From: Arcobacteraceae bacterium | GTDB taxonomy: Bacteria > Campylobacterota > Campylobacteria > Campylobacterales > Arcobacteraceae | Assembly (NCBI GenBank): GCA_023138835.1 | Contig: JAGLOP010000002.1 | Coordinates: 124,001 to 188,000 of the forward strand | Length of the DNA: 64,000 bases | Reading direction: 5' to 3' | Part shown: positions 1 to 64,000 of the stretch, piece after piece | Layout: the number at the start of each line of letters is the position of its first letter | Numbering within the stretch: position 1 is the stretch's first letter | Notes under the pieces: generated by a model | The model's input: only the letters and a program-made list of their open reading frames with translations | What the model was told of the DNA's origin: nothing | The model's database searches: none | Translations under genes and position numbers: made by a program

Positions 1-1
1 G

Positions 2-283
2 CTTAATATGCATATAGCTGCATCTTTTAATAAAAAAATATTTGCGATATTTGGACCAACTATTTTAGATACATGGTCACCTTGGTGTAATGAGTTACAA
101 ACGAATACCTCTATAAATACTCAAAAGCAAACTTATGGTAATATAACTATATTTCAAGCAAATATGCCTTGCGTAGCTTGTGGATTGGCTGGATGCGATG
201 ATAAGCACGGAAGAAGTGATTGTTTATATGAGATATCACCTGAAATGATTTTTGAAGAGGTTAAAAATTGTATAATAAAATAA
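2..283 (+). CDS. Glycosyltransferase family 9 (heptosyltransferase-like), 3' part only
   Basis: The reading frame is open from the left edge (codons from base 2), so this is the C-terminal end of a gene that starts outside the window. The visible part begins with LNMHIAAS, the usual 'GxMHxAAA' donor-site segment of GT9 ADP-heptose:LPS heptosyltransferases, followed by 'AIFGPT'. It then has a cysteine-rich tail (CVACGLAGCDDKHGRSDCL) of the kind seen at the end of WaaF/WaaC-type enzymes. Its stop lies inside the next gene, so the two are translationally coupled. It is probably a core-oligosaccharide heptosyltransferase acting at the inner membrane; the exact acceptor cannot be told from this fragment. 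Confidence 0.8.
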   Translation, partial: LNMHIAASFNKKIFAIFGPTILDTWSPWCNELQTNTSINTQKQTYGNITIFQANMPCVACGLAGCDDKHGRSDCLYEISPEMIFEEVKNCIIK

Positions 284-1017
284 GTGTAACAATCCTTACA
301 AAAGATTCAACAAAATATATTAAAGAGTGTTTAGAAGCTTTAGTAAGATTTGATGAAGTTATTATACTTGACAACGGCTCTACTGATGATACTATGGAAA
401 AAGCAAAGAACTTTAAAAATGTAAAAATTTATGAAAATGAATTTATAGGTTTTGGAGCATTAAAGAATTTGGTGATTTCAAAAGCTGCAAACAGTTGGAT
501 TTTCTCTGTAGATAGCGATGAGATAATAAGCACAGAATTAGTTGAAGAGATTTTGACTTTAGATTTAGATAACACAAAAGTATATTCTATTTTAAGAGAT
601 AATTATTATAATAAAAAATTAGTAAAATGTTGTGGCTGGGATAATGATTTTGTAAATAGACTTTTCAATAAAAATACTACAAAATTCAATGAAAAACAAG
701 TCCATGAAAGCTTAATTTTAAATGATAATATCAAATTGGAGAAGTTAAAAAACAGTTTTAAACACTACTCTTTTGATGAGGCTTCACAGCTGCTTCACAA
801 GATGGATAAATACTCAACACTTTATGCGTCAGAGCATAAAGGTATTAAATCATCATCACCGGCAAAAGCACTTTTTAGAAGTATGTTTTCTTTTATTAAA
901 AATTATTTCTTTCAAAAAGGTTTTTTATGTGGTTACGAGGGATTGATAATCTCCATTTCAAATGCAAATGGTGTTTTTTATAAATATATAAAATTGTATG
1001 AAGAGAATAAGAAATAG
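268..1017 (+). CDS. GT2 glycosyltransferase, WaaE/KdtX-like LPS core transferase
   Basis: The 249-residue protein has a GT-A fold start (VTILTKDSTKYIKECLEAL), DNGSTDDT at about 36-43 and a metal-binding VDSDE near 80-85. It also has the 'VNRLFN...VHESL' region typical of WaaE-type beta-1,4-glucosyltransferases of the LPS inner core. The start is a TTG at 268, supported by GAAGAGG at 254-260 and by overlap with the end of the preceding gene. It lies in an unbroken plus-strand glycosyltransferase operon. Transfer of a hexose to the lipid A-core is the likely job, but the specific sugar is inference. Confidence 0.8.
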   Translation: MYNKISVTILTKDSTKYIKECLEALVRFDEVIILDNGSTDDTMEKAKNFKNVKIYENEFIGFGALKNLVISKAANSWIFSVDSDEIISTELVEEILTLDLDNTKVYSILRDNYYNKKLVKCCGWDNDFVNRLFNKNTTKFNEKQVHESLILNDNIKLEKLKNSFKHYSFDEASQLLHKMDKYSTLYASEHKGIKSSSPAKALFRSMFSFIKNYFFQKGFLCGYEGLIISISNANGVFYKYIKLYEENKK

Positions 1018-1803
1018 ATGACCTGCAGCCTTATTATTACAACTTACAACTGGAAAGAAGCTTTAGAGTTAGTAATAATCAGCGCTTTAAATCAAAGTGA
1101 ATTACCTAATGAGATAATTATAGCTGATGATGGAAGCAATGAAGATACAAAGCAGTTAATAGAAAACTTTGCTGTAAATTCATCAATACCAATTATTCAC
1201 TCTTGGCAAGAAGATGATGGATTTAGAGCTGCAAAAAGTAGGAATAAAGCTATATCTAAAGCACAAAGTGAATATATAGTACTCATTGATGGAGATATAA
1301 TTCTTCATAAAGATTTTATAAAAGAACATAAGATAAATGCAAAAGAAAACTTTTTTATTCAAGGAAGTAGAGTTTTAATAAATGAGCAAAAAAGTAAAGA
1401 AGTTTTAGCAGATAAACAAACTATTTTTACTTTTTGGGATAATGGTTTACAAAATAGAAAAAATGCGATTCATTGTGATATTTTATCTTTTATTTTCTCT
1501 AATAAAAAAGATAATCTAAAAGGGATAAAAACTTGTAATATGTCATTTTACAAAGCTGATTGTTTAAAAGTAAATGGCTTTAACGAGGACTTTATAGGTT
1601 GGGGCAGGGAAGATAGTGAATTTGTGGTTAGACTTTTAAACACTGGTGTTCATAGACAAAATATTAGATTTAATTGTATCATTTATCATATTTGGCATAA
1701 TGAAAATACAAGAGATAGTTTAAAAGTAAATGATGAGATGTTAAATAATGCTATTAACAATAAAGTCCAATGGTGTGATAATGGGATAGATAAATACAGA
1801 TGA
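1018..1803 (+). CDS. GT2 glycosyltransferase with galactosyltransferase-type C-terminal region
   Basis: The start codon directly abuts the previous stop. The N-terminal nucleotide-sugar fold has IITTYN, IADDGS and the DxD-type motif LIDGDII. The C-terminal half carries 'NMSFYKADCLKVNGFNEDF' followed by GWGREDSEF, the signature of the Glyco_transf_7C/chondroitin-polymerase-like group. The 261-residue length is normal for a single-domain cytoplasmic transferase that adds one sugar to LPS or a capsule precursor. The last four bases (ATGA) overlap the start of the MBOAT gene, so all belong to one transcript. Donor and acceptor cannot be assigned. Confidence 0.8.
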   Translation: MTCSLIITTYNWKEALELVIISALNQSELPNEIIIADDGSNEDTKQLIENFAVNSSIPIIHSWQEDDGFRAAKSRNKAISKAQSEYIVLIDGDIILHKDFIKEHKINAKENFFIQGSRVLINEQKSKEVLADKQTIFTFWDNGLQNRKNAIHCDILSFIFSNKKDNLKGIKTCNMSFYKADCLKVNGFNEDFIGWGREDSEFVVRLLNTGVHRQNIRFNCIIYHIWHNENTRDSLKVNDEMLNNAINNKVQWCDNGIDKYR

Positions 1804-3257
1804 TTTTTAACTCATATGAATTTATCTTCCTATTTCTCCCTATATCATTCTTTGTATATTTTTATCTAAATAATAAAAGATTAACCCAAGCTTCTAAAGG
1901 ATGGCTGGTATTTAGTAGTTTATTTTTCTACAGCTGGTGGAATATAATATATCTACCTTTAATATTAAGTTCAATGCTTTTCAATTTTGTAATAGGTACA
2001 TCTTTAAGCAAAAATAATATAACTCAAAAAATTAGTAAACAACAACTTTTAGGTATTGGTATAATAGGTAATCTTTTATTACTAGGATATTTTAAATATT
2101 CAGACTTTTTTATATCAAATGTAAATTATCTATCTAATTCAAATATACTATTACTAGAACTAGCCTTACCTTTAGCTATATCATTCTTCACTTTCCAACA
2201 AATAGCATATTTAGTAGATAGTTATAGAGTAGAAACTAAAGAATATGACTTCTTAAATTATGCAGTATTTGTAACATTTTTTCCTCAATTAATAGCAGGA
2301 CCAATAGTTCATCATAAAGAGATGATGCCACAGTTTGCAAATGCTAAAAATAAAATAAAAAACTATAGAAATATAGCCTTAGGATTATTTATATTTTCAA
2401 TAGGATTATTTAAAAAAGTAGTAATTGCAGATAATTTAGCTTTATGGGCAAATACTGGTTTTGATATTGTAGATACTTTAACCGTATTTGAAGCATGGAT
2501 TACATCTCTATCTTATACTTTTCAATTATATTTTGATTTCTCAGGCTATACTGATATGGCAATAGGTGCTGCTCTTTTATTCAATATTAAATTACCAATA
2601 AACTTTAATAGTCCATATAAAGCAACCAATATACAAGACTTTTGGAGAAGATGGCATATTACATTATCAAGATTTTTAAAAGATTATGTATATATACCTC
2701 TTGGAGGAAATAAAAAAGGTAAATTCAGAACTTACAATAATCTAATGGCTACTTTTATAATAGGTGGACTTTGGCATGGAGCTGGATGGACATTTATTTT
2801 TTGGGGTTTTCTTCATGGAATTGCTTTAGTAATACACAGAGTTTGGAGTAGTGTAGGTTTTAAATTAAATTCTATTATTGCTTGGTTTATCACTTTTAAT
2901 TTTATTAATATATCTTGGGTATTCTTTAGAGCTAAAGAGTGGGAAGATGCAATAAAAGTTTTAAAGGGAATGTTTTCAGGAGATATGATTATTTCACATA
3001 GTTGGATCGATAAATTTGAATTTTTAAAAGAATTTGGCTTTACTGCTGGATTTTGGTCATATAATCTTGGAAATGGAGAAAAAGCAATATACTTTATTTT
3101 CGTTTCTTTTATTATTGCTATTTTTCTAAAAAATAGTATGAAGTTAAAAGATAATTTCAAAACTAACTATATAAGTTTTTTATTTACATCATTAATTTTT
3201 GTAGTTGCATTATCAAACTTAACTACAATTACAGAATTTTTATATTTTAATTTTTAA
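1800..3257 (+). CDS. MBOAT family O-acyltransferase (AlgI/DltB-like)
   Basis: This 485-residue polytopic membrane protein has the MBOAT core: 'FPQLIAGPIVHHKEMMPQF', then DFWRRWHITLSRFLKDYVYI and PLGGNKKG, then GGLWHGAGWTFIFWGFLHG. His326 in LWHG corresponds to the proposed catalytic histidine of AlgI/DltB enzymes, and His339 is also conserved. These proteins pass an acyl (often acetyl) group across the inner membrane to a periplasmic partner that modifies a polysaccharide. The next gene encodes a membrane-anchored protein with a GTSRM motif and is the likely partner. The gene sits inside the LPS glycosyltransferase operon, so O-acylation of LPS sugars is the natural inference. Confidence 0.9.
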   Translation: MIFNSYEFIFLFLPISFFVYFYLNNKRLTQASKGWLVFSSLFFYSWWNIIYLPLILSSMLFNFVIGTSLSKNNITQKISKQQLLGIGIIGNLLLLGYFKYSDFFISNVNYLSNSNILLLELALPLAISFFTFQQIAYLVDSYRVETKEYDFLNYAVFVTFFPQLIAGPIVHHKEMMPQFANAKNKIKNYRNIALGLFIFSIGLFKKVVIADNLALWANTGFDIVDTLTVFEAWITSLSYTFQLYFDFSGYTDMAIGAALLFNIKLPINFNSPYKATNIQDFWRRWHITLSRFLKDYVYIPLGGNKKGKFRTYNNLMATFIIGGLWHGAGWTFIFWGFLHGIALVIHRVWSSVGFKLNSIIAWFITFNFINISWVFFRAKEWEDAIKVLKGMFSGDMIISHSWIDKFEFLKEFGFTAGFWSYNLGNGEKAIYFIFVSFIIAIFLKNSMKLKDNFKTNYISFLFTSLIFVVALSNLTTITEFLYFNF

Positions 3258-3266
3258 GGCAATCAA

Positions 3267-4304
3267 ATGAATCCAAAGAAATGGTTAATAAGTTTTTTTC
3301 TTTTAACAGTATTTTTAATATTATCAGTTATAAGTTTTAACTATAGTATTGATCCATATGGATACCAAAGTAGAAATAATAAATATATGAAAAATTTATC
3401 TGAAGTTAGTAAAACAACTATATTACATAATAGGATTATATCTGATGGCTATTATTATTTAATTGGTACCTCTAGAATGGTAAGAGTAGATCCATCTTAT
3501 GTTGAAAAAACATCTACTAAAAAAACACATAATATTCATATTGATGGTTCAACACTAAAGGAAAACTATTTATTAGCAAAATATGTTAAAAATAAAGATA
3601 AAAATTTTCTTTATGGTTTTGATGCTTTTTCATTTAATAAAAGTCGATTAGAATATGCAGAAATTAAAAATAGATACAATACATATAAAAAAGAATTATC
3701 TTCAAGTCCAAATTTGTTTACACAGTATTTTAATGCTGAATTACTTTCTGCATCAATAAAACATAAAAAATATATTAGAAAGAATAAAGATTTTTATGAA
3801 AACTTTAAAACTGAAAATAAATACAACTATCAATATTCACTTGAATCTGTAAATAATGATAAAGGATATGATAATAAACAATTAAAGAAAAATTTTACAA
3901 ATTATAAAGGTTATTCAGAGGAGGAAGTAATTAAACTTGCTAAACTTGCGACAAAAAATGATAAGTTTATTATTTTTCCTAAGCACTATTATAACTATAT
4001 ATTATTTAATAAATATCAAAATATAAATAAACAATACTTAAATGCAATTAGAATACTTGTAAATAATACAAAAGCTGAAGTTTGGTCTTTTTATCAAATT
4101 AATGATATTACAATGAATTCAGATAATTTTGATGGATATGGTTGGCATTTTAAACCAAAAATTGCTAATATGATTTTTAAAAGAATTTTTACTCTTAATA
4201 AAAGTAATAAACAGAATGATTTTGGCATTTTATTAACAAGTAAAAATATTGATACTTATTTAAATACATTAACACATCAAATACAAGGCTTAAATATTGA
4301 GTAA
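3267..4304 (+). CDS. Membrane-anchored protein, probable partner of the MBOAT acyltransferase
   Basis: The 345-residue protein has one N-terminal membrane anchor (about residues 8-27) and the rest is predicted to be periplasmic. After YSIDPYGYQ comes YLIGTSRMVRVDP, matching the G[TS]SR nucleophile block of DltD/AlgJ-like and other SGNH-type partners of MBOAT proteins. Near the C terminus, NFDGYGWHF could supply the Asp/His of such a site. It starts nine bases after the MBOAT gene, which supports a two-gene acyl-transfer module. The family assignment rests on motif pattern and context only; full homology was not tested. Confidence 0.6.
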   Translation: MNPKKWLISFFLLTVFLILSVISFNYSIDPYGYQSRNNKYMKNLSEVSKTTILHNRIISDGYYYLIGTSRMVRVDPSYVEKTSTKKTHNIHIDGSTLKENYLLAKYVKNKDKNFLYGFDAFSFNKSRLEYAEIKNRYNTYKKELSSSPNLFTQYFNAELLSASIKHKKYIRKNKDFYENFKTENKYNYQYSLESVNNDKGYDNKQLKKNFTNYKGYSEEEVIKLAKLATKNDKFIIFPKHYYNYILFNKYQNINKQYLNAIRILVNNTKAEVWSFYQINDITMNSDNFDGYGWHFKPKIANMIFKRIFTLNKSNKQNDFGILLTSKNIDTYLNTLTHQIQGLNIE

Positions 4305-5379
4305 AAAAATAAAAGCAAAATTATTAAAGTACTTAACTAGAAAAAAAACTATTAGTTTTAATTTAAAAGATACTAAAAAGATTTTATTTATAAGATATGA
4401 TAGAATAGGGGATATGGTTATTACTACACCTGTATTTAGAGAATTGAAACAAGCTTATCCAAACATTGAAATATCTGTCTTGGCTAGTAATACAAATAAA
4501 GATATTTTATTAAATAATCCCTATGTCAATAAAGTATATACAAATCATAAAAATGAATTTTTAAACGATTTTAGTACTTTACTTAAGTTACGAAAAGAAA
4601 ATTTTGATGTGGCAGTTGAATTTGACCATTCAGTTATACCGCATGCAATCTTACGACTTAAAATTATAAATCCTAAAAAAATTATTTCAGTACATAAAGA
4701 TGGGCGATATGGAGTGAATGGTGAAGAGTTAGAAATGTATGACTTTTATACACCGGCGTCTAAAGAGAGCCATTTTAGAGATATTTGGTTAGATACTTTA
4801 CAACCTTTTGATATTAATTCAACTTCAAATAAATATGATATTTTTTATACTAAAGAACAAGGACAAGCAGCAAAAAACTTTGTGAATCAATTTAGAGACA
4901 AAACCAAAATAGGTATAAACTTAGAGGGTGCAGTTAAAGGTAAACAAATAAAAAAGAAAGAACTTTATAAAATTTGCCAAAAACTTTATGAAAATAATCA
5001 AAATATACAAATTATAATTTTAACTACACCAAATAAAAAACAGCAAGTTGATGGTATAATATCAGATATGAAAATGGATTTTATAACATCTTCGTATATT
5101 ACGAAATCTATTTTGGATGTAGCCGCTTTAATTGATAATCTTGATTTAATAATCACGCCGGATACATCAATAGTTCATATTGCAGCTGCATTTGATAAAC
5201 CGATAGTTACGATACATGAGAATAATAAAGACAGCTATAGATTATTTGCGCCAACAAGTACTTTGAATAAAACAGTTTTTGCTAAAAGTAAAAATGGACT
5301 AGATGGCTATAAAGTAGATGATGTTATAGAATACAGTTTAGAATTTATAGAAAAGATTAATAAGGAAAAATATGAATAG
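4297..5379 (+). CDS. GT9 glycosyltransferase (ADP-heptose:LPS heptosyltransferase family)
   Basis: The 360-residue GT-B protein has 'KKILFIRYDRIGDMVITTPV' at about 28-47, the classic GT9 N-terminal signature with acceptor-side Asp. In the C-terminal domain are INLEGA and 'LIITPDTSIVHIAAAF', the ADP-heptose-binding segment. Translation starts at TTG 4297 inside the end of the upstream gene (8-base overlap), with AAGG at 4285-4288 as a possible ribosome-binding site. It is one of several GT9 members in this operon and the sugar it transfers cannot be inferred from sequence. Confidence 0.85.
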   Translation: MSKKIKAKLLKYLTRKKTISFNLKDTKKILFIRYDRIGDMVITTPVFRELKQAYPNIEISVLASNTNKDILLNNPYVNKVYTNHKNEFLNDFSTLLKLRKENFDVAVEFDHSVIPHAILRLKIINPKKIISVHKDGRYGVNGEELEMYDFYTPASKESHFRDIWLDTLQPFDINSTSNKYDIFYTKEQGQAAKNFVNQFRDKTKIGINLEGAVKGKQIKKKELYKICQKLYENNQNIQIIILTTPNKKQQVDGIISDMKMDFITSSYITKSILDVAALIDNLDLIITPDTSIVHIAAAFDKPIVTIHENNKDSYRLFAPTSTLNKTVFAKSKNGLDGYKVDDVIEYSLEFIEKINKEKYE

Positions 5380-6178
5380 TGCTGATTTAAAATATCTTAT
5401 AAGGTCAGGTTCTTTTAAGTTTATGAAAGATCGAACAAACAAATCTCATAGTTTAGAAAGTTATTATTATATGGGGAAGCCAGTATATTACCGTACAAGT
5501 ACCAGTGATATGATGATTATTCATGAGATTTTACTTAAAAAAGATTATAAAGCAGAGTATTGGTTACCTAAGGAGATTGAGCCAGAAGTTATATTAGATA
5601 TTGGTGGCAATATTGGTATTACATCAATTTATCTTACTAATAGATTTCCAAATGCTAAAATATTTACTTTTGAGCCAGTACCACAAAACTTTGAGATTTT
5701 AAAAAAGAATACTGAACAATATAAAAATATAAAAATCTTTAATGTTGGACTAGGGTCCCAAGATGGTAGTTTTGATATATTTATGAGCGAAGATAGTGAT
5801 AACTTTGGAGGAGCTTCTTTATATATAGAAGCTGGTGGAGTTAATACTGATACAAAAGTAACTTGTCAAATAAGAAATGCAAATGATATATTAGCTGAAA
5901 TTGGAGTATCAAATATTGATCTACTTAAAATTGATACAGAAGGTGCTGAATATGATATTTTAATGAGTATTGATAAAGAATTATTAAAACAAGTTAAATG
6001 GATTACAGGAGAACTACACGGTTATAAAGATTTTGAACTTTTGAATTATTTAGAAAGTTTAGATTTTAGTATAGGTATGAAAAAAGCTCTTGATAATAGA
6101 TTATTTATGTTTCATTGTGCCAAACAAAATGTAATAGATAAGCTTAGTAAAAAAGATAAAAAGAATTTAATTAAATAA
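5372..6178 (+). CDS. FkbM family SAM-dependent methyltransferase
   Basis: The 268-residue protein has SAM motif I 'VILDIGGNIGITSIYL' (about 69-84), the acidic motif II FTFEPVPQNFEIL and the FkbM-typical 'LLKIDTEGAEYDIL'. Such enzymes O-methylate sugars or polyketides, and in LPS clusters they usually cap or decorate a sugar hydroxyl. It overlaps the preceding GT9 gene by eight bases, so it is part of the LPS operon. Substrate unknown. Confidence 0.85.
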   Translation: MNSADLKYLIRSGSFKFMKDRTNKSHSLESYYYMGKPVYYRTSTSDMMIIHEILLKKDYKAEYWLPKEIEPEVILDIGGNIGITSIYLTNRFPNAKIFTFEPVPQNFEILKKNTEQYKNIKIFNVGLGSQDGSFDIFMSEDSDNFGGASLYIEAGGVNTDTKVTCQIRNANDILAEIGVSNIDLLKIDTEGAEYDILMSIDKELLKQVKWITGELHGYKDFELLNYLESLDFSIGMKKALDNRLFMFHCAKQNVIDKLSKKDKKNLIK

Positions 6179-6200
6179 TTTTATACAAGGAATACAACTA

Positions 6201-6911
6201 GTGGAAAATGAAAATTATGAACAATGGAAAGACTGGGATAAAAATAACTTTGCTATTACATCAAATCATGAAAGAGCATATTTTAATGAAATACTCAAGT
6301 CTTTTAATCTAAATGACAAAATAAATATTTTAGAAATAGGTTTTGGAAATGGTTCATTTTTAGGATTTGCAAATGAACAAGGATGGAATGTGACTGGTAT
6401 TGAAGTTATACCTGAACTTTTAAAAAGAGCAAAAGACAATGGCTTCGAAGTTTTTAATAATATTGAAGAAATAACAACTGATAATCAATTTGATTTAATT
6501 GTTATGTTTGATGTTTTGGAACATATAGAACAAGATAAAATTATTTATTTTTTTAACTTATTATCTAAATATTTAGATGATAAAGGTTCAATTATACTAA
6601 GGGTACCAAATGGTACTAGTCCATTTGGCTTATCAAATCAATATGGGGATGTTACGCATTGTACTGTTGTTACAGATGCAAAATTAAATTATTGGACCAA
6701 ATATTCTAAATTATATGTTAATTATATTAATGGAGATATATATCCTTTTATTTACAAGCATAATTTAAAAAAAGCCTTTTCAAAGATATTAAAACATATT
6801 TTACATGCTATAAGTGAAAAAATAGTAAGATGGGTATATGCTCCTCAACCAAAAGGTGTGTTGTCATCAAATTTATTTGCTATATTAAAAAAGTATAAAG
6901 AAGAGAAATAA
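6201..6911 (+). CDS. Class I SAM-dependent methyltransferase
   Basis: The 236-residue enzyme has motif I ILEIGFGNGSFLGFA (about 44-58), VTGIEVIPELLKRA as motif II, and 'FDLIVMFDVLEHI' followed by GSIILRVPNG. This matches the Methyltransf_11/23 type found in surface-polysaccharide clusters. GTG at 6201 is used as start because CAAGGA (6186-6191) sits nine bases upstream, and the nearby ATG at 6208 is out of frame. It may methylate a sugar or a phosphate-linked group on LPS; the exact target is unknown. Confidence 0.8.
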   Translation: MENENYEQWKDWDKNNFAITSNHERAYFNEILKSFNLNDKINILEIGFGNGSFLGFANEQGWNVTGIEVIPELLKRAKDNGFEVFNNIEEITTDNQFDLIVMFDVLEHIEQDKIIYFFNLLSKYLDDKGSIILRVPNGTSPFGLSNQYGDVTHCTVVTDAKLNYWTKYSKLYVNYINGDIYPFIYKHNLKKAFSKILKHILHAISEKIVRWVYAPQPKGVLSSNLFAILKKYKEEK

Positions 6912-6913
6912 AG

Positions 6914-7984
6914 ATGCTTAACACATTCAAAAAAACTTATACTTTACCCTTTAAGTATGATATACCGAACTATACACAAAAATATTTGGAGACAACATCT
7001 TTCCTAAAAAGATTTACAAAATTTTTTAGAAGATATTTATATATATTTTTTAATAGTCACTTATCTTTAGAACAAGATAAAATAAAAAAAGAGCAAAAAA
7101 ATATATTATGGATAAACCTTTCTGCTCCCAGTTTAGGTGATAGTTTGATGGATTTATCCAGTAGGATTTTATTGGAAGATAAAAATATTGACCTTTTTAC
7201 AGATGCAAAAAATGCTCATATTTATAAAAGTGATAAATTTTTTAATAATGTTATAACAGATACAGTAAATATACATAAAAAGAAATATGACCTGGTTATC
7301 ATTGATTCGTATGGTACTAAAAGTTTAAAAACAAAATTTACATACTTGGAAACCTTACCGTATGTTGGAATATATGGATATTACAATGGCCCGGAAGTAA
7401 ACAGAGTTCTTTACAGTTTTCATAGAATGAATCAACTTTTGGGATATATAAAAACAGAAGATGCTATTAATGACACTGCAAAATCTATTATGTATATCTC
7501 ACATAAAGAGGAGAGAATAATAGATAATATTGATTTGCCAAATAGTTTTATAACTATTGCTATAGGTGGAGAATGGGATTATCGTACATATAATAATTGG
7601 GATAAAGTGATATCTTCGATTTTAAATATTAACCCCAAACAAAATATTATTTTAATAGGCTCACAAAACGCTGAGAATGAAGCGGAAAAATTATTAAGAA
7701 AGTTTAGAAATTTTGATATCATAAGTGTCATTGCTAAATATTCTTTTGAGCAAACTGCACAGATAATTAAGAAATCAGATCTATTGCTTTGTTGTGACGG
7801 TGGTTTAATGCATGCAGCTAATGGTGTAGATACTACAATTATCCCGCTTTTTGCACATCTAACACCAAAGATGCAGTTAACAAATGCTATTAAAGCTTAT
7901 TCTATGTATGATAAAACAAATGTAAATAATATTAAAGTAGATGAAGTAATTAAGAATTATAAAAAATATTTAGAGGAAAAATAG
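6914..7984 (+). CDS. Divergent GT9-type glycosyltransferase
   Basis: The 356-residue protein has an N-terminal basic, hydrophobic segment (FFRRYLYIFFNSHL). A Rossmann start follows, ILWINLSAPSLGDSLMDL, which resembles the GT9 'RxxxxGD' region with Gly-Asp kept. The C-terminal segment 'SDLLLCCDGGLMHAANGVD' is the GT9 donor-binding motif. Two bases separate it from the methyltransferase gene and its stop abuts the next start. It is more divergent than the other GT9 members here, so its acceptor or sugar may differ. Confidence 0.75.
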   Translation: MLNTFKKTYTLPFKYDIPNYTQKYLETTSFLKRFTKFFRRYLYIFFNSHLSLEQDKIKKEQKNILWINLSAPSLGDSLMDLSSRILLEDKNIDLFTDAKNAHIYKSDKFFNNVITDTVNIHKKKYDLVIIDSYGTKSLKTKFTYLETLPYVGIYGYYNGPEVNRVLYSFHRMNQLLGYIKTEDAINDTAKSIMYISHKEERIIDNIDLPNSFITIAIGGEWDYRTYNNWDKVISSILNINPKQNIILIGSQNAENEAEKLLRKFRNFDIISVIAKYSFEQTAQIIKKSDLLLCCDGGLMHAANGVDTTIIPLFAHLTPKMQLTNAIKAYSMYDKTNVNNIKVDEVIKNYKKYLEEK

Positions 7985-8845
7985 ATGACAATTAGTGCAT
8001 TTACATTTATAAAAAATGGTGAGATTTTAGGCTATCCATTTCTACAATCAATTAAATCAATATTATCTATTGTAGATGAATTTGTAGTAAATGTCGGGGA
8101 TAGTGAAGATGATACTTTGCAGTTAATACAATCTTTAAATGATCCTAAAATCAGGATTATTCAATCAAAATGGAATGACAAGATGAAAGATCGTGGTTAT
8201 GTTTATGGTCAACAAAAAATGATAGCACAATTTAATTGTACTTCTGATTGGGCTTTTTACCTTGAGGGGGATGAAATAATTCACGAAAATGATTTACAAA
8301 AGATTAAAGACACTTGTGAGCAGTATGTTGATGACGATGATGTAGAAGCTGTTACTTTTGATTATTTTCATTTCTATGGTAATGCAAACAGTTATCTTGA
8401 TTCTCCTGCTTGGTATAGAAGAGAAGCTAGGATTATTAAAAATTCAGTACGAAGCTATGCTCCAGATGGACTTTTTTGGCTGGTACTAGAAAAAAATAAG
8501 ATAGGCAGATATCCAAATGCCGTACACAGTGGTGCTAATATGTATCATTATGGCTGGGTTAGAAGTGAAGAGCAGATGAACCTAAAATCTCAAAAAGTTC
8601 AAAAATATTGGAACAAAAAGCACAAAGCAATAGATTATAAAGAGATAGATGGGCAAATAATAAAAGAATTTAAAGGTAGTCATCCAACTATTGTAAAAGA
8701 CTGGCTGCCAAAAGTTGAAGGTTTATTTAAAGCCAATCCAGATTATAAACTTACACGAAAAGAAAAAAAACATAGAATTATGATAAAGCTTGAGAATTGG
8801 TTTGGGTTAGAATTAAGTAAAAAACACTATAAGTTGATAAAATAA
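7985..8845 (+). CDS. GT2 glycosyltransferase
   Basis: The 286-residue GT-A-like protein starts 'ISAFTFIKNGEILGYPF', keeps 'VGDSEDDTL' and has FYLEGDEIIHEND as the metal-binding block. This is the layout of a GT2 subgroup in which the usual DxD becomes EGDE. An internal YHYGWVRSEEQM region is conserved in this subgroup. GAGGAAAAATAG just upstream gives a ribosome-binding site. The protein is soluble and belongs to the LPS operon; specificity is unknown. Confidence 0.75.
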   Translation: MTISAFTFIKNGEILGYPFLQSIKSILSIVDEFVVNVGDSEDDTLQLIQSLNDPKIRIIQSKWNDKMKDRGYVYGQQKMIAQFNCTSDWAFYLEGDEIIHENDLQKIKDTCEQYVDDDDVEAVTFDYFHFYGNANSYLDSPAWYRREARIIKNSVRSYAPDGLFWLVLEKNKIGRYPNAVHSGANMYHYGWVRSEEQMNLKSQKVQKYWNKKHKAIDYKEIDGQIIKEFKGSHPTIVKDWLPKVEGLFKANPDYKLTRKEKKHRIMIKLENWFGLELSKKHYKLIK

Positions 8846-8847
8846 GT

Positions 8848-10347
8848 ATGAATAAAAAAATATTTATTGAAATTCCAACTTGGCTGGGTGATGCTGTTAT
8901 GACTACACCTGCTATACAAAATTTAGTGGCTAATTATCCCGATTGTGAACTGACAATTTTTGGCTCATCAGTTTCTACTGTAATTTTTAAACATCATCCA
9001 AATGTAAAATATATAATTATTGATGACAGTAAAGAAAAAGGAAACAGGTATCTTAATCTTAAAAGATTGGCTGAAAGTGCAGGCAAAGTTAACATGGCTT
9101 TTAGTTTTAGAAAAAACTTTAGTACTAAGTTTTTATTATGGTTTGTTGATTCTGTGCAAAAGTTTAGATATGAAAGAGATACTAAAAGACAACGACATCA
9201 AGTATTAAGATACAATGACTTTATAAATAAAAGTTTATCTATAAATACCAACCCTCATGGGTTAAAGATATACACTACCAAGCAAAAGACTGGGAACAAG
9301 GGTCTAATACCTTTATTAGGCATAAATCCAGGTGCTACTTATGGAAGTGCAAAAAGATGGTACAGTCAAAAATTTGCAAAAGTAGCGGTTGAACTATCTA
9401 GTCAATATGATATTATTATTTTTGGAGGACCTTCCGAACTTGAAATGGCCAATGATATTGAAGAATTATTAAAAAAAGAAGAGATTAAAAATTATAAAAA
9501 TTTAGCCGGAAAAACAAGTGTTGAAGAACTAATCACCAACATATCCTCTTTAGACCTGTTTATTACAAATGATAGCGGTCCTATGCATTTAGCGGCTGCT
9601 TTTAAAACACCGACCGTTGCCATTTTTGGTCCTACTAAATACAAAGAAACTCATCAATGGCAAAATCCAAATGAGATGATAATTAAAAAAGATTTTAACT
9701 GTATGCCATGTATGAAAAGAGAATGTCCTTTAGATGGTGTTGAGAATCATCAATGTATGAAAGCTGTTAGTACCAATGATGTTTTAAATAAGATTTCGGC
9801 AAATATTACAGATGATAAAAAAAAGAAAAAGATTTTACAAAAAGAATTTATCAAACAATACAATTTAGAAAAAGGGACTAAACTAATCTTATTTAAAGCA
9901 AATAATTTTAAGCAAAATGGTATCACTAACTTTTTAAATATAATTGCTAGAATAAACAGTACTAATTTTAAAGCTATAGTGTGTGGTGATGATGAGTCAT
10001 TAAAATACGCAAAAAGCGAAGCATCCAGCTTACAGCTAAATGATAAAATAATTTATCTTAATGATATATCTATTAAAACTGCTGATATTTTTATCTTACC
10101 GACAAATAATAAAAAGTTTGCAAAAAATATTTTAAAAGCTATGGAATCCAAATGTGCAGTATTTGCTCCAAAAACCAATGAATCAAGTGTTTTACTAGAT
10201 ATATTTGCAACAATGTCCAGTCCGGATGATCAAAATACTTCTCATAAAGTTGACGCTGTTTTATTTGATAATAAAGAATTAAAACAGATTCAAAAACAAA
10301 ATAAGCAAAATGTAATTTCTTGGAAAAGAAAAAATTATCTAACTTGA
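8848..10347 (+). CDS. waaF: WaaF-type LPS heptosyltransferase with extra C-terminal GT-B-like domain
   Basis: Residues 1 to about 325 form a complete lipopolysaccharide heptosyltransferase II: 'IEIPTWLGDAVMTTPAIQNL' near the start, NPGATYGSAKRWY in the middle and 'FITNDSGPMHLAAAF' in the donor site, then a Cys-rich tail (CMPCMKRECP). The enzyme adds L,D-heptose to the LPS inner core. Residues about 335-499 are additional. They look like the C-terminal Rossmann half of a GT4 enzyme, including 'ADIFILPTNNKKFAKNIL' then KAMESKCAVFAP, but lack the canonical E-x7-E residues. At 499 residues it is much longer than ordinary WaaF (about 320-350). It is the last gene of the LPS operon. Confidence 0.85.
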   Translation: MNKKIFIEIPTWLGDAVMTTPAIQNLVANYPDCELTIFGSSVSTVIFKHHPNVKYIIIDDSKEKGNRYLNLKRLAESAGKVNMAFSFRKNFSTKFLLWFVDSVQKFRYERDTKRQRHQVLRYNDFINKSLSINTNPHGLKIYTTKQKTGNKGLIPLLGINPGATYGSAKRWYSQKFAKVAVELSSQYDIIIFGGPSELEMANDIEELLKKEEIKNYKNLAGKTSVEELITNISSLDLFITNDSGPMHLAAAFKTPTVAIFGPTKYKETHQWQNPNEMIIKKDFNCMPCMKRECPLDGVENHQCMKAVSTNDVLNKISANITDDKKKKKILQKEFIKQYNLEKGTKLILFKANNFKQNGITNFLNIIARINSTNFKAIVCGDDESLKYAKSEASSLQLNDKIIYLNDISIKTADIFILPTNNKKFAKNILKAMESKCAVFAPKTNESSVLLDIFATMSSPDDQNTSHKVDAVLFDNKELKQIQKQNKQNVISWKRKNYLT

Positions 10348-10356
10348 AAATTCAAT

Positions 10357-10390
10357 AATTAGCACTCATATATCAGTAGTGCTAGTTTTT
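10357..10390 (+). terminator. Possible intrinsic terminator of the LPS operon (same bases as CIRCE)
   Basis: The inverted repeat can form a stem of about ten pairs (AATTAGCACT with AGTGCTAGTT, one G-U) with an 11-base loop, and its 3' arm runs into five T residues. It sits just after the waaF stop, so it may double as the LPS operon terminator. Confidence 0.45.
10359..10385. promoter_or_regulatory. CIRCE-like HrcA operator upstream of htpG
   Basis: TTAGCACTC, nine bases, TAGTGCTAG. The left half equals the CIRCE consensus TTAGCACTC in all nine positions. The right half matches GAGTGCTAA in seven of nine, and the spacer is exactly nine. It lies about 80 bases before the htpG start. CIRCE is the binding site of the heat-shock repressor HrcA, so htpG is probably in the HrcA regulon. 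The same inverted repeat could also act as a terminator for waaF. Confidence 0.75.
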
Positions 10391-10414
10391 AAGCAAAATC
10401 TCAATTTTCTTAGA

Positions 10415-10420
10415 TATAAT
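10415..10420 (+). promoter_or_regulatory. Promoter -10 box of htpG
   Basis: TATAAT in an AT-rich stretch without a recognisable -35, as usual for Campylobacterota sigma-70 promoters. It places the start of transcription near 10427 and the CIRCE-like site about 55 bases upstream of that. Confidence 0.55.
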
Positions 10421-10465
10421 TTCCACTTAAATTTATACATAATACAATAATAAAAGGAACAAAAT

Positions 10466-12364
10466 ATGGCTAAACATGAATTTCAAACAGAAGTAGGGCA
10501 ACTACTTAAACTAATGACTCATTCTTTATATTCAAATAAAGAAATTTTTATACGAGAACTTGTATCAAATGCAAGTGATGCTATTGATAAATTAGAATAT
10601 TTAAAACTTACAGATGAAAAACTTAAGGGATTTGAAACAACTCCTCAAATTAATATTAAAATTGATGAAGCTGATAAATCAATTACTATTGCTGACAATG
10701 GTATAGGGATGAATGAAGAGGAATTAATCTCTTCTATTGGTACTATTGCTAAATCTGGAACGAAATCATTTGTAGAAGCTATGAGTGGTGATGCTAAAAA
10801 AGACAGTAACTTAATCGGTCAATTTGGAGTAGGGTTCTATTCTGTATTTATGGTTGCTGATAAAGTTGATGTAATTTCTAAAAAAGCCGGTGAAGATCAA
10901 GCTTATAAATGGTCAAGTGATGGAACAGGTAGTTTTGATTTAGATCCAGTTACAAAAGATGAAAGCGGAACTGTAATTTATATTAAAATGAAAGATGATG
11001 AAGTAAGTGAATTTGTAAGCAAATATAGAATTGAAACTATTGTTAAAAAATACTCAAATCATATACCGTTCCCAATTTTCTTAAATTACAGTGAAGAAGT
11101 AACTGAAGAGTTAAGCGAAGAAGATAAAAAAGCCGGTAAAGAAGCTAAAAAATCTATGGAAAACAAAAGAGAACAAGCAAACGAAGCAACAGCACTTTGG
11201 AGACAGCCAAAAGCTAAACTAAAAGCTGATGATTATAATGAGTTCTATAAAACTATCTCTCACGATAGTAGTGATCCAATGGCTCATGTTCATACAAAAG
11301 TTGAGGGTGTTAGTGAATATACAACATTATTTTATATCCCTAAAAAAGCTCCAATGGATATGTACCGGGTAGATTTTCAACCTGGTGTTAAACTTTATGT
11401 AAAAAGAGTATTTATAACAGATGATGAGAAAGAATTACTTCCAACATACCTTAGATTTATAAAAGGTATTATTGACAGTGAAGATTTACCTTTAAATGTT
11501 TCAAGAGAACTTTTACAAGAAAATAAAGTTATGGCAAATATTAAACAATCTTCAATTAAAAAGATTTTAAGTGAAATTAAAAAGTTATCTAAAAATGAAG
11601 AAAAATATGTTGATTTTATTGCTGAATATAATAGACCTTTAAAAGAGGGTGTTTATCAAGACAATATGAATAAAGATGCTATTTTAGAGCTTGTTAGATA
11701 CAAATCAACTAATGATAAAGATAAAATGACTTCATTAGCTGATTATAAGCAAAGAGCCGTGTCTTCACAAAAAGCAATTTTCTATATTGTAGGTGAAGAT
11801 GAAAGAGTATTAAGAAATTCTCCATTATTAGAAAGTTACAAGAAAAATAATATTGAAGTACTTATTTTAGATGATAAAGAGATTGATGAAGTTATTACAC
11901 CTAGCATTGGTGCTTATCAAGATTGGCAGCTTAAAGATGTAACTTCTTGTGAAGCTCCTAAGACTGAACAATCAGAAGAAGAAGCTAAAAAAGTTGAAGA
12001 AGAATTTAAATCAATTGTGGAAAAAATTACAGGTGTTTTAGGTGAAGCAGTTAAGGAAGTTAAAACTACTTCTCGTTTAAGTGATTCTCCATCTTGTGTA
12101 GTAAAAGATCCGAATGATCCAATGGCTCAAATGGCTGCAATGATGAAATCAATGGGGCAAGAAGTTCCAGAATCTGCACCAATTTTAGAAATCAACCCAG
12201 ACCATGAGATTGTAAAAAGCTTAAATGGCTGTACTGATGATAAAATGATAGAGAATGTATCATGGCTTTTACTTGACCAAGCTAATATGGCAGAGGGTAT
12301 TGAAATCAAAGATCCAGTTGCATTTGTCAGCAGATTAAATGAAGTGATGAGTAAAGCAATTTAG
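10466..12364 (+). CDS. htpG: HtpG, Hsp90-family molecular chaperone
   Basis: The 632-residue protein is the expected HtpG length. The GHKL ATPase domain has RELVSNASDAIDKL (Glu31 as general base, Asn35), IADNGIGM (77-82) and GQFGVGFYSVF (118-128). The middle domain contains 'LPLNVSRELLQENKVM', carrying the catalytic-loop arginine. The dimerisation domain follows. It is an ATP-dependent cytoplasmic chaperone for folding and maturation of client proteins. AAAGGA lies ahead of the ATG. An own promoter and a CIRCE-like operator precede it, so heat-shock control through HrcA is likely. Confidence 0.97.
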   Translation: MAKHEFQTEVGQLLKLMTHSLYSNKEIFIRELVSNASDAIDKLEYLKLTDEKLKGFETTPQINIKIDEADKSITIADNGIGMNEEELISSIGTIAKSGTKSFVEAMSGDAKKDSNLIGQFGVGFYSVFMVADKVDVISKKAGEDQAYKWSSDGTGSFDLDPVTKDESGTVIYIKMKDDEVSEFVSKYRIETIVKKYSNHIPFPIFLNYSEEVTEELSEEDKKAGKEAKKSMENKREQANEATALWRQPKAKLKADDYNEFYKTISHDSSDPMAHVHTKVEGVSEYTTLFYIPKKAPMDMYRVDFQPGVKLYVKRVFITDDEKELLPTYLRFIKGIIDSEDLPLNVSRELLQENKVMANIKQSSIKKILSEIKKLSKNEEKYVDFIAEYNRPLKEGVYQDNMNKDAILELVRYKSTNDKDKMTSLADYKQRAVSSQKAIFYIVGEDERVLRNSPLLESYKKNNIEVLILDDKEIDEVITPSIGAYQDWQLKDVTSCEAPKTEQSEEEAKKVEEEFKSIVEKITGVLGEAVKEVKTTSRLSDSPSCVVKDPNDPMAQMAAMMKSMGQEVPESAPILEINPDHEIVKSLNGCTDDKMIENVSWLLLDQANMAEGIEIKDPVAFVSRLNEVMSKAI

Positions 12365-12397
12365 AACAAAACTTATATCAATAGAAGAGGAGACCAA

Positions 12398-13006
12398 ATG
12401 AGTTTAGATAATTTTATAAATAGATTAATCGATGAAAACTATAGAACTTCCTTTTCTGATATTATTAAAGAAATTCTGCTAGAAAAAGAAAAAATAACAT
12501 TTTTTAAAGATTTGGAAGACGATGAAATAAAGTTATTGTTAGAAAATGTTATTTTAAAAAGATTTTTGCCAAATGAAATCATTTTTTCTCAAGGTGAAGA
12601 CAAAGATGACTATATGTATTATATAGTCAACGGTAGCGTAAAGGTCATGAACAAGTCTAAAAATGGTCTATTAAGAAAAATCATAACCTTACATAAATCT
12701 ACATTACTTGGTGAAATGAAACCTATTTTAAAAGAAGGAAGAACTGCTACATGTATTGCAGGAGTAGATGGTGCTATTGCTATTGGGTTCACTATAAAAG
12801 AAGATATCAAGCAACCTGCAAAAGTTTATGAAAAGTTTTATAAAAATGTATCTAAAATTTTAATACAAAAACTTCAAGAAGAGAATATTGAGTTTACAAT
12901 AGAAAAAAATAATACTTCTGATACCAAATCGGCGATTCAATATTATAAAGATATCTCTTTTATTCTTGCAAAGAAACTTCAAGACAATAATAAGAATTTA
13001 TATTAA
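12398..13006 (+). CDS. Cyclic-nucleotide-binding-domain protein without DNA-binding domain
   Basis: The 202-residue protein has one Crp/Fnr-type CAP_ED beta-barrel at about 25-145: 'FFKDLEDDEIKLLLENV', then IFSQGEDKDDYMYYIVNGSV and 'LLGEMKPILKEGRTATC'. The glycine-glutamate block GEM matches the phosphate-binding cassette region. The C-terminal part is helical and has no helix-turn-helix, so it is not a normal Crp-type regulator. Ligand (cNMP or other) is unknown. AGAGGAG precedes the start, 33 bases after htpG, so co-transcription with htpG is possible. Confidence 0.75.
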   Translation: MSLDNFINRLIDENYRTSFSDIIKEILLEKEKITFFKDLEDDEIKLLLENVILKRFLPNEIIFSQGEDKDDYMYYIVNGSVKVMNKSKNGLLRKIITLHKSTLLGEMKPILKEGRTATCIAGVDGAIAIGFTIKEDIKQPAKVYEKFYKNVSKILIQKLQEENIEFTIEKNNTSDTKSAIQYYKDISFILAKKLQDNNKNLY

Positions 13007-13026
13007 AACGTTGATAAAGAATAATT

Positions 13027-14430
13027 TTGATAAATAGATTTAATTTTTATTTTCCTATTATAGTAACTACCTTATTTTTAAATCATATGATAGTTACTCT
13101 TTTTATTTTAGATACATATAATTATAATATAACCAGGATATCTATTAATATTTTACTATCCATATTTATTTTATACTACACAATCTTACATTTTGACAAA
13201 GTAAAGAACACACTTTTAAAATACAAATTACTTTTTATTCTATTTTTAATACCAATTTTACAATCTTTTTTATCACCATATATAACCACAAACATTGAGT
13301 TTAATCAACATATACTAATTGGTATTACCTATATAACTATAATATTCACCGTTATATTTCTATATCAAAATGTGGTCAAAGTTTCTATAATCAAACTTTT
13401 ATATACTATTGCTCTTCTTAATATAATTATATTTGGTTTTCTTTTTTTATATCATTATTTCTCATCTATTACAAATAATTTTGAAGATACCGTAGATTTG
13501 TTTTTTAATAATATAAGATTTTTAAGCCATTTACAAACTATATTTATACCTTTATTACTTTATTTCTTTATTATTATCAAAAATAAATCTAGTAAAGTTG
13601 TAATTCTTTTAATATTAGTTATAAACTTTTATATATTATTTTATTTAGGCAGTAGAGGATCAATTTATACTATTGCCATATCTTCTGTTATAATATATTT
13701 TACAAGTACAGCTAAAATAAAAAAACAATTAATTCTTTTATTATTTATTGCTATATTTAGTTTTATTTTATATTATCTGGCAAACAACTTTTTTATAGAA
13801 TCTGCACAATTTAAATCTTTATCACATCTTCAAACATTTAATAGTAGTGGAAGAGGTTTTATATTTTCTACTATCATATCTCTTATATTTGATACTAAAC
13901 ATATATTTAGTGCTGTTGGTTTTTCATCACAATCTATTGGAGTAACCGGCTCGCTTCATCCTCATAATCTATTTTTATACATATTTTTAGGATTTGGCAC
14001 ACTGGGATTTATTATAGTTTCTACAATATTTATTAGATATTGTATATTATTGTGGAATATTTATAGAGATAAACAAACTACAAAACATACATATTTAATG
14101 TTTTCATTTTTATCTATATTAACCCATTCTATGGTTAGCGGTTTGTATATAATGCCGCTGACAAGCATATTGTTAATTTATATATTTATAGTAATAAACA
14201 GAACTTACTTTGTTAATATTCCAAAACAAAATCAACATATTTCATGGTTAGGTAGTAAAATTATATATACTATATTACTTTTAATATCTTTATCAAATAT
14301 ATATTATCTTCAGCAAAACACTAAACTAGTTAAAGAATATTTTTATATCAAGGAACAACTGCAAAATAAAAAGCTACCTAAAAGTAATGTTTCTGGTATT
14401 ATGCTAATTAGCAGGCAAATTTACAACTAA
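13027..14430 (+). CDS. O-antigen ligase / polymerase family membrane protein
   Basis: The 467-residue, very hydrophobic protein has about ten or more membrane spans. The Wzy_C/WaaL-type landmarks are GSRGSIYTIA, then SGRGFIFSTI and a periplasmic loop ending HPHNLFLYIFLGFGTLG, whose conserved histidine pair is characteristic. Such proteins join O-antigen to lipid A-core or polymerise O-units at the periplasmic face. It lies outside the LPS operon, behind htpG and the CAP_ED gene. The start is taken as TTG 13027 with a weak ribosome-binding site (AAAGA). Ligase versus polymerase cannot be decided. Confidence 0.75.
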   Translation: MINRFNFYFPIIVTTLFLNHMIVTLFILDTYNYNITRISINILLSIFILYYTILHFDKVKNTLLKYKLLFILFLIPILQSFLSPYITTNIEFNQHILIGITYITIIFTVIFLYQNVVKVSIIKLLYTIALLNIIIFGFLFLYHYFSSITNNFEDTVDLFFNNIRFLSHLQTIFIPLLLYFFIIIKNKSSKVVILLILVINFYILFYLGSRGSIYTIAISSVIIYFTSTAKIKKQLILLLFIAIFSFILYYLANNFFIESAQFKSLSHLQTFNSSGRGFIFSTIISLIFDTKHIFSAVGFSSQSIGVTGSLHPHNLFLYIFLGFGTLGFIIVSTIFIRYCILLWNIYRDKQTTKHTYLMFSFLSILTHSMVSGLYIMPLTSILLIYIFIVINRTYFVNIPKQNQHISWLGSKIIYTILLLISLSNIYYLQQNTKLVKEYFYIKEQLQNKKLPKSNVSGIMLISRQIYN

Positions 14431-14463
14431 ACTATAAAACTAAGTAATATTTAAGTTTACCTA

Positions 14464-14472
14464 TGTGATAAT
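14464..14472 (+). promoter_or_regulatory. Extended -10 promoter of the Tad locus, overlapped by a palindrome
   Basis: TGTGATAAT is an extended -10 (TGn plus GATAAT) with TTTAAGTTT about a dozen bases upstream, matching the periodic AT-rich -35 zone of Campylobacterota promoters. Transcription would start near 14479, just before the riboswitch aptamer. The -10 hexamer lies inside the perfect 12-base palindrome TGATAATTATCA (14466-14477), a possible operator. Confidence 0.55.
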
Positions 14473-14481
14473 TATCATAGT

Positions 14482-14562
14482 TAAAATTTATGGCCAAACT
14501 TATTGTGAAGTAAGGACGGAAAGCTGCGGGTCTTTGTTTAAATTAAGATAGCCGGGTTGCAA
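14482..14562 (+). ncRNA. Class I cyclic-di-GMP (GEMM) riboswitch aptamer upstream of the Tad pilus genes
   Basis: The order of conserved GEMM-I elements is visible. GGCCAAAC (14492-14499) leads into a hairpin, CTTATT/AGTAAG (14499-14514), capped by the GNRA tetraloop GTGA. This is followed by GGACGGAAAGC (14514-14524, consensus GGACGCAAAGC). The second hairpin pairs TCTT (14531-14534) with AAGA (14545-14548) plus GG with CC around a short bulge where the tetraloop receptor is expected. The closing GCCGGGTTGC ends at 14560. It lies in the leader of the Flp pilus operon, about 110 bases before the pilin gene, so c-di-GMP probably controls pilus expression. c-di-GMP versus the cGAMP-sensing variant was not resolved. 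Confidence 0.8.
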
Positions 14563-14672
14563 TTAAACCAGTCACATTTATTGTGTGCTGCTCAATTTAC
14601 AATCCACTTACTTTTTTTATTCATTTTCTTTAAGTTTTATAATTTTACAAAATTTTACTCAAGGAGAAAAAG
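14563..14672 (+). promoter_or_regulatory. Riboswitch expression platform and pilin leader
   Basis: This stretch contains no gene. CTTACTT at 14607-14613 runs into seven T residues (14612-14618) and is exactly complementary to AAGTAAG at 14508-14514 inside the aptamer's first hairpin. Ligand-stabilised and alternative pairings could therefore exclude each other. This switching scheme is inference. AAGGAG at 14661-14666 is the pilin ribosome-binding site. Confidence 0.4.
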
Positions 14673-14861
14673 ATGTTAGAATTTTTAAAAAGAAGATTAA
14701 AAAGTGAAAAAGGTGCAATGGATAAAATCCTTGTTACATTATTGTTGGTTATTGTTGGTATTGGTGCAGTTGTTGGTCTAAGTACTTGGATGACTTCTAC
14801 AACTCAAGACTTAAAAGATGATGCGAATACAACTCTTACAGATTTAAAAGCTAACGGTTAA
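14673..14861 (+). CDS. flp: Flp-type major pilin precursor (atypical processing site)
   Basis: The 62-residue protein has a short basic leader (MLEFLKRRLKSEKG), then AMDKILVTLLLVIVG and a second hydrophobic stretch, with a small polar tail. This is the size and layout of Tad/Flp pilins cut by a TadV/CpaA peptidase after Gly14. The usual Flp Glu at +5 and Tyr at +6 are absent; instead there is Asp at +3 after the predicted cut. A strong AAGGAG site precedes it. It is the first gene of the Tad locus and lies directly behind the c-di-GMP aptamer. Confidence 0.8.
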   Translation: MLEFLKRRLKSEKGAMDKILVTLLLVIVGIGAVVGLSTWMTSTTQDLKDDANTTLTDLKANG

Positions 14862-14876
14862 TCGTTATTTAGATAT

Positions 14877-14902
14877 AAAGTCCATAAACCTTTATGGACT
14901 TT
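14877..14902 (+). terminator. Strong hairpin between pilin and peptidase genes
   Basis: AAAGTCCATAAA, two bases, TTTATGGACTTT: a perfect 12-base inverted repeat with no T-run after it. It is more likely an mRNA-stabilising or attenuating hairpin that keeps pilin message above that of downstream genes than a full terminator. Its 3' arm ends ten bases before the tadV ATG. Confidence 0.55.
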
Positions 14903-14912
14903 GTAAGACAAA

Positions 14913-15347
14913 ATGTTTTTAACGACTTTTTATATATTTTCTCTTTTATTATCGTACACTGATTACAAAAGGTTTATTGTTCCAAATAATATATTATTAT
15001 CAATGTTAATAATGTTACTTTTTACAGGAATAATAGAAGATAAAATCTATATAAGTTCAGTAGTGGTACCTTTAATTGTACTTTTGTTGTTTATAGTTTT
15101 ATTACTGTTAAATCCAAAAATGATATTAGGCGGTGGGGATATAAAGTATATAATGATAGTATCATTTTATCTTCCATGGACATTATTTCCACTTTTTTTA
15201 ATAGTTACAGGTACTTTACAAACTTTTTCTTTATTATATATTCAAATTATAAAGAAAAGAAGAATAGTTGCAATGGTGCCTGTGATGTTTATATCTGCAA
15301 TAATCACTGAGATTATTCAATACTATGGGTTTAATCCATTAGGATAG
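14913..15347 (+). CDS. tadV: TadV/CpaA prepilin peptidase (A24 aspartic protease)
   Basis: The 144-residue membrane protein is of the short TadV type without the N-methyltransferase domain. The two catalytic aspartates are visible: Asp17 in SYTDYKRFIVPN and Asp76 in GGGDIKY. Four or more hydrophobic spans surround them. It would cut the leader from the pilin just upstream and from the pseudopilins in this locus. Its ribosome-binding site is weak and follows the inter-gene hairpin closely, which suggests lower expression than the pilin. Confidence 0.88.
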   Translation: MFLTTFYIFSLLLSYTDYKRFIVPNNILLSMLIMLLFTGIIEDKIYISSVVVPLIVLLLFIVLLLLNPKMILGGGDIKYIMIVSFYLPWTLFPLFLIVTGTLQTFSLLYIQIIKKRRIVAMVPVMFISAIITEIIQYYGFNPLG

Positions 15348-15358
15348 GAGGATTTTTT

Positions 15359-16402
15359 ATGAAACCGAATATGAAAAAAGCTTTTATCGACCAAATTTTA
15401 TTTGGTTTATTTCTTATAGCTACAGTTTTTGTTTTTATTGCAACAGTTAGTGATGAATTAAAAACAAGAAATAAATTTACTAGCTTAAAACAAATAGTAC
15501 AAACATCAGTATTAAGTGCATCTAAGTACTATATAAATGAAAATAATGACACTGCTGAAGCACAAAACATAGCATTGGGAATTATTGAGCAATCACAACT
15601 AGGAGCTGAAGTTAAAGATAGAATTGAGTTTACTTGGGATTTTGTATCTGACCCAAGTAATGTTGTAGCTAAAATAGAGAATTATGAAGAAGATATGTTT
15701 TGGTATCGATTATTAGGATGGGATAGTTATACTTTTGACTTAATTGAAGCAAAGGCAAATATAATTTTAACTCCAATGGATGAACTGCCAATTCTAGATG
15801 AAGTATCTGACTTTATGCCTTTTGCGATTAATGAGTGCGGACAAGAGGAGGATAGTCTTCTTCCCGGAGAAAGTCTATCATTTATATATAAACCGTATGA
15901 TATTTATGATTCAAATGAAAGTACAGGTTTTTATGGTTTAAGATCAGATGATCCAGATAGGAATGAGGCACAAAATGATTTTGCTCACTTTAAAAATGAA
16001 GTATCTGATTTTAATAGGGTTGATGAACAACAATACTTAGTCAACTCAACTTTAGATAGTATTGAAAATGATGCTTCTCAATTATCATCAGCATTGGAAG
16101 TAAAACAATTTGATGAACCACTTAGTATCAGTATAGCATTAATTGATTGCAGCAGTACAAAGGATAATATAGTTATATCAAATTTGATACAAGTCAGTAT
16201 GACAAATATTTATTGTGGATTGAAAAGTACTGATGAGTCTCTAGTGACAGATGCATTTGAAGATCAAACAGGTGATGTATTTGACAGTAGTATCACTTGG
16301 ATAACTTGGACTGAGGATAATGATTGTTCTCAAAGTGGATTATTTAGAATTGATCTTGATATTACAATACCTGAAGAGGAAACTATTATATTAGAATATT
16401 AG
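15359..16402 (+). CDS. TadE/TadG-like pseudopilin-type protein
   Basis: The 347-residue protein has one N-terminal membrane segment (about 16-30) after MKPNMKKAFIDQIL, and the rest is predicted to be outside the cytoplasm with few cysteines. The KKAFIDQIL block mirrors the pilin (KGAMDKIL) and the smaller protein at 22588 (RKAVIDQIL), suggesting processing by TadV after Ala. No catalytic motif was recognised. By position and layout it is a minor pilus or tip component of the TadE/F/G class. The large variable extracytoplasmic part might contact surfaces. The function is inferred from context. Confidence 0.6.
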   Translation: MKPNMKKAFIDQILFGLFLIATVFVFIATVSDELKTRNKFTSLKQIVQTSVLSASKYYINENNDTAEAQNIALGIIEQSQLGAEVKDRIEFTWDFVSDPSNVVAKIENYEEDMFWYRLLGWDSYTFDLIEAKANIILTPMDELPILDEVSDFMPFAINECGQEEDSLLPGESLSFIYKPYDIYDSNESTGFYGLRSDDPDRNEAQNDFAHFKNEVSDFNRVDEQQYLVNSTLDSIENDASQLSSALEVKQFDEPLSISIALIDCSSTKDNIVISNLIQVSMTNIYCGLKSTDESLVTDAFEDQTGDVFDSSITWITWTEDNDCSQSGLFRIDLDITIPEEETIILEY

Positions 16403-16459
16403 ATTATTAGATTATTATCAAATAAATGATATACTAACATATTAGTAAGGAAAGTAAAA

Positions 16460-18049
16460 ATGACATTAGATTCATATCAGATAAATATTAATGAACAAAA
16501 AGAATTAGATATTCGGAAAGAAGATTTAGTGGAGGTATTAAAGTTTTATGTATTGTTTTCAGATATAACAAAACTCTCTTTTTACGAATATAATTATGAA
16601 GTGAATAACTTCACTTATGATTTTAGTGTAGATAGTCAAAATAAACTAACTGAAGAATCTGACCAAATAAATATGGAAGACAGTGCCTATTCAATAATTA
16701 TAGAGGACAGTAACACTGTTTACGGTATGATCACTTTCAATGAAAATCCAGGTTCTACAGATATAGCAAATAAATTATTAGAAAAAATAAAAGTTATTTT
16801 AAGAAAACAATTTAAAATTAGAAAAGAACTATTACTACAAGAATCTACTTTAGATATTTATATTATTTCAGATGAAAAGAGTAAGCACTTTGCTAATTTA
16901 CTCAATGAAAATTTAAATGTTCAATTAAATGTAAATATTAAAATGGAAACTTCTGTTGCTTCGATTGCTGATATATTAAAAGAAAAAATTAAAAAAAGTA
17001 TTTTAATTTATACTATAGAAGATATATCTTTATTGAAACTTGACGAAGGAATATTACAATTATTAAATGAAGTTTTAATTGTAATTGGTCCAAATAACTA
17101 TGACTTATCTTTGTTTTGTGGACATTTAGATGTTTATAAATATTTATCTAAAGAAGACTTTACCCCTGAAGAATTAAAAAATATAATTATTGAAAGTAAA
17201 AATAAACTTCACAATAAATATATTAATAAAAATAAAATCATAGCCTTATCCGGTATATCCGGTGGTATTGGTACAACAACAGCATCTATGAATATTGCAA
17301 ACTTATTAGCAAAAAGAAACCCTGAGGAAAATATTTTATATATAGATTTATCAAAAACTAAATCTATTAGTAATCTGTTTTTAGATAAAAATCCTTTGCC
17401 AAAGAAAACGATCATTGACCTTGTAAATAGTAATGAGTTTGATTTAGAAAAAAATTTGGAAAATGGATTAGTGAAAATTCGTGAAAATTTCTTTGCAATA
17501 AACGGTATTCAAAAACATATTGATGGTGAGTTTTTAGAGCAACCGGTTTTTATTGATAAATTACTTGAATATATATCAATTGTAAGTTCAAACTTTAATT
17601 TTATAATTATAGACACAGGTGAGGCAGATGCCTCTGCTTTAGACTCTACTATATATGATATTTCTAATGAATTATGGATACTGACAGAGATGTCATTACC
17701 ACATATTTCTAAGTTAAAGACATTCTTTTCTTTAATGAAGAGAGCCGGACTAAAAGATAAATTGTCATTTATAGTAAGCCGATATGATTCTGCTAATGCT
17801 ATTTCTGTTGCAGATGTAACCTCAATACTCAATACGGCCAATGAAGATCATTTAAATTTTAACTTTAAATTACCAAATGAATACAGCATATTGGGTCATA
17901 GCTGGAATTATTGTGAATTAGTTACAGATACACATCCAAAATCAACTTATGTTCAAACTTTAGAAAGTATTTTAATAGCTAAAAAACTTTATAAAAAAGA
18001 GATTAAAAAAGAAACCAAATCAATCTCATGGTTATCATTCTTAAAGTAA
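16460..18049 (+). CDS. tadZ: TadZ/CpaE-like pilus localisation ATPase
   Basis: The 529-residue protein has an N-terminal atypical receiver-like region and a MinD/ParA-like domain from about 258. The P-loop is GISGGIGTTT (265-274), a deviant Walker A in which both the signature and the catalytic-loop lysines are replaced (Ser and Thr). Then come ILYIDLSKTKSI and 'FIIIDTGEADASALDS'. TadZ/CpaE proteins mark the pole or site of pilus assembly and often have degenerate P-loops. AAGGAA precedes the ATG, and a 57-base gap before it contains no other gene. Confidence 0.85.
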   Translation: MTLDSYQININEQKELDIRKEDLVEVLKFYVLFSDITKLSFYEYNYEVNNFTYDFSVDSQNKLTEESDQINMEDSAYSIIIEDSNTVYGMITFNENPGSTDIANKLLEKIKVILRKQFKIRKELLLQESTLDIYIISDEKSKHFANLLNENLNVQLNVNIKMETSVASIADILKEKIKKSILIYTIEDISLLKLDEGILQLLNEVLIVIGPNNYDLSLFCGHLDVYKYLSKEDFTPEELKNIIIESKNKLHNKYINKNKIIALSGISGGIGTTTASMNIANLLAKRNPEENILYIDLSKTKSISNLFLDKNPLPKKTIIDLVNSNEFDLEKNLENGLVKIRENFFAINGIQKHIDGEFLEQPVFIDKLLEYISIVSSNFNFIIIDTGEADASALDSTIYDISNELWILTEMSLPHISKLKTFFSLMKRAGLKDKLSFIVSRYDSANAISVADVTSILNTANEDHLNFNFKLPNEYSILGHSWNYCELVTDTHPKSTYVQTLESILIAKKLYKKEIKKETKSISWLSFLK

Positions 18050-18059
18050 GGGAAAAAAG

Positions 18060-19655
18060 TTGCGAAATTTAAGAGATATTATTAAAGACCATGAAGACAA
18101 AGTAGAGATTGAAGAAAATATAAGCAGTGCTTTAGAAGAAGAACCTTCTATTATCCAAAATAAAAATAAAATTAAAAAAACTCAACAAAAAAGTCAAAAC
18201 GATATTTTACAATTTTCACAACTATATCTTGATGATAAACTAATGGATATAGCAGTAAAAGTAAATGACCATTTTTTATTAAATTTAAAGTCAGACAAGA
18301 AAATTACAAGAGACAGTTTAGAAGATGTATTACCAGAATTTATTTTAAGTTTTCCAGATTGTAGAATTTTAGAAAAAAATATTTTAGAAGATATTAAACA
18401 GTATATTATAAATAATATTATTGGTTTAGGTATTATAACAACTTTATTTGAACTAGCAAAAGATGGACTTAATGATGTAATAGTAAATACTAAAGATTAT
18501 GTAGATATTATTTATAACGGTAAAACTATTGAAACTCCAATGAAATTCAGAAGTGAAGAGGAGTTGAGAAAGATAATTGATAAAATGCTTGCACAAAATA
18601 ATAGAAAAATTGACGAAGCGCACCCAATTATTTCAAGTAAACTAAATGATGGTTCAAGAGTTGAAGTTCAAATACCACCAATTGCTGCTAATAACGGAAG
18701 CTGTATAACTATAAGAAAGTTTAATGATTTACCACTTTTATTAGAGATGCTTATAGAATCTGGTCAAATGGATTATAAAATGGCTTATTTTTTAATCAAA
18801 TTATCAAAAGGTAAGTGTAATATTATAGTTTCTGGAGGAACATCAAGCGGTAAAACAACTTTTTTAAATGCAATTACCAGGTTTATAGAAGACAATGAAC
18901 AACTGATGGTGATAGAAGATACAAGAGAGATGCAACCGCAAATGCCATGCCATTTGGTTCGTTCTTATGAAGCAAGGATGGCAAATGAAGAGGGCAAAGG
19001 TGCTGTTTCGCTTGACTTTTTATTAAGATCAGCTTTACGGTCTAGTCCCAGAAGAATTATTGTTGGAGAGTGTAGAGGACCTGAAATTGTAGTTATGCTA
19101 AATGCTATGAATACAGGACATCCTGGATCCATGACAACTGTGCATGCGGATAATACAAAAGAAGCTTTGGTTAGGGTTGAAAATATGTATTTGGAAGCTA
19201 GACCGACTGCTAGTATCGGTTTTATACGAGCTCAGGTTGTATCTGCTATTGATGTAATTATTCAGTTAGTTAGATTTCCAGACGGTAGTAGAAAACTTAT
19301 AACTATATCAGAAGTTGAAAAAAGAATGGAAGATAATGGCGTAATATCTTTAAACCATATTTTCAAATTTGAAAGAGATACCTCTGATATGAAAAAGACA
19401 AAAGGTGAATTTCAAGTACTTGCAAGTCCAAGCAGAACAATTGAACAGATGAATATGTTTGGTGTTGATATCGATAAAAGAATTTTTAATCCTGATTTTG
19501 AGATGACAAAACAAATGTTAATTGATGAATTAAGAAAAGATTTACCATCACAAATGTGTGGCTGGAAAGATGAGCATTTAAAAGAGTTTATAAGAAAAGA
19601 CCCTCAGGTTTTACATAAATGGCCGCATTTTAATGAGATAAAAAAGGTAGATTAG
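18060..19655 (+). CDS. tadA: TadA/CpaF pilus assembly ATPase
   Basis: The 531-residue protein is a type IV filament/T2SS secretion ATPase. It has Walker A GGTSSGKTTFL (259-269), the Asp box VIEDTREMQ (about 284-292), Walker B RRIIVGECRG (331-340) and the His box GHPGSMTTVHAD (353-364). It powers both extension and retraction of Tad pili at the cytoplasmic face. The start is TTG at 18060 with AAGGGA nearby. It abuts tadB. A long charged N-terminal tail of about 50 residues precedes the conserved region. Confidence 0.95.
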   Translation: MRNLRDIIKDHEDKVEIEENISSALEEEPSIIQNKNKIKKTQQKSQNDILQFSQLYLDDKLMDIAVKVNDHFLLNLKSDKKITRDSLEDVLPEFILSFPDCRILEKNILEDIKQYIINNIIGLGIITTLFELAKDGLNDVIVNTKDYVDIIYNGKTIETPMKFRSEEELRKIIDKMLAQNNRKIDEAHPIISSKLNDGSRVEVQIPPIAANNGSCITIRKFNDLPLLLEMLIESGQMDYKMAYFLIKLSKGKCNIIVSGGTSSGKTTFLNAITRFIEDNEQLMVIEDTREMQPQMPCHLVRSYEARMANEEGKGAVSLDFLLRSALRSSPRRIIVGECRGPEIVVMLNAMNTGHPGSMTTVHADNTKEALVRVENMYLEARPTASIGFIRAQVVSAIDVIIQLVRFPDGSRKLITISEVEKRMEDNGVISLNHIFKFERDTSDMKKTKGEFQVLASPSRTIEQMNMFGVDIDKRIFNPDFEMTKQMLIDELRKDLPSQMCGWKDEHLKEFIRKDPQVLHKWPHFNEIKKVD

Positions 19656-20594
19656 ATGATAATTACAGATAATATGGTACTTTTATTTATAATTTGCATA
19701 CCAATACTAATAGTTACACTATCATACTTCACATTTCAATTATACAGTGAATATAATCAAAAAAAGGTTATGATAAATATATTATCAGACTCAACACAAC
19801 ATATATTAGAGAATAAAAAAACTCATATCGTAAGTGATAAAAAAACCAGTTTTCTAAAAGATAAACTGAATTTTGCCGGTTTTCCAAATATATATGCAGA
19901 ATATGTATTTATAGGTATATCTATCTCTTTTGGTATTTTGGTTGGTTTTTTTATATTTATTGTTATGAAGTCTCCAATTGCACTTGTTGTATCAGTCTTA
20001 GTTTTTTCATTCTTACCTTTTCTCGTCTTGGGTAAGATTATCGCTAATAGGCAAGTAGATTTTAATTTTGGGTTAAAAAGTATTATCGATAAAGTTACAA
20101 GCATGATGAAAAGTGGTGTTGGTTTTGAGCAAGCATTTAAAAAATCAATTCTTACAAGTAAATCAGAATTTACAAAAGAGGTCTTTGGTATATATATAAA
20201 AGAAAAAGATATAATTGGTGAAGATAGGGCATTTGAAAAAATGTTTAAACTTGTTGAGTCGAAAGAACTTCGTATATTCTATCTTGTAATTTCAATTGGT
20301 AGACAATCTGGTGGTAAATTTTCAAATACTTTGGAGACTTTAAGAAAAACTTTACATGACCAAGGGACAATAAAGCAGGAAATAACATCTTCTACAAAAG
20401 AAATAAGAATAGGTACTTATATGATTATTGCCTTAACCATAGGTATTTTCATGATGATGGATAGTGTATTTAAAGGTGTATTAAATGAACATTTCTTTGG
20501 TACTTCTGACGGAAAGCTACAAATGTTTTTTATTATTATTTGGGTAGCTTTTGGACTGTTTATCAATAATATGATGACAAAAATAAAGGAGTAA
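19656..20594 (+). CDS. tadB: TadB-like inner-membrane platform protein
   Basis: The 312-residue protein has the T2SSF (GspF-type) domain. One N-terminal span, two central spans, a cytoplasmic helical part with 'SMMKSGVGFEQAFKKS' and SIGRQSGGKFSNTLETLRKT, and two C-terminal spans can be seen. TadB and TadC form the inner-membrane platform that couples the TadA ATPase to pilin insertion. It starts one base after the tadA stop. Confidence 0.88.
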   Translation: MIITDNMVLLFIICIPILIVTLSYFTFQLYSEYNQKKVMINILSDSTQHILENKKTHIVSDKKTSFLKDKLNFAGFPNIYAEYVFIGISISFGILVGFFIFIVMKSPIALVVSVLVFSFLPFLVLGKIIANRQVDFNFGLKSIIDKVTSMMKSGVGFEQAFKKSILTSKSEFTKEVFGIYIKEKDIIGEDRAFEKMFKLVESKELRIFYLVISIGRQSGGKFSNTLETLRKTLHDQGTIKQEITSSTKEIRIGTYMIIALTIGIFMMMDSVFKGVLNEHFFGTSDGKLQMFFIIIWVAFGLFINNMMTKIKE

Positions 20595-20597
20595 ACT

Positions 20598-21431
20598 ATG
20601 TGGTATATTATTTTATTAGGGCCTCCTGCACTTATCATATTAGCTATTACAGTTTTTTATATAATTCAAAGAAGACAAAGACAAAAAAATATTATATTGC
20701 TATCAAGACTTGATGTAGCAGGTATTGTTACTCAACAACAGAAAATTAAGAAAACAGACGAAAATACATTAAATCTTAATTTAATACAAGCAGGAATTAC
20801 TCTGAAAGAATATACTGAAGCAAGATTTATATTTGCACTCATTGGAGTAATTTTAATGATAGCATTACCTTTACTATTCTCCTTGACAGTTGGAGCAATT
20901 GGTGTTGCTGTGGGTATAATATGTATTATTTTTGGTGGTCAGATATATATATCAATAGCTAAAGGTGAAAGAACAGAAAAAATAAATAAAGATTTAGGTA
21001 CATTCCTAGATCTTGTTAATGTTATATTAGAAGCAGGAGGCAGTCTTAAAAATGCTTTTTTTACTGTTTCTACAAAGGCAAAAAATATTGTAGATGATGA
21101 ATTACTTAAAGAGATTAGTATTTTAGAATATGAGATGACAAACTATAGTACTAAGCAAGCATATGAAAATCTTAAAAAAAGAGTTGACAGTGAGGAAATG
21201 GGTAAAATTGTTGACTTCTTAATATTAAGTGAAGAGACAGGTATTGGTGTAAAAAATATATTTACAACACAATCAGAAGAGATGAGACAAGAAAAATTTT
21301 ATACAATCAAAGGTAAAGTAAGTACTTTAAATATGTATTTAATGATTGTAATATTTATATTTGTTTTACCGGCAGTTGGGGCATTTATAGTATTTCCAAT
21401 GCGAGCCGGCGCTTTAGCAACTGGATTTTAA
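20598..21431 (+). CDS. tadC: TadC-like inner-membrane platform protein
   Basis: This 277-residue GspF-domain paralogue of TadB begins three bases after it, behind AAAGGAG. Its conserved cytoplasmic part contains LDLVNVILEAGGSLKNAF and the C-terminal copy motif 'FLILSEETGIGVKNIF'. Spans lie at about 4-22, 75-120 and 245-270. It should pair with TadB in the pilus assembly platform. Confidence 0.87.
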   Translation: MWYIILLGPPALIILAITVFYIIQRRQRQKNIILLSRLDVAGIVTQQQKIKKTDENTLNLNLIQAGITLKEYTEARFIFALIGVILMIALPLLFSLTVGAIGVAVGIICIIFGGQIYISIAKGERTEKINKDLGTFLDLVNVILEAGGSLKNAFFTVSTKAKNIVDDELLKEISILEYEMTNYSTKQAYENLKKRVDSEEMGKIVDFLILSEETGIGVKNIFTTQSEEMRQEKFYTIKGKVSTLNMYLMIVIFIFVLPAVGAFIVFPMRAGALATGF

Positions 21432-21444
21432 AAAAGGATATTTA

Positions 21445-22584
21445 ATGAAATTTAATAAACAAATAATTATTGTACTGGTATTATCATCACTACTCTTATC
21501 AGCACTTGGTGCAGCATTCTATTTTTATAAACAAAATAAAAAAGCTTTAGTCGATAATGATCAATTACGAATAGTATATGTTGCAGCAAAAGATATTAAG
21601 AAAAATATCAAAATAGAAAAAAAACATCTTAAGCAAGTTCAAATTGCAAAGAAATATGTATTAACAACTCCTTTACTGGAAAAAGAAATAATTGGTAAGT
21701 TTACAAAAGAAAATATCTATACAAATGATATATTTAGAAAAGAAAAACTTGTAAAAGAGTTGCTGATAAAAAAAGAAACTCCATCAGTTATTGATAATTA
21801 TAAATTCAATAGTTACAATATCGCATTTAGACTATTTAAAAATCCAAACTATTCACTAAAAAAAGGTGATACTATAAATATAATCTCTGTATATCCTGCG
21901 ACCCTTGTAAAAGGCAATGGTTCACCAAATTCTGTGCAGTATGTTGCAAATAAAATTAAAATTATAGGATTTCTCAGAGATGGTAAAGAAACTGATAAAA
22001 CGATAAAAAAAGTTAAAATAACAAGAACAGTTAAAAAGAAAACTGTAACTGAAGAAGTTGAAATTAAAGCACAGGAATTGATACTGGATATTGACAATAA
22101 AGTTTTATTATCATTAACAGATGATTATAACAGAGGAGCTCAGCTTTGGATGGTAAAAACTAAAAAACTAGAAGCAAAAACTAAAAAGAAAGTTATTCAA
22201 AAAAGCAGCAGTAAAAAGATAAAAAGAAATTATCCGATAAAACTATACAAACCAAGAGACAGTTACAATAATTTAAAAGCAACTATTCATTATGCAGACC
22301 AAAAAGATGCTGCATTGACAAAAAGTAAAACTATTAAAATTGACGCAAGTAAACTTTGTCAAAACAATAATTTATTTTTATTAGGTATCTCAAATAAAGT
22401 TCATTTACGTACTGGCCCTACAATTAGAAATAAAATTGCAAGAATCGTATATAGAAACTATATTATTCCACAAAATGGAAAAGTTAATAAAAAATGGTAT
22501 AAAACTTGTGATGGTTATTATGTTCACACATTAGAAGTAAAAGAGATTAGTAAAAAATTCGCTTTAAAGAAACTTGGAAAATAG
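21445..22584 (+). CDS. rcpC: RcpC/CpaB-like periplasmic pilus protein with SAF and C-terminal SH3-like region
   Basis: The 379-residue protein has an N-terminal anchor (about 7-27), then the SAF domain region 'LRIVYVAAKDIKKNIKIEKK' typical of CpaB/RcpC. A lysine-rich linker follows, and the C-terminal 60 residues 'KVHLRTGPTIRNKIARIV...KWYKTCDGYYVH' look like a bacterial SH3 domain. CpaB proteins link the outer-membrane secretin to the inner-membrane machine and may touch peptidoglycan; an SH3-like end fits that. The SH3 call is by pattern only. Confidence 0.8.
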   Translation: MKFNKQIIIVLVLSSLLLSALGAAFYFYKQNKKALVDNDQLRIVYVAAKDIKKNIKIEKKHLKQVQIAKKYVLTTPLLEKEIIGKFTKENIYTNDIFRKEKLVKELLIKKETPSVIDNYKFNSYNIAFRLFKNPNYSLKKGDTINIISVYPATLVKGNGSPNSVQYVANKIKIIGFLRDGKETDKTIKKVKITRTVKKKTVTEEVEIKAQELILDIDNKVLLSLTDDYNRGAQLWMVKTKKLEAKTKKKVIQKSSSKKIKRNYPIKLYKPRDSYNNLKATIHYADQKDAALTKSKTIKIDASKLCQNNNLFLLGISNKVHLRTGPTIRNKIARIVYRNYIIPQNGKVNKKWYKTCDGYYVHTLEVKEISKKFALKKLGK

Positions 22585-22587
22585 ATT

Positions 22588-22992
22588 ATGAGAAAAGCAG
22601 TTATTGACCAAATTTTATTATGGATTGTACTTTTTGTATCATTTGTGACAATATTTTATTTTGTAATTGATTATTATAATATAATTAAAGCAAAAGATAA
22701 ATGTGATGCATTGGCTAATTATGGTGTTAGAATGAAAGCACTTGGAAAAAGTGACAGTGATATCGTAATTGGTTTAAATAGCCTTAAAGGTAGTTATTTT
22801 GCAACAATATATGATGCTAATTTAACTTGTACAGCATTGGCAACAGAACAGTATCAGGTCATATTTACTACTAATATAACTTTTAAAAATCAATTTTTAG
22901 AAGATGGAGAAAAGATTTATTCTATTGCAACTGCATTTAATGAAGTAAGTTCAACTGATCAAAACTGTACTTTAGATTTAAGTACACAATAA
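22588..22992 (+). CDS. TadE/TadF-like small pseudopilin
   Basis: The 134-residue protein has one N-terminal hydrophobic segment (about 9-27) after MRKAVIDQILLW, and three cysteines in the remaining part (residues C33, C71 and C130). The N terminus is clearly related to the 347-residue protein of this locus and to the pilin motif. TadE and TadF are pseudopilins cut by TadV and needed for pilus assembly in Aggregatibacter. The name is assigned by context and shape; no family-specific motif was seen beyond this. Confidence 0.6.
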   Translation: MRKAVIDQILLWIVLFVSFVTIFYFVIDYYNIIKAKDKCDALANYGVRMKALGKSDSDIVIGLNSLKGSYFATIYDANLTCTALATEQYQVIFTTNITFKNQFLEDGEKIYSIATAFNEVSSTDQNCTLDLSTQ

Positions 22993-23005
22993 TAAAGGAA
23001 AAATA

Positions 23006-24334
23006 ATGAAAAATATCATAACAATCTTATTGATTTTTACACTAACACTATTAGGAAGTGAAAAAAACAATTATACAATTCAAGAACAAGATCTTAATGG
23101 AAAAACAATAACAATAGAAAATGACAATTATAAAATATTTAAATTTAGTAAAAGAATTACAGATATAAGATTAAGTAAAAGTGATATATTAAGTGTAATT
23201 TTTTTAGAAGATAAAAAGAATCCATTATCTAAAATCAAAATATTTGCCAAAAAAATCGGTACGGCTAATGCTTTGATTACTTTTAGTGATAAAACAACAA
23301 ACCTTATCTATTTTAATGTTACATCAGACATAAGAGATATTAGATTACTTATTAATGATATTAATAAGGATATAAAAATAACTCAAATTAACGATAATGT
23401 TATATTAAAAGGAAAAGTAAAAAACAATAAAATTAAAAATAAAATTTTACTTCTACTAAAAGATGCTTTACCTAATGCTAAAGTTATTGATTTAATGACA
23501 GTTGAACATCCCGATAAGATGGTAAGACTTAAGTTGTATGTTGTTGAGATAAATAATAATGAAGGTGAAACAATAAAAAACAATTGGTCATTTACAGGTT
23601 ATAATAAAGGTTCAACTTCTATTGATATAACATCAAGTATGTTAAATGCAGTTACATTATCTGGCGGGATTACTGCAGTAGCAAATAATTTAGGTAGTTC
23701 TTTTAATACAGGGCTTACTTTAAATTATCTAAAAACAAATGATGTTGCTAACATTTTAGATGAAACAACTTTAATTACATTAGAAAATAAAGCATCTAAT
23801 TTTTTAGCTGGGGGAACATTATTAATCGAGACATCAGGTGTATCGGCGGATGGTCAACCAATAACAACAATCTCTGAAGTGACTTATGGATTAGAGCTTA
23901 ATATTAATGTAGTAGAGATTACAAATGGTAAGTATGTAAATTTAGAAATCGATACCAGTTCTTCAACCTTAGATTCAGCAAATGGTGTAGGAAGCATGCC
24001 TGCAAAAAAAGAAAAATCCATTAAAACCAATGTAATAATTGAGGATCAAGCCACTATAGTTTTAGGTGGTCTTATTAGTAATACCAATTCAAAAGATTGG
24101 GAAAAAATACCATTTTTAGGTGATATACCGATTATTGGAAAACTATTCCAAAGTAAGGCGTTTAGGGAAGGTAAAAGTGAATTAATATTTTTTATTACAC
24201 CAACAATTATCTCTACTGAATCAAATAATCAAGTTTCACAATATACAAAACTTAAAGATAGGATTATTAAAACTAAAAAATCAACTAACGAAGAGCTCCA
24301 TAAACAAAGAGTAAAAGATATACTTGATATATAA
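23006..24334 (+). CDS. rcpA: RcpA/CpaC-like outer-membrane secretin
   Basis: The 442-residue protein has a signal peptide (MKNIITILLIFTLTLLGS). It is followed by the pilus-secretin N-terminal domain (about 25-105, 'SKRITDIRLSKSDILSVIF') and a BON-like stretch, then the secretin domain. The signature IVLGGLISNTNSKDWEKIP with FLGDIPIIGKLFQSK lies near 350-385. It forms the outer-membrane ring through which Flp pili pass. The length is typical of CpaC. AAAGGA precedes the start. It closes the Tad locus. Confidence 0.92.
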   Translation: MKNIITILLIFTLTLLGSEKNNYTIQEQDLNGKTITIENDNYKIFKFSKRITDIRLSKSDILSVIFLEDKKNPLSKIKIFAKKIGTANALITFSDKTTNLIYFNVTSDIRDIRLLINDINKDIKITQINDNVILKGKVKNNKIKNKILLLLKDALPNAKVIDLMTVEHPDKMVRLKLYVVEINNNEGETIKNNWSFTGYNKGSTSIDITSSMLNAVTLSGGITAVANNLGSSFNTGLTLNYLKTNDVANILDETTLITLENKASNFLAGGTLLIETSGVSADGQPITTISEVTYGLELNINVVEITNGKYVNLEIDTSSSTLDSANGVGSMPAKKEKSIKTNVIIEDQATIVLGGLISNTNSKDWEKIPFLGDIPIIGKLFQSKAFREGKSELIFFITPTIISTESNNQVSQYTKLKDRIIKTKKSTNEELHKQRVKDILDI

Positions 24335-24348
24335 TAAATAGGAAAAAT

Positions 24349-24729
24349 ATGAAAAAACATGAAATAGAAAAACCAGATGAGTTTTTAAAATTAATAGAAA
24401 CAAAAGGAAATGATTATTTATACCATGATCATCCAAATGACGGCATAGATCTTTTCTGCGATAAGGAACTAGAGGATATGGGTTGGCATGCCTCTACCTT
24501 TGAGTTTCTTACTTATAGAGATATTGCAAATTTTATAGAAGAAAATTGTGAAGGTACTTTAACTTTTAATGATCATCCAATGGGTTTTAACGGTTTTGTA
24601 GAGGTTGATGATATTGAAGATGTAAGAGTTAAAGTTAAAAAGTTTATAATTGAACAGATTAATGCAAACAAACCTGACGAATTAAATGAAGATCAACTAG
24701 AAGCATTTGAGTTTTTCAATATAAGTTAA
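24349..24729 (+). CDS. Small acidic protein of unknown function
   Basis: The 126-residue soluble, strongly acidic protein is rich in Asp and Glu and has two His-containing patches (YLYHDHPNDGIDLF and TFNDHPMGFNGF). No family was recognised. It starts 15 bases after the secretin gene behind AGGAAAAAT and may be co-transcribed with the Tad locus. Whether it takes part in pilus biogenesis is open. Its 3' end overlaps by four bases the convergent metalloprotease-like gene. Confidence 0.6.
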   Translation: MKKHEIEKPDEFLKLIETKGNDYLYHDHPNDGIDLFCDKELEDMGWHASTFEFLTYRDIANFIEENCEGTLTFNDHPMGFNGFVEVDDIEDVRVKVKKFIIEQINANKPDELNEDQLEAFEFFNIS

Positions 24730-25220
24730 ACTTGCTGACTATTGTCTTCTTCTAGTTGAAGTCTCATTTTCATCAAATTTGCACCAATGGCGATACTTCC
24801 GTCAGCACTGCTCATATCACCATTTGCGGTTGCCGACCTTTTAATTTGGTCTAATTTTACAGATGCCGCTTTTGGGTCATCCGGCATACTGGTATCAAGC
24901 CTTACATGACCACCAGTAGCATACATTTTACCATCTGGTCCCATTTGATAATTATATTGAATTGGAGTGGTTGTATTAGCTAATGAGGCATGTGCTTGCT
25001 CATGACTTCTAGTATTAGAATCCATACTTTTAAATTTTTCAAGTACTCTTTCATAGTCATTCTTTTCATACTTACTGCTGGTAATATCAATATAATCTTG
25101 TTTTTGAGTTAGCACTTCTTCTTGCTGTTGATTTTTATCATGCGAGTAAAGTTCCGCATACTTTTGTGATAATTTAACATATATTGCTGATTCTGTTACT
25201 GTGGCAGTTCCTATAATCAT
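24726..25220 (-). CDS. SprA-related (CJM1_0395-type) putative metalloprotease
   Basis: The 164-residue protein carries an HExxH zinc-protease motif (SHEQAHAS, His73/Glu74/His77) inside the conserved segment 'DSNTRSHEQAHASLANTTTP'. GPDGKMYATGGHVRLDTS follows. Both are hallmarks of the SprA-related family found in Campylobacter and relatives. The C-terminal helices (DPKAASVKLDQIKRSA) are also typical. The substrate and location are unknown; no clear signal peptide is present. It is transcribed towards the Tad locus. Confidence 0.75.
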   Translation of the reverse strand: MIIGTATVTESAIYVKLSQKYAELYSHDKNQQQEEVLTQKQDYIDITSSKYEKNDYERVLEKFKSMDSNTRSHEQAHASLANTTTPIQYNYQMGPDGKMYATGGHVRLDTSMPDDPKAASVKLDQIKRSATANGDMSSADGSIAIGANLMKMRLQLEEDNSQQV

Positions 25221-25280
25221 AATGTAAAGTATAACAAAATTTAGATAAAATCCATAAAAAACTTTAGGATTAACTTTATA

Positions 25281-25811
25281 ATGGAAGATTTAATAAGAGA
25301 CTGGGGATATATTATTCTGTTTTTATACTCATTTGGCGGTGGGTTTTTAGCTTTAGCAGTTGCCGGAGTATTATCATATGCCGGTGAACTTAATATTTAT
25401 ATCACATTAATTGTAGCGGGGTCAGCAAACTTTATTGGTGATCAATTTTTATTTTTACTTGCACGAAACAATAAAGCTTATGCAAAACAAATGATGGGTA
25501 AACATCAAAGAAAAATTGCTTTGGCACATTTAATGATGAGAAAATATGGTTCAATAGTAGTATTTTTACAAAAATATGTTTATGGTATTAAAACATTAAT
25601 ACCTCTTGCAATGGGTTTAACAAAATATGATGCCAAGAAATTTATGTTTTTTAATGTATTTGCAACAATACTTTGGACTTTGATTGTTGGTATTGTCAGC
25701 TTTTTGTTAGGTGAATTAGTTTATACATATACAGAGCAATTTAAAACTTATGGAATTGCATTGGTGGTGTTAATTTTATTTACAATATCTTACTATTTTA
25801 AAAAATTGTAA
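25281..25811 (+). CDS. DedA family inner-membrane protein
   Basis: This 176-residue polytopic protein has the DedA/SNARE-associated core: FLALAVAGVLSYAGELN, 'GSANFIGDQFLFLLAR' and 'VFLQKYVYGIKTLIPLAMG'. The glycine-rich G-x-x-x-G-D segment and the Arg/Lys before the second membrane block are preserved. DedA proteins act in lipid (undecaprenyl-phosphate or phospholipid) translocation and membrane-potential maintenance. AGGA sits about 11 bases ahead of the ATG. It is divergent from the metalloprotease gene. Confidence 0.85.
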   Translation: MEDLIRDWGYIILFLYSFGGGFLALAVAGVLSYAGELNIYITLIVAGSANFIGDQFLFLLARNNKAYAKQMMGKHQRKIALAHLMMRKYGSIVVFLQKYVYGIKTLIPLAMGLTKYDAKKFMFFNVFATILWTLIVGIVSFLLGELVYTYTEQFKTYGIALVVLILFTISYYFKKL

Positions 25812-25881
25812 CTATTCTAAACACAATTTTAAACTAAAAAACAACTATTTAAAAGTTTTGTTTATTTTTGTAACCTTTTAG

Positions 25882-25887
25882 TATAAT
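25882..25887 (+). promoter_or_regulatory. Promoter -10 box of acnB
   Basis: TATAAT, with 37 bases to the acnB ATG and AAAAGGAC as the ribosome-binding site. The region upstream is AT-rich without a clear -35. Confidence 0.55.
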
Positions 25888-25924
25888 ACTTCTTGAAAAT
25901 AAAATTTATTAAAAGGACTTATTT

Positions 25925-28489
25925 ATGAGTTTAGTTGCAAATTATACGGCACATACAGAAGAAAGAGCAAAGCTTGGTGTTCCACCATTAGCTTTAACAG
26001 CAGAGCAAGTTGCAGAGCTAGTTGAATTATTAAAAGCTTCACCAATCGTTGAATCAGATTATGTTTTAAATCTATTTGAAAACAAAATCCCAGCTGGTGT
26101 TGATGATGCAGCATATGTAAAAGCAGCATTTTTAAATGATGTAGTTCAAGGTAATGTATCTTGTGATTCTATATCTCCAGCAAAAGCTTGTGAGATTTTA
26201 GGAAAAATGCTTGGTGGATTTAATGTTACTCCATTAGTTGAAGCACTTAAAATTGAAGATATCGCTGAAGTAGCTGCTACTCAACTTAAAAATACTTTAC
26301 TTGTATATGATTCATTTAATGATGTTAAAACATTAATGGATGAAGGTAATGCACATGCTAAAGGTGTAGTTGAATCTTGGGCAAATGCTGAGTGGTTCAC
26401 AAACAAAGATGCAATGGCAGAAGAGATTACAGTAACTGTATATAAAATTCCAGGTGAAACAAATACTGATGATTTATCTCCAGCTTCTGAAGCATTTACA
26501 AGAGCAGATATCCCTTTACATGCAAATTCATTCCTAGTAAATAGAATGGACAATCCACTTCCAACAATGGAAGAGTTAAAAGCAAAAGGTAACCCTTTAG
26601 CATATGTTGGTGATGTTGTAGGTACTGGTTCATCAAGAAAATCAGGAATCAACTCTGTTCAATGGCACATGGGTGTTGATATTGATGGTATTCCAAACAA
26701 AAGAACTGGTGGTATTGTTATTGGTGATATTATTGCTCCAATTTTCTTTAATACTGCAGAAGATTCAGGTTGTATCCCTATCCAAGCTCCTGTTGGAGAT
26801 TTAGAAACTGGTGATGTTATTACTGTTAAACCTTATGCTGGTGTTATTGAGAAAAATGGTTCAGTTGTTTCTGAATTTAAAATCTCTCCAAATACATTGC
26901 CAGATGAGATGAGAGCAGGAGGAAGAATTCCATTAATTATCGGTAAAGGTTTAACTGCAAAAGCTAGAGAAGCTTTAGGTATGGATGCTGGAGATATTTT
27001 CTTAGTACCTGAGCAGCCAGTTGATGATGGTTCTGGATATACACTAGCTCAAAAAATGTTAGGAAAAGCATGTGGTATGGATGGTGTTAAACCTGGTATG
27101 TACTGTGAGCCAATAGCTACAACAGTAGGTTCTCAAGATACAACAGGACCAATGACAAGAGATGAAGTTAAAGAACTTGCTGCACTTTCTTTTGGTGCTG
27201 ATATGGTTATGCAATCATTTTGTCATACAGCTGCTTACCCAAAACCAGCAGATATTATACTTCAACATACACTTCCAGAATTCTGGACATCAAGAAAAGG
27301 TTTCATTCTTAGACCAGGTGATGGTGTAATTCACTCTTGGTTAAATAGACTTTGTTTACCAGATACTGTTGGTACTGGTGCTGATTCACATACAAGATTC
27401 CCTATTGGTATTTCGTTCCCAGCTGGATCTGGACTTGTTGCATTTGCAGGAGTAACTGGTATGATGCCTTTAACTGTTCCTGATTCTGTAAAAGTTAAAT
27501 TTTCTGGAACAATTCAACCAGGAATTACACTTAGAGATTTAGTTAATGCAATACCACATCAAGCACTTAAAGATGGTTTATTAACTGTTGAGAAAAAAGG
27601 TAAGAAAAATATCTTTGCTGGAACTATTATTGAGATAGAGGGACTTGAAGATCTTAAATGTGAGCAAGCATTTGAGTTATCTGATGCTTCTGCTGAAAGA
27701 AGTTCAGCTGCTTGTACTGTTAAATTAAACAGAGAGCCAGTAGTTGAGTACCTAGAGTCAAACATCGTTTTAATTGAAGAGTTAATTGCACAAGGTTATT
27801 CTGATGCTGCGACACTTCAAAGAAGAGCTGATAAGATGAAAGAATGGGTTAAAAATGGAGAGTTAATGGTAGCTGATAAAGATGCTAAATATATAGCAAC
27901 TATCAACATCAACCTTGACGAAATTAAAGAGCCAATCTTAGCTTGTCCAAATGATCCGGATGATGTTAAAACTCTTACTGAAATAGCAGATGCAGGTCTA
28001 AGAACTGAAATTGATGAAGTATTTGTTGGTTCTTGTATGACTAACATTGGTTTATTTAGAGCTGCTGGTGAAATTTTAAGAGGAGAGGGTGCTGTAGCAA
28101 ACAAACTTTGGATTTGTCCTCCAACTAAAATGGATGAGAAAACTCTTCAAGAAGAAGGGTACTACTCTGTATTTGGTATGGCAGGTGCTAGAACTGAAAT
28201 CCCTGGATGTAGTTTATGTATGGGTAACCAAGCTTCTGTTGCGGTTAATGCTTTTGTATTTAGTACATCAACAAGAAACTTTGACAATAGACTAGGAAAA
28301 GGTTCTCAAGTTTACCTTGGTTCTGCTGAGTTAGCTGCTGTTGTTGCTTTAAAAGGTGCACTACCTACAGCTGCAGAGTACTTAGAAATCGTAGCTAATA
28401 AAATTACACCAGAGATAACAGATGAAGTTTATAAATATCTGAACTTCAACAAAGTTTCTAAAGACGAACTTGTAGCAATGGTTAAATAA
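25925..28489 (+). CDS. acnB: AcnB, aconitate hydratase 2 / 2-methylisocitrate dehydratase
   Basis: The 854-residue protein is the normal AcnB size. The N-terminal HEAT-like domain ([20 protein letters not shown]) is followed by the swivel domain with [10 protein letters not shown] and [15 protein letters not shown], then the three-domain catalytic core. [19 protein letters not shown] binds substrate. The 4Fe-4S ligands lie in GSCMTNIG and GCSLCMGNQ. It interconverts citrate and isocitrate in the TCA cycle and can also act on 2-methylisocitrate. It is monocistronic, with its own promoter and a strong terminator. Confidence 0.97.
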
Positions 28490-28510
28490 AAATATAATTT
28501 TTATTTATTT

Positions 28511-28548
28511 AAAAAGGTAAGATGTTAATTCATCTTACCTTTTTTTTA
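28511..28548 (+). terminator. Intrinsic terminator of acnB
   Basis: AAAAAGGTAAGATG, loop TTAATT, CATCTTACCTTTTT: a near-perfect stem of 14 pairs whose 3' arm becomes a run of T residues. Confidence 0.9.
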
Positions 28549-28587
28549 TAAATCACACATGCTTGCATTTGCTTTAGAAACTATCTT

Positions 28588-28609
28588 AGATAGTGTGTGT
28601 TATAATAAG
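28588..28609 (+). promoter_or_regulatory. Extended -10 promoter of the TAXI receptor gene
   Basis: TATAAT at 28601-28606 is preceded by GTGTGT. The 15-base inverted repeat ACTATC-TTA-GATAGT (28580-28594) lies directly upstream. This 22-base block is repeated with 19 identities ahead of nadE. Confidence 0.6.
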
Positions 28610-28631
28610 TACTATTTTATAAAGGAATATC

Positions 28632-29924
28632 ATGAATAATATTTTTATCAAGATTATTTTACCAATTTTAAGTGTATTTATTATCATATTTTATCTCTCA
28701 TCTACTTTCATTGAACCGCCAATTAAAAAAGAGATAACCATTGCTACAGGTGGAAAAAATGGAAACTACTATAAAACAGCATTACTTTATAAAGAATTAC
28801 TTGAAAAAGAAAATGTAAAAGTTAATATATTACAAACAGCCGGTTCTGTAGAAAATATTGAGCTGATAAAAAGCAAAAAAGCAGATTTTGCTTTTGTACA
28901 AAGCGGTATAATAAATTCTAAAGATAAAAATAAGATTTTTTCTCTTGTCAGCTTATATTATGAACCATTATGGATCTTTTACAAAAATGAAGGTTTCGAT
29001 ATAGACTACATAATTCAGCTTATTGGTAAAAAAATATCTATAGGGAGCACTGGCAGCGGGACACAACACTTAAGCAATATAATCCTAAATATAAACCAAC
29101 TAAACAATACAAATAGCACTATTTTAAATTACTCTACAAACGAGGGTAAAGAAAAACTGATTAAAGGTGATATTGATGCACTGTTTATTGTATCTTCTGC
29201 TAAAAGTGATAATGTGAAAGAGTTATTAGCTAATCCGGATATTAATTTTTTAAATATCAAAAGATCATATGCTTATGATAGTAAATATTCATTTCTAAAT
29301 TCCATTACACTTTATGAAGGTACTATTGATTTATATATGAATTTGCCATCTGAAAATAAACAATTATTAACAACGACAGCAAATCTTGTAGCTTCAACCA
29401 ATGTTCCTGATGAACTTGTCCGACTATTATTAAAACAAACAAAAAAAGTACATTCAGCCAAAGGTATCTTTGAAAAAGAATTCCAATTTCCAAATCTTAA
29501 TCATTTAGATTCAATGATTCATGACGAAGCCTCTAGATATATAAAATATGGCGATTCTTGGCTGGAAAATATTTTTCCTTTTTGGATTGCTTCTAATATT
29601 GATAGATTAAAACTTTTATTAATTCCTTTATTAACACTTATGATTCCATTGTTTAAAGGGATAATTCCTTTATATATCTTTACAATCAGATCAAAAATAT
29701 ACAAATGGTATAAACAGCTTAATACAATAGATATTGATATGAATAACTATTCAATTAATGAATTAAACGATGCAGTAAAAAATTTAGAGCAACTTAAAAT
29801 AGAGGTTCAAAAACATACAAATGTTCCTATGTCATATATGGGGGAATATTATAACCTTATATTACATATTGATTTAATTCATAAGAAAGTCAGTGAATAT
29901 TTAGAACTTAAAAAGAATAAATAA
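28632..29924 (+). CDS. TAXI family TRAP-type solute-binding receptor with membrane anchors
   Basis: The 430-residue protein has an N-terminal membrane anchor (about 8-26) and the TAXI solute-binding domain: 'EITIATGGKNGNYYKTALL', 'LQTAGSVENIELI' and KADFAFVQSG. A C-terminal hydrophobic segment at about 322-350 and a coiled tail follow. TAXI proteins bind small carboxylates or amino acids for TRAP transporters. No TRAP membrane subunits are encoded beside it. This anchored, orphan form may work as a sensor or with distant partners. The ligand is unknown. Confidence 0.75.
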   Translation: MNNIFIKIILPILSVFIIIFYLSSTFIEPPIKKEITIATGGKNGNYYKTALLYKELLEKENVKVNILQTAGSVENIELIKSKKADFAFVQSGIINSKDKNKIFSLVSLYYEPLWIFYKNEGFDIDYIIQLIGKKISIGSTGSGTQHLSNIILNINQLNNTNSTILNYSTNEGKEKLIKGDIDALFIVSSAKSDNVKELLANPDINFLNIKRSYAYDSKYSFLNSITLYEGTIDLYMNLPSENKQLLTTTANLVASTNVPDELVRLLLKQTKKVHSAKGIFEKEFQFPNLNHLDSMIHDEASRYIKYGDSWLENIFPFWIASNIDRLKLLLIPLLTLMIPLFKGIIPLYIFTIRSKIYKWYKQLNTIDIDMNNYSINELNDAVKNLEQLKIEVQKHTNVPMSYMGEYYNLILHIDLIHKKVSEYLELKKNK

Positions 29925-29978
29925 ATTTATATATTTTCATCATAAATATCTTTCTTTTTTTATAAATCAAAATATCAA

Positions 29979-30000
29979 AGATATTGTGTGGTATAATAAT
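29979..30000 (+). promoter_or_regulatory. Extended -10 promoter of nadE
   Basis: AGATATTGTGTGGTATAATA with TATAAT at 29992-29997. It is nearly identical to the promoter block at 28588-28609. An inverted repeat (AATATCTTT 29945-29953, AAAGATATT 29977-29985) ends just before it. Confidence 0.6.
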
Positions 30001-30044
30001 ATTTATAAATTAAATCTATTTTATGGATATGTGGAGTGACAATA

Positions 30045-30809
30045 ATGAATTGGCAAAATATAAAAGATCAAATGACAACTTTTTTAAAAGATGAAGTTTC
30101 AAAAACCGGATTATCTAGGGTGGTAGTCGGTCTTAGCGGGGGATTGGATTCAGCTATTGTGGCAGTACTTTGTAAAGAAGTATTTGGCGATAATTTATCT
30201 GTTGTTCTTATGCCATCGCATATGTCAAGTGACGCAAGTGCCAAAGATGCTATTGTCCTTTGTGAGAAATTTAATATCAAATATGAAATAGTTGAAATTG
30301 CACCTATGGTAAAAGGTTATTTTGATAATGCAGAAGATGCTTCGGCATTGAGAATTGGAAACTTAAGTGCTAGAATGAGAATGTCGGTTTTATATGATAT
30401 TAGTGCTAGAGATAATTCACTTGTAATTGGAACTTCAAATAAAAGTGAAATATTACTTGGATATGGTACACTTTATGGAGATACAGCATGTGCAATAAAT
30501 CCAATAGGACAAATGTATAAATCTGATGAATTTGAGTTTGCACGATTTCTAAGTGTAACAGATGCAATTATAAATAAACCGCCGTCAGCAGACCTTTGGG
30601 AAGGTCAAAGTGATGAAGAGGAATTAGGTTATTCTTATAAAACAATGGATGATGTTTTAAAACAACTTGTAGATGAAGGAAAATGCAAAGATGAATTAGT
30701 CTCTACAGGAGTTGATAAAGAACTGATTGATATGTTACAGTACAGAATTAAAGCAAATGCATTTAAAGGTAAATTACCAACTATTGCAAATATTAACTTC
30801 AAAGGGTAA
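30045..30809 (+). CDS. nadE: NadE, ammonia-dependent NAD+ synthetase
   Basis: The 254-residue protein has the N-type ATP pyrophosphatase loop 'VVGLSGGLDSAIVAVL' (about 27-42), GTSNKSEILLGYGTLYGD and 'KPPSADLWEGQSDEEELGY'. It lacks a glutaminase domain, so it uses ammonia to amidate deamido-NAD. The ATG at 30045 is preferred to the in-frame GTG at 30036 because GGAG (30033-30036) lies eight bases before it. It is followed three bases after its stop by the DegT-type gene. Confidence 0.95.
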   Translation: MNWQNIKDQMTTFLKDEVSKTGLSRVVVGLSGGLDSAIVAVLCKEVFGDNLSVVLMPSHMSSDASAKDAIVLCEKFNIKYEIVEIAPMVKGYFDNAEDASALRIGNLSARMRMSVLYDISARDNSLVIGTSNKSEILLGYGTLYGDTACAINPIGQMYKSDEFEFARFLSVTDAIINKPPSADLWEGQSDEEELGYSYKTMDDVLKQLVDEGKCKDELVSTGVDKELIDMLQYRIKANAFKGKLPTIANINFKG

Positions 30810-30812
30810 AAG

Positions 30813-31949
30813 ATGAACAAAGAGATACCATTTTATAAACCATCAATAGATGAAACAGAATTAGCACAAATTCAAGAAGTACTAAAAGTACAAAAAACAA
30901 GCAAAGTTGAAGAGTTAGAAAGTGAAGTTCAACAATATATAGGAGCTCCCTATGCAATAGCGACCTGTAATGCAACTGCGGCAATTCATTTAGCTTTGAG
31001 TGCTATGGAACTTAAACGAGCGGATAAGGTACTTATGAGTGTTAATTCTTTTCCATCTTTACCTGAAACAGTAAGACACTTTGATGCTGAACCAATTTTT
31101 ATAGATATAGAAGAAGATGGTTATAATATTGACCTTAACAAACTAGAAGATTATCTAGAAGAAAATAATTCTAAAAAATTAAGAGGTGCGATTATCTCTT
31201 TTGTTGCTGGGCAAACTCCAGATTTAAACAGATTGTACAAAATAGTTAAAAAATATAATATTACTCTAATAGAAGATGCTACAACAGCTTTAGGTAGTAT
31301 GTATGAAGATAAAATGGTTGGTTCACTTAATGCTGATATGACAATTTTTTCTACAAACTATTCAAATGGACGATCTTCTTTAAATAATAGTGGTTTTATA
31401 GTAACCTCAAATGAAGAGTTAGCTACAAAAGCTAAACTACTTAGAACTCATGCGATTACAACTAGTTATGATGATTACGGAAACTTAGATTATATTTATG
31501 ATGTTGTTGATATTGGATATAAATATGATATGACTGACTTGGAAGCAGCATTTAATTTAGCTCAATTTTATAAGACAAATGAATTTTGCGAAAGAAGAGC
31601 TGAAATTGCCAAGATTTATAATGACAAACTGCAAGGTTTAAAACATATAAGCTTACCTAAATATGATGAAGATTTTATTTTCAGTCAATATACTATTAAA
31701 ATATCTAGAAACAGAGATGGCTTTGCCAGAGCATTAAAAGAGGAAGGAATTTCAACTGGATTAAATTATATCCCTTTACATTTACTTTCATATTATAAAC
31801 AAAAATATAAACTTAAAATTACTGCATATCCAAATGCATTAAACACTTATGGACAAATTTTATCTTTACCTATTTATCCATCATTAAGCGATGAAGATGT
31901 TGAATATATTTGTTCTACAATTATTAAAATAGCAAATGATTGGATCTAG
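30813..31949 (+). CDS. DegT/DnrJ/EryC1-family protein lacking the PLP lysine
   Basis: The 378-residue protein has the fold-type I sugar-aminotransferase layout: ATCNATAAIHLALSA (50-64), 'LIEDATTALGSMYEDKMVG' with Asp155 for the pyridine nitrogen, and a C-terminal 'GLNYIPLHLLSYYKQKY'. The position of the Schiff-base lysine, ten residues after Asp175 (DMTIFSTNYSN), is Asn185. No nearby Lys replaces it. It may be a pseudoenzyme or use PMP differently, as ColD does with His. It lies between nadE and lpxK and overlaps lpxK by 14 bases, hinting at a cell-envelope role. Confidence 0.75.
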   Translation: MNKEIPFYKPSIDETELAQIQEVLKVQKTSKVEELESEVQQYIGAPYAIATCNATAAIHLALSAMELKRADKVLMSVNSFPSLPETVRHFDAEPIFIDIEEDGYNIDLNKLEDYLEENNSKKLRGAIISFVAGQTPDLNRLYKIVKKYNITLIEDATTALGSMYEDKMVGSLNADMTIFSTNYSNGRSSLNNSGFIVTSNEELATKAKLLRTHAITTSYDDYGNLDYIYDVVDIGYKYDMTDLEAAFNLAQFYKTNEFCERRAEIAKIYNDKLQGLKHISLPKYDEDFIFSQYTIKISRNRDGFARALKEEGISTGLNYIPLHLLSYYKQKYKLKITAYPNALNTYGQILSLPIYPSLSDEDVEYICSTIIKIANDWI

Positions 31950-32880
31950 CAATCTACATAAGTGGATTGAGCAGTATCTGTTCTTTCCTAATGTTTTTCA
32001 AAGACTAATCTCACTTGCTTTGTTACCGCTTACTGTACTTTATTGTGTAGTTACAGCTTTTAAACGAACTTCTGCAAAACCACATTATTTTGGTATTCCT
32101 GTCATTAGTATTGGTAATTTGATTGTTGGCGGCAGTGGAAAGACACCGGTTGCCATTGCTTTGGCAAAAGATAAAAAAGATGTGTGCGTTGTACTTCGTG
32201 GATATGGCAGAAAATCTAAAGGTTTACATATAGTATCAAATAAAGGTAAAATCTTATGCGATATTGATACAAGCGGTGATGAGGCAATGCTATTAGCTAA
32301 TTCATTACCAAATGCCACAATTATAGTTTCAGAAAATAGAAGTAAAGCTGTAGTAAAAGCTAAAGAATTAGGCTGTAAAGTAGTATTCTTAGATGATGGA
32401 TATAGTAAACATCAGCTTCAAAAGTTTGATATCTTAATACGACCGGAGATTGAACCTACTAATATATTTTGTCTTCCTAGCGGTGGTTATAGAGAAACTA
32501 AAATGATGTATGCTTTTGCTGATATGATTTTAAGAGACGGTACTGATTTTAAACGAATAGTTACTTTTAAAAAGGATAATAAAACGATAGAAGAACTACC
32601 TCAAAATATAGTTTTATTAACCGCTATTTCAAAATATGAAAGACTTTTAAAGTTTTTACCAAAAGATATAAAAGTTATTTCATATCCAGACCACCATTAT
32701 TTCACTTATGAAGATTTAGAGCAATTAAAAACTCAATATCCAAACTTTAATATAATCACAACTCAAAAAGATTTTGTCAAACTAAAGCAGTTCAATCTTA
32801 AAAATATTTATATTATGGATTTAGAGATAAAAATAAATCAAGATAAAATTGATAAAATCAATACAGTATTAGCTGTTTGA
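31936..32880 (+). CDS. lpxK: LpxK, tetraacyldisaccharide 4'-kinase
   Basis: The 314-residue protein has an N-terminal membrane-associated segment (about 20-42), then Walker A VGGSGKTPVAIAL (64-76), LRGYGRKSKG and VFLDDGYSKHQL with the catalytic Asp-Asp. 'DHHYFTYEDLEQL' lies in the C-terminal part. LpxK phosphorylates the lipid A disaccharide at the 4' position at the inner membrane. Its 3' end overlaps the convergent AMP-ligase gene by 12 bases. Confidence 0.93.
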   Translation: MIGSSNLHKWIEQYLFFPNVFQRLISLALLPLTVLYCVVTAFKRTSAKPHYFGIPVISIGNLIVGGSGKTPVAIALAKDKKDVCVVLRGYGRKSKGLHIVSNKGKILCDIDTSGDEAMLLANSLPNATIIVSENRSKAVVKAKELGCKVVFLDDGYSKHQLQKFDILIRPEIEPTNIFCLPSGGYRETKMMYAFADMILRDGTDFKRIVTFKKDNKTIEELPQNIVLLTAISKYERLLKFLPKDIKVISYPDHHYFTYEDLEQLKTQYPNFNIITTQKDFVKLKQFNLKNIYIMDLEIKINQDKIDKINTVLAV

Positions 32881-34446
32881 TTTTATAATTTCATCTTTTA
32901 AAATTTCTTTATTTATTTTATTTTTATCATCTTGTTTCATTGGCATACTTTGTCTATAAATGATTATAGTTGGTATCATATATGTTGGAAGGTGTTTTTT
33001 AAGTTCAAATATTAGTTCATTTTTTGGAATTTCACCAATTCCTGTATAAACTAAAGCAATCTCCTCTTCAATATCTTCATTTTCAATCCCAAATACAGCA
33101 CAAGCACTGATATTAGAAAAGTTATCTCTTAATACACTTTCAATCTCAACAGGGCTTATTCTATATCCACTTGATTTTATCATATCATCTTGTCTTGAAA
33201 CAAAGTATAAATATCCCTCTTCATCTTTATATACAAAATCTCCGGTTGCAACGACTATTTCATTTGCTAAACCAGTTTCATTTTTAATTGCATTTTTTAA
33301 AATATCAATAGATTTAAAACTATGATCAGTATCTTCTTTTGAATTCCAAAAACCTTTATAAATCCCAGCACCACGATGAATTAATTCTCCAACTTCTCTT
33401 GGTTTACATTCGTACCCTTCTTTATTTATAACATAAAGTTCAACATCAGGTATTGCTTTTCCAATAGAATTTGGTCTAATATTAAGTTGTGATGGCTCTA
33501 AATATGCAGACCTAAAAGCCTCAGTATGCCCAATCATTGAATAAAAATCAGCTTTCATAAAATATTTTTCACTATTTTGAATCATTTTATCGGTTACATT
33601 TCCACCAGAAGATGTAATAATTCTTACATTATCCAGCTGTTGTGGGCTTGGAAGTCTATGAATATCTTCATCAAACATTTGTGTAATATGAATAGGCATT
33701 AAAGCTAAAACACTCACTTCATCTTTTATAAGATGTGTAAAAAATTCACTTGGCGTAAAAAAGTTATGTACTACAAACGTTGCTCTTTTATAAAATGAAC
33801 AAAAAATTTGATTTAAACCATAATCAAAACTAAATGACAATAAACCGCTAAAAGTATCTTCTTCTTTTAAATCTAAATATTTTGATACACTTCTTGCACC
33901 ATCTATAAAATTTCTATGTGAAATCACCACACCTTTTGGAAATCCAGATGAAGCAAAACTATAAGTGATAGCAGCATTGTCATGACCGTTTAAACTACAG
34001 CTATAATCACCTTTATAACACTTATAAATCTCTTCAAAAGATACTATATCTTTATGGCATGACTCAACAGTTACAATAGTCCCTGCAAAAGAAATTTCTT
34101 GCACAGTTGATAACTTCTTTTCATCTGTTAGAATACATTTAATATCACAATCATCAATGATATATTGTAATTGTTCAGCTTTAAGCAATTTTGTAATAGG
34201 AACAAAAATATACTTTGTTGACATCACAGATAAAATAGCAATAACTTTTTGCGCAGTTTTATTTGAATATATACCTATTCGTGCACCATCTTCAAGTTCT
34301 AAAGTTGTAAGATATTGAGCTATTTGGTTTACCTTAGTATAAACATCTTCATAAGTAAAGCTGACATTTTTATCTTTCACAGCTATTTTTGCAGGTGTTA
34401 AATCATTGGCTATTTCTACTAAATTTCTTATACTATTTACTGACAT
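32869..34446 (-). CDS. AMP-forming acyl-CoA ligase, resembling exosortase-associated ligases
   Basis: The 525-residue ANL-superfamily enzyme has a phosphate loop YSFASSGFPKGVVISHRN (canonical TSGTTGxPKG, here altered), 'YSMIGHTEAFRSAYL' for the adenine/aryl motif, 'GDFVYKDEEGYLYFVSR' with the hinge region, and a final catalytic Lys near DDKNKINKEILKD. The stretch 'FIDGARSVSKYLDLKEEDTF' then LSFSFDYGLNQI resembles the acyl-CoA ligases associated with exosortase systems. It activates a carboxylic acid as acyl-AMP. No carrier protein or exosortase gene is nearby, so its pathway is unclear. Confidence 0.75.
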   Translation of the reverse strand: MSVNSIRNLVEIANDLTPAKIAVKDKNVSFTYEDVYTKVNQIAQYLTTLELEDGARIGIYSNKTAQKVIAILSVMSTKYIFVPITKLLKAEQLQYIIDDCDIKCILTDEKKLSTVQEISFAGTIVTVESCHKDIVSFEEIYKCYKGDYSCSLNGHDNAAITYSFASSGFPKGVVISHRNFIDGARSVSKYLDLKEEDTFSGLLSFSFDYGLNQIFCSFYKRATFVVHNFFTPSEFFTHLIKDEVSVLALMPIHITQMFDEDIHRLPSPQQLDNVRIITSSGGNVTDKMIQNSEKYFMKADFYSMIGHTEAFRSAYLEPSQLNIRPNSIGKAIPDVELYVINKEGYECKPREVGELIHRGAGIYKGFWNSKEDTDHSFKSIDILKNAIKNETGLANEIVVATGDFVYKDEEGYLYFVSRQDDMIKSSGYRISPVEIESVLRDNFSNISACAVFGIENEDIEEEIALVYTGIGEIPKNELIFELKKHLPTYMIPTIIIYRQSMPMKQDDKNKINKEILKDEIIKSNS

Positions 34447-34507
34447 TTAAATATCCTATATTCTAAATTTATTATATTATAATCATACAATAATTAGCTT
34501 TTGAGTT

Positions 34508-34823
34508 TTATTTTATACTTTTATTTGTATCTAATAAATATCTTTCTACTTTTTTATTTGTATTATTTTCTCGCCATTGTTTGGCAGTCATTCCAAATAA
34601 TGCAACATTTAAAATATCAGCTTCATTAGAATATACAAAACTTATTTGTTCTTGCTCTTTATCTTTTAGTCTTTGAAATTCTTTAATAAGGTATATTTTA
34701 AACTCAGCACTAATCCACATGCCAAATTCAAAAGCTATATCACTATGTGCAAGTACCGCCATATCGACCAACTTTGGCTATTAATCCTATTGCATTTGTT
34801 TTTTCAGCCCATTGATAAGTTAG
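34508..34823 (-). pseudogene. KilA-N domain gene remnant (frameshifted, truncated)
   Basis: On the minus strand the codons read [20 protein letters not shown] from about 34810. A two-base loss near 34750-34752 then shifts the frame, and the text continues [32 protein letters not shown] and 'EADILNVALFGMTAKQWREN'. All are consecutive KilA-N segments. Roughly 45 residues normally between QRLKDKE and the EADILNVALFG block are missing, and the N terminus is absent. The gene is therefore a decayed relic of a phage-type or mobile DNA-binding protein. Confidence 0.8.
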
Positions 34824-34825
34824 AT

Positions 34826-35080
34826 ACAATATCTATTAAAATATGTGATAATGCAGGTGGAATACCTAAAGATATAATTAGTAAAATATTTAATCCATAT
34901 TTTACTACAAAAGATGAAAAAAGTGGTACAGGTTTGGGGCTTTATATGTCAAAAACCATTATTGAAAAACATCTAAAGGGTACACTAGAAGCTTATAATG
35001 AAGATGGTATAAATCAAGATGCTAAACCATCATGCGGGGCTTGTTTTTTCATAGAGTTGCCATTATTCATAACCCTTTAA
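34826..35080 (+). pseudogene. Histidine kinase remnant, ATPase-domain end only
   Basis: The plus-strand frame encodes only the last part of a GHKL histidine-kinase ATPase: [17 protein letters not shown] (G1 box), [20 protein letters not shown] (F and G2 boxes) and a C-terminal ACFFIELP. The sensor, His-box and N-box are missing. The open frame runs back into bases that are antisense to the KilA-N relic, so the apparent longer protein from 34673 is an artefact of the junction near 34820-34826. Confidence 0.8.
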
Positions 35081-35091
35081 ATAAGGGTTTT
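35071..35091 (+). terminator. Weak hairpin at the end of the kinase remnant
   Basis: AACCCTT, five bases, AAGGGTT followed by two T residues. It spans the stop codon of the kinase remnant. It could be the original terminator of that gene. Confidence 0.4.
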
Positions 35092-35164
35092 AAGTAACTC
35101 TACACCTTTCATTGTTCCACATGACGAAGTCTTAATTTATAAAACTGTTATGGAGTATAATTTC

Positions 35165-36100
35165 TTAACTTTTATATTGTATCAAATAGTCTTCTTCTTT
35201 ATGTATAATATCCTGCAAAAGATTAGTTATCCTTTTTTGTTCTGAGAAATCTTCTTCAATGAACTTATATCCATATATCTTCTCATTTCTTATCATTGGT
35301 ATTACAATTAAGTCTGTCCAAAAATGCCCTTCCTCATCTTTTTTTGTACTGTACATTTCGCATTTGCAGATATCGCCTTTTTTCATGCTCTCCCAAATCT
35401 TTTTGCTAATATCCTCATCTCGAATCTTATCAAAAAATTCTCCTACTATCTCATTTTTTTTGTATCCTGAAATTTTCTCAAACTCTCTGTTGACATCTAG
35501 TATTCTGCCATCTTTGTCTGTTAATGAGGTGATTGCATAATTTTCCAATAAAGAATATAAACCAAAGACATCTTCTTGAAAATTTTTCTTCTCTTTAACG
35601 GCTTGCTTAAAATCTTTTTCCAATCTATTTAGGTTCTGATTCATTTCGTTAATATTATCATAGTGCTCTTTTTGATCTTTTATATAACTGCAGATTTTAT
35701 TTATAACTTTAATCATATTATCAAGCGGCATTGGTTTATGTATAAAGTAGTGAATACCAAGCTCCATAAGGCTTTGCAATTTATTAGAGTCATTATATGC
35801 CGATACTATCAATATCTGCTGATGTTCATTCTCTTCTAAAATATTTTTGCACATTTCAATACCATTCATTTTCGGCATCATTATATCACTAATGATTAAA
35901 TCGTAATATTTGCTCTCTTGTTCATGAAAGTCTCTATATTTAAACAATCCATCCTCACCGTTACATGCAGTATCTACTCTTTTAAATATCTTTGTAAAAA
36001 AATTGGTATATTGATCTCTCAATTTCTCTTCATCTTCCACATACAATATACTTAATTCTTTGGTTAAATTTTGTAATTTTTTTATATTAAAATCAATCAT
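35165..36100 (-). CDS. Response regulator with receiver and PAS domains
   Basis: The 311-residue protein has a receiver domain (about 15-135): acidic pair Glu22/Asp23 in LYVEDEEKL, phosphoacceptor Asp72 in LIISDIMMPKMNG, and Lys122 in HKPMPLD. A coiled linker (about 140-185) leads to a PAS domain with 'SLTDKDGRILDVNREFEKIS' and GYKKNEIVGE, then a PAC-like end. There is no DNA-binding, GGDEF or kinase output. A strong AGAGGGGGGATTAGAAG precedes the ATG. It probably works with a partner kinase; the neighbouring kinase genes are both deleted, so its input is likely lost or elsewhere. Confidence 0.85.
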   Translation of the reverse strand: MIDFNIKKLQNLTKELSILYVEDEEKLRDQYTNFFTKIFKRVDTACNGEDGLFKYRDFHEQESKYYDLIISDIMMPKMNGIEMCKNILEENEHQQILIVSAYNDSNKLQSLMELGIHYFIHKPMPLDNMIKVINKICSYIKDQKEHYDNINEMNQNLNRLEKDFKQAVKEKKNFQEDVFGLYSLLENYAITSLTDKDGRILDVNREFEKISGYKKNEIVGEFFDKIRDEDISKKIWESMKKGDICKCEMYSTKKDEEGHFWTDLIVIPMIRNEKIYGYKFIEEDFSEQKRITNLLQDIIHKEEDYLIQYKS

Positions 36101-36115
36101 CTTCTAATCCCCCCT

Positions 36116-36298
36116 CTATTTTTTTATTGGAAGTGTTATTGTAAAATATGCTCTGCCGTTAACATTAACAGCTTCTATTTTATCATATAATAGTTTTTCT
36201 AAAAATGTTAAAATTCTCACTTGTAAAGCTCTACTATCTTCAACAAATAATACGTAATGTTCACTTGCAAGTTTTTTTAATTCTGATATTTCACCCAT
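36116..36298 (-). pseudogene. 60-residue chimera of receiver N terminus and histidine-kinase C terminus
   Basis: Residues 1-38 match the start of a response-regulator receiver (LASEHYVLFVEDSRALQVR, then TFLEKLLYDK). Residues 39-60 (EAVNVNGRAYFTITLPIKK) match the very end of a histidine-kinase ATPase domain. An in-frame deletion of a receiver-kinase gene explains this. GGAG seven bases ahead of the ATG remains, so the peptide may still be made. The 15-base gap to the receiver-PAS gene suggests they were an operon pair. Confidence 0.75.
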
Positions 36299-36794
36299 AA
36301 AACAACTCCAAACACTTTATTTTTTTAGAAAATAATCTTATAATACCTACCTTTCATCTATGTCTTCCTTAATCATAAATTATGATTATAGGTAAAAATA
36401 GAGAATGATAAAATTTATTATTTTAATTGGTGAATTGTAAAAGGTAATTTATTGCTATAAAGGCAGTTAGTCAAATTCAATCTTATTTAGAAATGCAAAT
36501 TTAGAATTTTTTTATAGAGTTGCTATTAACTAATCAGTTATTTAATAATTTTATAAGTTAAAAGACAAGACTTGTGTGTTCCAAAATTGGGCTATAAATG
36601 GACAAACTTTGAAGATTATGTATATAGTTTGAAATGTTAGAAGTGTCTTTATATGGTGCTTTATGTATATTTATATTTTGTTAAACAAAATATGTCAATT
36701 TGTGATATTTTAATCTTACTAATACCAACTTTTATATATTGTAGCTATATTTTGCTCATCTTAAAGCGACAATACTCTCATCTTAAAAAATCTA
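36299..36794. other. About 500-base stretch without a recognisable gene
   Basis: No supported coding sequence was found here. It is very AT-rich and contains one striking perfect palindrome at 36370-36388. A plus-strand open frame beginning at 36653 runs into the end of the oppositely oriented mutL gene and looks like chance. The stretch adjoins a region with several gene relics and may be decayed DNA. Confidence 0.6.
36370..36388. repeat. Perfect 19-base palindrome
   Basis: TAATCATAA, A, TTATGATTA: nine plus one plus nine bases without mismatch. It lies about 70 bases upstream of the minus-strand receiver/kinase genes. It has the size of an operator for a dimeric regulator but matches no consensus I can name with confidence. 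Confidence 0.5.
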
Positions 36795-37979
36795 TTAGAT
36801 TTCTTTATCTTCCATACCAATTGTCCAAATTGAATAATCGGTATCAACGATAACTTGAGGGTGAGTGTGAAAATTTAAAATCTTTTTATAAAAGAATTGT
36901 ACTATATCTTCAATCTCATCAAATGACAATACTTTAGTTATACCGCCGGTTAAAACCACACTGTTTAAACTATCAAGTTTAATATTTAGATATTTCTGAT
37001 GTTGATGTGATACTTTATAAAGTACCAAAAAGATTGACAGTTGCATTAAAAGTTTTGTTGAACTCTCACCTTTTTCATCAAGCATATTTTCTGTAGTATT
37101 TAAATGAGCTAGGAGTTCATATACAAACTCGTTGTTTTTTGCACTAAACACTAGACTATCACGAGATTTATAAACACCAAGTTTTTTAAATACAAGTCTG
37201 TCATATTCATTTGAAGTTATAATATTATCATCCACTAAATCTTTACTATAGTGAATATCAGTAGTAGCCCCGCCAATATCAACAACAATAAAAGGGTCAA
37301 CAACGGTAAGTTTAGTATCTATAAAAGGCAATGATCTGTTTACTATATAAGGAGTTGAATAGATTTGATTGGCAGTTAAATCATACAGATGTTTTATATC
37401 CTCTTTACCTATAATATTCTCTTGGTAAAGATTAGTTAAATATTCTTTTAAATTATCTTCTTCCATTTGAAGTTTATTATTTATAATATTTCCCAAAAGC
37501 TTTAAATCTTTAATATTATCACTTAAAAAATCATTTTGAAAATCAGAACCTACATAAACAATATTTTGATAATCTAAATTTTGCAAATATGAAAAAAGTT
37601 TCTCATCGAAAATATTTTTTACCTTATCAATACCACCAACAATTATAACTACATCTATAATATCACTTGGAATTGGATATTCTTGGATTTTTTGATATAA
37701 AACACTATCTATAATATTTATACCTGAATTATAAGCGATATTACTGGCAAACTTTAAACTAAATGATTCAGTTGCACCAATAATTAAGGTACTTAATCCA
37801 CCATTTGCAGATGAACAAATAAAAATATTATCTTTTTCAAATTTATTTATTAAGTCACCGCATTTTAAAGTTAAATCATCGTAAATATCTTTATTAAAAT
37901 CTCTAAAATAATGCGAAATCTCACCGTTTGCACTTACTTTAAAATATGTACTTCCTACATCTATTAGCATTTTACTCAT
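36795..37979 (-). CDS. mutL: GlmL/MutL, glutamate mutase-associated ASKHA ATPase
   Basis: The 394-residue protein is of the MutL (GlmL) family: MLIDVGSTYFKVSANG (phosphate 1), 'VVDIGGATTDIHYSKDLV' (phosphate 2) and 'VVLTGGITKVLSF' (adenosine loop) mark an actin/hexokinase-type ATPase. These proteins are thought to reactivate or protect the cobalamin-dependent glutamate mutase. It overlaps the mutE stop by ATGA and so is co-translated with it. It is somewhat shorter than Clostridium MutL. Confidence 0.85.
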   Translation of the reverse strand: MSKMLIDVGSTYFKVSANGEISHYFRDFNKDIYDDLTLKCGDLINKFEKDNIFICSSANGGLSTLIIGATESFSLKFASNIAYNSGINIIDSVLYQKIQEYPIPSDIIDVVIIVGGIDKVKNIFDEKLFSYLQNLDYQNIVYVGSDFQNDFLSDNIKDLKLLGNIINNKLQMEEDNLKEYLTNLYQENIIGKEDIKHLYDLTANQIYSTPYIVNRSLPFIDTKLTVVDPFIVVDIGGATTDIHYSKDLVDDNIITSNEYDRLVFKKLGVYKSRDSLVFSAKNNEFVYELLAHLNTTENMLDEKGESSTKLLMQLSIFLVLYKVSHQHQKYLNIKLDSLNSVVLTGGITKVLSFDEIEDIVQFFYKKILNFHTHPQVIVDTDYSIWTIGMEDKEI

Positions 37980-39343
37980 AACATAACCCCAATATCTCTA
38001 ATAATCTCATTTACAATACTATCTTTACTATTACCCAAATCTAATTTTGATCGTTCATATTTAAAACTTCTTTCACTTATTGGAAGTTTTCCTTTGTCAT
38101 AAATTCTGATATTACTGTTTTTATCTCTTACGGTTATCACTTCATTGTTGTTTATAATATGTGGAGAAAAAGGTACATCTATGATACCATTTTTGATTGA
38201 GTTAAATATTTGCCGCCATAAAGTATCTGCTTTATCATTAAATATTGCCTCAAATATCTCATCTACTTCTCTTGTTAAATTTTCTTCTTCTTCCTCATCT
38301 ACGATGTAAGGAAGCCCTTTTAACATATTTAAAGTGTATTGAACATTTGCAACAGCCCTTCCATTATCCTCTTTTGTCGGTATTCCAAATGCTTCAGCTC
38401 TAGTCTTTGTGATAATTTTATCAGCTCCAACCATTGCAGCTATTACCGTACTTGTATTTATCAAAGATTCTGAAAACTCTTTATTTCGTGGAAATGCTCC
38501 CATCCATTGATGATACACAAGATTTATAGCAGCATCGCCACATCCAATTTGTTCAGCATATTTTTTTGCAGATTTTCGTAAAACCGCAGCAGTTACTATA
38601 TCTTGATTAACTGAACCAGTTTGAGAAAAACTAACTGAAAAAGATTTAACTCCCTCTTCAAGTGATAGTAACATCTCTGCTATTTGAATAACTATTGTAA
38701 TTGCAGGTGGTACTAAAGTTGCCGTTAATGGCCCAAAAGATTCACGATTAATCGGTTCATTTAAAGTTGAATATTTGGCACAAACCCTCTCAACATGTTT
38801 CCAATATAAAAATGCCTTATCAAGCGGAAAGTTTTTAGAGTAGGGTAGTAAATATGTGATTGGTCCACCTTCAATCTCAAAAATACCTGAAGCAATCGCA
38901 ACATCAACCAAAAGTCTGGCATCTGGTGTTCCGTGTCTTAAACTAATAGGAGTATTGAAATGTGTCATCATTTTTCTTGAAGTTCTATATCCATGATTAA
39001 TTAAAGGATACCCGTTTAACATATCAGTTTCGCTCTCTTCACTAAGTCTTAACATCTTAGCAGCACTGCCATAATCATTAAGCCTGGTGTGAGAATCAAT
39101 AGTTAAAGGTAATACATCAACACCAGCTGTTGTAAACTGTTCATATAGGGAAAACATTTTCTCGTAAGTTGGAAATCCTCCACGAGGCTGAACTAAAGTT
39201 TTACCCTTGTTATTTTTAAATTTATGAGATATAAAAAGATCTTTTGATGCACCTTTTACAAACTCTTCCACCTCTGCAAAATCAAAGTTATCTATATATT
39301 CGTTTGATAAAATTATCTCTCTATCTCTTTGAAGCAAACTCAT
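37976..39343 (-). CDS. mutE: Glutamate (methylaspartate) mutase epsilon subunit
   Basis: The 455-residue catalytic subunit of coenzyme-B12-dependent glutamate mutase has TLVQPRGGFPTYEKMFSLY, 'NGYPLINHGYRTSRKM', SLRHGTPDARLLVD and FEIEGGPITYLLPYSKN. These carry the arginines that hold the glutamate carboxylates and the Glu next to the active site in the known enzyme. 'INRESFGPLTATLVPP' and YHQWMGAFPRNKEFSE follow. It rearranges L-glutamate to (2S,3S)-3-methylaspartate with subunit S. It overlaps mutS and mutL by four bases each. Confidence 0.93.
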   Translation of the reverse strand: MSLLQRDREIILSNEYIDNFDFAEVEEFVKGASKDLFISHKFKNNKGKTLVQPRGGFPTYEKMFSLYEQFTTAGVDVLPLTIDSHTRLNDYGSAAKMLRLSEESETDMLNGYPLINHGYRTSRKMMTHFNTPISLRHGTPDARLLVDVAIASGIFEIEGGPITYLLPYSKNFPLDKAFLYWKHVERVCAKYSTLNEPINRESFGPLTATLVPPAITIVIQIAEMLLSLEEGVKSFSVSFSQTGSVNQDIVTAAVLRKSAKKYAEQIGCGDAAINLVYHQWMGAFPRNKEFSESLINTSTVIAAMVGADKIITKTRAEAFGIPTKEDNGRAVANVQYTLNMLKGLPYIVDEEEEENLTREVDEIFEAIFNDKADTLWRQIFNSIKNGIIDVPFSPHIINNNEVITVRDKNSNIRIYDKGKLPISERSFKYERSKLDLGNSKDSIVNEIIRDIGVML

Positions 39344-39747
39344 TTTCGCATCCTTATAAATTCTTCAATCTCATTTAGACCATCTATTAAATCCACTTGA
39401 TGAAATACTAAATCAAAACCGTATTCTTTATATTTTGGTACTATTTCATCCGTATGAGCTTCACCAACACTTAGGTTTCCACCTATTACAAAAATAACTT
39501 TGCTTAAATCATATTTTTGTTTCATAAAAAGCAAATCCCTGCACCAACCTTCAGCTTCACCGTTTAAAGATGAGATAAGAAGAATATCAGCATCTGTTTC
39601 AACCACTGCATCAATAAACTCTTCAAGATAAGTATTAACACCTAAATTAAATACTTCAAAACCACGACTCTGTAAAGATATATCTATTAGCCTGTTTGCA
39701 ACGACATGTATATCATTGCCCACCACACCTGTAACAATTTTCATCAA
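39340..39747 (-). CDS. mutS: Glutamate mutase sigma subunit (B12-binding)
   Basis: The 135-residue cobalamin-binding subunit has TGVVGNDIHVVANRLID with Asp12 and His14 of the DxHxxG base-off motif, 'ADILLISSLNGEAEG' and IFVIGGNLSVGEAH. The Gly of DxHxxG is Ala17, an unusual change. The name follows the glutamate-mutase component and is not the mismatch-repair protein. AGAGG (39757-39761) lies nine bases from TTG 39747 and twelve from ATG 39744, so either could be the start. It heads a three-gene operon. Confidence 0.88.
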   Translation of the reverse strand: MMKIVTGVVGNDIHVVANRLIDISLQSRGFEVFNLGVNTYLEEFIDAVVETDADILLISSLNGEAEGWCRDLLFMKQKYDLSKVIFVIGGNLSVGEAHTDEIVPKYKEYGFDLVFHQVDLIDGLNEIEEFIRMRK

Positions 39748-39777
39748 AATTTAAAACCTCTTAATATTATTGTCGCG

Positions 39778-39783
39778 ATTATA
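39778..39783 (-). promoter_or_regulatory. Promoter -10 box of the glutamate mutase operon
   Basis: On the minus strand, TATAAT about 30 bases ahead of the mutS start. A plus-strand TACAAT at 39814-39819 may serve the divergent rraA-like gene. Confidence 0.5.
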
Positions 39784-39850
39784 TCCAAAAATTGTTTTAA
39801 ATCTAATTTTAGATACAATCGCCAATAAATATAAAAAATATGGAGATACA

Positions 39851-40327
39851 ATGAAATCATACACAGCAGATATTTGCGATAAATACAACGATCAAATTCA
39901 AGTTTTAGACCCACTTTACAAATCTTATGGTGGTATCTCTATGTGCCACGGTGCAATTTATACTATAGAACTTTTTGAAGACAATAAAGCACTTGTAGAA
40001 CTTTTAAGAGATGAAAAAGGTGAGGGCAGAATTTGCGTTGTTGATGTTAAAGGTGATTATTGTGCTGTTGTAGGTGAAAATTTAATGAAATTTGCCTATG
40101 AAAACGGCTGGGCGGGGATAGTTATAAATGGTTATGTAAGAGATACACACGAAACTTCACAAATACCAGTTGGACTATTTGCTCTTGGAACTTATCCACT
40201 TAAAAGTACAAAAAAAGCTCAAGCAAATCAAAATATTGAATTAAATTTTGGAAGTGTTACTTTTAAAGTTGGAGAAACTTTATATGCTGACAATGACGGC
40301 ATTATAGTATCAAAGAAAGCTATTTAA
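39851..40327 (+). CDS. rraA: RraA family protein
   Basis: The 158-residue protein begins TADICDKY, and has 'SMCHGAIYTIELFEDN', GWAGIVINGYVRDTHE and a C-terminal ETLYADNDGIIVS, the RraA/demethylmenaquinone-methyltransferase-like family. Members act as RNase E inhibitors or as 4-hydroxy-4-methyl-2-oxoglutarate aldolase/oxaloacetate decarboxylases. The aldolase reading depends on the GxxxRD-type motif, here GYVRDT, which is kept. ATG 39851 with GGAG at 39842-39845 is the real start. It diverges from mutS. Confidence 0.85.
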   Translation: MKSYTADICDKYNDQIQVLDPLYKSYGGISMCHGAIYTIELFEDNKALVELLRDEKGEGRICVVDVKGDYCAVVGENLMKFAYENGWAGIVINGYVRDTHETSQIPVGLFALGTYPLKSTKKAQANQNIELNFGSVTFKVGETLYADNDGIIVSKKAI

Positions 40328-41203
40328 GATAGCTTTTTTTAAAAAATTCAAATCACCTTTTATAATATTTCTAAACTGACCATTGTTAAAGGTACGTTGA
40401 CGCTTAGCTAATCTGGCAGTATTAGTAGTAATTTTTTCTTCTAATTCTTTTTTGGATACCTTACCATCAAGATATTCCAAAGTTTCACAAATGCCTATTG
40501 TATTCATGCACGAAGGCTTTCTTGTATATTTCTTTTCTAAATATATAACTTCATCAATCACACCGTCATTTAACATTATTTTAGTTCTTTGTGCTATTCT
40601 TTTTCGCAAATCCTCAACCAACCACTCTATCTCATAAATATCAATATCAACTATAACCGGTTTTGGTGGATTTAATTTAAAATAAACACTTGGTGTTTGT
40701 GAAGATTGTTTATATATTAACAATGCCCTTTCTATTCTATATTTATCTGTTGAAGCAATATTCTTCATATACTCTTTATCAATATTTGAGATAAATTCAT
40801 AAGCTTTTTTCAAATCTTTTAATTGTGATTCAACCCACTGTTTTGTTTGAACAGAGATATTTGGTATTGATGATATTCCATCAATCAAAGCTTTTAAATA
40901 AAATCCCGTACCACCAACTATAATTAAATTCTTTTCATTTTTCATAGCATATTGTTTTGCTTTTATATAAAGCGCAATAAACTCAATTACATCAAAAGCT
41001 TCATTAGGATAAACTTCATCAATTCCAAAATGTTTAATACCATCCCGCTCTTCTATAGTAGGCTTTGCAGATGCTATATCAATCTCTTTATAAACAGATA
41101 AACTGTCAAGAGAAAGTATTACAGAATTCGTTTTGTGCGCAATTTCTATTGAAAGAGCAGATTTACCTGATGCTGTTGGCGCTATAATTGCTATTTGTTT
41201 CAT
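40310..41203 (-). CDS. miaA: MiaA, tRNA dimethylallyltransferase
   Basis: The 297-residue enzyme has the P-loop IAPTASGKSALS near the N terminus, then 'SLDSLSVYKEIDIASAKPT', GGTGFYLKALIDG and RIERALLIY. It prenylates A37 in tRNAs reading UNN codons. The ATG at 41203 is chosen because AGAGG lies just ahead and all homology begins there; the open frame further upstream overlaps the divergent mqnP gene. Its 3' end overlaps the rraA-like gene by 18 bases. Confidence 0.93.
   Translation of the reverse strand: MKQIAIIAPTASGKSALSIEIAHKTNSVILSLDSLSVYKEIDIASAKPTIEERDGIKHFGIDEVYPNEAFDVIEFIALYIKAKQYAMKNEKNLIIVGGTGFYLKALIDGISSIPNISVQTKQWVESQLKDLKKAYEFISNIDKEYMKNIASTDKYRIERALLIYKQSSQTPSVYFKLNPPKPVIVDIDIYEIEWLVEDLRKRIAQRTKIMLNDGVIDEVIYLEKKYTRKPSCMNTIGICETLEYLDGKVSKKELEEKITTNTARLAKRQRTFNNGQFRNIIKGDLNFLKKAILNSFL
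40316..40340. terminator. Shared terminator between convergent rraA-like and miaA genes
   Basis: AAAGCTAT, five bases, ATAGCTTT followed by further T residues on the plus strand and an A-rich flank on the other. It lies within the overlapping 3' ends, so coding bases of both genes also form the terminator. Confidence 0.75.
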
Positions 41204-41267
41204 TCGTACCTCTATATTAAATAAAATTATAGTAGAATTCGCCTTATGATGACTAAAGGGAATTGCT

Positions 41268-42131
41268 ATGCAAAATAAACTATTAAAACTTTTAAACGAT
41301 TTTAACGAACTTGTAATGTTCAAACACTCAATATTTTCGCTTCCTTTCATTTTTATAGCTATGGTTGTAGCTGCAGATGGTTGGTTTGGATGGCAGCTTT
41401 TATTTTTAGGAACTATGGCAGCCTTAACTGCTAGAAACTTTGCAATGGGATTTAACAGATATCTAGATCGTGATATCGATGCACTTAATCCTCGTACAAT
41501 AAATCGCCCAAGTGTAGATGGAAGAATCAATACAACTCAAATGTTAATCTTTACTATAACCAATGCTCTTGGATTTATAATAATCGCATATTTTGTAAAT
41601 ACTTTAGCACTGTATTTATCAATTCCTATTTTAATAATAATAGGAAGTTACTCATATTTTAAAAGATTCTCATATTTAGCACATATCATTTTAGGAATTT
41701 CATTAGGACTAGCTCCAATTGCAGGAGTAGTTGCTGTAAGTGAAACTATCACTTTATGGTCTATATATTTAAGTTGTGGTGTTATGTTTTGGGTTGCTGG
41801 ATTTGATTTACTTTATTCATTACAAGATATAGAAGTGGATAAAAAGCTGGGACTTCACTCAGTGCCTTCAAAATTTGGTGCAAAAAAGACTATGTTCTTT
41901 TCACAAATTTTACATTTTCTTACTATAATATTCTGGCTATTATTTATAATAGAAGCTAATTTAGGAATATTTGGATACATAGCAATATTAGCAAGTGTTG
42001 TTATGCTGACATTTGAACACATCATTGTAAATAAAGATTTCACAAAAATAGACCGTGCTTTTTTTACTATAAATGGATACTTGGGAATTTTATTTTTTAT
42101 TTTAATTGTTATTGATACATTAATATTTTAA
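41268..42131 (+). CDS. mqnP: MqnP, menaquinone biosynthesis prenyltransferase (UbiA family)
   Basis: The 287-residue integral membrane protein has about eight spans. The first Asp-rich motif is NRYLDRDIDALNPRT (about 65-79) and the second is 'DLLYSLQDIEVDKKLGL' (about 181-197), as in UbiA prenyltransferases. The N-terminal sequence 'VMFKHSIFSLPFIF' is typical of the MqnP group of the futalosine menaquinone pathway used in Campylobacterota. AAGGGA precedes the ATG. It is divergent from miaA. Confidence 0.9.
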   Translation: MQNKLLKLLNDFNELVMFKHSIFSLPFIFIAMVVAADGWFGWQLLFLGTMAALTARNFAMGFNRYLDRDIDALNPRTINRPSVDGRINTTQMLIFTITNALGFIIIAYFVNTLALYLSIPILIIIGSYSYFKRFSYLAHIILGISLGLAPIAGVVAVSETITLWSIYLSCGVMFWVAGFDLLYSLQDIEVDKKLGLHSVPSKFGAKKTMFFSQILHFLTIIFWLLFIIEANLGIFGYIAILASVVMLTFEHIIVNKDFTKIDRAFFTINGYLGILFFILIVIDTLIF

Positions 42132-42329
42132 TCATATTTCCTAATCTATTAATCTGCAACACAGTTTTACCATATTTTTATTATACACTCTCATAAAGCA
42201 AGTTAGCATTATCATTAATATGACAAAATTGTGACAAATTTGTTTAATATTTATTAAGATTAATTTTGGTAATCTTGCGCGTTCAATTTATAAATAATAT
42301 TTAATAAACAAGATGATAAAGGATTAACA

Positions 42330-45092
42330 TTGCTTAAAAACATGTCTATAAAACAAAAACTTATAATGATTATGGTTATCCCATTAATTGTTGTGATTTT
42401 TTTATCAACTACGGTAATTTTTGAATCGTATAACAAAACTCAGAATTTAACAAAACTTGAAAATGTGATTGTACTTTCAACAAAAATAGGTGCTTTGGTA
42501 CATGAAACTCAAAAAGAGAGAGGTTTCACCGCAGGTTTTCTTGGAGGAAAAGGTAAGAAGTTTCAAACTGAGATAATAGCTCAAAGAAAATTAGCTTCAA
42601 CAAAAGCACAAGAGATGCATTCATATTTGAATAATTTTGATTCTACAAATTATGGAAAAGAGTTTAGCCAAAATCTACAATTAGCACTTGCTCAATTAAA
42701 AAGAGTTAATGATATAAGAACTAAAGTTAGCGCGTTATCAATAAAAGCTGGGACTGCTATAGGCTATTACACAAAAATGAATGGATTGTTTTTAAATGTA
42801 ATCGCAAGTGTTGTAAAACAGTCTGATGATGCAAAGATCACAGCACAACTTTCATCGTATATTAGTTTTTTATTAGCAAAAGAGCGAGCTGGAATAGAAA
42901 GAGCAGTTGGAGCAAATACATTTGCAAGAGATAATTTTGGGACTGGTATGAAAGTAAAATTTACAAATCTTATTGCTCAACAAACTTCATATTTAGATGC
43001 TTACAAAAAGTTTGCAAATGATACATCTAGAAATTTTTATAACAAAACTTTACAAGGTGAGGCAGTAAGCGAAGTAAATAAAATGAGAAAAATTGCTCTT
43101 GGGGCAAAAGGTGAAGCTGATTTTGGAATAGACTCAAAATATTGGTTCACTACAATTACCAAAAAAATCAACCTTTTAAAAAATGTAGAAAACTTTTTAG
43201 CAAAAGAGTTAGTTGATGCAATTACAACTACATACAATAAAGCTCAAAATAATTTTATTTTTTACTTAGCAATAAGTCTTTTTGCAATTTTACTTACATT
43301 ATTTTTAGCAAGAATGATAGCGTTTAAAATACTTGAAAATTTAGATAAATTACAAAATGGTTTATTAGGATTCTTTAATTATCTTAATAAAACATCTAAT
43401 GAAGTTCAAGAGATAAATATTACTTCAACCGATGAGATAGGGCAGATGTCAAGGGTAATAAATAAAAATATAGCCTCTACAAAAGATCTTATAGAACAAG
43501 ATCAGGCATTAATAGCAGAAATTGATGATGTTATTGCAAAAGTTACAAATGGTTTTTATATGTATAGTATAAAAGGAACTACAATAAATCCTTTATTAGA
43601 GATACTTAAAAACAAAATTAACGAGATGAATAGTAGTACATTTACCCAAATGAAAGTGATAAATGATGCATTAATCGCTTACGGGCAATCAAAGTTTAAC
43701 TATAAAATACCACAAAATAATGATTTAAACGGATCATTTGGTACGATTTCATCAAGTGTTAAACTAATAGGAAATAATGTATCAGAACTTCTTGCAATGA
43801 TTATGAACAGTGGTGATAAGCTAAACGATGATACAAAAATCTTATCAGAAGCTTCTGCTAATTTATCTCAAGCGAGTAATGAACAAGCAGCAAACCTTGA
43901 AGAGACTGCAGCAGCGTTAGAAGAAATAACAAGCAATATAGTTAATAATGCAGACAATGTAGCTCAAATGTCGCAATATGCAAATACAGTAACCAATTCG
44001 GTTCAAGCGGGTCAAGATCTGGCAACTCAAACCGCAACTTCAATGGAAGAGATTGATGTGCAGGTAAATGCCATCAATGATGCTATTGGTGTAATTGACC
44101 AAATTGCTTTTCAAACAAATATTCTTTCTTTAAATGCAGCAGTTGAAGCAGCAACAGCCGGGGAAGCGGGTAAAGGATTTGCCGTAGTTGCTCAAGAGGT
44201 TAGAAACTTAGCGACAAGAAGTGCAGATGCAGCCAATGAGATTAAATCTTTAGTACAAAGTGCTACACAAAAAGCAAATGCCGGTAAATCTATTGCTGAT
44301 AATATGATAGAGGGATATAATGAATTAAATGACAACATCTCTAAAACAATAGAACTTATCGATGATGTAGCAAATTCAAGTAAAGAGCAAGAACAGGCTA
44401 TCTCTCAGATAAATGATGCAGTTACAAGTCTAGACCAAGCTACTCAGCAAAATGCAAATGAAGCTTCAAATATAAATACTTTATCAGATGATGTTTCAAA
44501 ACTTGCGACTTCTTTAGTGGAAGCTGCAAATAGAGCAGAATATAAAGAAGAAGCAAGAAAACAGGTTTGTGATATAGATTTGGTATATTTAACTGCGAAA
44601 TTAAAAAATGATCATATAAACTTTAAAGAGACAAACTTTGCCAAACTTGGTCAAAACAACTCTTGGAAAGTTGTAAACCATCATGAATGTGCTCTTGGTA
44701 AATGGATTGATGAGCAAGAAAAAAATGGCAATTCATTTACACAAAGTTCTAACTGGAGTGCATTAAAAGCAGTTCATGAAAAAGTTCATGGTGGAGTTCA
44801 AAACTATATAGATAACGATAGCAAAAAAGCCGTAAATGAGATATTAAAAGAGATATCGCATGAGATTGAAGAAAATATTACAAATGTATTTGACCACTTA
44901 AATGTAGTTAAAGCAGACCATTGTCAAAATGAAAGTTTATCGCGAAGAGAAAAGTTTAGAAATAAAACAGTTAATGTAAATTATCAAGGTAAAGAAAAAA
45001 GATCTATTGAAAGAAGTATAAAAGATAGAAAAGTTCCGGCAAAAAAGAAAGTTCATTCAAGTGCCCGTGATGATGAATGGGAAAACTTTTAA
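42330..45092 (+). CDS. Methyl-accepting chemotaxis protein with NIT sensor, CZB domain and CheR-docking tail
   Basis: The 920-residue chemoreceptor has TM1 (about 12-32), a periplasmic NIT (nitrate/nitrite-sensing type) domain '[20 protein letters not shown]', TM2 (about 307-331) and a HAMP-like linker. The signalling hairpin tip lies near 587-629 ([20 protein letters not shown]). A zinc-binding CZB domain (about 752-835) carries HHECALGKW. The last residues EWENF resemble the NWETF-type tether for CheR/CheB. The start is TTG 42330, with AAAGGA six bases upstream. It shares its sensor type with the next gene. Confidence 0.9.
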
Positions 45093-45128
45093 TAAAAGTT
45101 AAACATTAAAACTATATGGAAATATGAT

Positions 45129-47447
45129 ATGAAAATAATAAAACTAAAAAAGAAAATACCAAAAATCTTTGTATTACCGTTAATTATTTTACTGATTTTC
45201 TCTATATATTCCGGTTTTAATAAGTTTCAAGAAAAAAATGATTTAAATAAAATCAGTGAATATCTTAAATTTAGTATAATATCAAGCAACCTGATACATG
45301 AACTACAAAAAGAGAGAGGTTACAGTAGTGGTTTCATGGCATCTAAAGGTAAATCTTTCTCTTTAGAGCTAAAGTTACAAAGAAAAAATACGGATAAAAA
45401 AATAGAACAGTTCAGAATATTCCTAAATAACTTTGATCACGATAAATATACATTTCCTTTTGAAAAACCAAAAAAACAATTTTTAGAAGTTTTAGATCTT
45501 ATAGATATACACAGGGCGGATATTGACAATTATAAGTTGCCGATTTATGAAACTGTTAATTACTATACGAGTAGTATAAATATTTTATTAATATTGATCG
45601 AGCAGATTGCAACGTTAAGTTATGATGGGAAACTTACAACTTTAACACAATCATATCTTACACTTATAAATACAAAAGAAAAAGCGGGAATTGAGAGAGC
45701 GCTTATTAACAAAGTATTCGGCAAAGGCAAATTATCAAATGAAGAATTTTATAAATTTGGAGTACTGGTTTCTGCTCAAAGAATATATATAGAATATTTC
45801 AAAGATACCGCCATTCAGGAACATATTGATCTGCTTAATAGTAAAATGGCTGCAAAAAGTTTTAAAGAGGTGGAAAAAAGTCGAAATATCATATATGTAA
45901 AAAATAAAAAAAATGAAATTTTGTCATTTATTAAAGAGATGGTGGGATATGGAGGACTTATCCACAACTTTAAAAACTATGTTATACGTGGTGAAGAGAA
46001 ATATGCCGCAGATGTGAAAAAACAATATGTTCAATTGATTGATAATATTCATCAATATAAAATGTTTGAAAATATAACTTTAGAAGAGATAGATAAATTA
46101 AATATTATCAAAGAAGTATTTACACAGTATATTGAAGGTGTCCAAAAAGTAAAGATAGCTTATCAAACCGGTACTGATATCCATGTATTGGATAAAATAG
46201 TCAAAGTTGATGATAAACCTGCTATAAAAGCATTACATGACTTAACAACAAATATATACGGTTCTCAATCACTCTGGTTTAAACAGTCAACACTTAGAAT
46301 TAATTCACTAAAAGAAATTGAAAATAAAATTGCAGATGATTTAGATATTTTTATAAACAATCAAACTAATACTTTATCTATTGGGCTAATAGCTCAGGTC
46401 ATTATAGTGGTTGCTATTTTAGTAATTATCTTTTTCTCTGTTGCCATGCTGCGCGAACTTATAGAATCTGAAAAAAGATTAAACAGAGCACAGGAAAGTA
46501 CTAAATCCGGTAGTTATGAGTATCATATTGAAAAAAATGTAATTATTTGGTCGGATGAACATTATAAACTTTTACAAGTAGATAAAGAAACATTTAAACC
46601 AACTATAGATTCTTTTATGAAGTTTGTACATCCTGATGATGTACAAATTGTTAAAAAGAATATGGATATGGCAATATCTTCAAAAAAGATTGTATTCTTT
46701 GAGTATCGTTTAATTCTCACAGATAATACTGAGATATTTACCAAATCAAGTGCTGAAGTTACTAAATATGATAAAAAGGGAGATCCTCTGATTATTGTAG
46801 GAACCATTACGGATATTACACAATCAAAAGAACTTGAGCAGGAAATTATAGATACACAAAAAGATGTTGTTTTTACTATGGGAGCTATCGGGGAAACAAG
46901 AAGTCGGGAAACAGGACATCATGTAAAAAGAGTAGCTGAATATTCAAAACTTTTATATCTATTAAGCGGTGCAAATGAAGATGATGCAGAGTTATTAAAA
47001 ATGGCCAGCCCAATGCACGATATAGGAAAAGTCGGTATTCCTGATCATATACTGAATAAACCGGGGAAACTAACTTCTGAAGAATGGACAATTATGCAGA
47101 CACATTCTGAAATGGGATACGAGATGCTTAAAAACTCAAACAGGGAGATTTTAAAACTTGCGGCAACTGTAGCCTTGACACATCATGAAAAATATGACGG
47201 AAGCGGATATCCAAAAGGATTGATTGCTCAAGAAATTCCACTAGTAGGAAGAATAACGGCACTAGCAGATGTTTTTGATGCGTTAGGCAGCCATAGATGT
47301 TATAAAACAGCATGGGAGTTAGAGAAAATACTAAATATGCTAAAAGAGGAAAGAGCTAAACATTTTGATCCACATTTAATAGACCTGTTTATTGGAAATC
47401 TTGATAAGTTTTTGGAGATAAGAAACAGCTATAAAGATATAATATAA
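45129..47447 (+). CDS. NIT-PAS-HD-GYP sensor, probable cyclic-di-GMP phosphodiesterase
   Basis: The 772-residue membrane protein has TM1 (about 12-28), a periplasmic NIT domain with 'LIHELQKERGYSSGFMASKG', TM2 (about 416-438), a PAS fold ('SGSYEYHIEKNVIIWSDEHY' to GTITDITQSKEL) and an HD-GYP domain. The latter has HDIGKVGIPDHIL (about 630-642), THHEKYDGSGYPKGL and ADVFDALGS. HD-GYP enzymes hydrolyse c-di-GMP. The pairing with the NIT chemoreceptor 36 bases upstream suggests one ligand steers both taxis and c-di-GMP level. Confidence 0.9.
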   Translation: MKIIKLKKKIPKIFVLPLIILLIFSIYSGFNKFQEKNDLNKISEYLKFSIISSNLIHELQKERGYSSGFMASKGKSFSLELKLQRKNTDKKIEQFRIFLNNFDHDKYTFPFEKPKKQFLEVLDLIDIHRADIDNYKLPIYETVNYYTSSINILLILIEQIATLSYDGKLTTLTQSYLTLINTKEKAGIERALINKVFGKGKLSNEEFYKFGVLVSAQRIYIEYFKDTAIQEHIDLLNSKMAAKSFKEVEKSRNIIYVKNKKNEILSFIKEMVGYGGLIHNFKNYVIRGEEKYAADVKKQYVQLIDNIHQYKMFENITLEEIDKLNIIKEVFTQYIEGVQKVKIAYQTGTDIHVLDKIVKVDDKPAIKALHDLTTNIYGSQSLWFKQSTLRINSLKEIENKIADDLDIFINNQTNTLSIGLIAQVIIVVAILVIIFFSVAMLRELIESEKRLNRAQESTKSGSYEYHIEKNVIIWSDEHYKLLQVDKETFKPTIDSFMKFVHPDDVQIVKKNMDMAISSKKIVFFEYRLILTDNTEIFTKSSAEVTKYDKKGDPLIIVGTITDITQSKELEQEIIDTQKDVVFTMGAIGETRSRETGHHVKRVAEYSKLLYLLSGANEDDAELLKMASPMHDIGKVGIPDHILNKPGKLTSEEWTIMQTHSEMGYEMLKNSNREILKLAATVALTHHEKYDGSGYPKGLIAQEIPLVGRITALADVFDALGSHRCYKTAWELEKILNMLKEERAKHFDPHLIDLFIGNLDKFLEIRNSYKDII

Positions 47448-47455
47448 CTAAATAT

Positions 47456-48205
47456 CTATTTAGATGTAAATTTAGCATAGAGAGGTGTATGGTCTGAAAA
47501 TCTTCCAGTATTGATAGTTTTTGCCTCAATCAAATGCAAGCCACGATAAAAAATATTGTCAATTGAGTATCCAAAAACTGACTTAATCCTCTTTTGATGA
47601 AAAATATCAAGTGCCACGGCTCGAAGTTTTAGATTAACCACAAGTCTTTGCAGCAATATTGTGCGGGAACGATTCCAGTTATTAAAATCACCTGCTACAA
47701 TCATAGGACCTTTATATTCTAGAAGCAGATCAAAAAGTTCATGAAGCTCTTTACTGTAATGATTATTGGTTCTAAAATTAATAGCATGAATATTCACAAC
47801 TAAAAGAGTTTTTTGATTATCCAGTTTATATAAATTTACCAATGTACTTTTATGTGTTTTAAAAAAAGGTTCTTTTATTTTACTTAGAATTGCATTAGCT
47901 TCTGTTATTTTTACATCAGATGCATTTAATACTCCATAATAATTCTTTTTTGTTTCGAGATTAGGAGCACATACATAAGGGTAGTTTGGGATTAAATAAT
48001 GTTGTTTATCCTTGTTTATTTTAACCTCTTGAAGTAAAATAAGATCAGCTGGATTTTCCTGTAAAAGTTTTACCATCAAAGGCTCAAACTTTTTATTTAA
48101 AGTTTGTTTATATACATTCCAGCAAAAAAGTCCAAACATTTTTGGCAAATGCTCTTTTTTAGCCAAATTATGTGAATGAAATAATGAAGTTTTAGGTACA
48201 AACAT
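47456..48205 (-). CDS. Endonuclease/exonuclease/phosphatase family protein
   Basis: The 249-residue protein of the EEP fold has FCWNVYKQTLNKKF (metal-binding Asn), LILLQEVKINKD (Glu), VVNIHAINF, 'MIVAGDFNNWNRSRT' and 'GRFSDHTPLYAKF' (Asp-His). All catalytic positions of the family are present. It could be a nuclease or a phosphodiesterase. It lies directly after the cardiolipin synthase-type gene on the same strand, so a lipid-linked role is possible but unproven. Confidence 0.82.
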   Translation of the reverse strand: MFVPKTSLFHSHNLAKKEHLPKMFGLFCWNVYKQTLNKKFEPLMVKLLQENPADLILLQEVKINKDKQHYLIPNYPYVCAPNLETKKNYYGVLNASDVKITEANAILSKIKEPFFKTHKSTLVNLYKLDNQKTLLVVNIHAINFRTNNHYSKELHELFDLLLEYKGPMIVAGDFNNWNRSRTILLQRLVVNLKLRAVALDIFHQKRIKSVFGYSIDNIFYRGLHLIEAKTINTGRFSDHTPLYAKFTSK

Positions 48206-48220
48206 AAAAAATATCCTGAG

Positions 48221-49603
48221 CTAAACCAGCGGCGCAAAAATTTTCATCAAATTTTCGCCTATTCTACGCAAATATTTTGCTTTATCCATCGTTCTTGTAG
48301 ATTTTAAAAGTAAAGTCTGCATCCAACTCTCAATATCTTTAATAACCTCTTTAGAATAAACAAAATTTACTATCTCATAATTTAAAAATAGACTGCGGTT
48401 GTCAATATTGGCAGATCCTACCATTACGCCAATATTATCAAATAGAATCGCTTTGGCATGAAGCATATTTCCCTTATACAACATCACATCTATCCCTTTT
48501 TCTTCAAGCTCCCTCATATAGCTGCTTCTGCACAGATCAACAATAATATGGTTAGATTCTTTTGGTGTTATCAATTTAACATCTACCCCTTTATGATTTG
48601 CAATAATTAACGCTTGAAGTAAATTATTATCTGGAACAAAATATGGAGTAACTATCCATACCCTCTCTTTGGCCATGTGAATCATACCTATCAACGCTTC
48701 ATAAAGAGCATCATTTTTAATATCAGGACCAGAAGGAACTACTTGTATACCATCTCCGGAAATATTTACCTTAACCTCTTTTACAACCTCTTTTGGTGAT
48801 GTATCTGTGGCATACGCCCAATCCTGCTCAAAAACTTGTTTGTAGTGATATACTGCAGCACCCTCTATACTAAAAAACAGATCTTGCCATCTCTTTTCAT
48901 AAAAGTCCGGTCCCATATATTTTCTTGAAATATTCATCCCCCCTGACAATACCTTTTGATCATCAAAAATTAAAATCTTTCGATGATTTCTAAGATTGAT
49001 ATAATTTTGTAAAGGCTGTTTAAAAATCGGCATAAAAAAACTGACACTTCCACCGGCTTTTTTTAATTTCCGCAAATAAATTTGATTAAAATAAAGAAAA
49101 AATGATCCAACACTATCTATTAAAATCCGCACCCTTACACCTTCTTTTGCTTTTAAAGTCAAAGCATCTATAATAGATTTTGAAACCTTGTCATTTGACA
49201 AAATATACATACTGATTGATATTGATTCTTTGGCTTCTTTTATATACAACATAAGTATATTATAGGCTTTGATACTATCAGTGAAAAGTATAAATTTATT
49301 GCCTTCTGTAGTTCCGGGGATATTGTTTTTTCTTAACAATAAATCAATAGGGTTAGCTTTATTTATTGGGATTTCTTGACTTTTTTGTAATGTAACTATC
49401 GTTTTTTTAGGGAAATTCTTGCGCTTTCTAATACCTATTATAAAATAAAGAGGCAGTGCAAAAAAAGGAACTATAAACATAGCTAGCAGCCAAGCGGTTA
49501 TGCTTGTGGGAGTTCGGCGCTGTAAAAGCATATTTAGCACAGCAATAATAATTAGAACTCCTCCAACATATATCACTAGGTGAGTATAAAATTGCCATTC
49601 CAT
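48221..49603 (-). CDS. cls: Cardiolipin synthase (phospholipase D family)
   Basis: The 460-residue protein has two N-terminal membrane helices (about 6-26 and 36-55) and two HKD motifs, 'NLRNHRKILIFDDQKVLSGG' and 'KGNMLHAKAILFDNIGVMVG'. 'VWIVTPYFVPDNNLLQAL' lies between them. This is the ClsA layout: two phosphatidylglycerols give cardiolipin plus glycerol at the inner membrane. AAAGGA precedes the ATG. It is followed 15 bases later by the EEP-family gene. Confidence 0.92.
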   Translation of the reverse strand: MEWQFYTHLVIYVGGVLIIIAVLNMLLQRRTPTSITAWLLAMFIVPFFALPLYFIIGIRKRKNFPKKTIVTLQKSQEIPINKANPIDLLLRKNNIPGTTEGNKFILFTDSIKAYNILMLYIKEAKESISISMYILSNDKVSKSIIDALTLKAKEGVRVRILIDSVGSFFLYFNQIYLRKLKKAGGSVSFFMPIFKQPLQNYINLRNHRKILIFDDQKVLSGGMNISRKYMGPDFYEKRWQDLFFSIEGAAVYHYKQVFEQDWAYATDTSPKEVVKEVKVNISGDGIQVVPSGPDIKNDALYEALIGMIHMAKERVWIVTPYFVPDNNLLQALIIANHKGVDVKLITPKESNHIIVDLCRSSYMRELEEKGIDVMLYKGNMLHAKAILFDNIGVMVGSANIDNRSLFLNYEIVNFVYSKEVIKDIESWMQTLLLKSTRTMDKAKYLRRIGENLMKIFAPLV

Positions 49604-49653
49604 TTTATTCCTTTGCTATGCTTTTAACCTTATAAAAAGTATCTCTTCCTTTG

Positions 49654-49791
49654 TTAAGTATTTTTCTTTTGAGCTTTCTCTTTTTTCTTATAAAGTTTAA
49701 TAGCTTTCTTTATCTCTTGTTTTAATTCTTTTTTCAGCATATTTTTCATCTCTCTTCTAACATACTTCTTAACTTTTCTTTTCTCAATCAT
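49654..49791 (-). CDS. Small, very basic protein of unknown function
   Basis: The 45-residue reading frame begins MIEKRKVKKYVRREMKNML and continues KKELKQEIKKAIKLYKKKEK. About 40 percent is lysine, with a periodic pattern that suggests one amphipathic helix. AAGGATAAAG precedes the ATG at 49791, a good ribosome-binding site. It lies in the gap between thpR and the cls gene on the same strand. The function is unknown; it could be a nucleic-acid-binding peptide. Confidence 0.55.
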   Translation of the reverse strand: MIEKRKVKKYVRREMKNMLKKELKQEIKKAIKLYKKKEKAQKKNT

Positions 49792-49845
49792 TCTTTATCC
49801 TTTTTTAGTTTATTTTATGGTAGATTAAATCAACTTACATTAAGA

Positions 49846-50343
49846 TTAAAATTCTCTAATTATTTTATACTTTGCACCACCAACACCCAATTCACTTTGC
49901 ACTAAACATATCTTTAATTTTATAATGGCACTTGCTTCAAGTGTTTTAAATTTCTCTTTATATGAATCATCTTTAATTTTTTTTATTCGCATAAGTGTAA
50001 TATGCGGTTTAAAATCTTCCTCTTTTTTAAAGTCATCTTGTAGATATTCTTCAATTATATTTTGTAATTTATAAAGAGTTTTGTTAGAACTCCGCAAGAC
50101 TAGTGTCTTCTTATTTAAGAGTCTAAACCGTTTGAATATGATGGTCTGTTTCTTAGGATAACTTATATTTTTTAGTTTTTCTATAATCAAATTGACATCT
50201 TGCACTTCACCTAAAAATTTGAATGTTATATGCAGATTTTTTTCTTTGACCCATCTGCCTTCAAAAAATGGTTCCAGTTCATATTTGAGCAATTCATAAT
50301 TTTCAAGTGTTGCAAAAGTTCCAATGAAAAGCCTACTCATCAA
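49846..50343 (-). CDS. thpR: ThpR, RNA 2',3'-cyclic phosphodiesterase (2H family)
   Basis: The 165-residue 2H phosphoesterase has both catalytic HxTx motifs, HITFKFLGEVQD (about 39-50) and KPHITLMRIKK (about 113-123), and an N terminus 'SRLFIGTFATLENYE' as in ThpR/LigT. It opens 2',3'-cyclic phosphates to 2'-phosphates in vitro. The start could be the second Met (50340). Confidence 0.88.
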   Translation of the reverse strand: MMSRLFIGTFATLENYELLKYELEPFFEGRWVKEKNLHITFKFLGEVQDVNLIIEKLKNISYPKKQTIIFKRFRLLNKKTLVLRSSNKTLYKLQNIIEEYLQDDFKKEEDFKPHITLMRIKKIKDDSYKEKFKTLEASAIIKLKICLVQSELGVGGAKYKIIREF

Positions 50344-50400
50344 TTTCTCCTATTTTAATTGTATTATCATATCAAATAGCATATTAATACAAAATTGTAG

Positions 50401-50406
50401 TATAAT
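50401..50406 (+). promoter_or_regulatory. Promoter -10 of nhaC, implying a leaderless message
   Basis: TATAAT with its last base seven positions before the A of the nhaC ATG at 50413, which puts the expected transcription start on the start codon. Confidence 0.5.
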
Positions 50407-50412
50407 AAAGTT

Positions 50413-51852
50413 ATGAATGAATATGGTTTTTTATCAATCTTACCGCCACTAATAGCAATTATTTTTGCACTTACAACCAGACAGGTTTTTATTGCACTAT
50501 ATGCTGGGATTGTTATGGGTGATTTTATTATAAGCGGATACTCAATAAGCGGTGCGGTTATTGGTTCTGTAGAGCGTTCAGTCACAATACTAGGTGAGGT
50601 TTGGGTTGCTAAAACAATTGTATTTGCACTTTTGGTTGGTTCAGTTATAGTTTTGATTTCAGCTTCTGGAGGAGTGGAGGGGTTTATTGAGTATATCAGC
50701 CGGAAAAAAAAGATTATAAAAAGTAAGCGTTCAGCACTTTTTCTTACATATATAATTGGTCTTATAATTTTTGTAGAGTCATCAATCACAGCTTTAATTG
50801 CAGGAACAGTAAGCCGCCCATTAACTGATAAATTTAAAGTTTCCAGAGAAAAACTGGCGTATGTGTGTGATTCAACATCAGCTCCTGTTTGTTCTTTAAT
50901 ACCGCTAAATGCTTGGGGTGCACTTTTAATAGGATTGATTACAACTCAAATTAGTGCCGGGGTAATTAGTGGTGATGCCGTATATCTTTTAATTCAATCG
51001 ATTCCTTTTAATTTTTATTCAATAGTTACTTTGATTGTGGTTTTTATAATAGTTTATAAAGATAAAGATTTTGGAGCTATGAATACAGCTGAGATAAGAG
51101 CATTAAAAGAAGGGAAACTTATTCGTGATGGTGCAAATCCAATTGTTGATGAAGAGGTGATGAGTCTTAAAACAGATGAGGGTATCAATCCTGCCCCTCT
51201 TAGAATGATACTTCCTATTAGTGTTTTAATTTTAATGATGCCGATTGGTCTTTATTTAAGCGGTGATGGTAATATGTTAAAAGGTAGCGGTACTACTGCA
51301 ATCTTTTACTCTGTTCTTACTACACTTCTTTTTTGTGGAATATATTATGTTGGAATTTTAAAAATTTTCACACTTAATATTTTTATGAAACATCTGAATA
51401 GAGGAGCAGGGGCGATGTTTCAAGTAGCTGCCGTTCTTGTTTTTGCTTTTGCTATTGGAGATATTACCGTTGAGCTGGGTACTGGAAACTATTTGGCACA
51501 TTTAAGTGAAGGTTTCTTAAGTCCAGCCTTAGGACCGGTAGTTATTTTTATCTTGGCTTCTTTTATCTCATTTAGTACGGGTACTAGCTGGGGAACATTT
51601 AGTATAATGATCCCTATTGCTTTGCAAATGGGTGTGGCAATTGATGCACATCTTTTGTTAATGATTGGTGCAGTAGTCTCCGGAGGTGTATTTGGAGATC
51701 ACTGCTCACCTATCAGCGATACAAGTATTGTCTCCTCTATGGCAGCTGGGAGTGATCATATAGACCATGTAAACACACAGCTTCCTTATGCTCTTTTTAG
51801 CGGAGTAATTGCTATAATACTATTTACAATATTTGGAGTTTTATTGACATGA
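50413..51852 (+). CDS. nhaC: NhaC-type Na+/H+ antiporter
   Basis: The 479-residue protein has about 11-12 membrane spans. It has 'FLSILPPLIAIIFALTTRQV', FVESSITALIAGTVSRPLTD, 'YVCDSTSAPVCSLIPLNAWG' and 'SFSTGTSWGTFSIMIPIALQ' followed by GDHCSPISDTSIVSS, all landmarks of the NhaC family. It exchanges Na+ for H+ at the inner membrane, or may import organic substrates as some relatives do. It overlaps the pcm start by four bases. No Shine-Dalgarno sequence is seen ahead of its ATG. Confidence 0.9.
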   Translation: MNEYGFLSILPPLIAIIFALTTRQVFIALYAGIVMGDFIISGYSISGAVIGSVERSVTILGEVWVAKTIVFALLVGSVIVLISASGGVEGFIEYISRKKKIIKSKRSALFLTYIIGLIIFVESSITALIAGTVSRPLTDKFKVSREKLAYVCDSTSAPVCSLIPLNAWGALLIGLITTQISAGVISGDAVYLLIQSIPFNFYSIVTLIVVFIIVYKDKDFGAMNTAEIRALKEGKLIRDGANPIVDEEVMSLKTDEGINPAPLRMILPISVLILMMPIGLYLSGDGNMLKGSGTTAIFYSVLTTLLFCGIYYVGILKIFTLNIFMKHLNRGAGAMFQVAAVLVFAFAIGDITVELGTGNYLAHLSEGFLSPALGPVVIFILASFISFSTGTSWGTFSIMIPIALQMGVAIDAHLLLMIGAVVSGGVFGDHCSPISDTSIVSSMAAGSDHIDHVNTQLPYALFSGVIAIILFTIFGVLLT

Positions 51853-52460
51853 TTTCCCATAATGATTTAATTAACCATCTTATAAATTCTAATGTTTTGC
51901 ATTCAAGCAATATTATAGAAGCTTTTAACAAAATAGACAGAATAAATTTTGTTGCAGATCCAACTGTTTTTGATGTATATGAAGATTATCCTCTTCAGAT
52001 TGGATATCAACAAACTATTTCTCAGCCATCTACAGTAGCTATGATGATGGAGATGCTTGAGCCTCAAAAAGGACAAAAGATTTTAGATATAGGAAGCGGA
52101 TCAGGCTGGACAACAGCACTTCTTGGCTTTATTGTTGGCAATAGCGGTTGTGTTACAGGAATTGAAAGAGTTAATCAACTTGTAGAATTTGGAAACCATA
52201 ACCTTGAAAAATTTAGATTTAAAAATGCCAAAATTATTCAAGCTGGAGATGAACTGGGTATCCCTGATGAAAAATTTGACAGAATTTTAGTCTCTGCAGC
52301 AGCAGATGAATTTCCAGATGATTTGATAAAACAATTAAAAATCAATGGAAAACTTGTAATTCCAGTAAGAGATTCGATTTTTGAAATTACTAAAAATGAA
52401 GATGGAGAGATTAAAGGAATCGAACATTATGGATTTAGGTTTGTTCCATTAATTTACTAA
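51849..52460 (+). CDS. pcm: Protein-L-isoaspartate O-methyltransferase family
   Basis: The 203-residue protein has PLQIGYQQTISQPSTVAMMM (52-71), the isoaspartyl-substrate motif, and SAM motif I 'KILDIGSGSGWTTALLGF', then GIERVNQLVEFG and LVSAAADEFPDDLI. Pcm methylates isoaspartyl residues in damaged proteins to start their repair. It is coupled to nhaC by ATGA. It is slightly shorter than E. coli Pcm. Confidence 0.9.
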   Translation: MISHNDLINHLINSNVLHSSNIIEAFNKIDRINFVADPTVFDVYEDYPLQIGYQQTISQPSTVAMMMEMLEPQKGQKILDIGSGSGWTTALLGFIVGNSGCVTGIERVNQLVEFGNHNLEKFRFKNAKIIQAGDELGIPDEKFDRILVSAAADEFPDDLIKQLKINGKLVIPVRDSIFEITKNEDGEIKGIEHYGFRFVPLIY

Positions 52461-52471
52461 AATGATGATAT

Positions 52472-53464
52472 ATGATTAATACTATTGATATTCATGCCCA
52501 CTTGCTTTCGCCAAATCTAGAATTTGATAGATTCTATGATAAAGTAGCACTTTTGTTTTTTGCAAAACGATTAGGAATAGAAGATATTGATGATTTAAAA
52601 AAGAATCCTTTTTCTAACTATAAAAAACTTTTTATACAAAATCTTCGCAATTCGAAATATGTTCAAAAATCAGTTATTTTTCCAGTAGACCCACGTATAG
52701 ATAAAAAGGGAAATATTATTCATAAAGATCAAACAGTCTGTTCTGACAGCGAAGATGTATGGGATTTTTATAAAGAGTACAAAGAAGAAATTATACCATT
52801 TTTTTCAATAAATCCACTTCGAAAAGATGCACTGGAGAAAATTGATGAATATTCAAAGAGAGGTTTTAAAGGGGCAAAATTTTTACAAAACTATTGGGAT
52901 ATTGATAGTAATAACAGATCTTTTATACCTTACTACGAAAAGCTTTTAGAATATGATCTTCCCCTAGTCATACATACTGGTTTAGAGTTTGGGATGCACT
53001 CTACAAAAGCATATGAATCAGTAGATATGGTCAAACTTCCTGCATCAATGGGTGTTAAAACTATAGCAGCACATTTTGGATTCAATATTATAAAAGATAT
53101 TAGATTTTGGAGAAATTTCTCTACAAATCCAAAGTATTATGATAAGTCATATTTTAAACTTATAAAAATTTTAAAAACATATCCAACACTTTATGCAGAT
53201 CTTTCTGCTGTTATTAATCCTATTAGGTCAAGAGTACTAGAAGATTTGGCATTGAATCATAAAGATATACATCATAAAATTCTTTTTGGAACAGACTATC
53301 CTGTACCTTTTAGTCCATATTTTGCCTCATCTATCTCTTTTAAACAAAGAAAAGAATTAAGTAATATAAAAAATCCTTTAGATTGTTATGTACAAACATT
53401 AAAAGCCTATTTTAAAGAGGATGATCAGATCTTTTTAAATTATAAAAAGATATTGAATTTATAA
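52472..53464 (+). CDS. Amidohydrolase-2 family metal-dependent hydrolase
   Basis: The 330-residue TIM-barrel protein has IDIHAHLLSPN (metal ligands at the first strand), LPLVIHTGLEFGMHS, 'VKTIAAHFGFNI' and KILFGTDYPVPFSPYF (C-terminal Asp). This is the amidohydrolase_2 pattern that also includes decarboxylases. The substrate is unknown. It follows pcm by 11 bases and may be in the same transcript. No clear ribosome-binding site was seen. Confidence 0.8.
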   Translation: MINTIDIHAHLLSPNLEFDRFYDKVALLFFAKRLGIEDIDDLKKNPFSNYKKLFIQNLRNSKYVQKSVIFPVDPRIDKKGNIIHKDQTVCSDSEDVWDFYKEYKEEIIPFFSINPLRKDALEKIDEYSKRGFKGAKFLQNYWDIDSNNRSFIPYYEKLLEYDLPLVIHTGLEFGMHSTKAYESVDMVKLPASMGVKTIAAHFGFNIIKDIRFWRNFSTNPKYYDKSYFKLIKILKTYPTLYADLSAVINPIRSRVLEDLALNHKDIHHKILFGTDYPVPFSPYFASSISFKQRKELSNIKNPLDCYVQTLKAYFKEDDQIFLNYKKILNL

Positions 53465-53479
53465 GGCTTGATTTCATTG

Positions 53480-54478
53480 TTAAAGTTTTTTCAGCTCAAA
53501 GCTTTTTCTGTCCAATAAAAAAGCATCAAAATCATTTGCGATAAAGTAGTTCCCTTTAAAATATTTTTCAATTTCCTTATCCAAAAGATTTATATCATTT
53601 TGCAATTTAGCAGGATTTTTTATGTAGCGTGGGCTGATATGTGTTGCTATAAGGTTTTTTACACCACCATTTTGCGCTGCAATTGCTAATTGTTTTGCAG
53701 TGGTATGTTTTACTTTTTCTTCTAAATTTTCAAACACCTCTTGTGTGAAAGTCGCTTCATGTACAAGCAAATCCAAGTTATTTAATCTATCTCCCAAAAT
53801 ATCAGGTTTGCAATTATCACCTGCAATAATCACTCTTCTGCCCCTTATTGGTTCAAGAAGAAATTCTTTTGGCTCTATCTTTGTTCCATCATTCAAAAGT
53901 ACAGTTTTACCTTTCTTTAAATCACCATATATTTTTCCAGACATTATTCCAATACTTTCAAGCCCTTTTACATCAATAGAACCATTCGAAATATGTTCAA
54001 AGAAACAGTATGCAAAAGTTGTGATGCCATGGTCAAGTGATATAACCTCTACATCAAATGTATCAAAATTAAACTTTGTGCCATTATCTTCATGGCACGA
54101 AGTAGAATCCGACTTGTCGCAAATTTCAATAATTTCAGTGTAATCCAACAGTTTTATTTTTGTGAGTTTTTTTATATTTTCAAGATACTCTTTTATACCT
54201 TTGGGACCATAAATTTCCAAAGGTGTACTAATATTTTCCATAATCCTTGAAGAGAGTAGTCCAGGAAGTCCATAGCAGTGATCACCATGCAGATGTGTTA
54301 TAAATATTTTTGTTAATTTACCTAGTCGGTAATCACTTTTCATAATTTGATGCTGGGTTGCTTCCCCGCAGTCAATAAGGTACCATTCGTTTTTTTGTTC
54401 ATACCTTAGGGCAATTGCAGATAAGTTTCTTTGTTTTGTCGGTTTACCGGCACTTGTTCCAAAAAAAGTTATAGTCAT
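53480..54478 (-). CDS. rnz: Ribonuclease Z
   Basis: The 332-residue metallo-beta-lactamase protein has ITFFGTSAGKPTKQRN, the zinc motif THLHGDHCYGLPGLL (61-75), AGDNCKP, DLLVHEATF and ATHISPRY. It cuts tRNA precursors after the discriminator base. The start is taken at 54478 rather than the in-frame ATG at 54490. GGAG lies six bases ahead of the former, while nothing like it precedes the latter. An insertion of about 40 residues between the HxHxDH and the last motifs is richer in Lys and Glu than usual. Confidence 0.92.
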   Translation of the reverse strand: MTITFFGTSAGKPTKQRNLSAIALRYEQKNEWYLIDCGEATQHQIMKSDYRLGKLTKIFITHLHGDHCYGLPGLLSSRIMENISTPLEIYGPKGIKEYLENIKKLTKIKLLDYTEIIEICDKSDSTSCHEDNGTKFNFDTFDVEVISLDHGITTFAYCFFEHISNGSIDVKGLESIGIMSGKIYGDLKKGKTVLLNDGTKIEPKEFLLEPIRGRRVIIAGDNCKPDILGDRLNNLDLLVHEATFTQEVFENLEEKVKHTTAKQLAIAAQNGGVKNLIATHISPRYIKNPAKLQNDINLLDKEIEKYFKGNYFIANDFDAFLLDRKSFELKKL

Positions 54479-54522
54479 ATAATTCTCCATAATATAAATT
54501 AGAGTATATCACAATCTTGCCG

Positions 54523-55308
54523 TTATCCACTTAACCCTTGTCTCATAGCTTCTATTAAACTTTTATCAGCTTTACAACCAGTAAACAGTTCAAACGCAAT
54601 AACACCTTGAAAAAGGAGCATATCTTCCCCGTCTTTAAACTTAAGTCCTTTTTCTTTGGCAAAAGTTAAAAATGGTGTCATTTTTCCATAAATACAATCA
54701 ATGGCATAAGTTGAATTTTCTAAAATATTTTCTAATATTTCTTTAGGAGCAGGGTAGTTGTCATCTTTTAATCCAGCACTTGTAGAGTTAATAACTAAGT
54801 CATATTTATCACAATCAAAATTATCCCAATTATATGTTTTACAACCTAATTTTTTAAAGAATTCTAATCTTCCTTCACTCCTATTTATCACTGTTGTATC
54901 GATTGAAGCACCTTTAAATGCTACCGCAATTGCTTTGGCTGTTCCTCCTGCTCCTAAAATTAAAGCAGACTTTATATCTCCAAACTCTTCAATAGCCATC
55001 ATAAATCCAGGTGCATCTGTGTTGTATGCGATTACTTGTCCATTTTCATTTATATAAGTATTAACCGCCCCTATCTCTTTAGCTAATCCACGAACTTCAT
55101 CGGCAAGTTTAAAAGCATCTTCTTTATGCGGTACAGTTATATTTGCTCCGGCGATTTCATTGGCTAAAAAGTTTTGTTTAAGTTCATTCCCGTCTTCCAA
55201 ATGAGTTTTAGTATAGTTTCCATCAAAATTAATTTTTTTAAATCCTGCGTTGTGCATTTGTGGTGATTTTGAATGTTCTATCGGATTGCCGTAAATTGTG
55301 AAGTTCAT
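54523..55308 (-). CDS. aroE: AroE, shikimate 5-dehydrogenase
   Basis: The 261-residue protein has GNPIEHSKSPQMHN (shikimate binding), 'GANITVPHKEDAFKLADEV' with the catalytic Lys and NTDAPGF with Asp. The nucleotide loop is LILGAGGTAKAIAVAF, followed by INRSEGR for NADP phosphate. It reduces 3-dehydroshikimate to shikimate. Divergent from dbpA. Confidence 0.95.
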   Translation of the reverse strand: MNFTIYGNPIEHSKSPQMHNAGFKKINFDGNYTKTHLEDGNELKQNFLANEIAGANITVPHKEDAFKLADEVRGLAKEIGAVNTYINENGQVIAYNTDAPGFMMAIEEFGDIKSALILGAGGTAKAIAVAFKGASIDTTVINRSEGRLEFFKKLGCKTYNWDNFDCDKYDLVINSTSAGLKDDNYPAPKEILENILENSTYAIDCIYGKMTPFLTFAKEKGLKFKDGEDMLLFQGVIAFELFTGCKADKSLIEAMRQGLSG

Positions 55309-55355
55309 AGTTGACCTTTTAATAAAATATTTGTAATTTTATCTTAATATTCAGG

Positions 55356-55361
55356 TATAAT
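55356..55361 (+). promoter_or_regulatory. Promoter -10 of dbpA, implying a leaderless or near-leaderless message
   Basis: TATAAT ends six bases before the ATG at 55367, so the transcript should begin at or next to the start codon. Confidence 0.5.
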
Positions 55362-55366
55362 GGCTT

Positions 55367-56746
55367 ATGCAAAATACAAATAATAAATTTAATCAATTAA
55401 AAATACCATCAACGATGGTTGATACTTTATCATCTCTAAATTATACTGAGATGACACCTATTCAAGCAAAAAGTTTGCCTTTTATTTTAGAGGGTCGGGA
55501 TGTAATAGCAAAAGCTAAAACAGGAAGTGGTAAAACTGCTGCTTTTGGTATTGGCGTTTTAAATAAACTTAATGTCAAGAGATTTAGAATTCAAACCCTG
55601 ATTTTATGTCCTACACGGGAGTTAGCTGACCAAGTGGCTTCGGAACTGCGAAGAATAGCACGATTTACACATAATATTAAGATTTTAACTTTATGCGGCG
55701 GAGTGCCTTATAATCCTCAAATGCACTCACTTTCTCATCAAGCTCATATTATCGTTGGAACTCCAGGACGAATTTTAAAGCATCTAAAAGAGGATAACTT
55801 TACACCTGAACATATTGAGACTTTAGTTTTAGACGAAGCTGACAGGATGCTTGATATGGGATTTAGTGATGATATTAATGAAATAATTTCTTTTATTCCT
55901 AAAAATAGACAAACTCTTTTATTTTCAGCAACATTTCCTGAAGATATTGAAAGTTTGAGTAGAGATATCTTAAATAATCCTCAAACTATAGAGGTAGAAT
56001 CAACGCATGAACAATCAATAATACAACAAGATTTTTACAAAGTTGAAGAGTATAAAAAAGTCAATGCTGTACAAAAGATTTTAAATCATTCACAAGCTTC
56101 TTGTGTAGTGATATTTTGTAATACAAAAATTGCTTGTAATGAATTAGCCGATGACTTGTATGATGCAGGTCTTTCAACACTTGTGCTTCATAGTGATTTA
56201 GATCAAAGAGAACGAAATGAAACTTTAGTATTGTTTGCTAATAAAAGTTATCCTATTCTAATCGCAACTGATGTGGCAGCAAGGGGTCTTGATATCAAAG
56301 ATATTGATTTAGTGATTAACTATGATTTACCACACGACAACGAGGTTTATATACACAGAATTGGACGAACAGCAAGAGCAGGTGCAAAAGGTCGTGCTGT
56401 TAATCTTGTAACTAATGAAATACAATTTGATGAGCTCCAAGAGTATTTAGGTACAGATATTGTTGAAAAAGAAATTGATGATTTAGATAATGATAAAAAA
56501 TATACTATAAAATCTAAATATTCTACTATTTTTATAAATGGCGGCAAAAAAAGTAAAGTTAGGGCAGGGGATATTTTAGGAGCTTTAACTGCTGGAGTAG
56601 GGATAGATAAAAGTGATATAGGGAAAATTGATATTTTAGACTTATGTTCTTATGTAGCAGTAAAAAAAGGAGTTGAGAAAAAAGCTTTTGACGGTTTGGC
56701 AAATGGAAAAATAAAAGGTAAGTATTTTAGGGTATTTTTAAAATAA
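55367..56746 (+). CDS. dbpA: DbpA-type DEAD-box RNA helicase
   Basis: The 459-residue helicase has Q motif MTPIQAKSLP, motif I AKAKTGSGKTAAF, Ia PTRELADQV, DEAD motif VLDEADRMLDMGF, SAT 'LLFSATFPED' and VI HRIGRTARAGAKG. The C-terminal DbpA domain ('YSTIFINGGKKSKVRAGD', 'GKIDILDLCSYVAV') binds 23S rRNA hairpin 92 in DbpA. It helps late 50S assembly. Confidence 0.93.
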   Translation: MQNTNNKFNQLKIPSTMVDTLSSLNYTEMTPIQAKSLPFILEGRDVIAKAKTGSGKTAAFGIGVLNKLNVKRFRIQTLILCPTRELADQVASELRRIARFTHNIKILTLCGGVPYNPQMHSLSHQAHIIVGTPGRILKHLKEDNFTPEHIETLVLDEADRMLDMGFSDDINEIISFIPKNRQTLLFSATFPEDIESLSRDILNNPQTIEVESTHEQSIIQQDFYKVEEYKKVNAVQKILNHSQASCVVIFCNTKIACNELADDLYDAGLSTLVLHSDLDQRERNETLVLFANKSYPILIATDVAARGLDIKDIDLVINYDLPHDNEVYIHRIGRTARAGAKGRAVNLVTNEIQFDELQEYLGTDIVEKEIDDLDNDKKYTIKSKYSTIFINGGKKSKVRAGDILGALTAGVGIDKSDIGKIDILDLCSYVAVKKGVEKKAFDGLANGKIKGKYFRVFLK

Positions 56747-56784
56747 TACTATATACTTACATAAATTAAAACAAGGAATAAAAA

Positions 56785-57069
56785 ATGGCAACAGCAAGTG
56801 CAAGACATATATTGGTAGAAGATGAGGCAATTTGTAGTGATTTAAAGGCGAAAATTGAAAGTGGTGAAACAACTTTTGAAGATGCAGCAAAAAGTTATTC
56901 GCAATGTCCATCAGGTGATGAAGGTGGAGCTTTAGGTACATTTGGTCAAGGTCAAATGGTACCTGAATTTGATAAAGTTGTGTTTAATGATGAAGTAGGC
57001 GTTGTTCACGGACCGGTTAAAACACAATTTGGTTGGCATCTGTTAGAAGTTACCGAAAGAAACGACTAA
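56785..57069 (+). CDS. Parvulin-type peptidyl-prolyl isomerase
   Basis: The 94-residue single-domain parvulin has SARHILVEDEAICSDLK, 'SQCPSGDEGGALGTFGQGQM' and 'GPVKTQFGWHLLEV', all hallmark segments including the conserved His/Cys/Phe/His active-site residues. It is cytoplasmic (no signal peptide) and resembles E. coli PpiC. AAGGAA precedes the ATG. It sits upstream of the YajQ-type gene. Confidence 0.93.
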   Translation: MATASARHILVEDEAICSDLKAKIESGETTFEDAAKSYSQCPSGDEGGALGTFGQGQMVPEFDKVVFNDEVGVVHGPVKTQFGWHLLEVTERND

Positions 57070-57079
57070 AGGTTTTAAG

Positions 57080-57583
57080 ATGGCAAAATCAAAAGAACAC
57101 ACATTTGATATCTCTGCAAAGTTAGATATGCAAGAGATGAAGAATGCGGTTATTCAATCTCAAAAAGAGGTAGATAATCGTTATGATTTTAAAGGCGCAA
57201 CTAAAACTATTGATTTAAGTGAAGGTAGTAAAACATTGACATTATTAAGTGATAGTGATCAGAAAGTTGATGCTATGAAAGATATTTTAATCTCTAAGAT
57301 GAATAAAAGAGGCGTATCAATAAATTCACTCGAAGAGTTAAAAGCTGAAGATGCCAGCGGTGGAAAAAGGAAGTTTACTTATAAAATAGTTGATACTATT
57401 GAAAAAGATGAAGCTAAAACTATTCAAACTGAAATAAAGCAACTTAAATTAAAAGTAACAGCAGTAAATCAAGGTGATGAGATACGAGTATCCGGTAAAA
57501 ACCTTGATGATTTACAAAAAGTTATGAAGCATTTAAAATCATTAGAGTTAAAAGCTCCTTTGGTATTTGACAACTTTAGATAA
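57080..57583 (+). CDS. YajQ family nucleotide-binding protein
   Basis: The 167-residue protein has the YajQ pattern HTFDISAKLDMQEMKNAV, NRYDFKGATKTIDL and 'VRVSGK'-like IRVSGKNLDDLQKVM near the end. YajQ proteins bind nucleotides; several bind c-di-GMP (for example in Xanthomonas and Pseudomonas) and regulate gene expression. Given the c-di-GMP riboswitch and HD-GYP protein in this window it is a candidate effector; that is inference. Confidence 0.92.
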   Translation: MAKSKEHTFDISAKLDMQEMKNAVIQSQKEVDNRYDFKGATKTIDLSEGSKTLTLLSDSDQKVDAMKDILISKMNKRGVSINSLEELKAEDASGGKRKFTYKIVDTIEKDEAKTIQTEIKQLKLKVTAVNQGDEIRVSGKNLDDLQKVMKHLKSLELKAPLVFDNFR

Positions 57584-58170
57584 TGTCTAATAAAATTGAT
57601 GAAATTATAGAGCAGATAAAAACTCTTGAAGATGAATTGATCGATGAATTTAAAAATAAAGAAAAAGAATTTTTTTATAAGATAGAAAATGAAAAGATTA
57701 AATTTGAACAAGATGTTATTGAAGAGGGTAAGTCTAAAATAGTTAATTCTATTAAATACTTATCTTCTCTCCCTATTCTAGCAACACTAACTATACCTTT
57801 TATCTGGCTTATGATTATTCCTATAATTGTAATTGATATTAGTGTAACCATATTTCAAGTTATCTGCTTTCCAATATATAAAATTCCAAAAGTAAAACGA
57901 AAAGATTATATTATCATTGATAGATACAATCTATTTTATTTAGATAAGGTAGAGAAAATAAATTGTTTATATTGTGAGTATTTTAATGGTACAGTAGCTT
58001 ATGTAAAAGAAATTGCTGGGCGAACAGAACAATTTTGGTGTCCAATTAAACATTCAAAACATTTAAAAGATAAACATTCACGATATGATAAGTTTTTTGA
58101 TTATGGTGATTATAAAAAATATAGCAAAGAGATAAAGACAAGAAGATCAGACTTTAACGATCTTAAATAG
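57583..58170 (+). CDS. Membrane protein with Cys-rich C-terminal motif, unknown
   Basis: The 195-residue protein starts within the yajQ stop (TAATG). It has a charged, coiled N-terminal stretch, two hydrophobic segments (about 60-100) and a soluble C-terminal part with INCLYCEYFNGTVAY and TEQFWCPIKHSK. These look like a CxxC plus Cys/His metal site. No named family was recognised. It is presumably an inner-membrane protein with a cytoplasmic metal-binding tail. Confidence 0.6.
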   Translation: MSNKIDEIIEQIKTLEDELIDEFKNKEKEFFYKIENEKIKFEQDVIEEGKSKIVNSIKYLSSLPILATLTIPFIWLMIIPIIVIDISVTIFQVICFPIYKIPKVKRKDYIIIDRYNLFYLDKVEKINCLYCEYFNGTVAYVKEIAGRTEQFWCPIKHSKHLKDKHSRYDKFFDYGDYKKYSKEIKTRRSDFNDLK

Positions 58171-58174
58171 CTTA

Positions 58175-60121
<1,947 letters not shown>

Positions 60122-60184
60122 TTATTATATCTTCTTTTTATTATCTATGGAATTATACATATTTTTTACTTTATTCATAAACTT

Positions 60185-60862
60185 TTATATACACTTTAGT
60201 ATTTTAAAATATTCTTCTCTACTTATCTCTTTTGCACCTAATGATTCTAAATGCTCATTATAAACTTGACAATCTATAAGTTTAATCCCGTTAGCACTTG
60301 CTTGTTTACACAAATGATAGAAAGCCATCTTTGAAGCATCACTAACTTTACTAAACATACTTTCCCCACAAAAAATATCTCCTACCCATACACCATACAA
60401 TCCACCTACAAGCTCACCACCCAAATAACACTCAATGCTAAATGCAATACCTAAGTTAAAAAGCTGGGTATAAGCTTCAATAAACTCATCTCTTATCCAA
60501 GTATCATCTTCATGCTTTCTTTTTATATTGGCACAATTTTTGATAACCTCTTCAAAATTTTCATTTGATTTTATGACAAAGTTTTTATTTTTGATAGTTC
60601 GCTTTAAACTTTTAGAAACAATAAAATCATCTGGATACAATACCATTCTTTTAGCAGGACTAAACCAGTGTATATAGTTATGCTCATCTATATACCAAGG
60701 AAACAAACCATTTTCATAAGCATTGATAAGTCTTTGAGGATGAAAATCTCCACCAACAGCTACTAAGTCATCTTTCATCATATCTAATGTCGGGAAATCA
60801 AAATTATCATCATCTAAAAGATAGATTTTGTGTTCTTTGTCAATTAGTTCCAAACTAAGCAT
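60185..60862 (-). CDS. aat: Aat, leucyl/phenylalanyl-tRNA--protein transferase
   Basis: The 225-residue protein has FPTLDMMKDDLVAVGGDFHP, ENGLFPWY, 'WFSPAKRMVLYPDDF' and 'GELVGGLYGVWVGDIFCGES' with MFSKVSDASKMAF, the Aat pattern. It adds Leu or Phe to N-terminal Arg or Lys residues for the N-end rule. It overlaps the end of the next (upstream) methyltransferase gene. Confidence 0.93.
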   Translation of the reverse strand: MLSLELIDKEHKIYLLDDDNFDFPTLDMMKDDLVAVGGDFHPQRLINAYENGLFPWYIDEHNYIHWFSPAKRMVLYPDDFIVSKSLKRTIKNKNFVIKSNENFEEVIKNCANIKRKHEDDTWIRDEFIEAYTQLFNLGIAFSIECYLGGELVGGLYGVWVGDIFCGESMFSKVSDASKMAFYHLCKQASANGIKLIDCQVYNEHLESLGAKEISREEYFKILKCI

Positions 60863-61778
60863 CCCTTTTTTTAAAAACTAAGTTTTTCAAAGCCCGTTCA
60901 TCATCAACAGCCACAAACTCTTTAACATTTTCAAGTCGTTTTACAAACTCAAAATCAGGCGCAAACTCTTTAAAAATATCTATGATAAATTGACTGTCTA
61001 AATCAGGGGAGTTTAGACAAGCTAATATAATGCAATCTTTTGAAGCTAAAGAAGAAAGTTTTTTTATAATCTTTTCATAATCCCTAGAAGCGGCAAAACT
61101 TCCTTTTTGAAAGGTTGGCGGGTCTATTATGATTAAATCATAGGGACCATTTTTTTTAATTCTTGAAAATGATTTTAAAATATTGTAAGGGAAAAAACTT
61201 ACATTCTTAGTATCTAAGTTATTTAAATGATGATTAGCCCGCCCTGTAGTTAAAGCACCTTTTGCCATATCTATATTTAATACACTTGAAGCTTGTCCAC
61301 TAATAGCAAATAAACTAAAAGCACAAGTATATGAAAATAAGTTTAAGACTTTTTTGTCGCCGGCAATTTCTCGTACAAACTCTCTTCCTATTTTCATATC
61401 TGGGAAATATCCACTATTTTGGTTTGATAAAAGATTAATTTTGATTTTTATACCATTTTCAATTACATACAAATTATCTTTTAATTCTCCTGCAATAATT
61501 TGAGCAGTTGTTTTGGGTATATATCTTCGTTGTAATACTATTGTATTGTGTCTGGTTGTTTTTATAAACTCTTTTAGCATCTCAAATAGTTCAGTTTCTG
61601 TATTTTCGTCACACTCAAAATAAAATGTAACACTTAATATATCATCAATAGAATCAATTGTTAAAAATTTCCAATCAGGATACACAGCACCTCGACCATG
61701 AAAGAGTCGTTTAAACTCTTGTGTTAAATCTTGGCTATTCTTTTCTATAATATTTTTAATATCATTTATTTTCAACAT
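60855..61778 (-). CDS. RlmI/RlmK-like 23S rRNA methyltransferase
   Basis: The 307-residue SAM methyltransferase has 'NSGYFPDMKIGREFVREIAG' and SAM motif 'KVLNLFSYTCAFSLFA'. NIDMAKGALTTGRANHHLNN and LIIIDPPTFQKGSFAASRDY (NPPxF-type active site) follow. It belongs to the COG1092 rRNA m5C/m7G methyltransferases. It lacks the N-terminal PUA domain of RlmI. The base target cannot be told. Confidence 0.83.
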   Translation of the reverse strand: MLKINDIKNIIEKNSQDLTQEFKRLFHGRGAVYPDWKFLTIDSIDDILSVTFYFECDENTETELFEMLKEFIKTTRHNTIVLQRRYIPKTTAQIIAGELKDNLYVIENGIKIKINLLSNQNSGYFPDMKIGREFVREIAGDKKVLNLFSYTCAFSLFAISGQASSVLNIDMAKGALTTGRANHHLNNLDTKNVSFFPYNILKSFSRIKKNGPYDLIIIDPPTFQKGSFAASRDYEKIIKKLSSLASKDCIILACLNSPDLDSQFIIDIFKEFAPDFEFVKRLENVKEFVAVDDERALKNLVFKKRDA

Positions 61779-61859
61779 TTCAAAGAAACTCCCAAACTCG
61801 TTTTGATATTATATCAAAAAGTAGATATAATCACATTTACTAAAATTATGGAGATTATA

Positions 61860-62201
61860 TTGAATTATACAGATATATTTATATTAGGTTGGAATTTAAA
61901 TGCTTTGATGTTTGTAATTAACCTAATGGTAGCAATGAGAATTTTAAATTCAAATGATGCAGGAGTATTACACAAAGAGAGTGAAACTTTAAGAGGGCTA
62001 AAGGAAGAATTTGACAAGCTTTATCCAAATAGAAAATATGATGTATTTATCACTTATTTATTCCCGTTTACTGCATTTTTTAGAGTATCATTTAAAATGA
62101 TAGAGATGAAAATGTTTTTTAGTAAAAATGAAGGTACACGAATGTATGATTTTATGGTTTATAAATATCAAACAGATATAAACAGAGTAAAAAACAACTA
62201 A
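61860..62201 (+). CDS. Small membrane-associated protein of unknown function
   Basis: The 113-residue protein starts at TTG 61860, because GGAG (61850-61853) lies six bases upstream; a longer frame from 61731 overlaps the divergent methyltransferase gene. It has an N-terminal hydrophobic segment (about 5-26, 'FILGWNLNALMFVINLMVAM') and a second weakly hydrophobic one (YDVFITYLFPFTAFFRVSF). No family was recognised. It is convergent with the DUF2461 gene. Confidence 0.6.
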   Translation: MNYTDIFILGWNLNALMFVINLMVAMRILNSNDAGVLHKESETLRGLKEEFDKLYPNRKYDVFITYLFPFTAFFRVSFKMIEMKMFFSKNEGTRMYDFMVYKYQTDINRVKNN

Positions 62202-62204
62202 ATT

Positions 62205-62897
62205 TTACTCAATATTTGTAAGTGTCATTTCATATAACCACTTTTGTAAATCTTTCATATCATCATATATATTAAAAGCCCTCGTAGCAACTTCAAAGCT
62301 ATAAAAAATATCATCTATAGGAAAACTTTTATAAGCATACACAGCACCGTAAAGTACTAAATCAATATGATTATCGCACTTTTTAAAGCCCTGCGGCAGC
62401 CTTTTAAATTTATGTTCAGGCAAATTATAACCTTTAGATTTTAAATCTTCTAAAATATTATAAAGTTCATCTCTTTTTTTCTCATCTTTTAAATATTCTC
62501 TAAATGTTTTTAACATAGGCTGTTTAAAGTTTCTAATACCGCTTGCAATAAAATATTCATCTTTATCAAAGTGCATATAAAAACAACTACTTTGCATCCT
62601 ATGTCCACTACCTTGCCAAAACAGAAGTCCAATTTTACTTTTCATAGGTGTTTTATCTTTGCTAAATCTTACATCACGATAAATTTTAAATAAACTACCA
62701 CCAACTTTTGGTCTATAATTTATACTTGGTACTAAAATCTGAAGAGTTTCACCCATCTCTTCAACAAAAGCTTCGGTTGGATTTCTTATCTCATCTTCCC
62801 AAATATGACGATTGTCTTCAAACCATACTTTTGTATTATTTTCTTTTAGCTCTTTTAAAAAGTCTATACCTTTTTGAGAGAAACCATTAAACTGCAC
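62205..62897 (-). CDS. DUF2461 (TIGR02453) family protein
   Basis: The 230-residue protein has FNGFSQKGIDFLKELKENN, 'VWFEDNRHIWEDEI', 'RPKVGGSLFKIYRDVRFSKD' with KTPMKSKIGLLFW, the hallmarks of this widespread family of unknown biochemical role. It overlaps the pepD-type gene by 11 bases, so both are in one minus-strand transcript. Confidence 0.85.
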   Translation of the reverse strand: MQFNGFSQKGIDFLKELKENNTKVWFEDNRHIWEDEIRNPTEAFVEEMGETLQILVPSINYRPKVGGSLFKIYRDVRFSKDKTPMKSKIGLLFWQGSGHRMQSSCFYMHFDKDEYFIASGIRNFKQPMLKTFREYLKDEKKRDELYNILEDLKSKGYNLPEHKFKRLPQGFKKCDNHIDLVLYGAVYAYKSFPIDDIFYSFEVATRAFNIYDDMKDLQKWLYEMTLTNIE

Positions 62898-64000
62898 TTA
62901 TAATATCCTGTATAACTTTATAAACATTATGCACTGAACTTATCTCACACTCTTCTCTATGGGAATGTGGGAAATAAATATTTGGACCAATTGAGCAAAT
63001 TTGCATATTTGGATATTTTTCTTTAAATATCGCACACTCTAATCCTGCATGAATAGCTTCTACACTGGCTTCTTTATTATATTTTTTATATATTCCCAAT
63101 ACTTTAGAAGTAAATTTACTGTAAGTTGGTTTCCAAGCTGGATATTTACCGCTTGTAGTTACTTCAAAACTAAAGCATTGAAGCAGAGCGGTTGTTTCAT
63201 CTGTAATTATTTTTAACTCATCATTATCCATACTTCTAGCACTAAGCTGTATTTGAACACCATCAAGCTCATTTGTCACAATAGCAAGATTAATGGAACT
63301 TAACACCACTCCCAGCTCTTTATCGTACCCTCGCACACCATTTGCAAATGTATATAAAAAGTTTAATACATTTTCATCTATCTTTTTATAATGTTCAGTT
63401 GATGTATCTAGTTGTTTGACAATCATATTTTTATGTGTTAAAAGTGGAGCGGTATTTGAAACAATTATTGCTTTGGTAGATTTAGGAATTGAATTGATTC
63501 TTTCCCCTCCACTTATATCAAGCAACTCTCCAGCACACTCTTTTATACTTCGTGCGATTAATTTCAAAGCATTGGGAATATTTTTATCAATATCAACTCC
63601 GCTATGCCCTCCATCAAGATTATCAAGAGTTATCTCATAAAGCTTTTTATTGTCATCATTTGGTATAAGTTTATCGTTATTATTAGTAGCAAATATATCA
63701 ACTCCACCAGCACAACCAACACAAATCTCACCTTCATCTTCACTGTCAAGATTCAGCATATAAGATGACTTCAATTCAAACTCAATGCCATTAGCCCCAA
63801 TTAAACCTATCTCTTCATCACAAGTAAAAAGATATTCAACATCAGCCCTTTCTTCAATCAAAGCTAACATATAAGCACAGCCAATTCCATTATCTGCACC
63901 AAGTGTTGAATTTTTGGCTTTTAAGTATCCATCAACTTCTATAATTTCAGGTATTTTACCATCATCTAAACAAACTATATCATAGTGCGACTGTAAGCAT
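62887..64000 (-). CDS. pepD: PepD-like aminoacyl-histidine dipeptidase (M20 family), 5' end missing
   Basis: The frame stays open through the right edge, so the N terminus is outside the window. Visible parts are LQSHYDIVCLDDGKIPEI (zinc His), NSTLGADNGIGCAYM (bridging Asp), FTCDEEIGLIGA (Glu-Glu) and LDGGHSGVDIDKNIPNALKL in the dimer domain. 'YFPHSHREECEISS' supplies the final His. It is the PepD/carnosinase-like type and cleaves dipeptides such as Xaa-His. The internal Met at 63870 is not the true start. Confidence 0.93.
   Translation of the reverse strand, partial: CLQSHYDIVCLDDGKIPEIIEVDGYLKAKNSTLGADNGIGCAYMLALIEERADVEYLFTCDEEIGLIGANGIEFELKSSYMLNLDSEDEGEICVGCAGGVDIFATNNNDKLIPNDDNKKLYEITLDNLDGGHSGVDIDKNIPNALKLIARSIKECAGELLDISGGERINSIPKSTKAIIVSNTAPLLTHKNMIVKQLDTSTEHYKKIDENVLNFLYTFANGVRGYDKELGVVLSSINLAIVTNELDGVQIQLSARSMDNDELKIITDETTALLQCFSFEVTTSGKYPAWKPTYSKFTSKVLGIYKKYNKEASVEAIHAGLECAIFKEKYPNMQICSIGPNIYFPHSHREECEISSVHNVYKVIQDIISAV

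Follow-up and report, generated by a model that had tools for sequence, protein, structure and literature searches.

The leader of the flp-tad mRNA begins with a class I c-di-GMP riboswitch aptamer, located at positions 14483-14564 on the forward strand. Computation directly showed this aptamer with its covariation and position, and found it before flp in six species. It is a new instance of a known riboswitch class, and the novelty lies in the Tad target and in the regulon. With a probability of roughly 70%, we propose that this c-di-GMP-I riboswitch switches the Tad locus ON at high c-di-GMP and that a sister aptamer at the flagellin gene acts in the opposite direction.

The aptamer in the flp leader

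The window, i.e. the whole 64-kb stretch of DNA that was analysed, was searched with cmscan against Rfam 15 at the gathering threshold. The aptamer was assigned to the c-di-GMP-I family (RF01051) with a score of 62 bits (cut-off: 35 bits) and an E-value of 1e-9, calculated for the 64-kb window and 4227 families. The alignment covers the full model (positions 1-87/87), and this is the sole Rfam match in the window. An earlier note had described a GEMM-I aptamer at 14464-14672. All motifs which it listed were found there in the right order, and the assignment stands. The aptamer proper is shorter than 14464-14672, which represents the whole leader. The stretch containing this leader is bounded by an O-antigen-ligase-like gene upstream (ending at 14430) and by flp downstream (starting at 14673). 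The loop of P2 (GUGA, 14505-14508) is a GNRA loop. The 21-46 pair of the family is swapped from G-C to C-G (GGCCAAAC ... GACGG); since this changes both sides, the pairing is retained.

Covariation was assessed in 28 aptamers of the family-level group, comprising six from the own genome and 22 from relatives. Across this set, the P2/P3 model with its 19 pairs is 99.2% paired and shows two-sided changes in 10/19 pairs and 51 cells. The shuffled means were 5.0 pairs and 14.0 cells, the observed values were reached by none of 500 shuffles, and slid registers gave just 0-2 two-sided pairs. Both stems thus carry compensatory changes in the relatives. Together, the model match and the P2/P3 covariation take away two of the three outcomes that the earlier note had named as speaking against its proposal.

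Table 1 Features of the flp leader and the Tad locus, with the further genomic sites of the promoter-like box.
Feature	Position	Strand	Basis
Promoter-like box TTAAGTTTACCTATGTGATAATT, extended -10-like	14451-14473	+	Conserved in six Tad leaders
c-di-GMP-I (GEMM-I) riboswitch aptamer	14483-14564	+	RF01051, 62 bits; covariation
GGCCAAAC	14492-14499	+	Motif in sequence
G20 equivalent, ligand contact	14493	+	Rfam alignment; invariant G in 28 aptamers
P2 stem, hairpin CUUAUU-GUGA-AGUAAG, GUGA tetraloop	14499-14514	+	Rfam alignment; covariation
GGACGGAAAGC	14514-14524	+	Motif in sequence
A47 equivalent, ligand contact	14520	+	Rfam alignment
P3 stem, second hairpin, asymmetric bulges	14522-14558	+	Rfam alignment; covariation
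GCCGGGTTGC	14551-14560	+	Motif in sequence
C92 equivalent, pairs with second guanine of c-di-GMP	14560	+	Rfam alignment
Putative expression platform	14565-14665	+	Sequence and folding
Platform hairpin	14570-14591	+	Sequence and folding
CAATCC, can pair with aptamer GGGTTG	14601-14606	+	Sequence and folding
U7 run	14613-14619	+	Sequence
SD AAGGAG	14662-14667	+	Sequence
flp, Flp-type pilin, 62 aa, KSEKGAMDKI prepilin-like motif	14673-14861	+	Motif and synteny with relatives
tadV prepilin peptidase (Peptidase_A24)	14913-15347	+	Domain match
tadE/G-like pseudopilin	15359-16402	+	Position and synteny only
tadZ (AAA_31)	16460-18049	+	Domain match
tadA ATPase	18060-19655	+	T2SSE 153 bits; TadA family TIGR03819 231 bits, under its cut-off
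tadB and tadC	19656-21431	+	T2SSF each
cpaB/rcpC-like	21445-22584	+	Weak SAF and TIGR03177 matches; motif and synteny
Second tadE-like pseudopilin	22588-22992	+	Position and synteny
rcpA/cpaC secretin	23006-24334	+	Secretin 125 bits
23-nt box, further site	C18:5569-5591	+	
23-nt box, further site	C24:115203-115225	-	
23-nt box, further site	C3:30821-30843	-	

The Tad locus, its relatives and the regulon

The aptamer lies upstream of flp, the first gene of the Tad locus, on the same strand and with 108 nt between its end and the gene, so that position and direction suit a control of the pilin, as had been argued before. The identity of the locus as Tad/Flp also holds, since Flp, TadV, TadZ, TadA, TadB/TadC and the secretin are found in a single cluster. 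The Flp, TadE and CpaB calls are based on motif and synteny, and the flp product gave no Flp match in Pfam or NCBIfam. Tad pili are organelles of surface attachment. Upstream of the locus, a gene at 12398-13006 (+) encodes a 202-aa protein with a cyclic-nucleotide-binding domain, for which Pfam gave no DNA-binding domain.

Within the family-level group of 104 genomes (Arcobacter, Halarcobacter, Aliarcobacter and similar), RF01051 is present in 19 genomes, and TadA relatives with 65-82% identity occur in 27. Six species from four genera, own included, carry the aptamer directly before flp, followed by the Tad cluster in the same order (genomes G000, G038, G055, G061, G091 and G095). The comparison of Tad leaders suggested in the earlier note thus revealed five further species in which the aptamer-flp-tad order is kept. 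The Rfam search gave no aptamer in 17 sister Tad regions, of which 14 have a readable flp leader. Outside the family, neither the aptamer nor any other Rfam riboswitch was found in 12 further Tad regions, a number of which are truncated by contig ends. Inspection of other flp genes for aptamer remnants gave no plausible core with a partner motif. The only other Rfam riboswitch in the aptamer-less sister Tad regions is a guanidine-II match near one such Tad locus (L101, 1362-1404, minus strand), distant from flp. The two other species of the own genus have no aptamer and only distant TadA matches. In the final TadA tree, which was built without the G064 row, the aptamer-bearing loci occupy two separate places (G000 versus the five others), and two gains or losses are therefore needed.

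Order-wide, the aptamer was found in 76/399 genomes with up to 10 copies per genome, showing that the RNA is common there and that the unusual part is its Tad target. Several other features of these aptamers were observed. Some Campylobacterales, such as G224, G361, G376 and G441, carry 10 c-di-GMP-I aptamers each. Within the family-level group, predicted membrane proteins of 57-84 aa, belonging to two families and encoded immediately 3' of the aptamer, are recurrent targets (L003, L007, L008, L009; L014, L019, L021-L024). At L082, L092 and L094 (genomes G038, G091 and G095), the aptamer precedes a conserved ORF of 33-40 codons (MRTxxxxGxK...) that is not directly followed by any obvious longer gene, and the aptamer of L092 (G091:C1:1091764-1091841, minus strand) precedes two secreted proteins which are DUF1800- and DUF1501-like by eye.

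The own genome contains six c-di-GMP-I aptamers, whose targets were assigned by position. Besides the one at the Tad locus, one aptamer stands before a flagellin gene (Flagellin_N, 99 bits), behind which lies a small flagellar-rod-like gene. Two aptamers in tandem precede the genes of a 133-aa protein and of a subtilase lipoprotein with 1297 aa, which are divergent from flagellin. The remaining two belong to an outer-membrane protein that is beta-barrel-like (weak Pfam match) and to a membrane protein of 59 aa. On C18 (L079), three aptamers lie inside 500 bp, one on the flagellin side (5383-5461, minus strand) and two in tandem (5600-5678 and 5760-5837, both plus strand). Judging from the 33 GGDEF and 11 EAL domain matches in this genome, c-di-GMP is very likely synthesised and broken down in this bacterium.

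About 30 nt 5' of the aptamer, a box with the consensus TTAAG..T....ATGTGAYAATT is common to 6/6 Tad leaders. Four sites with at most one mismatch occur in the own genome, compared to 0 for the reversed control. Three of the four precede aptamers, namely those of the Tad locus, the first subtilase aptamer and the outer-membrane protein; the fourth precedes a putative membrane sensor gene. The box resembles an extended -10 element and would place a putative transcription start near 14478-14480. Its TGTGA halves also look like a CRP/FNR-type site, possibly the target of a shared regulator.

Ligand, direction of control and alternative readings

Regarding the mode of action, we infer c-di-GMP binding in the cell as well as the direction and the mechanism on the Tad locus. 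At high c-di-GMP, the leader RNA would fold around its ligand, and the bound aptamer would keep its 3' arm from the downstream sequence. This would permit expression of the pilus operon, most likely via an avoided premature transcription arrest. The downstream complement to the aptamer 3' strand fits such an ON switch, in which the ligand keeps the 3' arm occupied. A precedent is the ON-type pilM riboswitch of Geobacter, where aptamer and terminator are mutually exclusive (PMC9262584). According to folding energies, three or four of the six Tad leaders have a downstream segment that competes with the aptamer 3' arm: the anti-aptamer pairing energy beats shuffles in G055 and G061 (0/200) and in G095 (p=0.02), is borderline in G038 (0.055), and is no better than shuffles in G091 (0.20) and in the leader of the window (p=0.80). 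A stricter, contiguous-stem test of the anti-aptamer arm across the six leaders was not significant (p=0.14). No intrinsic terminator was called in the flp leader. The U7 run was considered as a terminator tail and rejected, as it starts 6 nt beyond the candidate stem and is missing in the five relatives. Overall, we lean towards ON as the direction on the Tad locus.

For the flagellin aptamer, the folding model points to the opposite action. Here, forcing the aptamer lowers the modelled SD accessibility from 0.53 to 0.21, and a GACUCUU segment has two possible pairing partners, the P3 5' strand (-6.7 kcal/mol) and the SD (-6.5 kcal/mol; duplex energies). Most likely, the ligand would hide the ribosome site in this leader, with the anti-SD segment covering it (OFF logic).

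In one alternative, the c-di-GMP-I riboswitch is genuine but switches the Tad locus OFF at high c-di-GMP, either by Rho-dependent termination or by a hidden ribosome site. Consistent with this, the forced aptamer reduces the modelled SD accessibility from 0.56 to 0.21 in G095, and the leaders of flagellin and of several small membrane proteins of the family follow the same trend. However, the accessibility is unchanged in 5/6 Tad leaders, and the idea that the ligand hides the flp ribosome site was rejected on these grounds; several Tad leaders also contain sequence complementary to the aptamer 3' arm, which suits ON better. In addition, c-di-GMP is known to promote attachment organelles in general. 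In C. difficile, the type IV pili are likewise turned on (PMC6200980), and we regard the OFF direction as rather unlikely. The aptamer could also be a relic which kept its fold and lost control over the Tad locus. The window has no clear expression platform and most sister Tad loci manage without an aptamer, but the core and the contact residues are conserved, compensatory changes are present, and six species from four genera have retained the aptamer before flp together with the conserved box upstream of it, all of which renders a relic improbable.

A further question is the identity of the ligand. In cGAMP variants, position 20 is usually an A. The equivalent position is a G in 28/28 aptamers, and the A that marks GEMM-Ib is found in none of them, which favours c-di-GMP over cGAMP, as position 20 represents a factor of ligand selectivity (PMC9262584). 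It is true that cGAMP riboswitches have the same fold (PMC8835794) and that RF01051 does not set cGAMP sensors apart, but with the invariant G at this position an aptamer sensing 3',3'-cGAMP (GEMM-Ib) or both dinucleotides appears highly improbable. The sequence speaks for c-di-GMP as the predicted ligand; G20, A47 and C92, whose equivalents are given in Table 1, are the residues described as ligand contacts in Vc2 and Vc1 (PMC4744006).

Relation to known systems and biological meaning

The aptamer resembles Vc1 and Vc2 of V. cholerae (GEMM-I, RF01051) in the full-length model match, P2/P3, the GNRA loop and the equivalents of G20, A47 and C92. It differs from them in its target, a Tad pilus operon, in the C-G instead of G-C pair at 21-46, and in a weak, A/U-rich P1. 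With the GEMM-I riboswitch of Geobacter pilM it has in common a pilus-related target and a 3' arm possibly shared between the aptamer and a rival downstream hairpin (ON). However, the ligand of the pilM riboswitch is cGAMP and its terminator is proven, whereas here c-di-GMP is predicted and a canonical terminator was not found. A regulatory parallel concerns C. difficile, where c-di-GMP riboswitches control flagellum and pilus oppositely (PMC6200980). As in its regulon (flgB OFF, pilA1 ON, zmpI protease), flagellar, pilus and secreted-protease targets are combined in one genome; in C. difficile, a class II riboswitch controls the pilin, which belongs to classical type IV pili, whereas here all aptamers are class I, the pilus is of the Tad type and the function is predicted.

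The full texts searched, which were mostly open-access papers, contained no description of a c-di-GMP riboswitch that controls a Tad/Flp locus, nor of one in Campylobacterota or Arcobacter; with this coverage, the result is weak evidence of absence. It agrees with the earlier note, which knew of no described case for a Tad locus in Campylobacterota.

The presence of Tad and flagellin aptamers in one genome suggests a predicted, RNA-wired swim-or-stick switch. More tentatively, and at somewhat less than even odds, class I riboswitches may wire the entire change from swimming to attachment, with Tad ON, flagellin OFF, the subtilase and the outer-membrane protein in the regulon and 3/6 aptamers sharing a rare box, as an independent counterpart of C. 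difficile. If true, a pilin mRNA sensing c-di-GMP directly would represent a short link from second messenger to attachment, and with flagellin and pilus in one six-aptamer regulon, a swim-or-stick switch at the RNA level can be tested directly in Campylobacterota.
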